Positions 1 to 64,000 of a stretch of 64,000 bases of DNA are shown in pieces. The notes under the pieces are model-generated. The model was not told where the DNA came from. It did no database searches and saw only the letters and a program-made list of their open reading frames with translations. The position numbers and the translations under genes are program-made. Within the stretch, counting starts at the first letter, position 1. Each line of letters starts with the position of its first letter. Source of the stretch: Rhodohalobacter sp. 614A. GTDB lineage: Bacteria; Bacteroidota; Rhodothermia; Balneolales; Balneolaceae. The DNA is taken from NCBI RefSeq assembly GCF_021462415.1, contig NZ_JAKEDS010000001.1, positions 840,273 to 904,272 on the forward strand, in the 5' to 3' direction.

Positions 1-345
1 CCGAAGCACGTAGTTCAGCTTATTATTCATCAGTGGATGCTTGAACTGAATACCAAACGTATAACCGGTTTCTTCAAAGTCCATATTGGTTCCGGCAAAA
101 GATTGATCCACACCAAATTTTTTCCATCCCCAGCCGAGGTAAACACCGGTGTGATCCATGAACCTGTAATGGAAAGTTCCTTCAAAGCCCAGCCCGGTTT
201 TAAGGTTGGCATCACCAATATCGGCGGTAGCGTAGGATGCGCCTGTTGCAAATTCGAATGCCCATCGGTTTTGATGGGTTTGTGCGGTTGCGTTCAGTGC
301 CAGGACTGTCAGTATTGTAATGAGTAAGAATTTTTTTGTTTTCAT
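1..345 (-). CDS. Outer-membrane beta-barrel protein, partial (C-terminus beyond left edge)
   Basis: The reading frame starts with ATG at 343-345 and stays open for 115 codons to the window edge, so only the N-terminal part is present. The first ~21 residues form a Sec signal peptide (MKTKK, then a hydrophobic run, ending LNATAQ). The mature part alternates aromatic and polar residues with Gly-rich turns (TGLGFEGTFHYRF, GVYLGWGWKKFG), as expected for amphipathic strands of a small OmpA/OMP_b-brl-like barrel. The protein is therefore probably in the outer membrane. No substrate can be assigned, and other secreted beta proteins are possible. Confidence 0.65.
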   Translation of the reverse strand, partial: MKTKKFLLITILTVLALNATAQTHQNRWAFEFATGASYATADIGDANLKTGLGFEGTFHYRFMDHTGVYLGWGWKKFGVDQSFAGTNMDFEETGYTFGIQFKHPLMNNKLNYVLR

Positions 346-612
346 CGTCTTGAGATTTAATTGTTACGGTTGCTTTCGTAGCTATGGGAAATGTAGGAGG
401 GTGTGGCTGGCGCAACAATTTGATCCCGATGAATGCGCAAACAGAAAAGATGAATTCGTAAATAGTGAAGATGAACAGATCCGAAGTTTTGACTTTCTAT
501 GATGTACTGTTTGAGACGAATAATCGATAGAAAAGTCTTTTATACTTGGGCAAAGTAAGTCTTCAGATCAGGATAAATTTTGGCGCATGTTCAGAGATCT
601 ATTCAGGGCTTT

Positions 613-1338
613 TTACCCTACCATGTCTTTCAACTCCAGAGCGTTCTGCGGAGCAAATCCCTGCTCATCGTTATCAAAATAGAGATACACATCTTTATCT
701 TCATAACGCCATTCGTGGAGGCGATCTGTCCACCACGCCAATTGATCGTAATTGTATTTTCCCTGATATTTAAAATCAGATGGACCATGAAGCCGTACAT
801 ACACAAAATCAGCAGTCACCTCCATCGGGCTTTGATAACCAGCCAAATCATAAATACAAAACGCCGCATTTTTTTCTCTCAAGATGTTAAATGTTGCATC
901 GTTGATCCAGCTTTCATCCCGGAATTCAAAAACAGTCTTCACGTCATCGGGAAGAAGTTCTGTAAAATTTCGCAGTCGCTCTTCATTAAAGTTCCAGTTT
1001 GGCGGGAGCTGAAACAGAACCGGGCCCAGTTTTTCGCCAAACGCCTCAAATACGTTGAGCATGTTATCGAGGCTCTCTTGCGGTTCTTTCAGCTTTTTCA
1101 TGTGAGTGATATAACGGCTGGCTTTTGCTGAAAATTTGAAATGATCAGGCACTGTATTTTTCCAGTTCTCAACTGTTTCCGGATTGGGAAGGTTATAGAA
1201 TGTGTTGTTTACTTCTACCGTTTCAAACTGTCCCTGGTAATGTTCCAGCCATTTGTCTTTTGGAAGTTCTTCAGGGTAAAACGGTCCGCTCCAATGATCA
1301 TAATTCCATCCGGAAGTGCCGATGTGAATCTCTGCCAT
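613..1338 (-). CDS. DUF72 family protein (YecE-like)
   Basis: 241 residues, the full length of the DUF72/YecE family. The N-terminus carries the family signature IGTSGWNYDHW followed by FYP and the VEVNNTFYNLP segment. The end contains the YLYFDNDEQGFAPQNA motif typical of the family. The fold is a TIM-barrel-like protein of unknown biochemical function; no signal peptide is visible, so it is cytoplasmic. It follows a small unknown gene on the same strand with a 45-base gap, so the two may be co-transcribed. The family assignment is secure; the role is not known. Confidence 0.9.
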   Translation of the reverse strand: MAEIHIGTSGWNYDHWSGPFYPEELPKDKWLEHYQGQFETVEVNNTFYNLPNPETVENWKNTVPDHFKFSAKASRYITHMKKLKEPQESLDNMLNVFEAFGEKLGPVLFQLPPNWNFNEERLRNFTELLPDDVKTVFEFRDESWINDATFNILREKNAAFCIYDLAGYQSPMEVTADFVYVRLHGPSDFKYQGKYNYDQLAWWTDRLHEWRYEDKDVYLYFDNDEQGFAPQNALELKDMVG

Positions 1339-1383
1339 ATTGATGAACTTTCTTTATGCAATGAATAGAGTAAAAAAACTTAT

Positions 1384-1662
1384 TTACTCGCTTTTCTCTT
1401 TTTCTAAAATTCTCTCGATACGATCTCTTGCCATTGTTATAATCGGATCTACAGAGGTGTCTGTTTCTTCCTCTAATTGAGTGATGATCCGTTCACCAAG
1501 TTTCTCATAGATCTCTTTCCAAAACAGGTATCGTTGGTTTCTGGCAACCTCTTTGGCGAGCAATTTTTGATGGGCGTCACCAATCACTTCTTCTGCTTCT
1601 TCATGTCTTTTGCAGACTTTCAGGGTGGTGAGCACTTCGTTTTTCAAATCATCCAAACTCAT
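1384..1662 (-). CDS. Small hypothetical protein, helical
   Basis: 92 residues, very rich in Glu, Lys and Arg and predicted mostly alpha-helical (LKVCKRHEEAEEVIGDAHQ, ITQLEEETDTSVDPI). It has no signal peptide or membrane segment and I recognise no family. It lies between the ferredoxin-NADP reductase gene and the DUF72 gene on the same strand, with a stop-to-start gap of 45 bases to the latter. The ATG start and regular codon use support a real gene. Function is unassigned. Confidence 0.6.
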   Translation of the reverse strand: MSLDDLKNEVLTTLKVCKRHEEAEEVIGDAHQKLLAKEVARNQRYLFWKEIYEKLGERIITQLEEETDTSVDPIITMARDRIERILEKEKSE

Positions 1663-1782
1663 TTTATTTCTCCCTGGAGTTTAGTTTAAACCTCTTCCAC
1701 TATTATCATATTCAGATAACAGCCATTGGGTTCCATTCGGTTTAAAAAAAGAAGTATGGGTACCGTTTGAGGGGAATTCTTA

Positions 1783-2727
1783 TCAATAAACTTCTAAGAA
1801 CATTCTTTCGCTGGCTTTCACCTCGGTTTTTAACTGGTCTCTCGTCCAGTCCATTGGGTCCACATCTTTAATACTGTCTTTAAGCTCAATGTAATCGAAC
1901 AGCCCAAGCATTCCCAAAATCTGGAAGATTCCGGTTTCCATTCCTTTTAAACCGCAGACGTAAATCAGGGTATTATCTTTTTCAAGAATGGGAAACAGCA
2001 ATTCTTTTTGATCGAGGAGTGAATACTGAACATATGGCTTGGTGCCGTCCGGGCGTGCATCTTCCCGTGATATTGACTTCAGGTAATGGAAGTTTTTGTG
2101 TTTCTCGTCCAAATCATCAAACAACTCTCTGTATAAAAGGTCTGTTCGGTATGGACATCCAAAAGCCATTACCACATCATTTTTTGTGTCTGACCGCATC
2201 AAATCCAGAACCATTCCCCGGAAAGGAGCGATACCGGTTCCCGTAGCCATAAATACATAATTATAGTCTTCCGGGTTTTCCGGAAGAATGAATCGTTTCC
2301 CGCTGGGGCCGGTCATCCAAAGTTTATCGCCAGCTTTTTTATCGCAGAGGAAGTTGGAGCAAACACCGAGAAATAGTTCCTGGGTATCCCAGTTTTCGTC
2401 AATTACCCGTTTAACGGTAGTTGCATAAATTTTGCCATTTCCATCTTCGCCTCCGGTGGGAGAGCAGGTTGAGTAGAGACGAACTTTATGGGGACGACCA
2501 TTTTCATCTTCACCATCCGCCAAAACACCCACAGCCTGGCCGGGCACAATACAATTTTCAAGTAGTGTACCGGAAACATCAAACTCAATATGTCTCACAA
2601 AATTTGGACTGGCAGCATCGGTACAAATCTCACTTTTTGTGATCGGTATTTCCACCGGATTTCGTGGCTTGTAATGGTGCATCTCCACTTCCGGCAGGCG
2701 CAAAATTTTTTCGGTGACTTCAGGCAT
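1783..2727 (-). CDS. Ferredoxin-NADP(+) reductase, plant type
   Basis: 314 residues matching plant/cyanobacterial-type FNR. It transfers electrons between reduced ferredoxin and NADP(H). The FAD-binding signature is VRLYSTCSP (around residue 82). The NADP-binding segment ATGTGIAPFRGMV lies around residue 160, a second nucleotide motif (YVCGLKGME) near residue 257, and the protein ends with ...FLEVY, the C-terminal Tyr that stacks on the flavin in this family. It is close to nifJ and a flavin dehydrogenase on the same strand, so reduced ferredoxin from pyruvate oxidation could feed NADPH production. That metabolic coupling is inferred from proximity; the enzyme class is clear. Confidence 0.92.
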   Translation of the reverse strand: MPEVTEKILRLPEVEMHHYKPRNPVEIPITKSEICTDAASPNFVRHIEFDVSGTLLENCIVPGQAVGVLADGEDENGRPHKVRLYSTCSPTGGEDGNGKIYATTVKRVIDENWDTQELFLGVCSNFLCDKKAGDKLWMTGPSGKRFILPENPEDYNYVFMATGTGIAPFRGMVLDLMRSDTKNDVVMAFGCPYRTDLLYRELFDDLDEKHKNFHYLKSISREDARPDGTKPYVQYSLLDQKELLFPILEKDNTLIYVCGLKGMETGIFQILGMLGLFDYIELKDSIKDVDPMDWTRDQLKTEVKASERMFLEVY

Positions 2728-2892
2728 AGCTCTCAGATTAATTTCTTGTTTGGGTTTAAAAATTCCTCTTTTCCCGAAAGAATCCCTTTGGGAGAAGGGG
2801 CGCAGGGTGATGCATTTCGTAAAACCAGCTTCGAATTTATATACCGAATTAAGTCCGAGAGGTCATCCCCCTGAATCAACAACATTGATTCA

Positions 2893-2911
2893 TTCCCCTT
2901 TTGAAGGGGAA
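2893..2911. terminator. Perfect 8-bp hairpin downstream of the dihydroorotate-dehydrogenase-like gene
   Basis: TTCCCCTT and AAGGGGAA are separated by three bases, 33 bases past the stop of the minus-strand gene at 2944. There is no long T run, so it may be a weak terminator, a processing hairpin or a copy of the CCCCTTT-type interspersed palindrome also seen at 15307-15324. Confidence 0.4.
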
Positions 2912-2943
2912 GTTGTCAATTAAAAAATTTCTTCTCAAAAATC

Positions 2944-3954
2944 CTATTTAACTGTTTGATGTGGTTTGTAGCTTTGCAGAATTCTCAAGTAGTTTGCCCG
3001 TTCAAAAGCAGCCGGTTCTGCAACAGAAGCCGAACTCATCGCTCCCTTCATTTGATAAACGGATTCGTACCCTTTCATCTCCATCCAGTTCTCAAGATCC
3101 CTAAGCAATACACTTACCTCCTGGATTCCCTTTTTGAGAAGAAGCGATGTTGCCATAGCCACATCAGCGCCGGCCAGTATCATTTTGATTACATCTTCTG
3201 CTGTATGAATGCCTGTTGTAGCGGCCAGGCTGCAAGTTATATACGGTCGAAGAATCGCTATCCAGCGCAATGGCAATCTCTTCTCAAACGGATAACTGAG
3301 CTCCAGGCTTGGCAAAACTTCCAGGTTTTCAAGATCAAAATCCGGCTGATAAAAACGGTTGAACAGAACCAGGCCGTCAGCACCTGCTCCCTGCAACAGT
3401 TTGGCCATATTGGCAAACGATGTAAAGTAAGGCGAAAGCTTAATCGCCACCGGAATATGAACTGATTTCTTCACAGCACGCACATTATCGTAATACATCT
3501 GCTCAATCATGGCCGAGGTTCGATCCGGATCAGCCGCGATGTAATAAATGTTCAACTCAATAGCATCCGCTCCGGCCTCTTCCATCTTTTGTGCGTATGA
3601 CATCCATCCGCCTTTTGACACGCCGTTCAGGCTCCCGATAATTGGAATATCAACGGACTCCTTTAGAATCCGGATATGCTCCAGGTATTCTTCGGCCTCA
3701 ACATTGTTGAACTCCTCCGGTTCAGGGAAATAGCTGATCGCCTCCGCGTAACTCTCCCCGGTTGTGGTCAGAAAGTGATCCAGTGCACGGTTTTCTCTCT
3801 CGATCTGCTCTTCAAAAAGTGAATAGAGAACAACGGCCGCGGCTCCCATATCTTCCATCTTTTTAACGTTTCCAACATCACTGGAAAGCGGAGATGCCGA
3901 AGGCACAATTGGATTTTTTAGTTTGATTCCGAGGTAGGTGGTTTCAAGATTCAT
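2944..3954 (-). CDS. Dihydroorotate-dehydrogenase-like FMN protein
   Basis: 336 residues of the PyrD/PreA TIM-barrel family. It begins with LETTYLGIKLKNPIVPSASP, the usual first strand that cradles FMN, followed by VAIKLSPYFTSF and a C-terminal phosphate-binding segment (GADVAMATSLLLKKG). The product reads as a cytoplasmic flavin oxidoreductase; whether it acts on dihydroorotate is doubtful because it is coupled to nifJ rather than to pyrimidine genes. Its ATG overlaps the end of nifJ by 11 bases, so the two are translationally coupled. An electron-transfer role with PFOR is an inference. Confidence 0.85.
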   Translation of the reverse strand: MNLETTYLGIKLKNPIVPSASPLSSDVGNVKKMEDMGAAAVVLYSLFEEQIERENRALDHFLTTTGESYAEAISYFPEPEEFNNVEAEEYLEHIRILKESVDIPIIGSLNGVSKGGWMSYAQKMEEAGADAIELNIYYIAADPDRTSAMIEQMYYDNVRAVKKSVHIPVAIKLSPYFTSFANMAKLLQGAGADGLVLFNRFYQPDFDLENLEVLPSLELSYPFEKRLPLRWIAILRPYITCSLAATTGIHTAEDVIKMILAGADVAMATSLLLKKGIQEVSVLLRDLENWMEMKGYESVYQMKGAMSSASVAEPAAFERANYLRILQSYKPHQTVK

Positions 3955-6900
3955 ACATGTGCTCCATCTTTTCGTATAGTTTCCAGCGGTTGTCTACTTC
4001 GTGCTGTGCCTGTTCCATCATCACTTTTGCAGTTTTGGGATCAGACTTGCTCAGCATCAGGTAACGCATTTCGTTGTAAGCGTAGTCCTTAAATGGAATT
4101 TTTGGTGCTCGCGAATCAAGCTGGAACGGATTCTTACCCTCATCAGCCAGAAGCGGATTATACCTGAACAACGGCCAGTAGCCGGAATCCACTGCCAGTT
4201 TCTGCTGATCCAATCCATACTTCATATTGTACCCGTGAGCAATACAGTGGCTATACGCAATAATGAGAGATGGTCCCGGATACTGTTCGGCTTCTATCAT
4301 GGCTTTCAGAACCTGTTTGTCATTGGCTCCCATCGCCACCCTGGCCACATATGCATGGCCACTGCTCACCGCCATCAATCCAAGATCTTTTTTGGGTGAT
4401 TCTTTCCCGCCGGCCGCAAATTTGGCAACGGCTCCTAACGGCGTTGCTTTTGATCGTTGTCCGCCGGTATTGGAATAAACTTCCGTATCCAAAACCAGGA
4501 TGTTCACATCGCGGCCACTGGCCAGTACGTGATCGAGTCCGCCATAACCGATATCGTACGCCCAGCCGTCTCCGCCGATAATCCAGACGCTCTTGCGAAC
4601 GAGATAATCGGCAAGGCTTGCCAGCATATGAGCTTCGGATGAATTCAATTCAGCCAGGACTTTTTTCAGCTCTTTTACCCGGTTTCGCTGATCAAGAATT
4701 CCGAGTTCTGAAGATTGATCGGCTTCCATCAAACCGTGCTTAAGTTCCTCGGAAACCGATCCGTTCATTCTATTCAGAAGGTGTAAAGCCTGTTCTTTCT
4801 GTTTATCGATAGTAACCCGGAATCCCAACCCAAATTCGGCATTATCCTCAAACAGAGAGTTAGACCATGCCGGACCTAACCCGTCCGCGTTTTTCGTCCA
4901 TGGTGTTGTGGGGAGGTTGCCACCATAAATGGATGAGCAGCCGGTTGCGTTGGCTACCACCATTCGGTCGCCAAAGAGTTGAGTTGCCAGTTTAATGTAT
5001 GGTGTTTCACCGCACCCCGAACAAGCCCCGGAGAATTCAAACAGGGGTTGCAAATACTGTGACTCTTTGAGCACTCCCGGATGCAGTTTGGTTCGATCGT
5101 ATTCCGGCAGACTTTGGAAAAATTCCCAGTTCTCTTTTTCCTGTTCCATCACTGGTTCAACCCAGTCCATGTTTAACGCTTTCAGGCCGACTTGCTGCCT
5201 GTTTTTCACGGGACAAACTTCTACGCACAATTCACATCCGGTACAATCTTCCGGCGAAATCTGGATCGACACTTTTGTTTGATCGGGCCACTCCCGTCCT
5301 TTGGCATCCATATATTTGAAGGTTTCAGGAGCCGCTTCGAGGTAGGATTCATCATATGCTTTTACCCGAATCACAGCATGCGGACAAACCATCACGCACT
5401 TGCTGCATTGAATACAAATGTCGGGATCGAGCACGGGAATTTGTTGCGAGATGTTTCTCTTTTCCCACTTGGATGTGCCGCTGGCAAAGGTGCCGTCTAC
5501 CGGGAAAGCACTTACCGGCAAGTCGTCTCCCTGTCCGGAGATGATTTCGGCAATTACTTTTTGAACAAATTCAGGGGCTTCCTTAGGTACAATACTTCTC
5601 ATACTTCTGGCTGATGTTATGGTATCAGCCCCTGAATCTGTTTTTGGTACATCTATTTCAAACAGGTTTGCGACGGCATTATCAACCGCCCTGTAATTCG
5701 ACTCAGCAATCTCTCTTCCTTTTTTGCCATATGTTTTTTTAATGGCCTCCTTAATCTGCAAAATTGCTGTCTCTCTGTCAAGAATATTAGAGATACCGAA
5801 AAAACAAGCCTGCATTACGGTATTGATACGATCACCAACGCCACTCTCTCTTGCTACTTTATAGCCATCTATGCAGTAGAATTTGAGGCCTTTCTTGATG
5901 ATTTGCTCCTGCACCTTATCCGGCAAAAAATCCCAAACCTTGTCTTTTGGCCAAGGGGCATTCAGCAAAAATGTAGCGCCTTCTTTGGCATATTTCAGCA
6001 TATCAAACTTGTCGAGGAATGTTTGCTGATGGCATGCTACGAAATCAGCCTCTTTTATCAAGTATGTAGAGCGAATCGGGTTCTCTCCAAAGCGCAGGTG
6101 CGAGGTGGTCATTGCGCCCGATTTTTTTGAATCGTACACAAAGTACCCCTGTACGTGATAATCTGTATTCTCCCCGATAATCTTGATGGAATTTTTGTTG
6201 GCACTTACGGTTCCGTCTGATCCCAGCCCGAAAAAGACAGCTTCAAACGCTTTTCCTTCTCTCTCGGTTTTCTCACCGTTGAAAGGCAGGCTTGTATTTG
6301 TAACGTCATCATGAATACCGACCGTAAAATGATTTTTCGGTTTTCCTGATGAAAGCTCTGCATAAACGGATTTCACCATTGCGGGTGTAAACTCTTTTGA
6401 TGAAAGCCCGTACCGGCCGCCGATAATTTTTGGTGTCTCTCCGAATTTCGGCTTCTCCTGATCTGTTTGCTCTCTGAATGCCGTTATAATATCCGCGTAA
6501 AGCGGCTCTCCTGTACTTCCGGGTTCCTTGGTTCGATCCAATACTGCAATCGACTTCACAGTTTCGGGTAGTGCTTCCATCAAGGCGGAAGTGTCAAACG
6601 GCCGGTAAAGGCGAACTTTCAATAAGCCAACTTTCTCTCCCTTTTTAGTCAGCGCGTCCACGGTTTCGTGGGCGGTTTCAGTGCCCGATCCCATCATGAT
6701 GATGACTCTCTCTGCGTCATCTGCTCCATGATAGTCAAACAGGTGATAGGACCGGCCGGTTAGTTCGGCAAATCGGTCCATCACTTTTTGAACAATTTCG
6801 GGACAAGCCAAATAGTAGTTGTTTACGGCCTCTCTTGATTGGAAAAATACATCCGGGTTTTGAGCGGTTCCCCGGACAAATGGTGCGTCTGGCGTTAAAG

Positions 6901-7522
6901 CTCTGTCTCGATGCGCAATCACATATTGATCATCAATCATTGCGCGCATCTGTTCTTCGGTTACTTCAACAATTTTCTGAATTTCGTGCGAGGTCCGGAA
7001 GCCATCGAAAAAGTGGATAAACGGAATGCGTGATTCCAGGGAAGCCGCATGTGAAATCAAAGCCAGGTCCATCGCTTCCTGAACACTGTTGGATGCGATC
7101 ATTCCCATGCCTGTTCCGCGAACGGCCATTACATCACTGTGATCCCCAAAAATCGACAGAGCGTGTGTTGCAACCGATCGTGCCGCTACATGAATAACCA
7201 TAGGAGTTAGCTCGCCGGCAATTTTGAAAAGATTCGGCATCATAAGCAGTAGCCCCTGCGATGCCGTAAATGTTGTGGTCAATGCACCTGTTTGCAGAGC
7301 ACCGTGAACAGTTCCTGCAGCGCCTCCTTCACTTTGCATTTCCACAACATCAGGCACTGTACCCCATATATTCTTTTTTCCGGCCATAGACCAGGCATCG
7401 GCCCATTCGCCCATTGGAGAAGCCGGTGTGATCGGGTAAATAGCGATCACTTCGTTGACCTTATGCGCCACTCTTGCTACGGCTTCGTTAGCATCTAATG
7501 TAGTTGTTTTGAGATGTTTCAT
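3944..7522 (-). CDS. nifJ: Pyruvate:ferredoxin (flavodoxin) oxidoreductase
   Basis: 1192 residues, full length for the single-chain homodimeric PFOR that oxidises pyruvate to acetyl-CoA and reduces ferredoxin or flavodoxin. Domain I begins TLDANEAVARVAHKVNEV. Two 4Fe-4S clusters sit near residues 694 (CIQCSKCVMVCP) and 754 (CTGCELCVEVCP). The thiamine-diphosphate domain shows CSGCGE, GCSSIYGGNLPTTPW and GGDGWAYDIGYGG. I chose the ATG at 7520-7522 because GGAGG lies just upstream; the open frame runs 24 codons further but without a better start. Together with FNR and the flavoprotein downstream it forms a ferredoxin-based redox group. PFOR is oxygen-sensitive in most organisms, which hints at micro-oxic or fermentative capacity. 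Confidence 0.96.
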   Translation of the reverse strand: MKHLKTTTLDANEAVARVAHKVNEVIAIYPITPASPMGEWADAWSMAGKKNIWGTVPDVVEMQSEGGAAGTVHGALQTGALTTTFTASQGLLLMMPNLFKIAGELTPMVIHVAARSVATHALSIFGDHSDVMAVRGTGMGMIASNSVQEAMDLALISHAASLESRIPFIHFFDGFRTSHEIQKIVEVTEEQMRAMIDDQYVIAHRDRALTPDAPFVRGTAQNPDVFFQSREAVNNYYLACPEIVQKVMDRFAELTGRSYHLFDYHGADDAERVIIMMGSGTETAHETVDALTKKGEKVGLLKVRLYRPFDTSALMEALPETVKSIAVLDRTKEPGSTGEPLYADIITAFREQTDQEKPKFGETPKIIGGRYGLSSKEFTPAMVKSVYAELSSGKPKNHFTVGIHDDVTNTSLPFNGEKTEREGKAFEAVFFGLGSDGTVSANKNSIKIIGENTDYHVQGYFVYDSKKSGAMTTSHLRFGENPIRSTYLIKEADFVACHQQTFLDKFDMLKYAKEGATFLLNAPWPKDKVWDFLPDKVQEQIIKKGLKFYCIDGYKVARESGVGDRINTVMQACFFGISNILDRETAILQIKEAIKKTYGKKGREIAESNYRAVDNAVANLFEIDVPKTDSGADTITSARSMRSIVPKEAPEFVQKVIAEIISGQGDDLPVSAFPVDGTFASGTSKWEKRNISQQIPVLDPDICIQCSKCVMVCPHAVIRVKAYDESYLEAAPETFKYMDAKGREWPDQTKVSIQISPEDCTGCELCVEVCPVKNRQQVGLKALNMDWVEPVMEQEKENWEFFQSLPEYDRTKLHPGVLKESQYLQPLFEFSGACSGCGETPYIKLATQLFGDRMVVANATGCSSIYGGNLPTTPWTKNADGLGPAWSNSLFEDNAEFGLGFRVTIDKQKEQALHLLNRMNGSVSEELKHGLMEADQSSELGILDQRNRVKELKKVLAELNSSEAHMLASLADYLVRKSVWIIGGDGWAYDIGYGGLDHVLASGRDVNILVLDTEVYSNTGGQRSKATPLGAVAKFAAGGKESPKKDLGLMAVSSGHAYVARVAMGANDKQVLKAMIEAEQYPGPSLIIAYSHCIAHGYNMKYGLDQQKLAVDSGYWPLFRYNPLLADEGKNPFQLDSRAPKIPFKDYAYNEMRYLMLSKSDPKTAKVMMEQAQHEVDNRWKLYEKMEHMYES

Positions 7523-7654
7523 TATCCCTCCGGCTCTCCATTTTCGGGGTTCTCTGTCTTTTAAAATAATTGATGAGAACCGCTTCCAAAACAAGGTATA
7601 ATCTGAAGTCTGCCTAGGGGAATTGCTTAGTCTAAATCACCTTCTTCGGATGAG

Positions 7655-8374
7655 TCATTTCAAAGAGGATACGAAATACCCCGCCTCTTCTTTTCCTTTT
7701 GGATAAACGGTGACTCTGCCGGATTCCCGAACAACTTGTGCTTTTTGAAAGTCGGGCTGAATGGCAATTGCCCCTGCCTCCATCAACGCCGGAGCCAGGC
7801 TTTCTTCGTTAATTCCAACCACTGTGCACCCAGCTTCTGATGCAGCTTTCACACCACTAACAGAATCTTCAAAAACCAGTACTTTTTGCGGATTCACTTT
7901 CATTTTCTTGGCCGCAAGAAGATAGCATTCCGGATTTGGCTTTCCGTTTTTCACAAGATTAGCGGTGACCATTACCTCGAACGGAGATGGAAAACTTAAT
8001 CCCTCAAGCATGATGTCAACTTTGCCGGGCAGGGCGCTCGTCACCAGGCCAATGCGAATTCCTTCATCCGAGCACTGTTTTAAAAAACACTCCACACCCG
8101 GAATCATCGGGTATTTCTCAATGGATGCATCATATTCCCCGCACTCTTTAATAATCTTCTCTCGTGTTTCTTCCGGCAAGTCTGCAAAAAGATCATTTAC
8201 CGTGGGCCTTGCAGGTCGACCGTGAAATTTCTCTTTTCTTTCATTCACCGGGATTTCAATATCATACTCATCCAGTTTGTTTAACCAAAACTCCTCAACA
8301 TGCTCTGCGCTGTTGATGATTACACCATCCATATCAAAAATAATAGCCTCGTACAGGCTGGTATCCTTTCTCAT
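7655..8374 (-). CDS. HAD-superfamily hydrolase, beta-phosphoglucomutase-like
   Basis: About 239 residues from the ATG at 8372-8374; an upstream TTG at 8407 would add 11 residues. HAD motif I is FDMDGVIINSAEH (nucleophile Asp and the second acid/base Asp), motif II is GLVTSAL, motif III Lys is in VKNGKPNPECY, and motif IV is VFEDSVSGVKAA. A helical cap sits between motifs I and II as in subfamily I phosphatases/phosphomutases (beta-PGM, phosphoglycolate phosphatase). It is cytoplasmic; the substrate cannot be read from sequence. A similar paralogue is at 35697-36362. Confidence 0.85.
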   Translation of the reverse strand: MRKDTSLYEAIIFDMDGVIINSAEHVEEFWLNKLDEYDIEIPVNERKEKFHGRPARPTVNDLFADLPEETREKIIKECGEYDASIEKYPMIPGVECFLKQCSDEGIRIGLVTSALPGKVDIMLEGLSFPSPFEVMVTANLVKNGKPNPECYLLAAKKMKVNPQKVLVFEDSVSGVKAASEAGCTVVGINEESLAPALMEAGAIAIQPDFQKAQVVRESGRVTVYPKGKEEAGYFVSSLK

Positions 8375-8760
8375 TCTCCGTCTGTATTTGTTTGTTAAAA
8401 TCAGCAATCCGGATGAAAAATCTCATCCCGTTATTTCTCAAACAGTCTTTAAAACAACGAAACTTTCGCAAATAGTTCGGATATTCGGACGTTTCCTTTC
8501 AGCACGTCTGATACCTGAAATTACAATAATCCGGTTTCCCCCGCTTTCATGATTTCCCCTCATTTCGGTTGTTTTCCCTATAAATTTATTTTATTCATTT
8601 ATTGACTCACGCGTAGTGGAAAATCAATCCGGATTGTAGGAAAAATGATTACGTCTCTGATATAAAAATCTGCACATCGCCCGGTTGCCAATACTTACAG
8701 ATGGTTTTTTGTCTTTTTCGAATATTACGTTTGGTAAAACCCGAACCAGATTTTAAGACC
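8375..8760. other. Intergenic region, 386 bases, divergent gene pair
   Basis: This gap separates the minus-strand HAD gene from the plus-strand hydrolase-like gene, so it should hold two outward promoters. It is AT-rich. I saw no convincing hairpin, repeat or RNA gene. The plus-strand frame is open from 8701, but its first 20 codons do not resemble the hydrolase fold, so they are treated as leader. Confidence 0.4.
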
Positions 8761-9429
8761 ATGTTAACTCATCATATTAATGTTCCGATTGAAGGTGGAT
8801 ATATTGAGTCCACGATCCATAAACCGCCAGAAGCGAAAATCATTGTTTTGATTTCATATGCACCCGGAAGCGGCCGTTTTAACGTGAGAAACAGACGGCT
8901 TGTTGAGCAACTTGACAATGCCGGTTTTGCCACACTCCTGTGTGACTGGACCCAGGTAAAAGAGATGAATGAGCATTTCGATCATTTAAAAATGGCTGAA
9001 AGTCTTGCCGTCATTGTTCGGTGGTTAAAAAATCACCGTGCCTTTAAAAACTTATCCCCAACTCTTTACGGTTCCGGCACAGGGGCTGCTTTCTCAATGA
9101 TTGCCGCTTCAGAAATGGAAGATTCCATCAAAGCCGTAGTGACCCGAAACGGCAGGCTTGAAACCGCCGAGCCGTACCTGGCAAAAATAAAATCGCCAAC
9201 CTTTATCACTGTTGGAGAAAAGGATTTTCACTTACTCCAATCCAACAAAAAAGTTTATGAAAAACTTGATTGCCCCAAACGGCTGGTCGTTTTACCGGGA
9301 ATCACTCCATTCTTTGAAGAGCCGAAAAAAATGGAGCGTGTTGGAAAATTGTCAATCGAGTGGATTCAAAAACATTCGCTTTCCCGAACTGATTCCTCAG
9401 CACGGGAAGATATGGCTCAGCGTACATAG
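8761..9429 (+). CDS. Alpha/beta-hydrolase-fold protein with degenerate catalytic residues
   Basis: 222 residues from ATG 8761; an upstream start at 8701 is possible but adds non-homologous sequence. The layout matches the dienelactone-hydrolase-like family often associated with phosphoribosyltransferases (oxyanion region ISYAPGSGRFNVRNR, then ATLLCDW). The nucleophile elbow reads GSGTG at residues 104-108 where the family has GxSTG, so the catalytic Ser position is Gly. The His position in the family motif THLFEEP is Pro here (TPFFEEP, residue ~183). The acid Asp (VGEKD, ~155) is kept. This reads as a catalytically dead or altered member; function is unknown. Confidence 0.75.
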   Translation: MLTHHINVPIEGGYIESTIHKPPEAKIIVLISYAPGSGRFNVRNRRLVEQLDNAGFATLLCDWTQVKEMNEHFDHLKMAESLAVIVRWLKNHRAFKNLSPTLYGSGTGAAFSMIAASEMEDSIKAVVTRNGRLETAEPYLAKIKSPTFITVGEKDFHLLQSNKKVYEKLDCPKRLVVLPGITPFFEEPKKMERVGKLSIEWIQKHSLSRTDSSAREDMAQRT

Positions 9430-9473
9430 GTTTTTGTCCAACCGGTTACGCTCTGCCACTTTCTTCCCAAACT

Positions 9474-10142
9474 TTAAAATTCACTCTCTATCCATTTAAC
9501 TGCGTTGAACATCAACTCGGTTGAATTTTTGAAATTGAGTTTGTCCTTTATTCTGGAGCGGTATGTTTCAATAGTTTTTGGAGACAGGTGAAGTTGCAAG
9601 GCAATCTCGTTACTGCTCATTCCTTTGCCGATCAGTTCAAATACTTCAAGCTCTCTGTCGCTTAATACTTCCAAAGGGGAAGAGAGCACTTCCTTTTTCC
9701 CCTGAAGTGTGTTTAGCAGCAGCTTTTCGCTCAGCTCCTCACTAACGTATAAACCTCCATTTAACACTTTTCGAACGGCCTTTACCAGAACTTCACTTGC
9801 TTCAAACTTCATGACATAGGCTTTGGCCCCAGCCCGCAACGCTCTCTCCGCATAAATGGATTCTTCGTGCCTGGAAAGGATTAGTATTTTTTGATCCGGC
9901 TTTTGAAAAATCACATTTTTGACAAGCTCAATTCCATTCATGCCGGGAAGCGAGATGTCCACAATCATCAAATCAACCGCCACCGTATCTATAATTTCGA
10001 GGAGTTGCTCGGCCGTCTCAAGCTGATGGGTTACTTCCAGATCCTTCTCCAACTCCAAGATACCGGTGATTCCCTTTCTCACCACAGAGTGATCATCAAC
10101 AATCAGAACCTTCTTTTTGAATATTGATTGATTGGGTGCCAT
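9474..10142 (-). CDS. NarL/FixJ-type response regulator (REC + LuxR HTH)
   Basis: 222 residues. The N-terminal receiver domain has the acidic pocket KVLIVDDHSVVRKG, the phospho-acceptor Asp in LMIVDISLPGMNG, the conserved Ser in LILSRHEES and the Lys in AKAYVMKFE. A C-terminal LuxR helix-turn-helix follows: LSDRELEVFELIGKGMSSNEI and LHLSPKTIETYRSRIKDKL. It is a DNA-binding transcriptional regulator driven by a histidine kinase that is not in this window (orphan here). It is convergent with the pseudo-hydrolase gene. Targets are unknown; the nearby ebo genes are candidates only by position. Confidence 0.93.
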   Translation of the reverse strand: MAPNQSIFKKKVLIVDDHSVVRKGITGILELEKDLEVTHQLETAEQLLEIIDTVAVDLMIVDISLPGMNGIELVKNVIFQKPDQKILILSRHEESIYAERALRAGAKAYVMKFEASEVLVKAVRKVLNGGLYVSEELSEKLLLNTLQGKKEVLSSPLEVLSDRELEVFELIGKGMSSNEIALQLHLSPKTIETYRSRIKDKLNFKNSTELMFNAVKWIESEF

Positions 10143-10310
10143 GATTTCTCATGCCATGTTTAAACCGAGCTGCATCACAATAACAATCGGCTGATACAGA
10201 CTATATAATCAATCTATTCATTTCCGGCTTTATATCATAAAGATATGGGTTACCACTTTTGAAAAGTACGGCTTCGCATCCTCCAACTTTTATCTCGAAT
10301 GCGGGTTCAT

Positions 10311-11684
10311 TTAACTGCTGATATGTTTATAGAGAATGTCAAAAACGTCCGTCGGCTTCACTGTATCACCTTCGGCTATCAAATCTTTCTGGCGGGATGA
10401 AATAAACGCACCTTTTCCGGGAGAACTGTGCCGGCCATGCGAACCTTTTACTCCTTCAGCCCTCAATGGAATCAAATCCATTTTGTATCGAAACCCAAGT
10501 TTTTTTTGAAGTAACCTCAGACCGGCTTTAGCCATCGGGAATCGAATGGAGGGGTCTACCAAAAGCTCGGCGGGATCGTATCCCGGTTTGGTGTGGATAT
10601 CGACCGTGGGAGCGAAATCGGGCGCTTTATCATCCTCCAACCAGTAGTAATAGGTAAACCATGCATTCGGTTCTGCCACGGCTACCAGCTCGCCCGATCG
10701 TTCATGATCGATCCCTTCCTCTTTTTTCTCCTCGCTTCCCAAAATCCGGTCCACACCAGGGACTTTTTCCAGCAACTCTTTGATTTTGGGAATTTCGGAT
10801 GATTCCCTGATATAAATATGAGCAACCTGGTGATCGGCTACCGCAAAGGCCCGGCTGGACCCGGGAATCAAAATCTCACCGCCCTTTTCTTCACGAACGG
10901 TTATATACCCATTTTCCCGCAAAACCCGGTTTAGAGAAACCGGCTGATCAACCGAATCGATTCCGTACTCGGAAAGGAGCAACACTCGCGTATCGTGTTG
11001 TTCATAAAATTCAATCAAATTTTTGCACACCGTGTCAATTTCATTCAGGTCTTTTTTGATTTCACGATCATTTGGACCGACTCTTTGAAAGTTGTAATCG
11101 AGGTGCGGAAGGTAAATCAGTGTGAGAGTTGGATCGTACGTTTTAGCCGCCATCTTAGCCGATTCGGCAATCCATTCTGTGGACTCTATGGATGTATTCG
11201 GTCCCCAAAACTTGAAGAGCGGAAACTGGCCGAGGGAATCCTGCAACTGATCACGGAACGACATCGGCTTGGTGAGAATGTCGGGAATCTTTACACCGTC
11301 AGCCCGGTAAATAGGGCGGGGTGTGATCAGATAATCAACTGACGAATTCATGTTGTACCACCAAAACAGGTTTGCACAGGTAAAATCGGGATTTTCCTTT
11401 TTGAGCACATCCCAGATTTTGGGAGCCTGGACAAGCTGGTTCGATTGCCGCCAGAATTTGATTTCATCCATCTCCCGGAAATACCATCCGTTTCCAACAA
11501 TGCCATGTTTGGAAGGCAATTTCCCGGTCAGATAAGTTGCCTGAACAGAACAGGTTACGGCCGGCAGAATTGACTCAACCGGTTTGATTATCCCTTTCTT
11601 TGTCCACTCTGCAAGAAAAGGCGTATGCTCCCCGATCAGATCGGGAGTCAGACCCACAATATTCAGAACAGCCGTTTTATTCAT
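10311..11684 (-). CDS. eboF: EboF-type alkaline-phosphatase-superfamily protein
   Basis: 457 residues of the nucleotide pyrophosphatase/phosphodiesterase-like branch found in ebo clusters. The Thr nucleophile segment is PAVTCSVQATYLTGKLPSKHG, and the metal/phosphate motif LPHLDYNFQRVGPND lies near residue 195. Where classical members have an N-terminal Asp (DGL) this protein reads IVGL, and SDHG is replaced by SEYG. Those changes look like family traits of the EboF branch rather than local decay, but they cast doubt on standard two-metal chemistry. No signal peptide is visible. Its ATG overlaps the stop of eboE by 8 bases, so the two are co-translated. In known systems the cluster works on metabolite delivery to the periplasm. 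Confidence 0.85.
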   Translation of the reverse strand: MNKTAVLNIVGLTPDLIGEHTPFLAEWTKKGIIKPVESILPAVTCSVQATYLTGKLPSKHGIVGNGWYFREMDEIKFWRQSNQLVQAPKIWDVLKKENPDFTCANLFWWYNMNSSVDYLITPRPIYRADGVKIPDILTKPMSFRDQLQDSLGQFPLFKFWGPNTSIESTEWIAESAKMAAKTYDPTLTLIYLPHLDYNFQRVGPNDREIKKDLNEIDTVCKNLIEFYEQHDTRVLLLSEYGIDSVDQPVSLNRVLRENGYITVREEKGGEILIPGSSRAFAVADHQVAHIYIRESSEIPKIKELLEKVPGVDRILGSEEKKEEGIDHERSGELVAVAEPNAWFTYYYWLEDDKAPDFAPTVDIHTKPGYDPAELLVDPSIRFPMAKAGLRLLQKKLGFRYKMDLIPLRAEGVKGSHGRHSSPGKGAFISSRQKDLIAEGDTVKPTDVFDILYKHISS

Positions 11685-12912
11685 GGCTCTTCTCCGCAGA
11701 ATTTATGACACCCACAAACCAGTCAATCTCCCGTTCAATACTATCTGCCAGATTTACTCTGAGCGATTCCGGCAGAACTTCCCACGTGTAGGTTTCAATT
11801 TCGTAATGGCGACAATCACTGTAAGTTTGCAGGGCTTTAAAAGCGCCGGAAATATGGTCACGGGTTGAGTTCAGCTCTTCCATCTCACCGGTAAAAATGG
11901 GTACATGAAAGTGAATGCGCCATTCTGTGGCTTCCTCATCAAAAATGAATTCCAGAGCTTCATCAAGATCCCTGTATTGTCGGAGTGAACCATTGGTTCG
12001 TCTTTCCACAACCTGGTGCAGGTACGTTGATTCAACAAACTGTTGAAGCTTCTGTTGAATCGATGTGCGCCTTTCCTTATTTCCCAGATCGGTTTTTACC
12101 GCGGCACTGATCTGTGCTTTTCCAATTCTAATTCCGGCTTCAGTAATTTTTTGAACAGCCGTTTCGGGATTTTCATATTCCACCGCAAAATGGCAAGTAT
12201 CATAGCAGAGACGGATGTGATTTTTTAAAATCTCAACCCCTTTTTCAGTTGAAATGCCTTTTTCATTTTGCAGATATTCACTGCCTTGGGGCCAAAGGTG
12301 ATCCTGAAAAAACCGAATCGATTCCTCACTGTTTTCTATCAGGCAGTCGGGTTCGGGTTCAATATCCAGATGCAGCTCATTTCCGTCCTCTTCAAAAAAC
12401 CGATGCATCTCAAATGCCACTTCTGCAAGATGCCCGCAGGATGATTCTATCAGCTCCCGTTTTTCCTCTTCATTCCGGTTCCAGTACTTGTAGGATATCG
12501 GCGAAGTAGAGATACCGCCGTCGACATCATCGGGCAACAACTCATTCAAAATTTTGGACAGATCAAGCGTGTATTCCAATCTTTCTTTGCTGTTCCAGTC
12601 CGGCTTGTACACGTTGTCTTTCACTTTTTGATGATGAAAAGAGCCGTACGGAAACCCATTCATCGTAAAAACATAGAGATCATTTTCATGCAGCCATTTT
12701 TTGAAATGGGGAAGATGATCTCCATCTAACAAATCTTTCGCCGCCATGGCAGAAAGCCTCAAACCAACGCCAAACGGAGCCTCCGGCGAACATCTTTTTT
12801 TCAGTTCAGGAAGATAGGTTTTCAGCTCTTTGAAATGATCCTCCCAACGTTCGCCCGGGTGAATATTTGAGCAGTAGGTCAGATGCTGATTTTTACCCGT
12901 ATTAAATTTCAT
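11677..12912 (-). CDS. eboE: EboE, TIM-barrel metabolite-traffic protein
   Basis: 411 residues resembling the xylose-isomerase-like TIM-barrel protein of ebo clusters. Recognisable parts are the N-terminal LTYCSNIHPGERWEDHF, FTMNGFPYGSFH, HLDIEPEPDCLIENSEE, the LCYDTCHFAVEYENP metal-site-like segment, and RIHFHVPIFTGEME. The His/Glu/Asp residues in these segments are placed as in sugar-phosphate isomerases/epimerases, so a divalent metal is likely. Substrate is unknown. It lies between eboD (16-base gap) and eboF (8-base overlap) on the same strand. Confidence 0.88.
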   Translation of the reverse strand: MKFNTGKNQHLTYCSNIHPGERWEDHFKELKTYLPELKKRCSPEAPFGVGLRLSAMAAKDLLDGDHLPHFKKWLHENDLYVFTMNGFPYGSFHHQKVKDNVYKPDWNSKERLEYTLDLSKILNELLPDDVDGGISTSPISYKYWNRNEEEKRELIESSCGHLAEVAFEMHRFFEEDGNELHLDIEPEPDCLIENSEESIRFFQDHLWPQGSEYLQNEKGISTEKGVEILKNHIRLCYDTCHFAVEYENPETAVQKITEAGIRIGKAQISAAVKTDLGNKERRTSIQQKLQQFVESTYLHQVVERRTNGSLRQYRDLDEALEFIFDEEATEWRIHFHVPIFTGEMEELNSTRDHISGAFKALQTYSDCRHYEIETYTWEVLPESLRVNLADSIEREIDWFVGVINSAEKSHE

Positions 12913-12928
12913 TGTAATGAGTTACAAG

Positions 12929-14107
12929 TTACACCGGTTTCTTTTCGAATTTCTTTAACACATTCACAGCTTCCTTGCAGGTTTCCAAATCCATACTGTG
13001 AACATTCACGCCTTTCCCGATCTCTTCAAGAAGCATAATTGTCAACTGTCCGCCAAGGTGTTCCCTGAACTCTTCCAGTCCGTGAAGAATAGAATCCTTT
13101 GATTCAGGTTCGTCAATCTGATGTCCAAGCTCCGGGACGAACAGGTCAAACCCGCAAGCGGCAAGCAGGTTCAGAATCCGACTCATTTCCTCTTTTGAAA
13201 TCATCCCTGCGAGATGGGAATAAACGGAATCCAGAGCAATACCGATCGCCACCGCTTCTCCATGACGAAGGCGATAGCCGGTCAGGTGCTCCAGTTTATG
13301 AGCCGCCCAGTGTCCAAAATCCAGTGGTCGTGAGGACCCTTTTTCAAACGGATCGCCCGACGTTCGGATGTGTTCCAGGTGAAGTTCTGCACAGCGATAA
13401 ATCAATTGCTGCATGGCATCCATATCTCGTTCAACCAGTTTGGATGCGGTCTTCTCAATCTCTTCAAAAAAGGCGCGATCTTTGATGAGCGCTACCTTTA
13501 TGGCTTCTGAAATTCCGGCACGCCAATCCCGGGTTTCAAGAGTTTTGAGAAATCGAACGTCGTTGATAACGGCATCCGGGATCGTAAATGTGCCGAGAAA
13601 ATTCTTCTTCCCAAATGCATTTATTCCATTTTTTACGCCAAGAGACGCATCGTTTTGGGCAAGAACGGTTGTAGGAATACGAATGAGGCGAATCCCGCGG
13701 TGAGCTACGGCGGCGGCATAACCTGCTGCATCAATCACGGCACCGCCGCCAATTACAGCAAGATAGGAGTGACGATCAATCCCGTTTTTCTCAACGGCTT
13801 CAAGAATCGTATTCTGAATTGCGGGATCATTTTTAGCAGCTTCTCCTCCGGGAATTACAATCGGCTCCGGCACCAGTTGAAAGACAGAATTGTGTATAGC
13901 ATGATACGCCCTGATATCATCAAACAGCCCGGGATGTTGGTTGTACATTCCTTCATCAAAAACAAAAAGTACTTTGGAAACCTGCTGTTGGTGGGCTTCC
14001 CGGGTAATCAGATGCACGAAAGATTGGTTCTCTTTATCGAATATTCCGCTTGTAAAAATGACATCATATGAATAAGAAACTGAAAAACGCTGCCGAATTG
14101 TTTTCAT
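12929..14107 (-). CDS. eboD: EboD, 3-dehydroquinate-synthase-family sugar phosphate cyclase
   Basis: About 392 residues from ATG 14105-14107 (MKTIRQRFSV); a TTG at 14134 would add nine. The NAD-binding motif is VIGGGAVIDAAGYAAA, followed by RIPTTVLAQNDASLGVKNG, and metal ligands are expected in SEAIKVALI and in DFGHWAAHKLE ... RHGEAVAIG. The length and the DFGHWAAH variant fit the EboD branch rather than AroB. It probably cyclises a sugar phosphate or keeps a related activity; the substrate is not known. It is the first gene of the minus arm, facing eboA across 271 bases. Confidence 0.88.
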   Translation of the reverse strand: MKTIRQRFSVSYSYDVIFTSGIFDKENQSFVHLITREAHQQQVSKVLFVFDEGMYNQHPGLFDDIRAYHAIHNSVFQLVPEPIVIPGGEAAKNDPAIQNTILEAVEKNGIDRHSYLAVIGGGAVIDAAGYAAAVAHRGIRLIRIPTTVLAQNDASLGVKNGINAFGKKNFLGTFTIPDAVINDVRFLKTLETRDWRAGISEAIKVALIKDRAFFEEIEKTASKLVERDMDAMQQLIYRCAELHLEHIRTSGDPFEKGSSRPLDFGHWAAHKLEHLTGYRLRHGEAVAIGIALDSVYSHLAGMISKEEMSRILNLLAACGFDLFVPELGHQIDEPESKDSILHGLEEFREHLGGQLTIMLLEEIGKGVNVHSMDLETCKEAVNVLKKFEKKPV

Positions 14108-14378
14108 GTAAACAAAAGGTAAATATCGAATCAAAAAATCATTGTGCGAAACTTAGTCCATTTCTTTCAATTTATACACCTTTTATAAACCTTTTTAACA
14201 AATCATTTTTACTTTCAACTATAATTTATTTGATTTGGATTGATTGTATGTAAAGTGAACGTCAGTTTGAGTGCAGTTTCGAGTGAAAATATCATCGACA
14301 TCACGCTCATATGACGTATATCAAATTTCTCAATCCCAGAATGGATATTAAGCTCAAACAGTAAACGAATGTCTGCAT

Positions 14379-15293
14379 ATGACTGACTCTCAGAAAGGCC
14401 CCGATACAGAGCAAATACGGACCGCAATTTCTGACTGGCTGAAGAAACGTATCTCACCGGAAGCTCACGAAAAAATCCAAACTACCGCTCAAAACCTTGC
14501 CGGTGATGCCGAAGACTGGGAGGTTTTTTCATCATTCAGCAAAGTCCCCCGCACCACTGGGAAAGAATATCTCAATCTTAGTGATGAAGAACTTAATGAA
14601 GCAGAGAACCTCCGACCGGGTTGGAATCCGTCGCAGTGGCGAATGGATCAGCTTGCACGAACGCTCCTGGTTCTTTCACTTGCTGAACGGGACAAAGACG
14701 AATTTCTCGACAAGCTGGAAAAAATGTTTGTCTCCAGCGATATGGGTGAGGCCGAAGCACTGTATCAAAGCCTGCCGATTTTGCCTTGGCCCAAATCGCT
14801 GAAAGCCCGTGCGGCCGAAGGAATCCGAAGTAATATCACCTCTGTGTTTAATGCCGTGGCATTGAGAAATCCCTATCCGGCTGATTATTTTGATGAGGAT
14901 GCCTGGAACCAGGTGGTTCTCAAAGCGCTGTTTGTTGGAAGCCCGTTGTATTTAATTTCGGGGCTTGATAAGCGCGCGAACAAAACGCTTGCAAACATTC
15001 TGATTGAATACGCCCACGAGCGATGGTCGGCCGGAAGGGTAGTATCGCCCGAGCTTTGGCGGCCGGTGGGAGCGTTTATCGACGAATCGAATATCGGCGA
15101 ACTTAAAAAAGTGTTGGAGAATCCTGATCCCATTCAACAGAGAGCAGCCGTTTTGGCTCTTCAGTCTTCTGATTCTACTGCCGCATCAACTTTTTTGGAT
15201 GATTTTGAAAAAACGGCCGCGAACATTGATTTATCCGCTGCTGATTTAAATTGGAATGAGATCGGGAAAATCTGGGATGAAAAAGAATCCTGA
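14379..15293 (+). CDS. eboA: EboA domain-containing protein
   Basis: 304 residues, all-helical, matching the EboA family defined by the ebo clusters. Seen features are an N-terminal helical region, the ENLRPGWNPSQWRMDQLARTL segment, LPWPKSLKARAAEGIRSN, FNAVALRNPYP and a HEAT-like C-terminal part (PDPIQQRAAVLALQSSDS). No signal peptide or membrane segment is visible. It is the first gene of the plus arm and is followed after 110 bases by eboB. The biochemical role is not established; the family assignment rests on these segments and on the complete set of neighbours. Confidence 0.85.
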   Translation: MTDSQKGPDTEQIRTAISDWLKKRISPEAHEKIQTTAQNLAGDAEDWEVFSSFSKVPRTTGKEYLNLSDEELNEAENLRPGWNPSQWRMDQLARTLLVLSLAERDKDEFLDKLEKMFVSSDMGEAEALYQSLPILPWPKSLKARAAEGIRSNITSVFNAVALRNPYPADYFDEDAWNQVVLKALFVGSPLYLISGLDKRANKTLANILIEYAHERWSAGRVVSPELWRPVGAFIDESNIGELKKVLENPDPIQQRAAVLALQSSDSTAASTFLDDFEKTAANIDLSAADLNWNEIGKIWDEKES

Positions 15294-15306
15294 AAAGAAA
15301 AAAGAG

Positions 15307-15324
15307 TCCCCTTTCGAGAGGGGA
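15307..15324. repeat. CCCCT-type palindrome between eboA and eboB
   Basis: TCCCCT and AGGGGA flank six bases, followed by a GGGGTGT tract. It resembles the CCCCTTT palindrome at 2893-2911. It may be an interspersed repeat that also acts as a processing or weak termination hairpin inside the eboABC transcript. Confidence 0.45.
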
Positions 15325-15403
15325 TTTAGGGGTGTGTTGAAACGAGAAAAAACTCCAAGAAACGCACAGAATTTTAACATTTAAAAAAACGAAGTTTATA
15401 TCT

Positions 15404-16336
15404 ATGGACGACATGTTTTTTATCGACCCTCATATTCACATGATATCCCGAACTACCGATGATTACCGGGCTATGCGAAAAGCCGGTGTAGTTGCTGTGA
15501 TTGAGCCGGCTTTTTGGATCGGTCAACCGCGAACCGACTCCGCTTCCATGCTCGATTATTTCAGTATGATTGTGGGATGGGAGCGATTCAGGGCAAGTCA
15601 GTTTGGAATCAGTCACTATTGTACGATCGGATTGAATGCGAAGGAAGCGAACAACGAAGCTCTTGCGGAAGAGACGATGGAATTGCTTCCCCGTTTTGCC
15701 AGCAAGGAGGGGGTCGTAGCTATCGGGGAAATCGGTTATGATGATATGACCGATCTTGAGGAAAAATATTTTCACCTACAGCTCGATCTTGCCAAAAAGA
15801 TGGATATGCTGGTTTTGGTTCACACACCTCACCGAAATAAAAAACAGGGAACCATTCGCAGCATGGATCTGTGTGAAGAACACGGACTCGATCCCACCAA
15901 AGTAATTATCGATCACAACAATGAAGAGACTGTCAAAGATGTGTTGGATCGTGGATTCTGGACAGCTTTCACCATCTATCCCGGCACCAAAATGGGAAAT
16001 GAACGAATGGTAGAGATCGTAAAAGGGTACGGAACGGAACGCATTTTCGTCGACAGCGCTGCCGACTGGGGACACAGCGATCCGCTCGGGGTTCCCAAAA
16101 CCGCTCAACTGATGTTGCAGCGTGGCATCCCAAAAGAAGATGTGAAACAAATCTGCTACCAAAACGCACTCGATGCCTACAGCCAAAGCGGCGAGATGAA
16201 TGAAGATGACTGGCTGAACCGCCCGCTGATTGACCAGCGCAAAACCTTCTCTGGAAATACTGTTCTCCGCGGCGGACATAAACCTTTTGTTGAAGAGGAA
16301 AAAACCGATAAGGATGATGACCTCATCATTGAATAA
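15404..16336 (+). CDS. eboB: EboB, TatD-family metal-dependent hydrolase
   Basis: 310 residues of the TatD amidohydrolase fold. Metal ligands are visible in order: HIH in DPHIHMISRTTDDY, Glu in VAIGEIGYDD, His in VLVHTPHRNK, His in VIIDHNNEET and Asp in IFVDSAADWGHSDPL. The family cleaves phosphoester or amide bonds; in ebo clusters the substrate is unknown. It is cytoplasmic. The gene is 12 bases upstream of eboC, whose product is a membrane enzyme, so the two likely share a transcript. Confidence 0.92.
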   Translation: MDDMFFIDPHIHMISRTTDDYRAMRKAGVVAVIEPAFWIGQPRTDSASMLDYFSMIVGWERFRASQFGISHYCTIGLNAKEANNEALAEETMELLPRFASKEGVVAIGEIGYDDMTDLEEKYFHLQLDLAKKMDMLVLVHTPHRNKKQGTIRSMDLCEEHGLDPTKVIIDHNNEETVKDVLDRGFWTAFTIYPGTKMGNERMVEIVKGYGTERIFVDSAADWGHSDPLGVPKTAQLMLQRGIPKEDVKQICYQNALDAYSQSGEMNEDDWLNRPLIDQRKTFSGNTVLRGGHKPFVEEEKTDKDDDLIIE

Positions 16337-16347
16337 AATTCAGTCGC

Positions 16348-17274
16348 TTGAATCCATCAACGCCTTCTTCTGAAATCACTTTTAGAACACGGTTTCGTGC
16401 GGCTCTCGAGCTGATGCGGCCTGCCAACATCATCACTGCATTTGCAGATATTTTGGCGGGTGTAACTATCGCCGCCGGTTCCCTGGTTTCGTCAGATCTT
16501 CCGTTTTCTGAAATCGGGTGGCTGCTCCTTTCCACATTTGGCCTGTATGGTGGCGGTGTGGTTTTAAATGATTTTTTTGATGCAGAACTCGATGCCAAAG
16601 AACGCCCCGAACGAGCCATTCCAAGTGGACGCATTTCCGCTTTTACAGCCGGAGTATTTGGCTTTTTGCTTCTTTTGGCAGGAATTGTATCGGCCTTTCT
16701 GGTGAATATCACCGCGGGTTTTCTTGCAACAGGCATCGCGATCTGTGCGGTTTTTTATGATTCCAAAGCCAAGCATTCCGCATTCTGGGGTCCGTTATTT
16801 ATGGGAAGCTGCCGGGGTGGAAATCTGCTCCTGGGAATCAGTCTGATTCCGGCAGTTGTACCTGAAGTTTGGTTTCTTGCATTGATTCCACTCCTTTATA
16901 TCGCGTCCATTACGTTGGTCAGCCAGGGAGAGGTTCACGGTGGCTCCCAAGCTTATGGATTTACCGCACTTGGATTTATTCTGTTAATTGTCACCGCTTT
17001 CCTGCTCCTTCCACTTTTTGAGCTCCCTTTCTCGCTTTCAACCGCACTCCCGTTTCTTGTTGTATTTGGTGTATTAGTGATTCCACCGTTTTATAAAGCG
17101 GCCCAAAACCCGGTTCCGTCACTCATCAAAACAGCCATTAAACGAGGTGTTCTTTCACTGGTAATTCTGAACAGCGTATTTGCAGCAGGCTTTGGAGGAT
17201 TCTGGAGTGGAATGATTGTTGTCCTTCTCTTCTTCCTTTCTGTAGGAACCGCAAAACTATTTCAGGTAACCTGA
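16348..17274 (+). CDS. eboC: EboC, UbiA-family prenyltransferase-like membrane protein
   Basis: 308 residues with about eight or nine hydrophobic segments. The first Asp-rich motif is NDFFDAELDAKERPERAIPSG, as in UbiA enzymes that bind a prenyl diphosphate through Mg. The second acidic region reads VFYDSKAKHSAFWGP. The start is TTG at 16348, 12 bases past the eboB stop; the first in-frame ATG (16414) would cut into the conserved LMRPANIITAF helix. It likely sits in the inner membrane and attaches a lipid tail or handles a polyprenyl compound; the acceptor is unknown. Confidence 0.9.
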   Translation: MNPSTPSSEITFRTRFRAALELMRPANIITAFADILAGVTIAAGSLVSSDLPFSEIGWLLLSTFGLYGGGVVLNDFFDAELDAKERPERAIPSGRISAFTAGVFGFLLLLAGIVSAFLVNITAGFLATGIAICAVFYDSKAKHSAFWGPLFMGSCRGGNLLLGISLIPAVVPEVWFLALIPLLYIASITLVSQGEVHGGSQAYGFTALGFILLIVTAFLLLPLFELPFSLSTALPFLVVFGVLVIPPFYKAAQNPVPSLIKTAIKRGVLSLVILNSVFAAGFGGFWSGMIVVLLFFLSVGTAKLFQVT

Positions 17275-17307
17275 TTTTTACTCTATCCCTTTACGAGAGA
17301 ATACCAT

Positions 17308-17333
17308 CAATAATGAATGGTTTTTTTAATGTA
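17308..17333 (+). terminator. Possible terminator of the eboABC transcript
   Basis: A short ACCAT/ATGGT stem is followed directly by seven T residues, about 33 bases after the eboC stop. The stem is only five base pairs, so efficiency is doubtful. Confidence 0.3.
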
Positions 17334-17551
17334 ACTGCTTTTTTAAAAAACAGTTTGATACCTGATCGCCATATCTACGATTTACAAACAAATATGAGAT
17401 AGCTTTACACCACGCATCAGAAAAAGTATTTGATTGATTTAAAATCGCTCTTCTTTGAAATATGGCAGTCGACAAGGTTTTTCCGCGTATTAATTATTGA
17501 ATCCCTGGTATTTCCAGGTTAAGTAAAAACACTCATCAAAATTTATTTAAA

Positions 17552-18160
17552 ATGATTACTTCAAGACTTCACTATCTCATCTCCATCATTCTTCTTCTTT
17601 CTTTCATTACTATTGGTTGCGAAGGTCCGGCAGGCCCGGATGGAGATTCGGGCCCTCAAGGTGAACAAGGTCCCGAAGGCCCCATGGGCGAACAAGGACT
17701 CCAGGGAGAAGAAGGTCCGCAGGGACCTGAGGGGCCTGAAGGACCTCCCGGAACGGCAAACGTTATCTATTCCGACTGGATGGACATTGATTGGAATCGG
17801 GATGACGATCCCACATACAAGGCAATGTACATCCCTGAATCCCGTGTAATGGGCGACTTTATAGCGGAGGGGACTCTCATGGTTTATGCAAAAGAAGAAA
17901 TTAGCGGTGATGCAATTGTTGTCCCTTTACCTTATGTGAGTGGTTCGGATTTTCTGTCCTTCGCTATTGCAGATCTTCCAAGTGATGGGGCTCAGGGAAT
18001 TATAGTGGTTCTTACCTCAACGGATGGTAGCAATGTTTCTGACTTTACCGGTGCACAGGTTCGCTATGTGATGATTCCCGGCGGCGTACCAGCTAAAATG
18101 AAAAATGATTTCATGGAAGATTACCAAGCCGTAAAAGACTACTATGGCATTCCAAACTGA
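17552..18160 (+). CDS. Collagen-like repeat lipoprotein
   Basis: 202 residues. A signal peptide ends in the lipobox ITIG-C23, so the mature protein is probably lipid-anchored. Residues 25-69 are 15 unbroken Gly-X-Y triplets (GPA GPD GDS ... GPP GTA), the pattern of a bacterial collagen-like triple helix. A globular C-terminal domain of ~130 residues follows ([18 protein letters not shown], then [16 protein letters not shown]), a type often found as the trimerising or surface domain. It may be displayed on the cell surface. It stands alone between the ebo cluster and convergent yfiT; no partner is evident. Confidence 0.85.
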
Positions 18161-18206
18161 GATTCAGAATACCCATTAGATATATTTCTGAGTCTTGTTT
18201 CTATTT

Positions 18207-18248
18207 GAAACTCATCGGCAAACACCCCAATGTTTGTTGATGGGTTTC
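18207..18248. terminator. Bidirectional hairpin between convergent genes
   Basis: A stem of about 18 pairs with a few G-T wobbles (GAAACTCATC ... GATGGGTTTC, inner CAAACA/TGTTTG) encloses a CCCCAA loop. It fills the gap between the stops of the collagen-like gene and yfiT, the right place to end both transcripts. Confidence 0.6.
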
Positions 18249-18797
18249 TTAATTGAACTCTCCTTCGTTTTCCAGCGCCTGTTCAATGTGGGCCAGATGA
18301 TGCCGGCAATGCCAGGCATATAATCCGAGCATAAATGTCAACGTCAGCTCGCGGCCTTGCTCCGGGTGAAAAAGCTTCCTCTTGAAATCATCTTCACTCA
18401 TCGATTTCAGTAAAATTGCCCAGCGGGCATGAACGCCTTCAAGCAATGAAATGGATTGAGAAACAGGCGCTTTTGAGTCTTCCAGCTCCGCCCATTTATC
18501 TTCAAAATAGGGTTTGATGGTTGGCACATCTTCCGTGAGTGCCAGTTTAAAACGGATAATTGAATTGATGTGACTGTCTGCAACATGATGAACCACCTGC
18601 CGAATGGTCCAGCCTTCCGGGCGATATTTCCAATCCAGTTCTTCGGAAGAAAGATTCTCGGTCAGTGCTCGCACTTTTGAAGGGAAGGATTCGATCGTTT
18701 CAATCCACTCGGAAACCTGTTCTTTCGATACATCTTTTGGGACATTAAGTTTGCCGATAGGATAGCGGAGGGATTCTAAATTGAAGTCTTTATTCAT
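18249..18797 (-). CDS. YfiT/BstA-type DinB-like putative metal-dependent hydrolase (thiol transferase family)
   Basis: 182 residues of the DinB four-helix fold. The opening LRYPIGKLNVP is typical of the YfiT (bacillithiol S-transferase) branch, and the three metal ligands are His in VVHHVADSHIN and two in AWHCRHHLAHIE. RPEGWTIRQV before the first His is also conserved. If bacillithiol is made by this organism, the enzyme would conjugate it to electrophiles. Its start overlaps the stop of the preceding small gene by 8 bases, so they are co-translated. Confidence 0.88.
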   Translation of the reverse strand: MNKDFNLESLRYPIGKLNVPKDVSKEQVSEWIETIESFPSKVRALTENLSSEELDWKYRPEGWTIRQVVHHVADSHINSIIRFKLALTEDVPTIKPYFEDKWAELEDSKAPVSQSISLLEGVHARWAILLKSMSEDDFKRKLFHPEQGRELTLTFMLGLYAWHCRHHLAHIEQALENEGEFN

Positions 18798-19194
18798 TTT
18801 TTATAAACCAATTGAAATGATTCTTAATTTGTGAGTGGTATAATATTTGATCTTCAATCTGTTCTTGTAATGAGTTTAGATGAGTAATGTTCACATTTGC
18901 CCTTTTGATATTTTTCTCATTCTGCTCTGTGAACAGTAAAGATCTTGCTTTTTTTAATTCATTAATTCCTTGTTGAAAAGTTAAACCCTGCATAAAAATG
19001 TGCTGACTTGCGTGATGTTCCTTCACATATTTTTCTAATTCGACAATGAGTTCGTTATTAACTTTTCTCCCAAGTTTAAATGTTTCTAAAAGACGATTCT
19101 TTGTTTCCTCTGGTTCAATGACATATTTCTGCAAATATGTAAAGAAGGCTACCAAAGAACCTATAATCGTAAAAAAGAGCAGCGTAGTTTCCAT
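18790..19194 (-). CDS. Hypothetical membrane-anchored coiled-coil protein
   Basis: 134 residues. The first ~22 residues are hydrophobic (TLLFFTIIGSLVAFFTYLQ) and would form a single membrane segment; the rest is charged and helical, likely coiled coil (NELKKARSLLFTEQNEKN). I recognise no family. It is upstream of and overlaps yfiT by 8 bases on the same strand. Base composition is more AT-rich than its neighbours, which could mean recent arrival. Confidence 0.6.
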   Translation of the reverse strand: METTLLFFTIIGSLVAFFTYLQKYVIEPEETKNRLLETFKLGRKVNNELIVELEKYVKEHHASQHIFMQGLTFQQGINELKKARSLLFTEQNEKNIKRANVNITHLNSLQEQIEDQILYHSQIKNHFNWFIKNE

Positions 19195-19233
19195 CCCATA
19201 TGATTTAATCCACCAATCGAATTTGTAAAATAG

Positions 19234-20160
19234 CTACCAAATTCCAAAATGCTTCAAAACCCGCATGGCTCTCAGCGTATTCCATCGGCCGGGTTTGCCG
19301 GCTTGGTCCATCGTAAAGTGAGTGAGGCCGGAATATTCCGCGTATTGATTCCACGTTCCGTCTTTGTTCTGTTTTTTCAGGAGTATGTCGATTGCCGGCT
19401 GCATTCGGTCATCCCATTCGGCTCCGGAATACCGGAAGTAGTCGAGGGCTTTCAAAATGTCATATTTCCATCGCGGCGGATAGGGAAATTTCAGGAAACC
19501 CTGTTTGATGATCTCTCCGGTTCGGTCAGATATAAAAAGTTGGTGCATCAGGATAAACTCCTCGGCCGATTTTCGCGCTTTTTTCAGTTCATCAGACCGA
19601 TACAAATAGCCATTCTTTTCATACTCGAAAAATCCTTCTGCAACTGAAAGCGTGGAATGCAGCGAACTGTGTTTTGCACCCGACCGGTTAAACTGACAAT
19701 TGAATCCGCCATCCGGCAGAGTCTGATCCAGAATAAAATCAATAACCGATTTCAAATCCTCTTCATCCGCACCAAAAAAAGCCGCACAATTCAGCATCAT
19801 TCCGTTCATGCAAACATCACTCTCTTTGATATGTCCCGATGGATTGATTCCGCCGTCCGAACCTTTTTCATTCTTTAGAATCATGTCTATTGTTTCTCGT
19901 ACGAGTGGATGTTCAGCCGGAAACCACATGTTTCTCAAATCAAGAATAGAATAATGCGAGGAAATCCATTTGGGTGAATAATAGCCCTTGCCCCAGTGTT
20001 TGTTCGGTTTTCTTTTTGATAAGATCTCCGCTCCCCAGCCTTCAGTTGCAATTCGTTTTCTCAAGTCATCACGTTCTTCAAAAAGCAGGTCCCGATGCAC
20101 CTGGTATTGAATGGAAACATCTCCGTTTAGCAGCCACTTGATTCTCTCATCGGTTTTCAT
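19234..20160 (-). CDS. Squalene-cyclase-like alpha/alpha-toroid protein, hypothetical
   Basis: 308 residues. Repeated motifs of the prenyltransferase/squalene-oxidase type appear: GSDGGINPSGHI near residue 100, LPDGGFNCQFNRSGAKHSS near 150 and NKDGTWNQYAEYSG near 275, consistent with an alpha/alpha toroid. The DCTAE or DxDD catalytic motif of true terpene cyclases is not visible, so cyclase activity is unlikely. No signal peptide is seen. It is 39 bases upstream of the small membrane gene on the same strand. Function is unknown. Confidence 0.7.
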   Translation of the reverse strand: MKTDERIKWLLNGDVSIQYQVHRDLLFEERDDLRKRIATEGWGAEILSKRKPNKHWGKGYYSPKWISSHYSILDLRNMWFPAEHPLVRETIDMILKNEKGSDGGINPSGHIKESDVCMNGMMLNCAAFFGADEEDLKSVIDFILDQTLPDGGFNCQFNRSGAKHSSLHSTLSVAEGFFEYEKNGYLYRSDELKKARKSAEEFILMHQLFISDRTGEIIKQGFLKFPYPPRWKYDILKALDYFRYSGAEWDDRMQPAIDILLKKQNKDGTWNQYAEYSGLTHFTMDQAGKPGRWNTLRAMRVLKHFGIW

Positions 20161-20365
20161 ACCAAGCCATGTACTTTATCTTTTTCTTTCGTTTAAAAAA
20201 CACATCACTTCTACACTTTAATATAGATTCACCTATAAAATCGTGCAAAACCACCTTTCATTTCTTCTGAAGGCCGATTTGAAAATTCAGTTAATTTTTT
20301 GGATTCAAGAGGTTACATTGGGTAGTCTCTCTTCAATAACCTCAATGTACCATAATTCTGAACCA

Positions 20366-23300
20366 ATGATTTTTCCTTATTTATTTTCCAGTCATAACAG
20401 AGGGTTTTTACTTTTCATTAGTTTTTTCATTATCACATCTTTTTTCATCAGTTGTTCAGGAGAAGAAGAAAATGCCGGGCCGGTCAGTTTCGATCCGCAG
20501 GAGATTCGCATTGAAGGCGATCAGGCGGCCACTGAAGCCAGCGAAGTCACTCAAAATATCCAGGCAGTGCCGGCCGACGGATTGGAACTTTCGCTTTGGG
20601 CCTCCAATAAATTATTGGGCGATCCCATTGCCATCCATATGGACAACCAGGGACGGGCACTTATTACCGTGACCGACCGAAGCGGCAACTCGGAATTTGA
20701 TATTCGCGGAGTAGATGACAGCTGGCGAATTGAATCCATGAAATGGGAAACCCTTCAAGACAGGCGTGAATTTCTCCATACGGAACTGGCACCGGAAAAA
20801 AGCGAACAGAATACGTGGATTCCGGACAGAAACGAAGATGGTTCGCACGACTGGCGAGACCTGGCTGTCATTAAGGAAGAAGTCTGGAGAATTGAAGATA
20901 CCTCAAATGACGGCGTGGCCGACTATGCACAGCTTTTTATTCAGGATTTTAATACCGAAGTAACCGATGTTGCCGGTGCAGTCGTTGAATATAATGATGA
21001 TGTGTTTGTAGGAGTAGGCCCCGATCTGTGGCGAATCCGGGATACAGATAATGACGGTATGGCCAACACGAAAGAGTCTATCAGCCACGGTTACAATGTT
21101 CACATAGGTTTTAGCGGTCATGGCATGTCGGGTTTGACGGTAGGGCCGGACGGCAGAATCTACTGGGGAATCGGGGATATGGGATTTAATGTGGTAGACA
21201 AAGAAGGCATTCGATGGTATTCTCCGAACCAGGGCGCAATCCTGCGGTCTGATCCGGACGGAAGTAATTTTGAAGTCTTTGCATCAGGAGTCAGAAATAC
21301 CCACGAATTTGATTTCGACAAATACGGCAATCTCATTTCTGTAGATAACGACGGCGATCACCCCGGGGAAGAGGAGCGGCTGGTTTACCTCATTAATGGT
21401 TCAGACAGCGGCTGGCGAATCAACTGGCAGTTCGGGAAATACGGCGATCCAAAAAACAACGAATACAAAGTGTGGATGGATGAAGAATACTTCAAACCAC
21501 GATTCGAAAACCAGGCGGCTCACATTTTACCGCCCATTGCCAATTATCATGCAGGCCCGGCCGGATTTGCCTATAATCCCGGCACGGCTTTAAGCGAAGA
21601 ATGGCAGGAGCATTTCTTTGTGATGTCCTTTCGCGGATCCATAGCTAATTCACCTATTTATGCGTTTACTCTAAACCAAAAAGGAGCCGGGTTTGAACTC
21701 GAAACCGACCAGGAAGTGCTAACCGGAATTCTGGCCGTTGGCCTCGACTTTGGTCCCGATGGTGCACTTTATATGACCGATTGGATTGAAGGCTGGGGAC
21801 AAAATGAAGAAGGCAGAATCTGGAAACTCGATGCTGCCGGTCAGTCAAATTCCGCAATCCGAAGAGAGGTGAAAGATCTGTTGGCGGAAGATTTTGGTGA
21901 GAAAAACGAGAACGAATTGTCATCACTATTGGAGCACGAAGATATGAGAATTCGCCAGAAAGCACAGTTTGAATTGGTCAGCCGAAAGGCAAATGATGTA
22001 TTGCTTTCCACAATCGAAAACAGTTCCAGCCAACTGGCCCGAATTCATGGAGTTTGGGGATTGGCTCAACTTGGCCGGGAGAATACAGATGCGGTTGAAC
22101 CATTAATTGAGTTTTTGGACGATGAAGATTCTGAAATCCGGGCGCAATCCGCAAAAATGCTCGGAGATGTTCGGTACGAGCCGGCTGCTGAACATATTAT
22201 TCCACTTTTATCTGATGAAGGTGCACGGACGCAGCTTTTCGCTGCGGAAGCCCTTGGAAGAATCGGTTATGAAAACGCCGTTAATCCAATTGTTGAAATG
22301 CTGGAAGCCAATAATGACGAGGATGTTTACTTGCGCCATGCCGGAGCAATTGCATTGGCTCGAATTGGGAATGGCGAGGCCGTCACCAACCTGGCCGATC
22401 ATCCGTCTCGTGCCGTTCGAATTGCTGCGGTCGTTGCTCTGAAACGAATGGGCGAGGCCGGTATCATCGAATTCCTGGATGACGAGGATGAGTATATCGT
22501 CACCAATGCGGCGCGGGCAATTTCAGATGATCAGTACATCGAAGAAGCGATCCCGGAACTCGCCAAACTTTTGGACAATCCACGATTTACAAATGAACCT
22601 CTCATTCGCAGGGTCATCAACGCCAATCTTTACAGCGGAACAGCAGAGGATGCCGAACGACTTGCTCAATTCTCTCTGAGTGAAACCATTCCTGTTGAAT
22701 TAAGAATGGAAGCCCTCAATACATTGGAATACTGGGATAATCCGTCCATTTTTGATCGCGTAACCGGACGACATCGCGGCCAAATTTCCAACAATCTGAA
22801 TGATGCACAGGAAGCCATCGCCGGAGTAATGGAAACGCATCTCTCATCAACCAATGAAAATCTGAAATTAGCTGCATTAAATGCCATTGGAAATCTTGAA
22901 ATGCCAAATGCGGCTCCTCAAGTTTTAACCCTCGCTCAGAAGGATCCTTCTGCTGAAATTCGAAGCACAGCCCTCCATACACTTTCTGATTTGAATTATG
23001 ATGAAATGGACGAAGTACTCGCCTCCACCATTGAAGATTCAAACCTTGATGTTCGAATGAAAGCACTGGCTCTTTTGGTGGATTCAAACCTGTCCGTCGA
23101 AACAAAAGTCGCTCTCTTTACAACTGTAATTAAAGGAGGATCTGTTGATGAAAAGAAAGCGGCTTATGATGCCTTATCCCGTTTGGATAGCCCTGCCGCC
23201 GAAGAGCTTCTTTTGGGAGAGATGAATGAACTTATGAATGGAGACCTGAATCGGGAAATTCAACTCGATTTGATTTTGGCCATAGAAAATAGTGGCTCAA

Positions 23301-23800
23301 CAGATCTGCAGCAGGCGCTTGATGAGTATAATAATCAAAAACCACAAGGTGAGATGGCGCAATATCGAGAATCTCTTTATGGTGGAAATGCGGAAAACGG
23401 AGCACAAATATTCTATTCGGATGTTTCTGCCCAGTGCACTCGTTGCCATATGGTAAGAAATTTTGGCGCTGAAGTTGGACCTGATCTGACAACAGTAGGA
23501 GACAGGCTAAACCGCAATGAGCTTTTGCTTTCTATTATTGATCCCTCGGCCCAACCTTCCGCCGGATATTCACCCGTGACTGTAACAAAGACAAACGGTG
23601 AATCTGTCAGTGGTGTATTTCATAGTGAAACAGACACCCAATTAACTTTGACGGTTCGGGGCCAACAGATGAATATTCCCAAATCTGAGATTTCCGAAAC
23701 ACAACTGGCGCCATCCGCCATGCTGGATATGAGTGATCGCCTGACCAAAAGCCAAATCCGGGATTTGGTTGAATTTCTTACAACCCTTCACGAAGAATAA
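20366..23800 (+). CDS. Large lipoprotein: beta-propeller, HEAT repeats and C-terminal cytochrome c (PVC-type)
   Basis: 1144 residues from ATG 20366; GTG 20243 and ATG 20345 are alternatives but lengthen the stretch before the signal peptide. A signal peptide ends in a lipobox (SFFISC). Domains in order: Asp-rich loops like EF-hand/thrombospondin-3 motifs (DRNEDGSHDWRD, DTSNDGVADYA, DTDNDGMANT), a sorbosone-dehydrogenase-like six-bladed propeller to ~residue 450, HEAT repeats to ~950, and a cytochrome c domain with heme motif CTRCH near residue 1025. The fold matches the PVC-type putative membrane-bound dehydrogenases. It probably oxidises a sugar or alcohol in the periplasm and passes electrons through its own heme; the substrate is unknown. 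Confidence 0.88.
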   Translation: MIFPYLFSSHNRGFLLFISFFIITSFFISCSGEEENAGPVSFDPQEIRIEGDQAATEASEVTQNIQAVPADGLELSLWASNKLLGDPIAIHMDNQGRALITVTDRSGNSEFDIRGVDDSWRIESMKWETLQDRREFLHTELAPEKSEQNTWIPDRNEDGSHDWRDLAVIKEEVWRIEDTSNDGVADYAQLFIQDFNTEVTDVAGAVVEYNDDVFVGVGPDLWRIRDTDNDGMANTKESISHGYNVHIGFSGHGMSGLTVGPDGRIYWGIGDMGFNVVDKEGIRWYSPNQGAILRSDPDGSNFEVFASGVRNTHEFDFDKYGNLISVDNDGDHPGEEERLVYLINGSDSGWRINWQFGKYGDPKNNEYKVWMDEEYFKPRFENQAAHILPPIANYHAGPAGFAYNPGTALSEEWQEHFFVMSFRGSIANSPIYAFTLNQKGAGFELETDQEVLTGILAVGLDFGPDGALYMTDWIEGWGQNEEGRIWKLDAAGQSNSAIRREVKDLLAEDFGEKNENELSSLLEHEDMRIRQKAQFELVSRKANDVLLSTIENSSSQLARIHGVWGLAQLGRENTDAVEPLIEFLDDEDSEIRAQSAKMLGDVRYEPAAEHIIPLLSDEGARTQLFAAEALGRIGYENAVNPIVEMLEANNDEDVYLRHAGAIALARIGNGEAVTNLADHPSRAVRIAAVVALKRMGEAGIIEFLDDEDEYIVTNAARAISDDQYIEEAIPELAKLLDNPRFTNEPLIRRVINANLYSGTAEDAERLAQFSLSETIPVELRMEALNTLEYWDNPSIFDRVTGRHRGQISNNLNDAQEAIAGVMETHLSSTNENLKLAALNAIGNLEMPNAAPQVLTLAQKDPSAEIRSTALHTLSDLNYDEMDEVLASTIEDSNLDVRMKALALLVDSNLSVETKVALFTTVIKGGSVDEKKAAYDALSRLDSPAAEELLLGEMNELMNGDLNREIQLDLILAIENSGSTDLQQALDEYNNQKPQGEMAQYRESLYGGNAENGAQIFYSDVSAQCTRCHMVRNFGAEVGPDLTTVGDRLNRNELLLSIIDPSAQPSAGYSPVTVTKTNGESVSGVFHSETDTQLTLTVRGQQMNIPKSEISETQLAPSAMLDMSDRLTKSQIRDLVEFLTTLHEE

Positions 23801-23804
23801 AAGA

Positions 23805-23835
23805 ACTCCCCGGCCGAATTCAATCGGTGGGGAGT
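23805..23835 (+). terminator. Strong hairpin after the propeller/cytochrome gene
   Basis: ACTCCCC pairs with GGGGAGT and an inner GCCGA with TCGGT, giving about 12 pairs, only five bases past the stop codon. It lacks a T tract. A second perfect CGGCTG/CAGCCG hairpin lies at 23845-23856. Confidence 0.55.
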
Positions 23836-23882
23836 AGGTCATTTCGGCTGAACAGCCGAGGCATCTTTGATTATCTTATAAT

Positions 23883-23939
23883 GTCATTGCGAGGGAATGT
23901 AACAACTGCGGCAATCTCCTAACTCTGGTTTCTTCGCAA
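23883..23939. repeat. Interspersed palindromic repeat, family A (partial copy)
   Basis: Starts GTCATTGCGAG, contains GGCAATCTCC and ends near TCTTCGCAA. It matches the other family A copies at 27122, 27245, 41986 and 43683 but lacks the closing GAC. Confidence 0.65.
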
Positions 23940-23973
23940 CAACCACTTTTCCGGGCATTCTTTTAAATCTTGC

Positions 23974-24699
23974 TTACCCTTTTCGTTTTCGCAGGTACAC
24001 ATCACCGCTAATAGATTCCAGCCGAAGCATGGGGCCGCCGCTTCCAATCTCTCCGCGAAGTTCATATCCCACATGAGGAAAAAACTCCTGGCGATTTTTA
24101 AAGCTCAGGTTTTCAAGATCGCTGTACGCTTCACCGGTAATTGTTTTGAGGGATATATCCGCACCGTTTCTGTCAGGCCAGCTTAAATCCACGAAGCCGC
24201 TGATGGATTTAGCATCAATCGGCCCGTTGAGGTCATAAAGCTCCACATCAGCGGAAATTGTTTCCAGTTGCAAATCGCTGTTTCGGGGCACATACAATTC
24301 AAATGTAATATTGCTGCAAACCACTTTATGTTTTTTGCCATCATTCCACGAGTAGGAACCATAGCTTCTGTCCGGGCAATCTTCTGCCCGGCCATCTTCC
24401 AGTTTATCTTTATCAAAATCTGTATCAATGCGGATTCCACTGTTGCCGTCGGAGTAATTTGCAACAAATGCATCATTCAGCTTGCCGCTATTAACTTCTA
24501 CTACCGCACGAAAAGATACTTCATTTCGGTCCCAGCCTTTTACAACAATACTATCACCAAATTTAAGATTCAGCCGAATCTTTTCTTCTGAATTGGCAGA
24601 GAATGTTTTTTCCACGATTCGCTGTTGAGCAAATATTTCCCCTGCCATCCATATACAACTCACAAAAACTGTAACGAGTAAAATCGCTGCCTTTTTCAT
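23974..24699 (-). CDS. Secreted DUF4097-like beta-solenoid protein
   Basis: 241 residues. A signal peptide ends at GEIFAQ, and the body is short beta repeats of the DUF4097/adhesin-like type (LQLETISADVELYDLNG, DAKSISGFVDLSWP, SLKTITGEAYSDLENL, LRLESISGDVYLRKRK). Two Cys (in DCPDRSY and VVCSN) could form a disulphide. It is the last gene of the minus-strand sigma/anti-sigma module. Its closest relative here by features is the 28775 gene, which also has a Cys-containing acidic insert before VPxN. Role inferred: periplasmic or surface effector or sensor under ECF control. Confidence 0.8.
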   Translation of the reverse strand: MKKAAILLVTVFVSCIWMAGEIFAQQRIVEKTFSANSEEKIRLNLKFGDSIVVKGWDRNEVSFRAVVEVNSGKLNDAFVANYSDGNSGIRIDTDFDKDKLEDGRAEDCPDRSYGSYSWNDGKKHKVVCSNITFELYVPRNSDLQLETISADVELYDLNGPIDAKSISGFVDLSWPDRNGADISLKTITGEAYSDLENLSFKNRQEFFPHVGYELRGEIGSGGPMLRLESISGDVYLRKRKG

Positions 24700-24717
24700 A
24701 TTCGTTCTCCTTTAGAG

Positions 24718-24750
24718 AAAAGCACAGATGGCTATTTGATCCGTGCTTTT
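24718..24750. terminator. Hairpin between the two minus-strand DUF4097 genes
   Basis: AAAAGCAC pairs with GTGCTTTT around a further short GAT/ATC pairing. On the minus strand the stem ends in TTTTCTC. It lies 15 bases past the stop of the 24765 gene, so it may reduce expression of the following gene. Confidence 0.55.
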
Positions 24751-24764
24751 CAGATTCATTTTCG

Positions 24765-25556
24765 TTACTTGCCTCTCAGGTAAATATCTCCACTCACCGA
24801 CTTCAGCCTTACCTCAACGCCCCCGCCATTCAGCGTTCCGTTGATTTGTCCACTGCCGCCGAGACGTGTCATGTTGGTATTATTTTCGCGGCCTTCCAGT
24901 GCAATATCCAGGTCTGTGTAAACCTCCCCCGAAATGGAACCCAGGTTAAAATTTGCGCTGGCGTTTGCAGGAAGGGTGATGTCAATAAATCCGCTCACAA
25001 GAGAAATTGACGTTGGATTTGCCTGGCTGAGTTGCGAAAAGTCAATTTCCACATCGCCGCTTACACTACTTGCCGTTACCGGTCCGGTAATATTTGATAA
25101 ATTGATATTCCCGGTTTTGGATTGAATTTCAATTTCTCCGCTGTGGTCGCTGATTTCAAAATCGCCACCGCCAAAATTTACCTGTTCAATCATCAGCCGA
25201 ACACGATTGGGAATCTTGACTCGGTATTCGCTGTCATCCCGTGACGCAGGAATAATTTTAAGGATTCCGTTTTCTTCTTCAACAGACAGGCCAATACCGG
25301 TGTTGTCTTCTGCAGAGTAGTAAAGTGCCCGTAAACCTTCCGCCCGTTCGGGTCTGCTGTTCTGTTCATAATCAAGATTTTCGATAACCAATTCGGAGCC
25401 ATCATATCCTTCGATAGACACATCACTCTGGCCCACGGAAAATTCCACTGTCATTTCCGCGGAGTTTCCCAGGTCGTATCTGTATTCCTGTGCATTCGCT
25501 TGTTGTACCAAAAACATCAACAATACAGTTGCAATAAGTTTGATTGATTTTTTCAT
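24765..25556 (-). CDS. Secreted DUF4097-like beta-solenoid protein
   Basis: 263 residues. A signal peptide ends at QQANAQ. The body has repeating short strands (EIEIQSKTGNINLSNITG, VTASSVSGDVEIDFS, ISLVSGFIDITLPANA, NFNLGSISGEVYTDLDI) and ends LKSVSGDIYLRGK. It closely parallels the 29894 protein: ITLPANA, GEVYTD, NGGG and GDIYLR/GDIYIR are shared at matching places. It follows the anti-sigma gene after 159 bases that carry a family C repeat. Likely periplasmic or cell-surface; exact function unknown. Confidence 0.82.
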   Translation of the reverse strand: MKKSIKLIATVLLMFLVQQANAQEYRYDLGNSAEMTVEFSVGQSDVSIEGYDGSELVIENLDYEQNSRPERAEGLRALYYSAEDNTGIGLSVEEENGILKIIPASRDDSEYRVKIPNRVRLMIEQVNFGGGDFEISDHSGEIEIQSKTGNINLSNITGPVTASSVSGDVEIDFSQLSQANPTSISLVSGFIDITLPANASANFNLGSISGEVYTDLDIALEGRENNTNMTRLGGSGQINGTLNGGGVEVRLKSVSGDIYLRGK

Positions 25557-25650
25557 GATTCTTCTATTAAGTGTTTGTGTTTTGAATTTGTTTTTTGCGA
25601 CCTGTCAGCGCCACGCCACGAATACCGTCCCGAACTCTGACAGAACATTG

Positions 25651-25708
25651 ATGGCGCAAGCATCCTGCTTGTGACACGTGTTAGCACAAGCGAGACGCTT
25701 GCGCTATC
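25651..25708. repeat. Interspersed palindromic repeat, family C
   Basis: Two hairpins face each other: GCGCAAGC-ATCCT-GCTTGTG and GCACAAGC-GAGAC-GCTTGCGC, joined by ACACGTGT. This is a type of dispersed GCAAGC element seen in many bacterial genomes. It lies between the anti-sigma and DUF4097 genes. Confidence 0.65.
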
Positions 25709-25715
25709 CATTTAT

Positions 25716-26555
25716 TTACACTTTCAACTCGGCGATACTGCTTTCTAATCTCTGTTTTACAACGTCCTGCGTTTCTGTCCGGAGAAGCATTTTCTGCATT
25801 TCATTGACGGCAGATTTTTGCTTCATCTCTACCAGCATATCAATGAGGGTGATCTGCATGAGCGGGTCATTTTGTTGCGTTAAAGAATTTGTCAGGGCTT
25901 TCCCAATTCTCGGTTCATTTCTGAATTTGAACAGGGCTTCAGCCGCAGCCATCCGCACATTTACATTTTGATCATTATTCATCGTATAGATCAGGATGTC
26001 GGTAATTTCTGCATCCAGTTGAGGATTGCTTTGTTGCAATCTTGAACTGGAGAAGACTGCTGAAATTCGTTCACTCGCCGAAGCATTCTGAACCGAACCG
26101 TACATCAAGGCATTTTTCATCTGGCTGATTTCTTCCTGCATCGCCGCCAGTTGTTGATCAGACGCTCCTTCTTGTTGGTTGAGCAGGAGCCCTGCGGTTA
26201 ATCCGGTTAATACCAGGATGATGGCGGCGGCGGCGCGAAGGGTCCAGGTTATGAACGTTGACCGAGTGGTCATCAACCGACGACCGGCTGATGCCGAACT
26301 CTCTTCCTCCCGACGTTTCGGGACAGGCTCCTCAAAGGGAGATTCATTTTCCTGCTCTTCAATTTTGGCGAAGGGATCAATATTCGTTTCGGCTTTTTCC
26401 AATGTGTTCATGTAAGAGAACTGGTCGGTATAGCTCTTCAGGTGCGCCGGAATCTCTTCCTGCCGAAAGAACTCGCGCAGTTCCTTTTCTTCTTCGAGGG
26501 AGGATTCTCCTTCGAAGTATTTATCAAGCAGTTGTTCAATTCTTTCGGTGTTCAT
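25716..26555 (-). CDS. Anti-sigma-type membrane protein with periplasmic HEAT repeats
   Basis: 279 residues. The N-terminal ~105 residues are cytoplasmic and acidic (LLDKYFEGESSLEEEKELREFF, like the start of many Bacteroidota anti-sigma factors). One membrane helix spans about 110-130 (AAAAIILVLTGLTAGLLL), then a short coiled coil (LAAMQEEISQMKNAL), then HEAT-like repeats (NVNVRMAAAEALFKF). No HxxxCxxC zinc motif is present. It overlaps the sigma gene upstream by 20 bases. By context it holds the sigma factor inactive and senses an envelope signal through its HEAT part; that role is inferred. Confidence 0.82.
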   Translation of the reverse strand: MNTERIEQLLDKYFEGESSLEEEKELREFFRQEEIPAHLKSYTDQFSYMNTLEKAETNIDPFAKIEEQENESPFEEPVPKRREEESSASAGRRLMTTRSTFITWTLRAAAAIILVLTGLTAGLLLNQQEGASDQQLAAMQEEISQMKNALMYGSVQNASASERISAVFSSSRLQQSNPQLDAEITDILIYTMNNDQNVNVRMAAAEALFKFRNEPRIGKALTNSLTQQNDPLMQITLIDMLVEMKQKSAVNEMQKMLLRTETQDVVKQRLESSIAELKV

Positions 26556-27060
26556 AATTCTGATGCTTTAAGTATTCTTCGCGTACGGTTTTTCGGGCCC
26601 GCGAAAGATTAACCCGGATGGTGTTGACGGTCAGTCCCGTCATGTCACTAATTTCTTCGTATTCATAATGCTCCACATCCCGCAGGTGAATGATGAGCTT
26701 TTGCTGCTCGGGCAGCGTTTCAAAAATGGTGTGGATCGTTTTCAGGCTTTCACTGAGTTCCGTTTCCTGCGCCGGATCGGGACTCCCGGAATGAAGCGTC
26801 AGCGTTTCCACCTCTTCATTATTCTGATTACGATGTTTGTAGGATCGCAATTTATCCAGGCAGAGATTTTTCGTCATTGTCATTCCCAATGCTTCCACAC
26901 TGTTATATTCTGATAACCGACTCCGCATATTCCACAACTTCAGGAACGCATCCTGTAGCGTATCTTCGGCTTCCTGGCGATTCCCAAGAAGCGAAAAAGC
27001 TACTCTGAAAAATTTGTCCCGCGAAGGCAGAACCAGGTTTTTAAATTCTTGCTTTGTCAT
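26536..27060 (-). CDS. ECF RNA polymerase sigma factor
   Basis: 174 residues with sigma-70 region 2 (FSLLGNRQEAEDTLQDAFLK, then LCLDKLRSYKHRN) and region 4 (LPEQQKLIIHLRDVEHYEYE, then MTGLTVNTIRVNLSRARK). Regions 1 and 3 are missing, as expected for ECF sigma factors. It is followed, with a 20-base overlap, by its probable anti-sigma gene. A TGTAAT-N16-CGTCTG element ends about 10 bases before its ATG and fits an autoregulated ECF promoter. Confidence 0.95.
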   Translation of the reverse strand: MTKQEFKNLVLPSRDKFFRVAFSLLGNRQEAEDTLQDAFLKLWNMRSRLSEYNSVEALGMTMTKNLCLDKLRSYKHRNQNNEEVETLTLHSGSPDPAQETELSESLKTIHTIFETLPEQQKLIIHLRDVEHYEYEEISDMTGLTVNTIRVNLSRARKTVREEYLKHQNYEHRKN

Positions 27061-27070
27061 TTCTGTTGAT

Positions 27071-27098
27071 CAGACGAGTGGAATAGAATTTCATTACA
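27071..27098 (-). promoter_or_regulatory. Putative ECF promoter of the minus-strand sigma gene
   Basis: Read on the minus strand: TGTAAT, 16 bases, CGTCTG, then 10 bases to the ATG at 27060. Both hexamers are one base different from the element upstream of the DUF5916 gene (30775-30802), and spacing is identical. The transcript leader would be very short. Confidence 0.5.
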
Positions 27099-27121
27099 GG
27101 AGAGTACGAAATTTTTTCTTA

Positions 27122-27217
27122 GTCATTGCGAGTGAGCCTGCGATCGCGGCAATCTCTTGGTCTTAATTAGGATTCGGAAATTGCCGCGTCGTCGCTTTCA
27201 CTCCTCCTCGCAATGAC
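27122..27217. repeat. Interspersed palindromic repeat, family A
   Basis: Begins GTCATTGCGAG and ends CGCAATGAC; inner GGCAATCTC is mirrored by GAAATTGCCGC. A complete copy in the divergent sigma intergenic region. Confidence 0.8.
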
Positions 27218-27244
27218 AGGAAGTGGTTTCATGGGATTAATTTT

Positions 27245-27323
27245 GTCATTGCGAGCAAAGCGAAGCAATCTCCAAACTATAGAGGCTGGATATTATTACA
27301 GATACACGCCCCTTCGCAATGAC
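27245..27323. repeat. Interspersed palindromic repeat, family A
   Basis: Begins GTCATTGCGAGC, contains GAAGCAATCTCC and ends TTCGCAATGAC. Second complete copy in tandem with 27122-27217, 27 bases apart. Confidence 0.8.
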
Positions 27324-27337
27324 TTTAAAATTTTTTC

Positions 27338-27366
27338 TGTAACCTTTCACTACAGCAACAGTGTAT
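27338..27366 (+). promoter_or_regulatory. Putative ECF promoter of the plus-strand sigma gene
   Basis: TGTAAC, 16 bases, AGTGTA, then a few bases to the ATG at 27371. The -35-like hexamer is identical to that at 30775; the -10-like hexamer matches CGTCTA at four of six positions. The proximity to the ATG implies an almost leaderless transcript or a start further downstream (two Met codons at ~27428). Confidence 0.35.
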
Positions 27367-27370
27367 CCTC

Positions 27371-27964
27371 ATGAACAGGCTAACAAAAATATTTGATCGG
27401 TTGGATTCGAATTCGGATAACGCTTTAATGATGAAAGTAAGAGACGGCGATCTCGATAAACTCGGGTTGCTGTTTGAGCGATACAACCGTCGCCTGTTCG
27501 GGTTCTTTTACAGATTGACACACCGCCGCGATATCAGCGAGGATCTGGTTCAGGGTGTTTTTGAACGGATTCTGAAGTACCGCGAATCCTATAAAGGAGA
27601 CGGCGCTTTCTCAACATGGATTTTCCAGATCGCCCGAAATCTTCATATCGATTATTACCGGAAATATTCAAAAACCGATACGGAAGATGATTTTAGCGAC
27701 TGGGATTCTCTCGAAGCCGATGATTCAGAAATCAAACTGAAATCAGAAGATGAACGAAACCGGCTGCTTCTGAAACGGGCTTTGGATCAGTTGGATGAAG
27801 AGAAAAAGCAGACGCTTATTCTAAGCCGTTTCGAAGGATTCAAATACAAGGAGATCGCTGAGATTATGGATTGCACGGAAAGTGCCGTAAAAGTGCGGGT
27901 GTTCAGGGGCATTAACGAATTGAAGGAGATTGTTTCTGATCTCAAAAAAGAGGAAGAATTATGA
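27371..27964 (+). CDS. ECF RNA polymerase sigma factor
   Basis: 197 residues. Region 2 (LGLLFERYNRRLFGFFYRL, DISEDLVQGVFERILKYR, FSTWIFQIARNLHIDYYRK) and region 4 (LDEEKKQTLILSRFEGFKYKE, then MDCTESAVKVRVFRG) are both intact. A ~20-residue N-terminal lead precedes region 2, so a start at the MM pair near residue 20 is possible. It overlaps the anti-sigma gene by four bases (ATGA). It is only distantly similar to the minus-strand sigma factor, so the two likely recognise related but not identical promoters. Confidence 0.94.
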   Translation: MNRLTKIFDRLDSNSDNALMMKVRDGDLDKLGLLFERYNRRLFGFFYRLTHRRDISEDLVQGVFERILKYRESYKGDGAFSTWIFQIARNLHIDYYRKYSKTDTEDDFSDWDSLEADDSEIKLKSEDERNRLLLKRALDQLDEEKKQTLILSRFEGFKYKEIAEIMDCTESAVKVRVFRGINELKEIVSDLKKEEEL

Positions 27965-28761
27965 TTGATGAAAAATATATCGACTTAGTGACCGGATATC
28001 TTCAGAATGACCTGAATCCGGATCAAAAAAACAAACTGGAGGAGCTGATTGAGTCCGGCGAGATCGATCTGCTGGATCTGAAAGAGATGGAAATGATGTA
28101 CGGAAAAATGAGCTCAATTGATATCCCCCAAGCAAGTCCGGCCATGCACGATCGGTTTTATGCTATGCTGGAAAAAGAAAAACAGACTCAATCGGTCAGC
28201 TGGTCTCATAAACTGAATACCTGGATGGATCAACAGAAAAACCGTTTTGAGTTGCGTTATGTGGTTTACGCCGCAGCCATTTTTCTGGCAGGCATTTTCC
28301 TGGGGGATTTATATGCTCCGTTCAGTAAACAAGATGATCAGATTGACCAACTCAGCGCCGAAGTTTCCCAAATGCGTGAAGTGATGATGATCAGCCTGCT
28401 GGATAATTCTTCTCCAATGGAACGGCTTAAAGCCGTCAACATCAGCACCGAAATCCAATCTGCGGATGACCGAATTGTGAATGCTCTTTTGAAGACCTTG
28501 AATAACGACACTAATGTGAATGTTCGCGTAGCGGCTGTAGAAGCACTAACTGCTCACGCTGCGAATCCGTCTGTACGAACGGGGTTGATCAATTCGATTG
28601 CCAACCAGGAATCGCCCATCGTTCAGGCCGCTTTGGCTGATGCAATGCTGGCCCTGCAGGAAAAACAGTCGGTGGATGAATTCAAAAAACTCCTTGCCAA
28701 AGACGAATTGGATATGAACGTCCGAAACAAATTGGAAAATACGATTGCGGCATTAAACTAA
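27961..28761 (+). CDS. Anti-sigma-type membrane protein with periplasmic HEAT repeats
   Basis: 266 residues with the same layout as the 25716 protein: acidic cytoplasmic N-terminus (YIDLVTGYLQNDLNPDQKNK), membrane helix about 97-115 (VVYAAAIFLAGIFLGDLY), short coiled coil (DQIDQLSAEVSQMREVMM) and HEAT-like repeats (NDTNVNVRVAAVEALTAH). Shared runs such as NVNVR.AA.EAL show paralogy. There is no zinc-binding CxxC motif. ATGA overlap with the sigma gene supports a sigma/anti-sigma pair. The sensing role of the periplasmic HEAT part is inferred. Confidence 0.82.
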   Translation: MIDEKYIDLVTGYLQNDLNPDQKNKLEELIESGEIDLLDLKEMEMMYGKMSSIDIPQASPAMHDRFYAMLEKEKQTQSVSWSHKLNTWMDQQKNRFELRYVVYAAAIFLAGIFLGDLYAPFSKQDDQIDQLSAEVSQMREVMMISLLDNSSPMERLKAVNISTEIQSADDRIVNALLKTLNNDTNVNVRVAAVEALTAHAANPSVRTGLINSIANQESPIVQAALADAMLALQEKQSVDEFKKLLAKDELDMNVRNKLENTIAALN

Positions 28762-28774
28762 AATCGGAGCCAAA

Positions 28775-29815
28775 ATGAAATTATACAGCATAACAACACC
28801 TTTTCTACAATTATTCTGTCCCGGCCGGGACAGTAGGTTTGTAGTAACAAACAAACCGAATCAAACCCCTATTGTCCCGGAGGGGACAGTATATTTCCGT
28901 GGGATTCTGAAGAATATCGCAGATTATCGATTCCAAATCTTAAAAATGGTTCTTCTCATTTCAGGATTCGTATTCATGTTTTCTCCATCAGCATCCGCCC
29001 AAACCTTCTCTGAAACCATAAAGGAAACAGTCCGATTCCAAAACATAAATAGTTCAGAAAATGAGCTATACATCCACAACATTAATGGAAATGTGACGGT
29101 AGAAGGCTACAACGGCGATGAGATTCAAATCACCTATCACAAAAAAATTGACGCGGATACCCAGCGCGATCTTGACCGGGCTATAGAGGAAGTAGAATTT
29201 ATCCTCGAGGAAGAAAGCAATCGCATTCTGATTTACCTGGATGCCCCCTTTATTTGTGTAAAAAAACGCGATGGCAAGATCAGTTATAACATCAATGACT
29301 GGGATGATGATTACGATTTTATGTTCGACATCTCCATTCGGGTTCCACAAAATACAAACCTGGATGTATCTACCATCAACAATGGAAGAGTTCTTGTAGA
29401 GAACATCCATTCAAAGTGGCTCGATGTCTCGAATATTAATGGCTCAGTGGAACTTGGGAATGTAGCCGGCATTACGGACGCCAAGACTATTAATGGAGAT
29501 ATCACGGCGAGTTATAGAGAAAATCCTTCCGGCGATTCATCCTTTGAAACCATTAATGGCACCATTGAAGTGATGTTTCCGGAGAATCTTTCCGCAGATA
29601 TCACCTTCAAAAGCATGCACGGAGATCTCTATACCGATTTCAAAAATGTGCAACGCCTCCAGGCCCGGGTGGAATCGAGCGAGGAACGGGGTCACGGAAA
29701 AACCACGTATCGCATCGACAAATTTGCACCGCTTCGCATCGGTAACGGCGGACCCACTTTCAAATTTGAAGTATTGAATGGGGATGTCTACGTCAAACGA
29801 AACAGAGCAACTTAA
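28775..29815 (+). CDS. Secreted DUF4097-like beta-solenoid protein, with repeat-derived N-terminal extension
   Basis: 346 residues from ATG 28775, which has CGGAG upstream and lies 13 bases after the anti-sigma stop. A palindromic repeat falls inside codons 14-39, and the signal peptide (LLISGFVFMFSPSASAQ) begins only near residue 58. ATG 28946 would give a normal signal peptide and a 289-residue protein. The body carries DUF4097-type repeats (LDVSTINNGRVLVENI, WLDVSNINGSVELGNVAG, DAKTINGDITASY, ADITFKSMHGDLYTDF) and ends FEVLNGDVYVKRN. Probably periplasmic or surface; function unknown. Confidence 0.75.
   Translation: MKLYSITTPFLQLFCPGRDSRFVVTNKPNQTPIVPEGTVYFRGILKNIADYRFQILKMVLLISGFVFMFSPSASAQTFSETIKETVRFQNINSSENELYIHNINGNVTVEGYNGDEIQITYHKKIDADTQRDLDRAIEEVEFILEEESNRILIYLDAPFICVKKRDGKISYNINDWDDDYDFMFDISIRVPQNTNLDVSTINNGRVLVENIHSKWLDVSNINGSVELGNVAGITDAKTINGDITASYRENPSGDSSFETINGTIEVMFPENLSADITFKSMHGDLYTDFKNVQRLQARVESSEERGHGKTTYRIDKFAPLRIGNGGPTFKFEVLNGDVYVKRNRAT
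28816..28889. repeat. Palindromic repeat inside the 5' end of a DUF4097 gene
   Basis: A perfect 18-base palindrome, CTGTCCCGGCCGGGACAG (28816-28833), is followed by a GGTTTGT/ACAAACC pair and a second hairpin TGTCCC-GGAGG-GGACAG (28873-28889, one base off perfect). It has the look of a dispersed repeat that landed between the upstream ATG and the signal-peptide region. Confidence 0.65.
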
Positions 29816-29893
29816 TAAACAGATTCGCAAGACCTGAGAATATAATGACAAAGCACTCAAAAAATTCAATATCAATAACACAACAGCAACATT

Positions 29894-30691
29894 ATGAAAA
29901 CGTATAAACTTTTATTCACCCTTTTATTGACCTTTGTTCTTGGTGTGGTTTCATCCTTAGCTCAGGAACGGGTTGTGATTCCTTTAAGCAATCCCGGAGA
30001 GCCCGGCCAGCTTGAACTTGGAATTGTGCGCGGTTCCATCAGCGTAGTGGCTACCGATGGAGAAGAAGTGGTTATCAACTATTCATCCGGCGAGAGCCGT
30101 AATGATAGTCCACAAGAGAAAAACGGGCTTCGCCGAATTTCTGATAGCTCCGTGGGATTTGAAGTCACCGAAAACGATAATGAAATAGAAATTGGCGGAG
30201 CGTCTCCTCATGCAGATGTCAATTTCTCCATTTCTGTTCCGCGAAATTTCTCGCTCTATCTTTCTACCGTAAATGGCGGTGATGTGAATGTAGAAGGCGT
30301 TCGCGGCGAGATGGAAATCAGCAATGTAAATGGGGATGTAACTCTATCCAACGTAGGCGGCTCGGCATCTGTCAACACTGTAAATGGGGATATTGCCGCT
30401 TCATTTAACAGTATCGGGGATAACCCTATGGCGTTTACCACTGTCCAGGGCGATATTGATATTACACTTCCGGCCAATGCCAAAGTAACGGCAAAGATGC
30501 GATCGGAGTGGGGAGAAGTGTATACGGATTTTGAAATGAATATCGACCGCTCGAACAGGGAGAGTATTGAAGCGGATTCGGATGTATACAAAGTTTCCGT
30601 CAACAACTGGATAAATGGCCGGATAAACGGTGGCGGACCGGAATATATGTTCAAAACCCTTCGGGGCGATATTTATATCAGGAAGCAATAA
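29894..30691 (+). CDS. Secreted DUF4097-like beta-solenoid protein
   Basis: 265 residues. A signal peptide ends near VVSSLAQ. The repeating strands read FSLYLSTVNGGDVNVEG, EMEISNVNGDVTLSNVGG, ASVNTVNGDIAASF, FTTVQGDIDITLPANA and end MFKTLRGDIYIRKQ. It is the counterpart of the 24765 protein (ITLPANA, EVYTD, NGGG, GDIY shared). It is the last gene of the plus module; a hairpin follows at 30709. Likely an envelope protein regulated by the adjacent sigma factor. Confidence 0.82.
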   Translation: MKTYKLLFTLLLTFVLGVVSSLAQERVVIPLSNPGEPGQLELGIVRGSISVVATDGEEVVINYSSGESRNDSPQEKNGLRRISDSSVGFEVTENDNEIEIGGASPHADVNFSISVPRNFSLYLSTVNGGDVNVEGVRGEMEISNVNGDVTLSNVGGSASVNTVNGDIAASFNSIGDNPMAFTTVQGDIDITLPANAKVTAKMRSEWGEVYTDFEMNIDRSNRESIEADSDVYKVSVNNWINGRINGGGPEYMFKTLRGDIYIRKQ

Positions 30692-30708
30692 CCAAATTGT
30701 CCTCTAAT

Positions 30709-30747
30709 CCTTGCAGGATTCCCTTGGCTTTTTGGGATCCTGCAAGG
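30709..30747 (+). terminator. Strong hairpin ending the plus-strand ECF module
   Basis: CCTTGCAGGAT pairs perfectly with ATCCTGCAAGG, extended by CCC/GGG with one bulge. It starts 18 bases after the stop. The T tract is weak, so it may be partial or Rho-assisted. Confidence 0.55.
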
Positions 30748-30774
30748 TATTCAATCTAATAAATTCAAGGCGTG

Positions 30775-30802
30775 TGTAACAGAACCATCCTTCACTCGTC
30801 TA
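30775..30802 (+). promoter_or_regulatory. Putative ECF promoter of the DUF5916 gene
   Basis: TGTAAC, 16 bases, CGTCTA: the classic ECF-type -35/-10 arrangement. It is 40 bases before the ATG at 30842. Near-identical elements with the same spacing lie upstream of both sigma genes. Confidence 0.6.
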
Positions 30803-30841
30803 CCCAATAGTCATCCAACTAATCTCAATCGGGTCATAATA

Positions 30842-33601
30842 ATGCTATCAGCCAAAGCTGTATCATTCACACTTTTTGCTCTCATTTTGATACTCCCGTT
30901 CAGTGCCGCTTTCTCCCAGGAAGTTTCCACGATGGATACTACCGATGAAAACATCAGCTCCATTCCAATCAAATCCATCCGAAGCCTGCGTGTACCTGCT
31001 TCTGAGGCTATACATCTGGATGGCAAGCTGGTTGAAGACACCTGGCAACAAACGCCTATAGCTACAGATTTTGTGCAGCGAGTCCCTAATGATGGTATGC
31101 CGGCAACGGAAAGAACAGAAGCCCGGGTGATTTATACGGAAGAAGCCATTTATGTGGGAGCCCGCGCTTACGATTCCGCCATGGATTCTGTGGCCGCCAC
31201 ACTTTTCCGAAAAGATGGTACAGCTTACAGCGATTGGTTTTATGTGATCATCGACAGTTATAACGACAACCGAACCGGTTTTTCGTTTGCCGTAAACCCT
31301 AAAGGTGTAAGAAAAGACATATTGCTTTATGATGATAACAACGAAGACATCCGCTGGGATGCCGTTTGGGAAGCAGCCACTTCCATTGATGAAGACGGCT
31401 GGACGGTTGAGATGAGGATACCGCTTTCTCAACTCCGTTTTAGCCCCACACAAAATGGCGAAGAAACGGAATGGGGAATCAATTTTCAGAGGCGCGTTGC
31501 CCGAAACGAAGAAATCTCATTTTGGTCACCCACACCCCAAACCGAATCCGGTTTTGTTTCGCGGTTCGGTCAATTGGAAGGAATTCGTGAACTTGAATCG
31601 CCGCGCCGGTTAGAGGTCAACCCCTATGTTTCATCGAACCTGACCCGAACACCGGGCGAAAGCTCAAACCCGTTTTACAATCAAAATGATCTTGGAGGAT
31701 CGATTGGTGCAGATATCAAGTATGGGCTAACATCCGACCTGACTCTGACGGCTACAATAAACCCGGACTTTGGCCAGGTAGAGGCCGATCCGGCGGTTAT
31801 TAATCTTAGCGCTTATGAAACATACTTCGATGAACAGCGACCTTTCTTCCTGGAAGGAAATGAGATTTTCCAATTTGGCCGCACCCGAACATACAACACA
31901 TTCGGGAATCCTCTCACATTCTACTCCCGCCGGATTGGACGGGCGCCACAGGGAAGTCTGGACAGCTACAACAGCTACCAAAATGAATCGCTTTACAACC
32001 CTGATGATGTTGATGATCTTTATACAAATCTGCCCGATCAAACCACCATTGCCGCTGCTGCAAAAGTAAGCGGAAAAACCAGATCCGGATGGTCGGTCGG
32101 TTTGCTGAACGCCTTTACCACACGTGAATCATCCCCTTATCAAATAGAAGCCAATGGACCGGATGGAGATTTTACGGTAGAACCGACCACGAATTACCTG
32201 GTTGCCAGAACAAAAAAAGATATCAATGGCGGTAACAGTGTATTCGGAGGATTTTTCAGCGCTGCCAATCGTGATGTCAGCAATACCTATTTTGAAGATT
32301 TTCTTCACTCCTCCGCTTACCTTGCCGGGGTTGATTTTGAGCACAACTGGAACGATCGGGACTGGGTTGCCAGCGGTACTTTTTCCGCCAGCCAGGTGAA
32401 CGGTTCGGCCGAAGCGATCGAGGAAACCCAAAAATCATCCGCAAGGTATTTTAACAGGGTGGATTCGGATAAGCTGAATCTCGATCCCGAAAAAAACAGC
32501 CTCAACGGTTTTGCCACAGAAGTTAGTTTGCAAAAACGCGGTGGAGAACACTGGCGGTCATCACTCACCTATTCGGAGGTAAGCCCCGGTTATGAAGTAA
32601 ACGACCTTGGTTTTGAAAACCGCGCAGACTACAGGGCCCTGGCCGGTGGGCTGATCTACGTAGAGAGTGCTCCCTCGTTTATGCGATACTACGAATTCTG
32701 GACATTTGAAATGTTTGCATGGAATTATGATGGAAACATCACTGGAAATTATTACAATACCGGTACTTTTATGAGGTTCAAGAACCTGTGGACATTCAAC
32801 TTTAATTTCAATTACACGGGGAAAACTTACAATGACCGCCTCACCCGTGGCGGACCTATTGCCAGCCGGCCGAAAGACTGGAACTTCAACTTCAACATTC
32901 GTTCCGATCAAACAAAAAAAGTCTCGTATGGCATTGGCGGATTTTACAGGAATGAATTTAACAGTTACGAAATCGACCGGCGGTTTTGGGGTTTCATTGA
33001 GTTTCGGCCAACCACTTATATCCAGCTGGAAATTTCTCCGGAATTCGGGTGGGAAATTGAAAGTGATCAATACGTAACCGATGTGGAAGACGAACTTGCC
33101 ACCCATACATTTGGGACACGCTACGTTTTTTCAGACCTGGATTTGACCTACCTTTCTACCAGCATCCGTCTGGATTGGACATTTACACCGGATATGAGTC
33201 TTCAGTTTTACGCACGGCCGTATATCAACTCCGGGAATTTCTATAACTTCAAAGAGTTCTCCACCCCAAGAGAATATGAGTTTGATGTGTACGGAGAGGA
33301 GAGGGGAACCATCACCTATTCGAACGAAGATGAAGAATATACCGTCGATCCGGATGGTGACGGAACGGCCGAATCATTTACCTTTTCAGAACGCGATTAT
33401 AATTTCAGGTCCATCCAGGGAAATACGGTTTTTCGATGGGAATACCGGCCCGGATCCACACTCTTTCTCGTTTGGCAGCACGACCGATCCAGCGACGGCA
33501 GTGAAGATAACTTCCGGTTTAGCCGCGATTTCCGAAACCTGTTTGATTCCGAGCCTACCAATATTTTCCTTGTGAAGCTGAGTTATTGGTTTGGGAGTTG
33601 A
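30842..33601 (+). CDS. DUF5916 outer-membrane protein with N-terminal CBM9-like domain
   Basis: 919 residues. After a signal peptide (ending AAFSQ) comes a CBM9-like domain (IHLDGKLVEDTWQQTP, WTVEMRIPLSQLRF, WGINFQRRVARNEE) at ~50-235, then DUF5916. The rest is rich in aromatic-alternating strands (RFFNFNFNYTGKT-like segments such as WTFNFNFNYTGKTYNDR) and ends with ...KLSYWFGS, a C-terminal aromatic strand suited to BAM insertion. It is probably an outer-membrane barrel binding carbohydrate or other polymer; substrate is unknown. It follows the plus ECF module and has its own ECF-like promoter element. Confidence 0.9.
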   Translation: MLSAKAVSFTLFALILILPFSAAFSQEVSTMDTTDENISSIPIKSIRSLRVPASEAIHLDGKLVEDTWQQTPIATDFVQRVPNDGMPATERTEARVIYTEEAIYVGARAYDSAMDSVAATLFRKDGTAYSDWFYVIIDSYNDNRTGFSFAVNPKGVRKDILLYDDNNEDIRWDAVWEAATSIDEDGWTVEMRIPLSQLRFSPTQNGEETEWGINFQRRVARNEEISFWSPTPQTESGFVSRFGQLEGIRELESPRRLEVNPYVSSNLTRTPGESSNPFYNQNDLGGSIGADIKYGLTSDLTLTATINPDFGQVEADPAVINLSAYETYFDEQRPFFLEGNEIFQFGRTRTYNTFGNPLTFYSRRIGRAPQGSLDSYNSYQNESLYNPDDVDDLYTNLPDQTTIAAAAKVSGKTRSGWSVGLLNAFTTRESSPYQIEANGPDGDFTVEPTTNYLVARTKKDINGGNSVFGGFFSAANRDVSNTYFEDFLHSSAYLAGVDFEHNWNDRDWVASGTFSASQVNGSAEAIEETQKSSARYFNRVDSDKLNLDPEKNSLNGFATEVSLQKRGGEHWRSSLTYSEVSPGYEVNDLGFENRADYRALAGGLIYVESAPSFMRYYEFWTFEMFAWNYDGNITGNYYNTGTFMRFKNLWTFNFNFNYTGKTYNDRLTRGGPIASRPKDWNFNFNIRSDQTKKVSYGIGGFYRNEFNSYEIDRRFWGFIEFRPTTYIQLEISPEFGWEIESDQYVTDVEDELATHTFGTRYVFSDLDLTYLSTSIRLDWTFTPDMSLQFYARPYINSGNFYNFKEFSTPREYEFDVYGEERGTITYSNEDEEYTVDPDGDGTAESFTFSERDYNFRSIQGNTVFRWEYRPGSTLFLVWQHDRSSDGSEDNFRFSRDFRNLFDSEPTNIFLVKLSYWFGS

Positions 33602-33607
33602 TTTTTC

Positions 33608-34243
33608 TTACTCCGGCTTCTGAAAAAGAAGGTAAAAATTTCTGCCGGATGCATTTTCACTGCTAACGAGAGTAAACCCTGCACTCGTTATTTCATTAAT
33701 AACTGTCTCCGTTGTCACACCGTGTTGTCCTCCCGAGGCTCTGCCACCCGGTTCTGCTTCCTCATTGCTCGGTTCAAAATCAATGATGGCGAGGCGTCCG
33801 CCGGGTTTTAACGATTCCAGAAGACTGACATTAAATGAAGACGGATTGCCAATATGATGATACACCCGCCGCATGTAAATAGCCTGGCAACACTCTGCAG
33901 GAAGATTGGCCTGATCGGGTAAGCCTTCAACGATGGTAACATTGCCAACGCCCGCCCACTCAATGTTTTCTCTGAGCTCCTGCAAGGATTCTTCACCAAG
34001 TTCTGTGCTGTAGATCTGTCCGTTCGGGCCAATATGCTCTGCTATGGCCAGGGTTTGATCGCCGTCTCCCGCGCCAACATCAGCTACTACCGAACCTTCC
34101 GTAAGCTCCAGCGCATCTATTAACCACTCAATATCTTCTGAGTTTTCCTGGGCTGTAACACAGGCTGTCAGTATCAATCCCAAAAGCATGGGAAGCAGAC
34201 AATATGTTGTACCGATTCGGGGTAATAATCTGAGAGTTTTCAT
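33608..34243 (-). CDS. SAM-dependent methyltransferase-fold protein with export signal
   Basis: 211 residues. The Rossmann SAM-binding motif is VVADVGAGDGDQTLAIAEHIG, then IYSTELGEES, AECCQAIYMRRVYHHIG and LKPGGRLAIIDFEP, as in class I (UbiE/Methyltransf_11) enzymes. Unusually, the N-terminus is a typical lipoprotein signal (LLGLILTAC-VTAQ). If exported, SAM would not be available, so either the signal is not used, or the protein has another role. It is tail-to-tail with the DUF5916 gene, six bases apart. Confidence 0.8.
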   Translation of the reverse strand: MKTLRLLPRIGTTYCLLPMLLGLILTACVTAQENSEDIEWLIDALELTEGSVVADVGAGDGDQTLAIAEHIGPNGQIYSTELGEESLQELRENIEWAGVGNVTIVEGLPDQANLPAECCQAIYMRRVYHHIGNPSSFNVSLLESLKPGGRLAIIDFEPSNEEAEPGGRASGGQHGVTTETVINEITSAGFTLVSSENASGRNFYLLFQKPE

Positions 34244-34319
34244 TGGAAAAATCTTTGTTATGGTTTACTTATAATTTTTAACGGGATTTTATGTGAATCT
34301 ATTCCGCAGGTAAAAAACT

Positions 34320-35618
34320 TTATTTTTCACTCTTATAGATTTTTCCGCCTTTCATGACAAACTGAACATTTTCCAACAGGCTGATATCCTCCAACGGGTT
34401 TCCCCGAACCGCTATCAAATCGGCCCATTTACCCGGTTCAATACTTCCTGCATTCTTCTCAATTCCGATTAGTTCTGCTGCCCAAATCGTGGATGACCGG
34501 ATACCATCAACCGAGCTCATCCCGGCATCAACCATCATCTTAAATTGTTCTGCATTTCGTCCATGTGGATACACGCTCGCATCCGTTCCAAATGCCATTC
34601 TTACACCGGCATGATAGGCTTTATTAAACCTCATTGTATAGCTTTTAAACTCATTTTCGTTGTCGCTGTTCAGTTCCTTATCTGAATAATCCTGATCTAC
34701 TTCGATAAGATCATAATGAGCAGACAGAAGATCCATCACAAGGAAAATATCTTTTTCTTTGATACGCGTAATCACTTCTTCATCTAAAAAAAATGCATGT
34801 TCAATGGAATGAACTCCCGCTTCAACAGCATTCAGCATTCCTTCTTTTCCATGTGCATGAGCTGCTACTTTGAATCCCCGCTTTCCTGCTTCGTCAACGG
34901 CTGCCTGAATCTCTTCTACACTGTAAGATGCCGCTCCGGGAATGCTTTCGGGAGTACCAAATCCACCGGTAGCTGTTATTTTGATGAGATTCACTCCATG
35001 TTTAATATGGGTTCGGACCGCTTTTCGTACCTCGTCGGGGCCGTCGGCAACCATGTCGGCTTCAGTTTCTACATTGTGCTGTGGACCGATCCAATTGCCC
35101 CAGTTTCCATGGCCACCGGTCATTGTTATCATGGGTCCGCTCACATACATTCTCGGACCATCTATCCATCCTGAATTGATGGCGTCTCTGAGTGCAACAT
35201 CTGCGTAAAATGCCTCCGATACATTTCGAACTGTTGTAAATCCAGCTTCAAGGGTTTTCTTTGCATTTACGGTTCCAACAATACCGAAGGTAGCGGCCGG
35301 ATACGTCCAATGATCAAAATCCGCTCCCATGTACGTATTGTCACAAAGATGGGTATGAACATCCATCAACCCTGGCAGAACCGTATAATCCGACAGATCG
35401 ATTATATTCTCAAAACTGGCTTTATTTGCATCTCCCTGAATTTCCAGAATTAGGCCATTATCAACCGTAATTAGCACATTCTCAAGGAGAACTCCATTCT
35501 CCACATCAAGGAGCTTCCCTGCGAAAATGTGAAGCGGAGCTTCCTGTGCTTTTATCAAGCCGGTCCAAGCAAGAAGAAATATAAAACTACAGACGAGTTT
35601 TTTTACGGGGATGTGCAT
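34320..35618 (-). CDS. Secreted amidohydrolase (Xaa-Pro dipeptidase/imidazolonepropionase-like)
   Basis: 432 residues from ATG 35616-35618, whose product opens with a signal peptide (LVCSFIFLLAWTGLIKAQ); GTG at 35645 is the longer option. Metal ligands are visible in order: HTH in GLMDVHTHLCDN, the carboxylated-Lys segment VNLIKITATGGFG, His in VAAHAHGKEG, His in HSIEHAFFL and Asp in AFGTDASVYPHG. This is the subtype of amidohydrolase often annotated as Xaa-Pro dipeptidase or prolidase. It would hydrolyse a cyclic or peptide amide in the periplasm; the substrate is unknown. Confidence 0.9.
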   Translation of the reverse strand: MHIPVKKLVCSFIFLLAWTGLIKAQEAPLHIFAGKLLDVENGVLLENVLITVDNGLILEIQGDANKASFENIIDLSDYTVLPGLMDVHTHLCDNTYMGADFDHWTYPAATFGIVGTVNAKKTLEAGFTTVRNVSEAFYADVALRDAINSGWIDGPRMYVSGPMITMTGGHGNWGNWIGPQHNVETEADMVADGPDEVRKAVRTHIKHGVNLIKITATGGFGTPESIPGAASYSVEEIQAAVDEAGKRGFKVAAHAHGKEGMLNAVEAGVHSIEHAFFLDEEVITRIKEKDIFLVMDLLSAHYDLIEVDQDYSDKELNSDNENEFKSYTMRFNKAYHAGVRMAFGTDASVYPHGRNAEQFKMMVDAGMSSVDGIRSSTIWAAELIGIEKNAGSIEPGKWADLIAVRGNPLEDISLLENVQFVMKGGKIYKSEK

Positions 35619-35696
35619 TGTCTTCTGATTTTCCTCAAATAGCACAATTTGGAAATCAGAAACAAGTATCGCTGTAATTTGTTACCGTGAGAGCAA

Positions 35697-43767: not shown

Positions 43768-44109
43768 TTACTTCACTAATTCCAGTAGCTCTTCAGGAAC
43801 ATCCAGATCCATTCGTAGAAGAGTGGAAGCGTGTGTTTTTCCCTGGGCGTCAAGTTTAAGAGAAACCGTTCCGCCGCCGCCAAGACTTTCATGAAGCAGG
43901 AAATTTAATGCCCCGATGTTTGGGAGCTCATACCGCTCGACCTTGCCTTTGCAGATGTGCTTCATGTGGTCTTTTACCCGTTTGGCCGTCAGGTTCTTTT
44001 CCAGGAAAGGGTAGATGTCAGGGTGGCGGGCAATAATCCCCACATTGCTGGCATTTCCTTTGTCGCCGCTGCGGCCGTGGGCAATTTTTAAGAGCTTGAC
44101 TGTGGGCAT
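43768..44109 (-). CDS. Stand-alone AtuA-like C-terminal domain protein
   Basis: 113 residues equal to the C-terminal domain of AtuA/DUF1446 proteins, which are usually ~550-600 residues: KIAHGRSGDKGNASNVGIIA near the start and NFLLHESLGGGGTVSLKLD. The N-terminal DUF1446 domain is not encoded next to it, so it is either a separately encoded subunit or works on its own. AtuA-type proteins are linked to acyclic terpene or acyl-CoA catabolism. Domain identity is secure; function here is not. Confidence 0.85.
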   Translation of the reverse strand: MPTVKLLKIAHGRSGDKGNASNVGIIARHPDIYPFLEKNLTAKRVKDHMKHICKGKVERYELPNIGALNFLLHESLGGGGTVSLKLDAQGKTHASTLLRMDLDVPEELLELVK

Positions 44110-44214
44110 GTTTTTTTTGGTGAAAAGTGAAAACGCAAAAGTAAGAAGGAAAATGTATGCCTCTGAATGTATCTAACCAGACGAATAACAGAAAACTGTT
44201 GAAATAAGAATCAG

Positions 44215-45078
44215 CTACTCTCGCATTCTCTTTTTATAGTAATGTATCGTATAAAGTATGGTAAAAATTCCATAACTCAGTAATACTACTTGCAAATTCG
44301 TCATATTGCTGAAGGCTATAAATTCCCTGTCTCCCCGGATAAATTCAAGGCCAAATCGTAATAGTGAATAGCCGCCGGTATGAATAAAGAAAATGAGCGG
44401 GGACTTTTTATCATCCGGCCAGATTTTCTGAAATACCCAGATGATAATCCCAAAAAGGATAAGGTCTCCAAACATTTCATATAACTGAGTGGGATGAAGC
44501 GCTGCACTAACGGTGGAATCAAGCCCCACCAACCCGTGTTCGTAAGACCATTGCCAAGCTGAGCTTGAAACTGAAAAGTCTGTTTCAAATGAAGGAAGCG
44601 ACGTGCCGTATCTTGGAAAATGAACGCCCAGTGGAGAGTCCGTTGCAACTCCATAAGCATCGCCATTCAAAAAACAACCGACTCGCCCCACTGCCTGAGC
44701 AAACAGAATGCCGGGTGATAACAATGAAAAATATTCGAAATAGTTGAGTCCTTTCTTCCGTGTAAAAAACATCCCGCCAAGCATTCCTCCAACCAGCCCG
44801 CCAGTAATACTGTTACCCCCACCGGAAAGATTAAACAACACTGCCGGATTATCCAGAAACAGATCTAAATTCCAGAAAAGATAGTGAGAAAGCCGGGCCC
44901 CAATAAGCGCTCCAAGAATTGACCAGGTAATCAACCCATCAAAAAAATCTACTTCGCCTTTGTATTTTTGAACACGTTTGTAGGATATAAATATTCCTAT
45001 GGCGATAGATATGAGAAAGTAGATCCCTTCATAGAAATGAATTTCATTAAATCCGAGATCGATATGGATAGGGAGCAT
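44215..45078 (-). CDS. lgt: Phosphatidylglycerol:prolipoprotein diacylglyceryl transferase
   Basis: 287 residues with about seven membrane helices. The Lgt signature GRVGCFLNGDAYGVATDSPLG (family pattern GRxGNFxNxE) lies near residue 130, and LGARLSHYLFWNLDLFL, GGGNSITGGLVGGMLG and the C-terminal LRFGLEFIRGDRE match Lgt. It transfers diacylglycerol to the lipobox Cys in the inner membrane, the first step for the many lipoproteins in this window. The signature Asn-to-Cys and Glu-to-Asp changes are unusual, so it may be a divergent second copy. A heptamer array lies ~95 bases upstream. Confidence 0.87.
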   Translation of the reverse strand: MLPIHIDLGFNEIHFYEGIYFLISIAIGIFISYKRVQKYKGEVDFFDGLITWSILGALIGARLSHYLFWNLDLFLDNPAVLFNLSGGGNSITGGLVGGMLGGMFFTRKKGLNYFEYFSLLSPGILFAQAVGRVGCFLNGDAYGVATDSPLGVHFPRYGTSLPSFETDFSVSSSAWQWSYEHGLVGLDSTVSAALHPTQLYEMFGDLILFGIIIWVFQKIWPDDKKSPLIFFIHTGGYSLLRFGLEFIRGDREFIAFSNMTNLQVVLLSYGIFTILYTIHYYKKRMRE

Positions 45079-45172
45079 GAAAAAAATCTGTTTTAGCGTT
45101 AGCCGCTAAAGGTACAAATTTAACTTCATAGCTGTCACGCATTAAATTCTGGAAAAAATTCAGAATGGCCTT

Positions 45173-45249
45173 ACTCAATACTCAATACTCAATACTCAAT
45201 ACTCAATACTCAATACTCAATACTCAATACTCAATACTCAATACTCAAT
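45173..45249. repeat. Tandem heptanucleotide array, 11 perfect copies of ACTCAAT
   Basis: 77 bases of exact 7-base units, the next base also continuing the pattern. It lies between the stop of the SIMPL gene (45260) and the start of lgt (45078), both minus-strand, so it is in the lgt upstream region. Perfect repeats of this length are prone to slippage. Confidence 0.95.
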
Positions 45250-45259
45250 AAAAATATAT

Positions 45260-45979
45260 CTAATCAGACAAGTAATAGACAATCGTAGAAACTACTCTCA
45301 CATTTTTGATGTGCGGATTGTTATTATCCCTGTTATAAATAGAAAATTGTCCCTGGGAAGCTGTTTTTATTTTGCCGAGTTTGCTGTTGGAATCTTCTGC
45401 AAACTTCTGAGCTACTGCCCGTGCCTCTTTCGTGGCCTGTTCAATCATTTCCGGCTTGATATCATTCAGCCTTGTGAATAAATATTCCGGCCGAACCTGG
45501 TATTCATCACCACTAAGAGTAACGCCCTGCTTTCCGAGATCAACCAACTGACTCATAATTTCCCGTACCTGTTCTACATTCTCTGAATAAACCGTGGCTG
45601 TTTGGGAGGCCACATACCTGAACTCAAAATTCTCATTTCCACCATATCGCTGGGCGGATTTATCCGTCAGGAATGGCGTAGAAAAAGTAATTTCTTCCGA
45701 CTCTATTCCATGATTTTCCAAAAAAGACCGGACCAAATTTGCGCTATTTTCCAAAGAAGTATATGTGCCGTCGAGTGTATTACCGGCTTCGGTGAATTGA
45801 ATCGGCCAAATAACAATATCCGCAATATGCTCCTGTTCAGACAGGCCTTTAACCGTTACCGAGCGTTCATACTCTTTTACAGAAATAGCTGCATTGCTGG
45901 CAAAATATCCCACCACAAACAAGCCTAAGAAAATTGAAATCCCAATAACGATAAACCCAAGTTGACTTTTTTCTTTCAT
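45260..45979 (-). CDS. SIMPL domain (DUF541) membrane-anchored protein
   Basis: 239 residues. One N-terminal membrane helix (FIVIGISIFLGLFVVGYFA) is followed by a SIMPL/DUF541 domain (YERSVTVKGLSEQEHIADI, RYVASQTATVYSENVEQV, AVAQKFAEDSNSKLGKIKTA). The family includes BP26/OMP28-type periplasmic channel-forming proteins; most have no known function. It would face the periplasm. It is upstream of the heptamer array and lgt on the same strand. Confidence 0.9.
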   Translation of the reverse strand: MKEKSQLGFIVIGISIFLGLFVVGYFASNAAISVKEYERSVTVKGLSEQEHIADIVIWPIQFTEAGNTLDGTYTSLENSANLVRSFLENHGIESEEITFSTPFLTDKSAQRYGGNENFEFRYVASQTATVYSENVEQVREIMSQLVDLGKQGVTLSGDEYQVRPEYLFTRLNDIKPEMIEQATKEARAVAQKFAEDSNSKLGKIKTASQGQFSIYNRDNNNPHIKNVRVVSTIVYYLSD

Positions 45980-46200
45980 GAAATGGTTGATGAAGTTTTT
46001 TTAAACTAAATGATCTTGAAATTTACACACCGCTTTGTCCTCTCTCAAGTTCGACTTTATTCCGAACCAAAAAAGAAGAAAACTGCGTCTAAACCGTCGT
46101 TGGTTTTTTAAAAACCCGAACTCATATTCTTTAATGATTCTAAACCTGATAAATTGTTCCTGACCCCTATTAAATACAAACATTTTTGAGATAGCATAAA

Positions 46201-46226
46201 AAAAGCCGGGCATTGACCCGGCTTTT
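46201..46226. terminator. Bidirectional Rho-independent terminator
   Basis: AAAAGCCGGG and CCCGGCTTTT form a perfect 10-base stem with a 6-base loop; on the minus strand the stem ends in seven T residues. It is 30 bases past the stop of the esterase gene at 46256. Confidence 0.85.
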
Positions 46227-46255
46227 CAAACTTCATTTCTTAAAGGTCACCACCC

Positions 46256-47545
46256 TTATTTTGATTGGCCGGCCATCCATTCCATAATACTTACAGGACG
46301 TCCATCCAGTTTTACCAGGCTGCCGTCATAATCCCGCCTGGCTTCATTGGCGTGGGAATAAATCCAACTCCAGTGGCCCGGGTAATGATAACCTTCTCCG
46401 CCAAAAAAGCCGGTAATATCCACCACGTGATCATAATAGGTAAGATGCACATTTGGCGCTCCCGCCTCTTTCAATCGATTATAGACCGGCAATACGGTTT
46501 GATCCGGAACCGTGGTTCCATCATCTTCTGAATGAATAAACCAGATCGGAATATTTTTTACCCGATTCACTTGCGCATCTGTGAAATATGCTCCGCGATA
46601 AGCCAGGGCGCTTGGAAATGCAGCAGCAAAAAAATTGGGATATTCAATGAGCAGTTTAAAGGTCAAATAGCCTCCGTTCGAACATCCGCCAACATAGATA
46701 CGATCTGTGTCAACATTCGGATGCATCGAAATATAATAGTCAACAAGCTCCTTCACTGCTTCGAAGTAAATGTCGTCTACCTGGCCACTGGTTGATCCTT
46801 CGCCACTGTCCATCCAGCGTGTTGGTGTTTGTGGAACCAGAACAAAAGCTCCATCAAAAATGGCTTGTATTTCATCTGATGCGTAATTAGCGGCCCGGTT
46901 AGCAATAAGCGGAATAGATGGATCCGTTCCCCCTTCACCACCGCCGTGCAGCCAAATAATGAGCGGAGATTTTCCATCGGCCTCTTCAGGCACATAGGAA
47001 GCGTATGACATGTTTATTCCTTTTCCATCTGAAAATTTTCCTGAAAGATCGAATCGATCAATGATCGGCATAATTCTATTCACTTCCTGGTTCCACACCT
47101 TTCCGTTTGCTTCATCCCTGATGGTCATATCATAATTGATCCAGCTGTTTCCTCTGCAACCTTCTGCCTGTGAATATTGAATAGGTGAGCCGATGGGTTG
47201 ATTGGGAGCCACCGCTAATACCAATGTAGCATAATCGCCTTCTTCCAGCCTGGTTCCTTCGGCATCGGATACATACCCTGCAATTACTGTCCGGCTTCCC
47301 AAAACCTGACCGGCAGGGATTGATGCACAATCATCTGATCTTTGGACCATTACTTTATAATCGTCTGTATTCACTGTCGTGGCGGGCTCATCTAAGGATA
47401 AAATGACCTTGCTTACAGCCGGGCCCCAGTCATAGCCTTCAATAACAATACCGTACTCGCCGCCGGCTGGAGATATTGCAGCAAAAACTCCATTCGATAC
47501 GGCAAATAATACAATGACAAATAATAGAAGTATATTTTTTTTCAT
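46256..47545 (-). CDS. Secreted alpha/beta-hydrolase (prolyl-oligopeptidase/PHB-depolymerase-like esterase)
   Basis: 429 residues from ATG 47543-47545, which directly opens a signal peptide (ILLLFVIVLFAVSNGVFA); GTG 47578 would add 11 residues. An N-terminal beta domain (~25-165) precedes the hydrolase fold: oxyanion segment IIWLHGGGEGGTDPS, nucleophile elbow GGCSNGGYLTFK, and downstream IHSEDDGTTVPDQT (acid) and EGYHYPGHWSW (His). The arrangement is like secreted esterases or feruloyl-esterase-type CE enzymes. Substrate unknown. A clear terminator follows. Confidence 0.87.
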   Translation of the reverse strand: MKKNILLLFVIVLFAVSNGVFAAISPAGGEYGIVIEGYDWGPAVSKVILSLDEPATTVNTDDYKVMVQRSDDCASIPAGQVLGSRTVIAGYVSDAEGTRLEEGDYATLVLAVAPNQPIGSPIQYSQAEGCRGNSWINYDMTIRDEANGKVWNQEVNRIMPIIDRFDLSGKFSDGKGINMSYASYVPEEADGKSPLIIWLHGGGEGGTDPSIPLIANRAANYASDEIQAIFDGAFVLVPQTPTRWMDSGEGSTSGQVDDIYFEAVKELVDYYISMHPNVDTDRIYVGGCSNGGYLTFKLLIEYPNFFAAAFPSALAYRGAYFTDAQVNRVKNIPIWFIHSEDDGTTVPDQTVLPVYNRLKEAGAPNVHLTYYDHVVDITGFFGGEGYHYPGHWSWIYSHANEARRDYDGSLVKLDGRPVSIMEWMAGQSK

Positions 47546-47672
47546 AAGATTTTTTGGATTTAATAACATCGATTTCACTCTTTAATCTAAGTAGGCATAT
47601 TTATAAAAGCCAAAAATAGCCTCCCGGTTTCCGAGAAACTGTTATTGTGTCTTTTACTTTTTTTGAACCTGT

Positions 47673-48308
47673 CTAGCGAAAGAAATAACCCACGGTTGCA
47701 GGTTGATGAAGCAACCAGCCCGTAAGGCTGTATCTTGACACATTTGTTGTTAAAACTTCATGCTCAATGATATCGCTCTTAAATAATAAGAGCCGTCTGG
47801 CAATGGGTTCTACTAATATTTCGCCACCATCTTTATAGATTTTTAACTCTCCTCCATCTCCGTTTTTCCAGTGTTCATTCAGGTAGATAAGAACGGTAAT
47901 CTGCCGGTTCGATCGTTCATTAAACTGGTCCAGGTGCCTGTCATAGTGGGAACCTTTTGGATATTTGGCAATGTGAAATTCCGATCCGGAAAGACTCAGA
48001 AAACAAAACCGTTTTAACGATTGAATCAACTCTTCCATCAAACCAAAAAACGGGTCCAGTTTTTTATCGCGGTCTTTTTCAAGCCAATAAATAAAATCAC
48101 CGCGAATGGATGCATTCACCTTAAATTCGCCCGAAGACCCGATTCCCGCCTTTTTCAGTTGATCACCCTGTTCTTTTTCATGAAAGAAATCCATAATAAT
48201 TGTGAATAGCTCATTTGATATAAAATCATCCACTATCACAAAATCATTCAAAGCCAGTTTATCCATCCATTGGATCCACTGTTCTTCGGTATAATGTACT
48301 TGATGCAT
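47673..48308 (-). CDS. 2-oxoglutarate/Fe(II)-dependent oxygenase (prolyl-4-hydroxylase-like)
   Basis: 211 residues of the double-stranded beta-helix fold. The iron triad is HxD in SHYDRHLDQF (near residue 122) and the distal His in IIEHEVLTTN, with the 2-oxoglutarate-binding Arg in SRYSLTGWLL. The strand ITVLIYLNEHWKNGDGGELK is typical of P4Hc oxygenases that hydroxylate proline in a protein such as EF-Tu or ribosomal proteins. Cytoplasmic. The substrate is not known here. Confidence 0.9.
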   Translation of the reverse strand: MHQVHYTEEQWIQWMDKLALNDFVIVDDFISNELFTIIMDFFHEKEQGDQLKKAGIGSSGEFKVNASIRGDFIYWLEKDRDKKLDPFFGLMEELIQSLKRFCFLSLSGSEFHIAKYPKGSHYDRHLDQFNERSNRQITVLIYLNEHWKNGDGGELKIYKDGGEILVEPIARRLLLFKSDIIEHEVLTTNVSRYSLTGWLLHQPATVGYFFR

Positions 48309-48515
48309 TTACTCCAAAATTTATTTTTTTAGAAAGTTGGTAAGCTTGTTTTGTTTTCAGCTTCACTTGGTTCGGCTTCTCATTATACTCAAACTGACGT
48401 CATGTTTTGCACAGTGAAGTAAACCAAAATATATCCGGACTCAATACTCTCCCATAAAGGCTGGATGCCAAAATTATCACTTTCTCCGGTTTTTGGGAAT
48501 AGTTAGTTTAACGTC

Positions 48516-48743
48516 ATGAAATCCGATTTTCTTATTAAACTTGTTCGCGCCCGTATGCCTTACGGCCAATATAAGGGGCGTTATATCACGCAGCTGCCGG
48601 TACATTATTTAGAGTGGTACAGCCGAAAAGGTTTTCCAAATGGACAGCTTGGCCAATATCTCTCCACCATGTTCGAAATAAAAACAAACGGACTGGATCA
48701 TATTCTAAAACCCATCATAAAGCAGTATCGAAATTGGGAGTAA
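48516..48743 (+). CDS. DUF3820 family small protein
   Basis: 75 residues matching DUF3820/QSregVF: MPYGQYKGRYITQLPVHYLEWYSRKGFP, with the conserved MPFGKYKG-like start and YLxWFxxKGFP core (read here as listed in two shorter parts: MPYGQYKGRYITQLP and YLEWYSRKGFP). These small proteins have unknown function. No neighbours in an operon. Confidence 0.85.
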   Translation: MKSDFLIKLVRARMPYGQYKGRYITQLPVHYLEWYSRKGFPNGQLGQYLSTMFEIKTNGLDHILKPIIKQYRNWE

Positions 48744-48932
48744 TTGTCTTAGAGAGCCTCCGAAGCAATCTCTTTTCTTAATATTCTCTTGATTTATATT
48801 CACCACATCTTTTTTAAATACAGGGAATATTTCGTATTAATGAATATAAGTATTGGAAAAGGGGAGATTGCGATTCCCCTCTGGCCATATCAAATAGCTG
48901 CCTGATAATTTTTAACCATAACTTGAGGAGCC

Positions 48933-49703
48933 ATGTCTTTTGAGGGAAAAACTGTAGTTGTAACAGGCGGGGCAAAAGGAATTGGCGCCGGATGTGTAAA
49001 GGTCTTCCATCGTGAGCAGGCACAAGTTGTGATATTGGATGTGGATGAAGAAGCCGGCTCAAAAATAGAAAACCAATTGGGTGACCGGGTACTTTTTCTT
49101 TCTTGTGATATTTCTGATGAAAAGCAGGTCTCCAAAGCGATGAAGAAAGCCGCTGATCATTTTGGAGGGATTGATGTGTTGGTAAATAACGCGGGAATCC
49201 TGCACTATGCAACGGTTACGGAAACAACCGAACAAGCCTGGGATTCGCTCATGAATGTGAATCTAAAAGGTGCCTTTCTCTGTGCAAAACATGCCATTCC
49301 ATACATGCAAAAAGCTGGCAGCGGAGTTGTTGTAAATATGTCCAGTGTTCAGGCTTATGTCGTTCAGGAAAAAGTGGCTGCTTATGTAACGACCAAATCA
49401 GCATTGATTGGCCTCACAAATAGTATTGCGGTTGATTATGCTCCCAACATTCGAAGCGTTGCCATCTGTCCGGGCGGTGTGGATTCAGAACTGAACCGTA
49501 ACGCTTTTCAACAGTCGGCCGATCCCGAAAAAGCCCGACAGGAAACCATAGATATCCATCTTGTAAAACGGATGGCTCAACCCGAGGAGATCGGGGAAAT
49601 GGTTGCCTACGTAGCCAGCGAGAAGGGGTCATTCATCACGGGACAAGCCCTGCGGATTGACGGCGGAATTGGACTGCGTGTAGCCGGAAGTAAAAACGAC
49701 TAA
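48933..49703 (+). CDS. Short-chain dehydrogenase/reductase
   Basis: 256 residues, classical SDR. NAD(P) motif TGGAKGIGAG near residue 11, NNAG at ~87, catalytic Ser in VNMSSVQAY, and YVTTK for the Tyr-x3-Lys pair at ~150. DVDEE after the second strand suggests NAD rather than NADP. It ends with GQALRIDGG, normal for the family. It is 10 bases upstream of an SMP-30 lactonase, so the pair probably oxidises a sugar to its lactone and opens it (fucose, galactose or rhamnose-type oxidation). Confidence 0.93.
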   Translation: MSFEGKTVVVTGGAKGIGAGCVKVFHREQAQVVILDVDEEAGSKIENQLGDRVLFLSCDISDEKQVSKAMKKAADHFGGIDVLVNNAGILHYATVTETTEQAWDSLMNVNLKGAFLCAKHAIPYMQKAGSGVVVNMSSVQAYVVQEKVAAYVTTKSALIGLTNSIAVDYAPNIRSVAICPGGVDSELNRNAFQQSADPEKARQETIDIHLVKRMAQPEEIGEMVAYVASEKGSFITGQALRIDGGIGLRVAGSKND

Positions 49704-49713
49704 CCGGAGGAAA

Positions 49714-50601
49714 ATGAATATTCCAACCATTGAGGCTGAACCTGTTTTAGCACAAAATGCCGTTTTGGGTGAATGCCCGGTTTGGGATGACCGGCAGAGT
49801 TTACTCTTTTGGGTGGATATACTTTCGGGTAATCTTTTTCAATACGACCCGCGGCAGCATAAATGCAGAGTTATTGATATTGGAGAACATATTGGTTCTT
49901 TTGCACTTCGTGAAAAGAATGGTGCTATCTTAGCTCTCAAATCCGGATTTGCCTTCTATGATTTTTATTCGAATAGAATTGAGCGCATGATTAACCCGGA
50001 ATCTCACCTTTCAAATAACCGGTTTAATGATGGTAAATGTGATCCATACGGACGATTTTGGTCAGGAACTCTTTCCTATAATGTAGAAAAAGGTGCCGGC
50101 AGTTTATATACGCTTTCAACGGCAGATCATATCGAAACAAAACTGAAAAATCTCACGATTCCAAATGGTATGGCCTGGCATCTCGGTCGAAAAAAATTCT
50201 ATTTTATTGATTCGACCGACCGAAAAATCTGCCAATTTGATTACGACCCGGCATCCGGCTCTATCAGAAATCGTTCTGTTTTATTTGAATTCCCCACGGA
50301 CGAATCACTTCCAGACGGCATGACTCTTGATGCCGACGGGCATTTATGGGTAGCTCTTTACAACGGATTCAAAGTAGTCCGTATCAACCCTGTTTCTGCT
50401 CAAATAGAATTTCAAGTGGAGCTTCCGGTTCCCCAGGTAACCTCCTGTACTTTTGGAGGTTCAAATATGAATGAACTTTACATTACAACTGCCCGCGAGC
50501 ATATGACCAAGAAAGAAATTGCTGAAGTTCCCCTTTCAGGATCCTTGTTTCGTGCGGTCGTTCCATTTCGCGGATTAAAAGCAGACCGCTTTAAAGGCTG
50601 A
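49714..50601 (+). CDS. SMP-30/gluconolactonase-family lactonase
   Basis: 295 residues, six-bladed propeller. The metal-binding residues lie in LGECPVWDDRQSLLFWVDI (Glu), NNRFNDGKCDPYGRFWSGT (Asn), IPNGMAWHLG (Asn) and DGMTLDADGHLWVAL (Asp), all in the expected order. It hydrolyses sugar lactones. GGAGG stands ahead of its ATG, and the preceding SDR gene is only 10 bases away, so they are co-expressed. The specific sugar is unknown. Confidence 0.93.
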   Translation: MNIPTIEAEPVLAQNAVLGECPVWDDRQSLLFWVDILSGNLFQYDPRQHKCRVIDIGEHIGSFALREKNGAILALKSGFAFYDFYSNRIERMINPESHLSNNRFNDGKCDPYGRFWSGTLSYNVEKGAGSLYTLSTADHIETKLKNLTIPNGMAWHLGRKKFYFIDSTDRKICQFDYDPASGSIRNRSVLFEFPTDESLPDGMTLDADGHLWVALYNGFKVVRINPVSAQIEFQVELPVPQVTSCTFGGSNMNELYITTAREHMTKKEIAEVPLSGSLFRAVVPFRGLKADRFKG

Positions 50602-50777
50602 ACGAATTTATGCTTTTCTGGTCGTTGTCAGGCTAATTTTTTAATTAATAAATCTCCGGAATTTGCTGCTCTAAAAGATCCATCATCTTTGAAGAGTAAA
50701 ATTTTTTATACTTTTTGTAACATTTATTTTACATCACGTAAGAAGTACTATACACTAAAATTAATCTCTGATGTCAT

Positions 50778-51227
50778 ATGTCTAAACAAGAAATATTATC
50801 GTGGACTTCTTTGGGTACAGCGCTTTCCGTCTTATTCTTTTATGTTCTGTTCGTATTTGGCTGGCCTGGTTTCCTGCCGGATTATTCTGATCAGCTTTAT
50901 AATCTTTTCTTTAAGATTTTCTGGATCGCCGTGGCCATTGAATTGGTGCTGGATTTCATCGATAAAAAAAATAAAGTAGATAAAGACGAACGCGATTTTA
51001 TGATTGAAGCATACGGAGTTAAATATGCCTACAATTTTTTGATGATCGCCATCGTCTTTATTCTTGTACAAATTCCATTGTCAGAAGTTTTCGGACAAGT
51101 AAGCGAATTGCATGAGTTACTGGGAAGCAAAAGAGTCATTTTTCACGCACTCTTCATCATCATTCTCACAGCAACTCTTATCAAAAGAGGAACTATGATC
51201 TATTACTACCGAAAAGACTTTGTTTGA
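50778..51227 (+). CDS. Small four-helix membrane protein, hypothetical
   Basis: 149 residues with four hydrophobic segments ([65 protein letters not shown]). The loop [19 protein letters not shown] is charged and cytoplasmic. It resembles small DUF2178-like proteins that are often coupled to an XRE-type regulator. Stop and next start overlap (TGATG). Function unknown. Confidence 0.75.
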
Positions 51228-51439
51228 TGGGAGAAGGAGAAATAACCAATAATATTCGGGTACTTCGATTTCAGCATAATGAAATGACGCAGCAAGAGCT
51301 TGCCGATAACGTTGGGGTCACCCGTCAAACCATTAATGCGCTGGAAGCTGCAAAATACAATCCTTCGCTGGAGCTGGCTTTCAAAATTGCCGATGCATTT
51401 AACAAGCCGCTGGAAGATGTTTTTAAATACCGAAAGTAA
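51227..51439 (+). CDS. XRE-family HTH regulator (YozG-like)
   Basis: 70 residues from ATG 51227. The Cro/cI helix-turn-helix is [22 protein letters not shown], followed by [21 protein letters not shown], the usual small YozG/Xre-only layout. The ATG overlaps the upstream stop (TGATG), so it is coupled to the membrane protein gene. It may regulate that pair. Confidence 0.92.
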
Positions 51440-51452
51440 AGAATCCTTCTAT

Positions 51453-52544
51453 TTAAAAAATTCTCGTTACCAGGCGTTCATCTTGTCGCGTTGAATCAAT
51501 CTCAATTTCAAAATTGATGATTCCCAGAACCAACCCTTCTTTGGTAATCACATCCACTTCCCATAATCCCTCTCTTACATTGCTCTTGTAAGTGAATCCT
51601 CTGTAACCCCGATCTCTGCCGCCGGTAATTTCATAACCGATATTGTCTGCAACTTGCCACTCTTCCAGGTCGGGATTGTACCATTTCCATTGGTGTGCCA
51701 CTTCTTTTTGAAGATTGGTTGGTGCAAAAATGGAGGTGAAAACAAAAACATTCGTTCCCGGCTTCTGGCTGTATGTATAGCTGTTATCTCTCCAAAATTT
51801 ATACCATTCCGTTTGCTGGTAGGTTACAACATAGTTTCCATCGGCTTTTTCCACACTGTGTGCAACAATTCCGGTTTCGAGTGCCAGGGGAACGGGAGGA
51901 ATCAGATTAAAATAATAGAAGATGTTGATCATCAGGTAGATTCCAGCTACCAAACCAAGTGTTTTTCCCTCGTTAATTTCTCTGCGGGTTGATGGGCTGA
52001 CAGCATAAATGTATATGATAAGGGCCATCGTGGTGCCGAGGCTAACCAAACCCGACACTATAAAAATAAAAGTGCTCATCTGCTTGATCAGCACCGGGAT
52101 GAAAAACGTACAAAACGTAAAATTTACAAAGAAATACGCGCTGAATTGCAGGTATTTGTTAGATATTCGTTGTTTCAGCAATTCATTACCAAACAAAAGA
52201 ATCACCAAAATGACGAAAAATGAAATGGTTTTTGAAAACGATACACTTCGGGAATAGTAAATCACAAAAGCACTGCACAAAGCTCCCAGGAAAAATTGAA
52301 TGGCCAATGGAAGGTACTCCTCATATTTTTCAAAGAAGGTTTGTTTCCATTTGCCATCATCTGCCACATTAAACATGTAAATGGACAAACTCAGCATCAC
52401 CATATAAGTGGAAAGAATGGTTCGGTCATAAAGGCGATCAATGCGGCCGAGGGTAAGTGAATCCCAAATAAAACCACCAATAAAGAAGAGCACCGGTAAA
52501 GATTTTTGATGCCTCCGAACGAAGGCTCGAAAACGGCTGATCAT
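51453..52544 (-). CDS. DUF2914 domain membrane protein
   Basis: 363 residues. Roughly seven membrane helices in the first 220 residues (SLSIYMF..., FFLGALCSAFVIYYS, FFVILVILLFG, FIFIVSGLVSLGTTMALIIYI, LVAGIYLMINIFYYF) are followed by a C-terminal DUF2914 domain: VAHQWKWYNPDLEEWQVAD, then GYEITGGRDRGYRGFTYKS and LWEVDVITKEGLVLGI. The domain likely sits outside the inner membrane. Function unknown. Confidence 0.87.
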   Translation of the reverse strand: MISRFRAFVRRHQKSLPVLFFIGGFIWDSLTLGRIDRLYDRTILSTYMVMLSLSIYMFNVADDGKWKQTFFEKYEEYLPLAIQFFLGALCSAFVIYYSRSVSFSKTISFFVILVILLFGNELLKQRISNKYLQFSAYFFVNFTFCTFFIPVLIKQMSTFIFIVSGLVSLGTTMALIIYIYAVSPSTRREINEGKTLGLVAGIYLMINIFYYFNLIPPVPLALETGIVAHSVEKADGNYVVTYQQTEWYKFWRDNSYTYSQKPGTNVFVFTSIFAPTNLQKEVAHQWKWYNPDLEEWQVADNIGYEITGGRDRGYRGFTYKSNVREGLWEVDVITKEGLVLGIINFEIEIDSTRQDERLVTRIF

Positions 52545-52604
52545 AAATCAATCTCTCTTTTATTGATTTGATAACAACCGCTTCTAAATTTTTTGTTTGG
52601 AAAG

Positions 52605-53609
52605 TCAGGAAACCACGCCAATTCTAAAAACCTCTTCTTCAATTTCATTACATAATTTTTCAACTTTGTCTACAGCCTCTCTGGAAACTACTATTATTAA
52701 ACCGATGCCGAGGTTAAATGTTGCACGCATATCTTCTTCAGGTACATTTCCGGTTTTTTGGATGAGTTTAAAAATATCCGGCCTTTCCCAGCTCTCCCAA
52801 TTTACATCCAGTTTTAATCCGTCGGGGAGGATTCGTTTTGTATTCCCAACAATTCCACCACCGGTGATATGAGAAAATCCATGTACACCATCCACATCTT
52901 TCAGCTTGGAAATGATATCCAGGTAGGAGCGGTGCACCTGCAACAGTTCTTCCCCGATGGTTTTTTCCAATTCTTCGGGCTGATCATTTACATCAAATTC
53001 ACTAAACAATACGTTTCTGGCAAGCGAGTATCCATTGGTGTGAAGGCCTGAACTTTTTAAACCGATAAGTAAATCTCCTTTCTTAATTTTATCACCGGTA
53101 ATAAGTTGATCTTTATCAACCACACCAACAATGGTTCCGGCCAAATCAAATTCTCCCTTGTCATAAATGTCCGGCATTTCAGCGGTTTCTCCTCCAATCA
53201 GGGCCACACCATTTTCTTTACAGGCTTTGGCAAATCCTTTTACCACATCGAACCCAACCTGTTGTTCCAGTTTTCCGGTTGAAAAATAGTCAAGAAAAAA
53301 GAGAGGTTTGGCTCCGCAGACAGCAATATCGTTCACACAATGATTTACCAGATCCTGGCCAACCGTATCATACACTCCAGCTTTAAAAGCAACAATCAGT
53401 TTCGTTCCAACGCCATCCACACTGCTGACCAAAACCGGATTTTTCATGGATCCAAAATCGGCCGAAAAGAGCCCGCCAAATCCTCCAATATTACTTACCA
53501 CATTGGCATTGTGTGTTTCCTTCACAACATCTTTTATGGAATTAACCAGTTCTTCACCGGCTTTGATGTCTACTCCCGAGTCTTTGTAAGTAAATTTTTT
53601 ATCTGACAC
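52605..53609 (-). CDS. purM: Phosphoribosylformylglycinamidine cyclo-ligase (AIR synthetase)
   Basis: 334 residues. It catalyses ATP-dependent ring closure of FGAM to AIR, the fifth step of purine synthesis. Typical segments: TYKDSGVDIKAGEELV, GGFGGLFSAD, PVLVSSVDGVGTKLIVA (ATP site), GQDLVNHCVNDIAVCGAKPLF, LIGGETAEMPDIY and FSHITGGGIVGNTKRILP. The start codon is GTG (53607-53609), supported by the conserved N-terminus. No purine-pathway neighbours are nearby. Confidence 0.96.
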   Translation of the reverse strand: MSDKKFTYKDSGVDIKAGEELVNSIKDVVKETHNANVVSNIGGFGGLFSADFGSMKNPVLVSSVDGVGTKLIVAFKAGVYDTVGQDLVNHCVNDIAVCGAKPLFFLDYFSTGKLEQQVGFDVVKGFAKACKENGVALIGGETAEMPDIYDKGEFDLAGTIVGVVDKDQLITGDKIKKGDLLIGLKSSGLHTNGYSLARNVLFSEFDVNDQPEELEKTIGEELLQVHRSYLDIISKLKDVDGVHGFSHITGGGIVGNTKRILPDGLKLDVNWESWERPDIFKLIQKTGNVPEEDMRATFNLGIGLIIVVSREAVDKVEKLCNEIEEEVFRIGVVS

Positions 53610-53682
53610 TATAATTCTGGATTTGTTTCTTTTCTAATTCAGAGGTTTTTTTCTCTACACCGCTTTACTGTGTTCGAAATAT

Positions 53683-54534
53683 CTATTCATCTTCAGCCAA
53701 AATAAAATCTGCTACAACCGGCAAATGATCCGATGCTTCAGTCTTGGGTATCCAAATGGAATCGGGTTGAATGTTCCCTGAAAACAAGATGTAATCAATT
53801 CGTTTTATGGGTTGATCCGCCGGAATGGTCATTCCATCACCCTGACCGAAAATCATCCATGTATCTTGAAATTTTTCATTCAGTTTCTGATACATTTGGC
53901 TGGTTGGAATATCGTTAAAATCCCCTCCAAATAGAACCACATCTGCGTTGTATTTCGGTAAAATCTCATGGATTATTTTTTCAGCATTGAGAATACGTTC
54001 GGCATCGTCCTGGCTGTGATCGAAATGAGAGTTCAAAACCAAAATTTCTCTTCCATGTAATGAAATCTCCGTTGCCAGAATACCTCTCTGTTCCGAACCA
54101 ATTCTTTCAAATTGAAAGTTCTTGGAACTGGCAATCAGATACCTGGAAAGAGTTGCATTTCCATAACTTCCTGTGTCTATATCGAGATTCTTTCCAAATA
54201 CTACGTTCTTTAATCCTGTTTTTTTGGAAAGCAATTGAGGTATATCCATATTTCCGGATCTGTTTAGATTGATATCTACTTCCTGCAAAAGAAGGATATC
54301 GGGATTTTCTTTTTTTATTACATCTGCTATTCTTTCAAGATTCACTATTCCATCCATTCCCTCTGCGTGATGGATGTTGTATGTCATTATTCTAAATGCA
54401 GATTGGTCTTTAACTTGTTTGGAACCAATTTTTTCTGCTAATGAAAAGACTGCAAAAACAGAGGCTAAGAAAGCAACAAAATAAATAAGGAATCTTAAAA
54501 GAGAGAGCGTTTTATAAGAGAGTAGATTTTTCAT
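53683..54534 (-). CDS. Endonuclease/exonuclease/phosphatase-family protein, membrane anchored
   Basis: 283 residues. One N-terminal membrane segment (LRFLIYFVAFLASVFAVFSL), then the EEP fold: FRIMTYNIHHAEGMDG (Asn), ILLLQEVDINL (Glu), ILVLNSHFDHSQDD, VVLFGGDFNDIPTSQ (Asp-x-Asn) and ASDHLPVVADFIL (Asp-His). These are all the catalytic motifs of the family, which covers nucleases, phosphodiesterases and sphingomyelinases. Acts probably outside the inner membrane. Substrate unknown. Confidence 0.9.
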   Translation of the reverse strand: MKNLLSYKTLSLLRFLIYFVAFLASVFAVFSLAEKIGSKQVKDQSAFRIMTYNIHHAEGMDGIVNLERIADVIKKENPDILLLQEVDINLNRSGNMDIPQLLSKKTGLKNVVFGKNLDIDTGSYGNATLSRYLIASSKNFQFERIGSEQRGILATEISLHGREILVLNSHFDHSQDDAERILNAEKIIHEILPKYNADVVLFGGDFNDIPTSQMYQKLNEKFQDTWMIFGQGDGMTIPADQPIKRIDYILFSGNIQPDSIWIPKTEASDHLPVVADFILAEDE

Positions 54535-54951
54535 TTATCTATCAAATAGATAAGGTAGAATGGTACTGAATTTTTAGTTTTCCCATAGGTTATCCACAAG
54601 TATATACAATAAGAATGAGATTTTTAATCTTGTTGTATTGTAGTAGGGAGTGTGGAGAAGTGTATAACTTTTTTATCAGGGAGAGAAAAAAGATTCTGAA
54701 TGAATTGTTAATAATTTTGTTGATAATTTAATGAATAAAATCAATGGCTTATAAATTTGAGAATGGAGTAATCAACATTCCATATTTTTTACACCTATAG
54801 TTACACATCATCTTTTCAACAGTAAAAGTTATTCTTTTTGGCTGTGGATAATTGTTTTTAATTGTGAATTGATGTGGATAGATTCAGTATAAAATATCAT
54901 TAGTCTCCAATTAACATTTAATACAAAGGTTTTCCACACAGTTACCAACAT
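54535..54951. other. AT-rich intergenic region with a cluster of DnaA-box-like sites
   Basis: 417 bases, very AT-rich. Sites matching TTWTNCACA are at 54590-54598 (TTATCCACA, plus), 54843-54851 (TTATCCACA, minus) and 54930-54938 (TTTTCCACA, plus). One-mismatch sites are at 54651-54659, 54659-54667, 54787-54795 and 54873-54881. This could be an origin or a DnaA-titrating/regulatory region. The nearby ribosomal operon (57-61 kb) points toward it, which is unusual for genes next to an origin. Confidence 0.45.
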
Positions 54952-55392
54952 ATGAGAGTTGTTATACAAAGAGTTACAAAAGCGTCTGTTACCATCAATG
55001 AGAAAGTATCAGGAAGTATAGAAAACGGTTTATTATTACTTGTGGGCATTCACGAATCAGATACAAAAAAGGAGGTGGATTGGTGCTGCAGAAAAATACC
55101 AGGTCTCCGTATTTTTGAGGATGAAGAAGGCAAAATGAACCGTTCAGTAACGGATGTGAACGGCGGAATTTTAGTAGTTTCACAATTCACTCTTTATGGT
55201 AATGCAAAAAAGGGAACACGGCCAAGTTTTATTGAGGCGGCCCGCCCTGAAGACGCGGAACCTTTGTATGATTATATGATTGATGTTCTGAAGAGGGACA
55301 GCGGACTTCAAATAGAATCCGGAGAATTTGGGGCCATGATGGATGTGGAACTCATTAATAGCGGACCTGTTACCCTGATCCTGGAGAAGTAA
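54952..55392 (+). CDS. dtd: D-aminoacyl-tRNA deacylase
   Basis: 146 residues, full length. MRVVIQRVTKASVTI at the start, the catalytic SQFTLYGNAKKGTRPSF (SQxTLxx) and the cross-subunit Gly-cis-Pro motif NSGPVT close to the C-terminus are all present. It removes D-amino acids wrongly attached to tRNA. Its stop overlaps the ATG of the next gene by one base (TAATG), so they are coupled. Confidence 0.96.
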   Translation: MRVVIQRVTKASVTINEKVSGSIENGLLLLVGIHESDTKKEVDWCCRKIPGLRIFEDEEGKMNRSVTDVNGGILVVSQFTLYGNAKKGTRPSFIEAARPEDAEPLYDYMIDVLKRDSGLQIESGEFGAMMDVELINSGPVTLILEK

Positions 55393-56291
55393 TGACTGTC
55401 TGTTTTCTTTTTGTGGATGGAATAGGAGTGGGGCCAAAAACAGGGTACAATCCGCTGGCTTCATCTGATTTGAAATCTTTTTCTTTTTTTACCGGAAGGG
55501 ACGGACTTCATGATGGATGTGAAGAGAGAATTGAAGAATCCATCCTATTTAAAAAACTTGATGCTAACCTGGATGTTGAAGGCTTGCCTCAAAGCGGAAC
55601 CGGCCAGACAGCTTTATTTACAGGAGAGAATTCCTCAGAGTTGATTGGAAAGCATTTTGGACCCTTTCCGCATTCAAAAATAAAACCGCTGCTTAAGAAG
55701 AAGAGTCTGTTTCATAAAGCAATTGAGCTTGAAAAAAATCCCCATTTCTTAAATGCGTATCCGGATCTGTTTTTTGAAAAATCAAAGGAGAGAAACCGAT
55801 GGAGTTCTACAACTCTAATGGCCCGATCGGCAGGAGTTGAATTGAACCGTTTGCAGAATGTTGTAGAAGGGAGTGCTGTGACAGCTGAGATTATCCAATC
55901 AGCCTGGAGAAGTAAACTGAACTTAGATGTTCCTGAAATTGAACCGGAAGAAGCATCCGGAAGAATGTTAAAGGCTTTGGATGAATATGATCTGGTTCTT
56001 TTTGAATACTATCTGACAGACAAAGCGGGACATGAACAAGACGAAGAGATGGCAAATCGGGTTTTAAAAGTGTTGGATAGATTCATCATGAATATTCTCA
56101 ATAACCTGAATAAGATGGATACGCTCGTTCTTTCAAGCGATCACGGAAATTTGGAAAATCTTTCCATAAAAACGCACACAAGAAATCCGGTTCCGCTTTT
56201 TGTAAAAGGAAATACGGAGCCGTTTATAAATGCAAAAAGCATTTTGGATGTAACTCCGGGGATATTGGAGATTTTAAAAGCTAACGTGTAA
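55392..56291 (+). CDS. Metalloenzyme of the phosphoglycerate-mutase/alkaline-phosphatase superfamily
   Basis: 299 residues. Metal-binding and catalytic segments: FLFVDGIGVGPKTG (Asp), GLPQSGTGQTALFTG (Ser/Thr nucleophile region), LTDKAGHEQDEE (His/Asp), LSSDHGNLENLS (Asp-His) and THTRNPVPLF (His). It is shorter than iPGM (~510 residues), lacking the inserted transferase domain, so it is a phosphatase- or phosphopentomutase-like member rather than PGM itself. Coupled to dtd. Substrate unknown. Confidence 0.85.
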   Translation: MTVCFLFVDGIGVGPKTGYNPLASSDLKSFSFFTGRDGLHDGCEERIEESILFKKLDANLDVEGLPQSGTGQTALFTGENSSELIGKHFGPFPHSKIKPLLKKKSLFHKAIELEKNPHFLNAYPDLFFEKSKERNRWSSTTLMARSAGVELNRLQNVVEGSAVTAEIIQSAWRSKLNLDVPEIEPEEASGRMLKALDEYDLVLFEYYLTDKAGHEQDEEMANRVLKVLDRFIMNILNNLNKMDTLVLSSDHGNLENLSIKTHTRNPVPLFVKGNTEPFINAKSILDVTPGILEILKANV

Positions 56292-56304
56292 GGAAAGGCA
56301 ATGT

Positions 56305-56778
56305 TTATAGATGATAACGAATACCGCCGCGAATGATTGGATTTTCGTAGGGAGAGTTTTCATCCTGAACAAGATCGTATAAAATAGTGAATGTGGTATA
56401 CATTCTGTCAGAAATGCGCTGAAAATAGCCGGCTCCAACCGGTACGGAAAGCACCCATTCCCTTTCGGAATTATAATACTCGGTGTTAAGCGTTTCTACT
56501 TCCGCATGTAGAAAAAAGCTTTCAAAAAGATCATACTGACTGAAAACACGTGCCCCGTAATGAATTCGAGAATCACCACTTCTGCGAACGTAGCTAAAAA
56601 TACCACCGACTCCTATTCTTAAGTCATCTATTTGATATCCAAGAATAGGAGAAGCGTCAATATATGTTCGGTTATTCCAGAAGTTTAATCCCACAGAGCC
56701 TCCTGTATAAACCTGAGCCCAGGAGGTTACAGGGAAAAAAAGAAACCCAAAAACGATAAGAAAATATCTGGCCTTCAT
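56305..56778 (-). CDS. Small outer-membrane beta-barrel-like protein
   Basis: 157 residues. A signal peptide (FLIVFGFLFFPVTSWAQ) is followed by alternating amphipathic strands (VYTGGSVGLNFWNNRTYID, YGARVFSQYDLFESFFLHAEVE, WVLSVPVGAGYFQRISDRM) and ends GGIRYHL with a C-terminal aromatic-poor strand. This fits an eight-stranded OMP_b-brl type barrel. Located 51 bases past adk on the same strand. Function unknown. Confidence 0.75.
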   Translation of the reverse strand: MKARYFLIVFGFLFFPVTSWAQVYTGGSVGLNFWNNRTYIDASPILGYQIDDLRIGVGGIFSYVRRSGDSRIHYGARVFSQYDLFESFFLHAEVETLNTEYYNSEREWVLSVPVGAGYFQRISDRMYTTFTILYDLVQDENSPYENPIIRGGIRYHL

Positions 56779-56829
56779 ATGAATGGAAGCAGATTGTTTT
56801 TATCTGTTAGTTTGGAATAGAAAAAGGGG

Positions 56830-57384
56830 TTAAGAGACCGCTTTTTTTATCCGATCAAAAATCTCGTCAACATTCCCTACTCCATCTATCTCTTCAACAA
56901 TACCGTGCTCTTTGTAATAATTAAGAACAGGCTCTGTCTCTTTTTTGTAAACTTGTAAGCGGGTTTTAATTTTTTCAGGCGTATCGTCCGTGCGTCCTTG
57001 CCCTCTGCTTAGAATTCTATTCACCAATTCTTCTTCAGGAACGTCGAGCGTAACGAGTGTATCAACCTTTTTTCCATTGGCTTCAAGGTATTGATCTAAC
57101 GCTTTAGCCTGGCCAACGGTTCTTGGAAAGCCGTCGAAAATCACACCGTTATCATACTTTTCGTTGTCCAGTTCATCGGCAACCAGTTCTACAACGGTTT
57201 CATCAGGAACGAGTTTTCCTGAATCGAGAATAGATTTAACCTTTTTTCCGAGAGGGGTTTCATTTTTGATGTTTGCCCGAAAGATATTCCCGGTTGAAAG
57301 ATGGGGAAGATCAAAATGGTTAACCAGTTTTTCTGCCTGTGTTCCTTTACCTGCCCCTGGAGGCCCAAATAAAATGAGGTTCAT
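56830..57384 (-). CDS. adk: Adenylate kinase, short form
   Basis: 184 residues. P-loop FGPPGAGKGTQAEKL, then LSTGNIFR, FDGFPRTVGQAKAL and the LID segment LSRGQGRTDDTPEKIKTRLQVY. The zinc-binding insert of the long form is missing, so the LID is short. It equilibrates ATP, ADP and AMP. Same strand as the ribosomal operon and 59 bases past rplS, so it may be its last gene. Confidence 0.96.
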   Translation of the reverse strand: MNLILFGPPGAGKGTQAEKLVNHFDLPHLSTGNIFRANIKNETPLGKKVKSILDSGKLVPDETVVELVADELDNEKYDNGVIFDGFPRTVGQAKALDQYLEANGKKVDTLVTLDVPEEELVNRILSRGQGRTDDTPEKIKTRLQVYKKETEPVLNYYKEHGIVEEIDGVGNVDEIFDRIKKAVS

Positions 57385-57443
57385 AAAAATCTGTATAGAT
57401 GATAAGATGTATTGATTACGGTAAGATAACCAATTGAGGAATT

Positions 57444-57800
57444 TTATTTCTTCTCTCTTGTATCTTTTTCCTTAATTCGGGCAGCTTTTCCTTTTCTTTC
57501 TCGCAAGTAGAAAAGTTTGGATCGACGAACTTTACCGCGTTTCTTCACTTCAATTTTTGCGATAAAAGGAGAGTATAGCGGGAAGATACGTTCCACTCCA
57601 ATGTTTGAAGAAATTTTTCGAACGATAAATGTTTTATTGGCACCTGAGCCACGTTCGTTAATTACAACGCCTTCATACTGCTGGATACGCTCTTTCTCAC
57701 CCTCACGAACACGATAATGCACATTCACAGTATCGCCTGCAGTAAACTCGGGCAGATCGTCTCGCATTACGGTTTGTTCAACTAATTTCATTTTATCCAT
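57444..57800 (-). CDS. rplS: 50S ribosomal protein L19
   Basis: 118 residues, normal length. [28 protein letters not shown]-like [30 protein letters not shown] and [22 protein letters not shown] are typical. The ATG at 57798 is followed by MDKMKL, so M4 is an alternative start. It sits at the 30S-50S interface. Last of the ffh-rpsP-rimM-trmD-rplS operon. Confidence 0.97.
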
Positions 57801-57824
57801 TTTGATATCCTCGTTAGTGGGCTT

Positions 57825-58520
57825 TTAGTGTTTCTTATTAAATTTTTTGTATAAATCGGGTCGTTTTTCTTCAGTGCGTTTTTTTGCTGTTTCGAAACGC
57901 CATTCTTCAATTTTTTTATGATCGCCGGATAACAATACCTCCGGAACTTTTTTTCCTCTGAATTCAGCCGGCCGTGTATAAACCGGGGCTTCCAACAAAT
58001 CTTCCTGGAAGGAATCATTCAGGGCGCTTTCCGCATCCCCCAAAACACCGGGCAACAGGCGGACAATCGCATCGGTCATAACCAGTGCCGGAAGTTCGCC
58101 GCCGGAAAGTACGTAATCACCAATGGAGTACTCTTTGGTAATCAGTTCATCCCGAATGCGTTGATCGATTCCTTTATAATGGCCGCAAAGAAAAATAAGG
58201 TTCTGTTTGATGGATAACTCATTCGCATCTTTTTGCTCAAATGTTTCTCCATCTGGAGCGGTAAAAATGATTTCATCATACTCGCGCTCACTTGTCAGCT
58301 TTTCGATACAGTCGAAAATTGGCTGAGCGGTCATCACCATTCCGGCACCACCGCCATACGGATAATCATCAATTTTACCGTGTTTGTCGGTTGTGTAATC
58401 CCGCAAATCATGTACGTGAATTTCAACCCGCTTTTTCTCAATCGCGCGTCCAACAATGCTGGTTTCCAGCGGACTTTTCAGCAGATCGGGAACACCTGAG
58501 ATCAGGTCTATTCTAAGCAT
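57825..58520 (-). CDS. trmD: tRNA (guanine-N1)-methyltransferase
   Basis: 231 residues. The trefoil-knot SAM site is GGGAGMVMTAQPIFD and LCGHYKGIDQRIRD, then YSIGDYVLSGGELPALVM and LLPGVLGDAESALNDSF. It methylates G37 of tRNA, preventing frameshifts. It starts two bases after rimM and is 24 bases upstream of rplS. Confidence 0.97.
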   Translation of the reverse strand: MLRIDLISGVPDLLKSPLETSIVGRAIEKKRVEIHVHDLRDYTTDKHGKIDDYPYGGGAGMVMTAQPIFDCIEKLTSEREYDEIIFTAPDGETFEQKDANELSIKQNLIFLCGHYKGIDQRIRDELITKEYSIGDYVLSGGELPALVMTDAIVRLLPGVLGDAESALNDSFQEDLLEAPVYTRPAEFRGKKVPEVLLSGDHKKIEEWRFETAKKRTEEKRPDLYKKFNKKH

Positions 58521-58522
58521 GA

Positions 58523-59062
58523 TTATTCTTCAGTCAGTTGATCGAGATTGATACAGAAGATGATCCTGTTATCAGGGTCGGTTTCTTCCACATATTCCTC
58601 AACCATCGGGATTAAAATTGTGCCGGCACCATGTTTAACTTCGAGAATGGGATGCGCGGGATTCATCATTACATCCAGAACTTCACCAAACTCTTCGCCA
58701 TCGAATTCTATGGTATAACCCATGTACGAATCAGCGTCATCGGCAGGCTCTGCAATTTCATCAAAAATATCAGTTTTAATGAAAACGGCTTTATTCTGAG
58801 CCTCCTCCGCATCCGTGCGGCTGGCAATCATATCAAATTTTACAAAGAACGATTGATGATTTCGTTTGGTCTCCACATGTAAGGATTCAATCCGGGATGG
58901 AACCAGATCGGAGCGTTCATTCTTCGTGTAAAAAAGATCTGCCCGATCAAATAAATCATCATTAAAATTTTGGTTCGGCATAAAACGGACAATACCATCC
59001 AGTCCGCGAGGCCTGCCTATACGGCCTATTTCCACAAACCGGTTTTCAATGGAATGTACCAT
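58523..59062 (-). CDS. rimM: 16S rRNA processing protein RimM
   Basis: 179 residues. The N-terminal barrel opens VEIGRIGRPRGLDGIVRF, and the C-terminal PRC barrel contains GEVLDVMMNPAHPILEVKHG and ILIPMVEEYVEETDPDN. It binds S19 and assists 30S maturation. 18 bases from rpsP, two bases from trmD. Confidence 0.95.
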   Translation of the reverse strand: MVHSIENRFVEIGRIGRPRGLDGIVRFMPNQNFNDDLFDRADLFYTKNERSDLVPSRIESLHVETKRNHQSFFVKFDMIASRTDAEEAQNKAVFIKTDIFDEIAEPADDADSYMGYTIEFDGEEFGEVLDVMMNPAHPILEVKHGAGTILIPMVEEYVEETDPDNRIIFCINLDQLTEE

Positions 59063-59080
59063 AACCGGTTCTTTTACAAT

Positions 59081-60100
59081 TTATTCTGAGTCGGTTTGTT
59101 TGCTTTCCCAGGCACGCTGTACAGTTACGCGATCTTCATCTTCCGGTACAAATCCCTCGAGTTCTTCAAGAGGTGTATTTTTGATGTGATCGATGGCCTC
59201 GTTAGCATTCATTTCCGTAGAAACAGTCGCGGCTTTTTCTTCCTCATCTGATTCTTCAGAGTCAGCTTCAGCTTTTGTCTCGTAGGCCGCCTCTTCATCA
59301 GAAGCAACTGCTTCTTTCGTTTCTTCTTCAGCCGGCTCTTCTTCCTCGGCTGTTTCGGCTGCTACTTCTTCGGTATCCGGTTCATCTGCCTCAGCAATAT
59401 TCTCTTCTACTTCTTCGGCTGCTTCTTTTGCAGTGGCTTCTTCCGGCTGAATGTCGTCTTCGGCTGTGGTTTCTTCTTCAGCGACAACTTCATTTTCTTC
59501 AGCTTCTGCAACCGGAGCTTCGGCTTCTACTTCTTCATTGGAATCTTCAGCAGCAGCTTCTTCAACTTGTGCTGTTTCTTCTACAGACTCTTCAGCGGTT
59601 GCTTCTGCTTCCTCGGCTGCGTCCTCTTCTTCAGCCTTGGCTTCCTCAAGTTTTTTCTCACGCTCTAATTCTTTGGCTGCTTTAGCGGCTTTCTCTTCAA
59701 GCTGCTTCTTGTATTCTTTCTCTTCAGATTTTAGCAACTCTTTTTGTTGAGCCTTTCTGCTGGTGTCGTCTTCAGATTTCGCTTCACGGGCTTCTCTCCA
59801 TTCGGTGAGGGCAGCTTCAATTTCCTCTTCAGATTTGCCCCATCGGATCAGGTGCATTTTGTAGAGGATGCCTTCATGTTTGAGGATGTTGCGGACCGTA
59901 TTGCTTGGCTGGGCACCGATCTTCAGCCAGTGGATAATTCGCTCTTCGTCATAAGTGAGTTCTTTGCTTTCACTCACATTGTCGAAACGGCCGAGCTGCT
60001 CAATAATTCGTCCGTCACGCGGAGCGCGGCTGTCGGCAACCACGATATGATAATAGGGTCGTTTTTTTCTTCCTTTTCGTTGTAAACGTAACTTAATCAA
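59081..60100 (-). CDS. rpsP: 30S ribosomal protein S16 with a long acidic C-terminal extension
   Basis: 339 residues, about four times the usual 80-90. Residues 1-85 are canonical S16 (KLRLQRKGRKKRPYYHIVV, DGRIIEQLGRFDN, HWLKIGAQPSNTVRN). Residues ~86-150 are charged and helical, ~150-290 are a low-complexity Glu/Ala tract, and ~292-335 look like a small folded end (AIDHIKNTPLEELEGFVP, EDRVTVQRAWESKQ). The start codon is TTG at 60098-60100 with GGAG ten bases upstream; no in-frame ATG is available. The extension is typical of the FCB group in kind, but long. Confidence 0.93.
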   Translation of the reverse strand: MIKLRLQRKGRKKRPYYHIVVADSRAPRDGRIIEQLGRFDNVSESKELTYDEERIIHWLKIGAQPSNTVRNILKHEGILYKMHLIRWGKSEEEIEAALTEWREAREAKSEDDTSRKAQQKELLKSEEKEYKKQLEEKAAKAAKELEREKKLEEAKAEEEDAAEEAEATAEESVEETAQVEEAAAEDSNEEVEAEAPVAEAEENEVVAEEETTAEDDIQPEEATAKEAAEEVEENIAEADEPDTEEVAAETAEEEEPAEEETKEAVASDEEAAYETKAEADSEESDEEEKAATVSTEMNANEAIDHIKNTPLEELEGFVPEDEDRVTVQRAWESKQTDSE

Positions 60101-60143
60101 TGATGTACTCCTGTATTATTATGTTGGTAAAATTGGTTTATTG

Positions 60144-61484
60144 TTATTTGCCGAACGGCAGATTTTTGAGCCCCTGCATAGCGCGGCCCATTTTGCCCAT
60201 CTTGCTCATGGTCTTCATCATTTTTTTCATCTGGTCAAACTGTTTCATCAGTTCGTTAATTTCACGAACGGATGTGCCAGAACCACTTGCAATTCTTCGG
60301 CGGCGGGTTCCATTTAATAATTCCGGATTTCGTCGCTCTTCCGGGGTCATGGAATTAATAATCGCCTCGATGGGCTTGAATGTATCTTCACTTAAATCTG
60401 CATCCTGAACGGCTTTTCCTGCTCCGGGAATCATTCCTACAAGTTCAGAGATGTCTCCCATTTTTTTAATTTTCTGGATTTGCTCGTAAAAGTCTTCCAG
60501 ATCAAACTTGTCAGACGAAATTTTTTGCTGAAGCTTTTTCGCCTGGTTTTCATCATATTCCTGCTGTGCTTTTTCAACAAGCGAAACCACATCGCCCATT
60601 CCCAGAATCCGCTGGGCAACACGGTCGGGATAAAAAGGTGAAAGGGCATCGAGTTTCTCACCCGTACTTAAAAACTTGATAGGCTTTTCAACAACCGACC
60701 GGATGGAAAGTGCTGCACCGCCCCGGGTATCTCCATCCATTTTTGTGAGAACCACGCCATTAAAGTCGATGGTTTCGTTAAAAGCTTTTGCTGTGTTTAC
60801 CGCATCCTGGCCGGTCATGGCATCCACCACAAACAGAATTTCATCCGGCTGCACCGCTTTTTTGATTTCAGCAACCTCGTCCATCATTTTTTCATCTACA
60901 TGGAGGCGGCCGGCGGTATCAATAATAACAGTATCAAGCGCCAGGCTTTTTGCCATGGAAACGGCTTCTTTTGCTACGCGAACCGCATCTTTCTGTTCGA
61001 TGGAATAGACCGGTACGTCAATATCGCCGGCGAGTGTTTTGAGCTGATCAATCGCAGCGGGACGATAAACGTCGGCCGCAGCTAAAATAGGATTGCGGTT
61101 ATTTTCTTTTTTGAGATACCGCGCAAGTTTGGCGGTGAAGGTAGTTTTCCCGGAGCCCTGCAAACCTGCAATTAAAATTACGGTAGGGGGTTGATGAGCA
61201 ACGGTGATATCCGAGCGCTCTTCGCCCAGGATTTTGACCATCTCATCATAAACAATCTTTGTAAACTGCTGCCCCGGATTGACGCTATTTAATACGTCGG
61301 ATCCCATAACACGGTCTTTTACTTCGGCAGTAAACTGGCGGGCAACTTCAAGGTTTACGTCTGCATCGAGAAGGGCTCTTCGTATTTCCCGAACAGTCTC
61401 GGCGATGTTAACGTCGGTAATCCGTGACTGACCTTTCAGGGACTGTACGGCTGATTCTATTTTAGAAGACAAATCTTCAAACAT
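60144..61484 (-). CDS. ffh: Signal recognition particle protein Ffh
   Basis: 446 residues. N domain to ~85, then the GTPase: P-loop IAGLQGSGKTTFTAKLA, DTAGRLHVDE and TKMDGDTRGGAALS, and the M domain ending in a Met-rich tail (MKKMMKTMSKMGKMGRAM). It binds signal peptides and the SRP RNA. First gene of the translation operon, 43 bases upstream of rpsP. Confidence 0.98.
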   Translation of the reverse strand: MFEDLSSKIESAVQSLKGQSRITDVNIAETVREIRRALLDADVNLEVARQFTAEVKDRVMGSDVLNSVNPGQQFTKIVYDEMVKILGEERSDITVAHQPPTVILIAGLQGSGKTTFTAKLARYLKKENNRNPILAAADVYRPAAIDQLKTLAGDIDVPVYSIEQKDAVRVAKEAVSMAKSLALDTVIIDTAGRLHVDEKMMDEVAEIKKAVQPDEILFVVDAMTGQDAVNTAKAFNETIDFNGVVLTKMDGDTRGGAALSIRSVVEKPIKFLSTGEKLDALSPFYPDRVAQRILGMGDVVSLVEKAQQEYDENQAKKLQQKISSDKFDLEDFYEQIQKIKKMGDISELVGMIPGAGKAVQDADLSEDTFKPIEAIINSMTPEERRNPELLNGTRRRRIASGSGTSVREINELMKQFDQMKKMMKTMSKMGKMGRAMQGLKNLPFGK

Positions 61485-61896
61485 TACACAGGTACATTAA
61501 GTAGTAGAATTTCAAATGATGCAGAGTCTCCAAAAATACGGACATCCGGAAGTATTATCAACACCAATGTGGATAATTTTTTCTTGAATGATTTTGAGAG
61601 CTTTTCCTTCAAGGGGAACAAGCAGGTTATTTGCTATACTCGATATTTAGGTCATTCTGAGCTGGACTCAGAATTTCATACTTATAAGTGTTGATTGGCT
61701 GAGATCCTGAATCCCCCACCGGGATCCCTTCGGGAAAGTTCAGGATGACTTTAAATCAGATCATCAAGCAGAGAAAATTAAGATTTTTTAATTTTTTTGC
61801 TCCAAATCCAATCTGCTTCTCTCTTCACTTCGTACCTATTCATGTAGACAGCTAAAAATCAAATAACTAATAATGAAAGAATAGAGGATTAAGATT
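61485..61896. other. Intergenic region, 412 bases, with one repeat element
   Basis: Separates ffh (minus) from the ferritin-like genes (plus). It holds a family B repeat at 61651-61749 and otherwise AT-rich sequence. I saw no RNA gene or ORF of note; promoters for both directions should be here. Confidence 0.5.
61651..61749. repeat. Interspersed repeat, family B
   Basis: Starts GTCATTCTGAGC and ends GTTCAGGATGAC, with internal GAGATCCTGAA and a CGGGATCCCTTCGGGA hairpin. The ends are complementary, as in family A, but the core sequence differs. Confidence 0.6.
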
Positions 61897-62625
61897 ATGT
61901 CTGATGCAAATAATAGCCTTTTGGATCAAACGAAGAGCAAGGGATTATCGAGGAAGAAATTCCTTAAATATGCCGGGACATCGGCGGTAACCTTGTTTGC
62001 TTTTGGTCTTGTAGCCTGTGAAGACGATAACCCCATGGGTATGGACAATGATGATGACGAGATGGTTAATCTCGGGTCAGGTGATGTTGGTGTCCTTAAT
62101 TATGCCTATGCACTCGAGCAGTTGGAAGCGGCATTTTATATCGCCGTTCTGGATTCACCTTATAACGGAATGAGTTCGGAAGAAGGACAAATCATGGAAG
62201 ATTTGCGAAATCATGAGGTGGCTCACCGCGACTGGTTTATGGCGGCAATCTCATCCGTAGCACCGAATGCCATTATTCCCGGCCTGACACCAGATTTCAG
62301 TTCTGTTGATTTTGCCGACCGTGCAAGTGTGCTTCAAACCGCACAGGCTTTTGAGGATTTAGGAGTGTCGGCTTATAACGGGGCAGGTCAGTTAATTGAG
62401 AATACAGATTACCTCGTTGAAGCCGGAAAGATTGTTTCTGTCGAGGCAAGACACGCAGCGGCAATCCGGTCGATCATCGGAATGAGTAACACCTCTTTTG
62501 CCGGCGATGATATTATTGACATGAATGGACTGGAGATGACCAGAACCCCGAATGATGTTCTTGGAATTGCTCAAAACTTCATTACCGAGCAGATCGACGG
62601 AAGTAACCTGCCCCAACCTCAATAG
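61897..62625 (+). CDS. Exported ferritin-like domain protein (lipoprotein type)
   Basis: 242 residues. The N-terminus SRKKFLKYAG followed by a hydrophobic run and LVAC fits a Tat-like signal ending in a lipobox. The body is the four-helix Ferritin_2 domain: NYAYALEQLEAAFY (Glu), LRNHEVAHRDWF (Glu/His), FEDLGVSAYNGAG and SVEARHAAAIRSI (Glu/His), the likely di-metal ligands. Proteins of this type occur in desiccation- or oxidative-stress sets. Followed after 27 bases by a paralogue, so the two share a transcript. Confidence 0.88.
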   Translation: MSDANNSLLDQTKSKGLSRKKFLKYAGTSAVTLFAFGLVACEDDNPMGMDNDDDEMVNLGSGDVGVLNYAYALEQLEAAFYIAVLDSPYNGMSSEEGQIMEDLRNHEVAHRDWFMAAISSVAPNAIIPGLTPDFSSVDFADRASVLQTAQAFEDLGVSAYNGAGQLIENTDYLVEAGKIVSVEARHAAAIRSIIGMSNTSFAGDDIIDMNGLEMTRTPNDVLGIAQNFITEQIDGSNLPQPQ

Positions 62626-62652
62626 AAATTTTTAGCCTAAACAGACAAAACT

Positions 62653-63465
62653 ATGAGTTTGATAAAATTTTTAGACCAATTCAACGACAAAGAATTAGAC
62701 AATGAAGCCAAGGATAAATTCTTAAGCAGAAAAGATGCTTTAGGAAAGCTGACAGATTTCAGCAAGAAGCTTGCTCTTTCTGCAATTCCGCTCGGAGCGA
62801 TGAGTGCACTTTCGAGTCCGGCCAAAGCGCAATCCACCGATGATTTGATTGGTGTGCTGAATTATGCCCTGACGCTGGAACATCTTGAGAATGAATTCTA
62901 CGCGATGGGAAATGCACAATCAGGTTTAATTCCAGGTGGAAAGGACGCCGATATTTTTATGCAAATCGGCAAGCACGAACAACAGCATGTTGATTTCCTG
63001 ATCGATACCATCGGAACTCTTGGCGGAGATCCCATCGACAAGCCCGAGTTTGATTTTACTGTGGGCGGAGCGTTTGATCCGTTCAATAATTACGATCAGT
63101 TCCTGGCTCTTTCGCAGGCATTTGAAGATACCGGCGTGCGTGCTTACAAAGGCCAGGCGCCGGCCGTTCAGGGAGTTCCGCAGGTATTAACGGCTGCCCT
63201 GGCGATTCATTCCGTTGAGGCCCGTCACGCATCCGAAGTTCGGAGACTTCGAGGCCTGAAGGGTTGGATTACGCAGGATAATCGCGGTGCAGGTATGCCG
63301 GAAGCTACACAAGCTGTCTACAATGGAGAAAATCAGACTTCACAATTAGGAGTGGATGTTACATCTGTAACCGATGTTGGTGCTGACGGCGTAACCGAAG
63401 CCTGGGATGAATTCCTGACAATGGACGAAGTGACAACGATCGCCAGCTTGTTCATTTCTTCTTAA
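62653..63465 (+). CDS. Exported ferritin-like domain protein
   Basis: 270 residues. An N-terminal SRKDALGKL and hydrophobic segment ending SSPAKAQ act as an export signal. The Ferritin_2 domain has the same metal-site pattern: NYALTLEHLENEFY, IGKHEQQHVDF, FEDTGVRAYKGQ and SVEARHASEVRRL. It ends with a short extension (VTEAWDEFLTMDEV). It pairs with the preceding gene; together they look like a two-subunit or redundant system. Metal identity and reaction are not known. Confidence 0.88.
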   Translation: MSLIKFLDQFNDKELDNEAKDKFLSRKDALGKLTDFSKKLALSAIPLGAMSALSSPAKAQSTDDLIGVLNYALTLEHLENEFYAMGNAQSGLIPGGKDADIFMQIGKHEQQHVDFLIDTIGTLGGDPIDKPEFDFTVGGAFDPFNNYDQFLALSQAFEDTGVRAYKGQAPAVQGVPQVLTAALAIHSVEARHASEVRRLRGLKGWITQDNRGAGMPEATQAVYNGENQTSQLGVDVTSVTDVGADGVTEAWDEFLTMDEVTTIASLFISS

Positions 63466-63472
63466 AACTCAT

Positions 63473-63499
63473 GTGAGCTTTCCATATCGGGAAGCTCAC
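63473..63499 (+). terminator. Terminator after the ferritin-like gene pair
   Basis: GTGAGCTT pairs with AAGCTCAC, extended by CC/GG, followed by TTTCTCACTTTT. It begins eight bases after the stop codon. Confidence 0.75.
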
Positions 63500-63665
63500 T
63501 TTCTCACTTTTCTGCTGCGTTGAAAATCAATGAATAAATAATTTCTTCTCAACCCAAAGATTGGGTTAACAATGTGTTGTTTGGGATTGTTGAACCGGGA
63601 GATTCTTTGTCATAGAACTTTAAGGCGACTTTTCCCGAAACATCACATACGTCCGAAGGTCCATG

Positions 63666-63694
63666 GAAAGCCAGGTTTGATCTGCCTGGCTTTT
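63666..63694 (+). terminator. Second Rho-independent terminator without an obvious gene
   Basis: AAAGCCAGG and CCTGGCTTT form a perfect 9-base stem with a 9-base loop, followed by a T-rich run (TTCCTTTTCC). It would end a transcript starting between 63500 and 63650. Confidence 0.65.
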
Positions 63695-63883
63695 CCTTTT
63701 CCTTGCCTTAGAGAATCTGGGATCTTTAGATCACCGATATGAAAATGATCTGGAAGACTGAACTTTACCCAAACAATTGAAATTCAAACCTTTGATGAAA
63801 ACAGTAAAACTATTTTTGTAGATTGTTGTAGTAGTTCAATTATTTAAAGCTAGAAATGCAGAAGCTATAGATTGGTGGAAAGA

Positions 63884-64000
63884 ATGAATTTGCAATCACA
63901 GAAAATCCTGTTTCTTTCAGGCTTGCTTATTATTGCGTCATGCTCGTCAAATACAGATCAGGAACAGAATAAAGAAATTATAACAGAGGAGTTTGGAACG
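63884..64000 (+). CDS. Lipoprotein, partial (C-terminus beyond right edge)
   Basis: 39 codons to the edge from ATG 63884, with GGTGGAAAG upstream. The signal peptide ILFLSGLLIIAS-C ends in a lipobox at Cys20, followed by SSNTDQEQNKE. Identity of the mature protein cannot be judged. Confidence 0.65.
   Translation, partial: MNLQSQKILFLSGLLIIASCSSNTDQEQNKEIITEEFGT

Follow-up and report, generated by a model that had tools for sequence, protein, structure and literature searches.

A putative sigM promoter element recurs before a DUF5916 gene within a neighbouring ECF sigma operon in Rhodohalobacter sp. 614A

ECF sigma factors are generally characterized by promoters with AAC and CGT elements, an adjacent anti-sigma factor and autoregulation (PMC8103513), and mapping in Flavobacterium psychrophilum has yielded an ECF-type motif with a CGT -10 (PMC9723704). 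Toastrack proteins are recurrent in envelope-stress modules, and links between Toastrack operons and sigma factors have been noted (PMC11237479). Porphyromonas gingivalis W83 has six ECF factors, PG0214 among them (PMC9862357); judging from locus order, PG0214 is probably PGN_0319 (SigCH). The published P. gingivalis ECF studies that were consulted give no promoter motif for PG0214, and none was found for the PG0214 family in the literature searched, in which few subscription journals were covered.

We analysed a 64,000-nt stretch (the window) of the 4.69-Mb genome of Rhodohalobacter sp. 614A (G000), in which two ECF sigma operons are divergent neighbours, arranged head to head (Table 1). The minus-strand operon contains, in order, sigM, a gene for a HEAT-repeat membrane protein and genes for two Toastrack-type proteins, the second of which has no Pfam match of its own. 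The plus-strand operon contains sigP, the gene of a homologous HEAT-repeat protein, two Toastrack genes and, in last position, a DUF5916 gene. Both sigma factors have sigma regions 2 and 4 only (Pfam). The NCBIfam NF058625 score of sigM lies far above the cut-off of 130, and a tree placed sigM inside the PG0214-family clade (support 92/96) and sigP outside it.

Table 1. Coordinates of the genes and promoter elements in the window
Feature	Position	Strand	Basis
sigM, ECF sigma factor of PG0214/GFO_1088 family	26536..27060	-	NF058625 212.9 bits; tree clade
Putative anti-sigma factor of sigM	25716..26555	-	Pfam HEAT_2; AlphaFold model; gene order in relatives
Toastrack (DUF4097) protein, sigM operon	24765..25556	-	PF13349 54.3 bits; order conserved
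Second, divergent Toastrack-like protein, sigM operon	23974..24699	-	Same-place orthologs; distant homolog weakly PF13349
sigP, second ECF sigma factor	27371..27964	+	Pfam sigma-70 regions 2 and 4
Putative anti-sigma factor of sigP, HEAT repeats	27961..28761	+	HEAT_2; homologous to sigM partner
Toastrack (DUF4097) protein, first of sigP operon	28775..29815	+	PF13349
Toastrack (DUF4097) protein, second of sigP operon	29894..30691	+	PF13349
DUF5916 protein	30842..33601	+	PF19313 239.9 bits; CBM9_1
Putative sigM promoter element TGTAAT-N16-CGTCTG	27071..27098	-	Exact match; conserved upstream of sigM
Putative DUF5916 internal promoter element TGTAAC-N16-CGTCTA (sigM motif)	30775..30802	+	Top window score; kept in relatives
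Putative sigP promoter element TGTAACCTTT-N12-AGTGTA, separate motif	27338..27365	+	Conserved before sigP orthologs

Compared with the described systems, sigM shares with the PG0214/GFO_1088 family its sequence and a putative autopromoter with 16-nt spacing. In many of the sampled members of that family the neighbours are a short anti-sigma-like gene and genes for small secreted proteins, whereas the sigM branch has a HEAT-repeat partner and two Toastracks, an arrangement also present in family members from two other Bacteroidota families of the sample (L249 and L262). An extra predicted target in a neighbouring operon is likewise a feature of the sigM branch. As in classical RpoE-type pairs, a sigma factor and a membrane partner share one operon with an AAC/CGT promoter, and positive feedback is expected; however, HEAT repeats stand in place of a known sensor domain, and the predicted target lies inside another sigma operon. 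Like Lia/Psp-type modules, the two operons link Toastrack (DUF4097) proteins to a regulator of envelope stress, but here an ECF sigma factor and its HEAT-repeat partner fill that role, the operons contain no two-component system or PspA, and the Toastrack proteins, unlike those of Lia/Psp-type modules, are seemingly exported (signal-like N-termini).

The AlphaFold model of the sigM partner comprises three N-terminal helices, one transmembrane-like helix and C-terminal HEAT repeats, a plausible anti-sigma topology. The protein did not match any anti-sigma family in Pfam, and a structure search with the model returned generic helical repeats only. The sigP partner is 35% identical to it over 172 residues. 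In most sigM-bearing relatives the partner gene lies directly downstream of sigM. The head-to-head arrangement was found in G000 and its congener G022 only, among the relatives examined; the sigM operon is separate from sigP in G077 and G106, and also in G049, where it is partial at a contig start.

In the sigM operon, palindromic repeat-like DNA (GGCGCAAGCATCCTGCTTG, AGCGAGACGCTTGCGCT; 25600-25740) fills the space that separates the anti-sigma gene from the Toastrack gene, and palindromic repeats (TGTCCCGGCCGGGACAG and similar) occur towards the 5' end of the first Toastrack gene on the plus strand (28810-28895). The predicted product of the latter gene has 346 residues, against 309 in the G022 ortholog, and its start codon may lie further downstream. 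Between the divergent sigma promoters (27109-27338) there are about 208 nt with GTCATTGCGAG inverted repeats, with the 11-bp direct repeat AAATTTTTTCT on either side; the insert is missing from the corresponding site in G022. At the counterpart of position 27401, most sigP orthologs show GTG or TTG followed by Asp/Asn-Ser, and the true start of sigP is probably the TTG at 27401 rather than 27371.

The initial annotation had proposed that one ECF promoter element precedes both sigma genes and the DUF5916 gene, and that at least one of the sigma factors autoregulates. The elements before sigM and DUF5916 were both present, and they were the only zero-mismatch occurrences of TGTAAY-N16-CGTCTR in the window. 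We then surveyed the PG0214 family across Bacteroidota, accepting up to two mismatches within 120 nt upstream at a 16-nt spacing, the only one tested, and found an element of this type just upstream of 45 of 50 family genes and in 0 of 150 control windows. Within the order of the window genome it precedes sigM in G000, G022, G049, G077, G106 and G122, and with one mismatch in G109; outside it, in Parabacteroides chinchillae, TGTTAT-N16-CGTCTT stands 10 nt ahead of the homolog's ATG, as read from the sequence. Trained on 46 upstream sites of the family, with the genus of the window left out, a matrix ranked the DUF5916 site first (21.8 bits) and the sigM site second (18.0 bits) among 127,946 window positions; the third-best position reached 10.5 bits, and the maxima of 25 simulated windows were 8.5-16.8 bits. 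Because the element is found upstream family-wide and the window sites take the top two ranks on an independent matrix, sigM very likely autoregulates through TGTAAT-N16-CGTCTG, which supports the proposal of autoregulation for this sigma factor. The -10 hexamer ends 10 nt before the sigM ATG (27060-27071); in several relatives this distance is 8-18 nt, which suggests that the transcript has a very short leader or none. Scans for intrinsic terminators and sigma-70 promoters gave nothing exceeding shuffled sequences.

The third element behaved differently. The string TGTAAC-N16-AGTGTA does precede sigP, but it spans 28 nt and so ends at 27365, not at 27366. Two mismatches must be allowed for it to be counted with the others, and at that tolerance the window has 13 matches against 9.7 expected; on the family matrix it scored 5.4 bits, a chance level that 13 window positions equalled or exceeded. 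The sigP orthologs of the order carry TGTAACCTTT-N12-AGTGTA shortly upstream, a minority with small variations. Of 17 genomes, 13 had a single match to the strict form of this pattern and four had none; the match was the sigP promoter in 12 of the 13 and lay elsewhere in G047. In G077 the sigP-type operon (L142) has several broken frames and no strict sigP promoter, and it looks decayed; the sigM operon of this genome is intact.

It could be argued that a single sigma factor, sigP, reads all three elements, which have TGTAAY and a 16-nt spacing in common; in one other genus (g13) the DUF5916 promoter has a AACCTTTT-like -35 resembling the sigP element. However, a sigP matrix gave sigP sites 19-41 bits, sigM sites 5.8 at most and DUF5916 promoters 6.9 at most, mostly below 0, and the window genome offers no further match to the strict sigP pattern. 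We regard this reading as very improbable. The near-expected number of matches, the low family-matrix score and the absence of cross-scoring between the sigP-site and sigM-site matrices also led us to reject the sigP element as a third copy of the sigM motif. Judged from sequence, the sigM/DUF5916 element and the conserved sigP element are two motifs, and the proposed three-way link is really a two-way link between sigM and DUF5916.

A genome-wide motif scan had been suggested as a check, with occurrence at chance frequency as the refuting outcome, and on raw numbers that outcome is almost reached. Exact N16 matches numbered 3 in the genome, compared with 1 for the reversed pattern, and in most genomes exact and reversed matches were about equally frequent, so that raw counts come close to chance. 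Counted in this way, the DUF5916 match might itself be taken for a coincidence; yet it has the top window score on the independent matrix, and its position is conserved in G022, G049 and G106, which makes coincidence a most improbable explanation. For a sigma factor of so few targets, the comparison of positions shows the raw count to be the wrong test, and with exact counts close to those of the control we rejected genome-wide counting as a decisive one. The significance of the predicted motif comes from conservation and position, not abundance. An extended CACTCGTCT core was also discarded as a search motif, with 6 genome matches against 8 in the control, and is useless alone. The third exact match in the genome (G000:C2:675996-676023) either overlaps the beginning of a reading frame or lies upstream of it. 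In G022, one of the exact matches falls within a Toastrack coding region. Neither of these two matches was considered further.

We then compared the DUF5916 promoter region across relatives. In G022 both the sigM and the DUF5916 sites are kept, the latter as TGTAAT-N16-CGTCTG, and its flanks are unalignable with those of the window, with identity at chance level (11/60 and 13/39 positions). The DUF5916 element is exact in G049 and has one mismatch in G106, both sigM-bearing genomes. G015 has sigP without sigM, and no element of this kind precedes its DUF5916 gene; G005, without sigM and sigP at the thresholds used, has one with a spacing of 18. Within the genus, the full motif tracks sigM (present in G000 and G022, absent from G015). 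On a sigM matrix, DUF5916 promoters scored 14.5-26.0 bits in sigM-bearing genomes and 6.7 on average in the others, a difference that is no independent test, as both groups are few and related. A rank test of these scores gave p = 0.004, which is indicative only, as relatedness was ignored and the sites were picked by similarity to an ECF promoter.

The main alternative is that the element before DUF5916, while a genuine ECF promoter, is read by another ECF sigma factor, or by several whose specificities overlap, and not specifically by sigM. The pattern is less tidy outside the genus. A promoter-like element of similar, drifting sequence recurs at the same internal place in about 20 relatives, most of them without sigM. 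In another genus, G040, G041, G043 and G045 have DUF5916 promoters of 16-19 bits on the sigM matrix and no PG0214-family sigma factor above the cut-off, so some other ECF sigma must read the promoters there, and such a factor could read the DUF5916 promoter of the window as well. The window genome offers many candidates (23 matches to the PG0214 family model at E <= 1e-20, one above the cut-off), the general ECF pattern has AAC at -35 and CGT at -10 (PMC8103513), and overlapping ECF regulons have been suggested for a flavobacterium (PMC9723704). Against this, the full motif follows sigM within the genus, the variant spacing in G005 included, and the PG0214-family matrix gives the DUF5916 site of the window a higher score than sigM's own site. 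Weighing both sides, we consider this alternative unlikely, though clearly less so than the readings set aside above. sigM is most likely the factor that drives DUF5916 here; of the original proposal, autoregulation of one sigma factor and the recurrence of its element before DUF5916 are supported, and a single element linking both sigma genes is not.

Other features of these regions were also noted. A strong hairpin (30709-30748) follows the second Toastrack gene and precedes the DUF5916 promoter. Several other genera have hairpins that are unrelated in sequence and are placed after the promoter, ahead of the ATG. Hairpin z-scores were -2.6 to -4.6 in eight genomes and unremarkable in most others. 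Genes for FtsX/MacB-like permeases, for a Toastrack-like protein and for an efflux membrane-fusion-like protein have the same promoter-like element immediately ahead of them; these genes were identified by eye from their sequence (L163 in G077, L177 and L168 in G106, L180 in G069 and L159 in G041). No sigM was found in G069 and G041.

The DUF5916 protein was predicted to have a signal sequence, a CBM9-like domain and a C-terminal outer-membrane barrel (Pfam PF19313 and CBM9_1). In its AlphaFold model (mean pLDDT 68), the N-terminal domain matched CBM9 and the C-terminal barrel matched outer-membrane barrels, which is in keeping with the initial proposal of an outer-membrane protein. DUF5916 is not named in the literature searched.

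The elements, their conservation and their separation into two motifs are read directly from the DNA. On this basis, sigM probably reads TGTAAY-N16-CGTCTR and drives both its own operon and DUF5916, with the sigP operon on a different element. In the model that we deduce for specificity, anti-sigma release and transcription, the membrane partner would release sigM, and freed sigM would feed back positively by transcribing its own operon, which comprises sigM, the HEAT-repeat anti-sigma factor and the two Toastrack proteins. It would also transcribe the DUF5916 barrel gene from the matching element inside the divergent neighbouring operon. sigP would transcribe its own operon from the different element and might reach DUF5916 perhaps by read-through only.

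The predicted autoregulated ECF promoter is a real and ordinary kind of arrangement; the uncommon twist is that the same putative promoter element stands before an outer-membrane barrel gene inside a neighbouring sigma operon. We hold it evenly balanced whether two related ECF/HEAT-anti-sigma/Toastrack envelope-stress modules, which other relatives have at separate locations, became head-to-head neighbours in this genus, with the DUF5916 gene that closes one operon carrying a promoter for the sigma factor of the other and control of DUF5916 apparently passing between sigma factors across the family. For a Bacteroidota sigma family found throughout the phylum, these results offer a promoter sequence that is precise and can be tested. 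They would also connect the uncharacterised DUF5916 family of outer-membrane barrels with an envelope-stress sigma factor, and may allow the drift of a promoter from one sigma factor to another to be traced.
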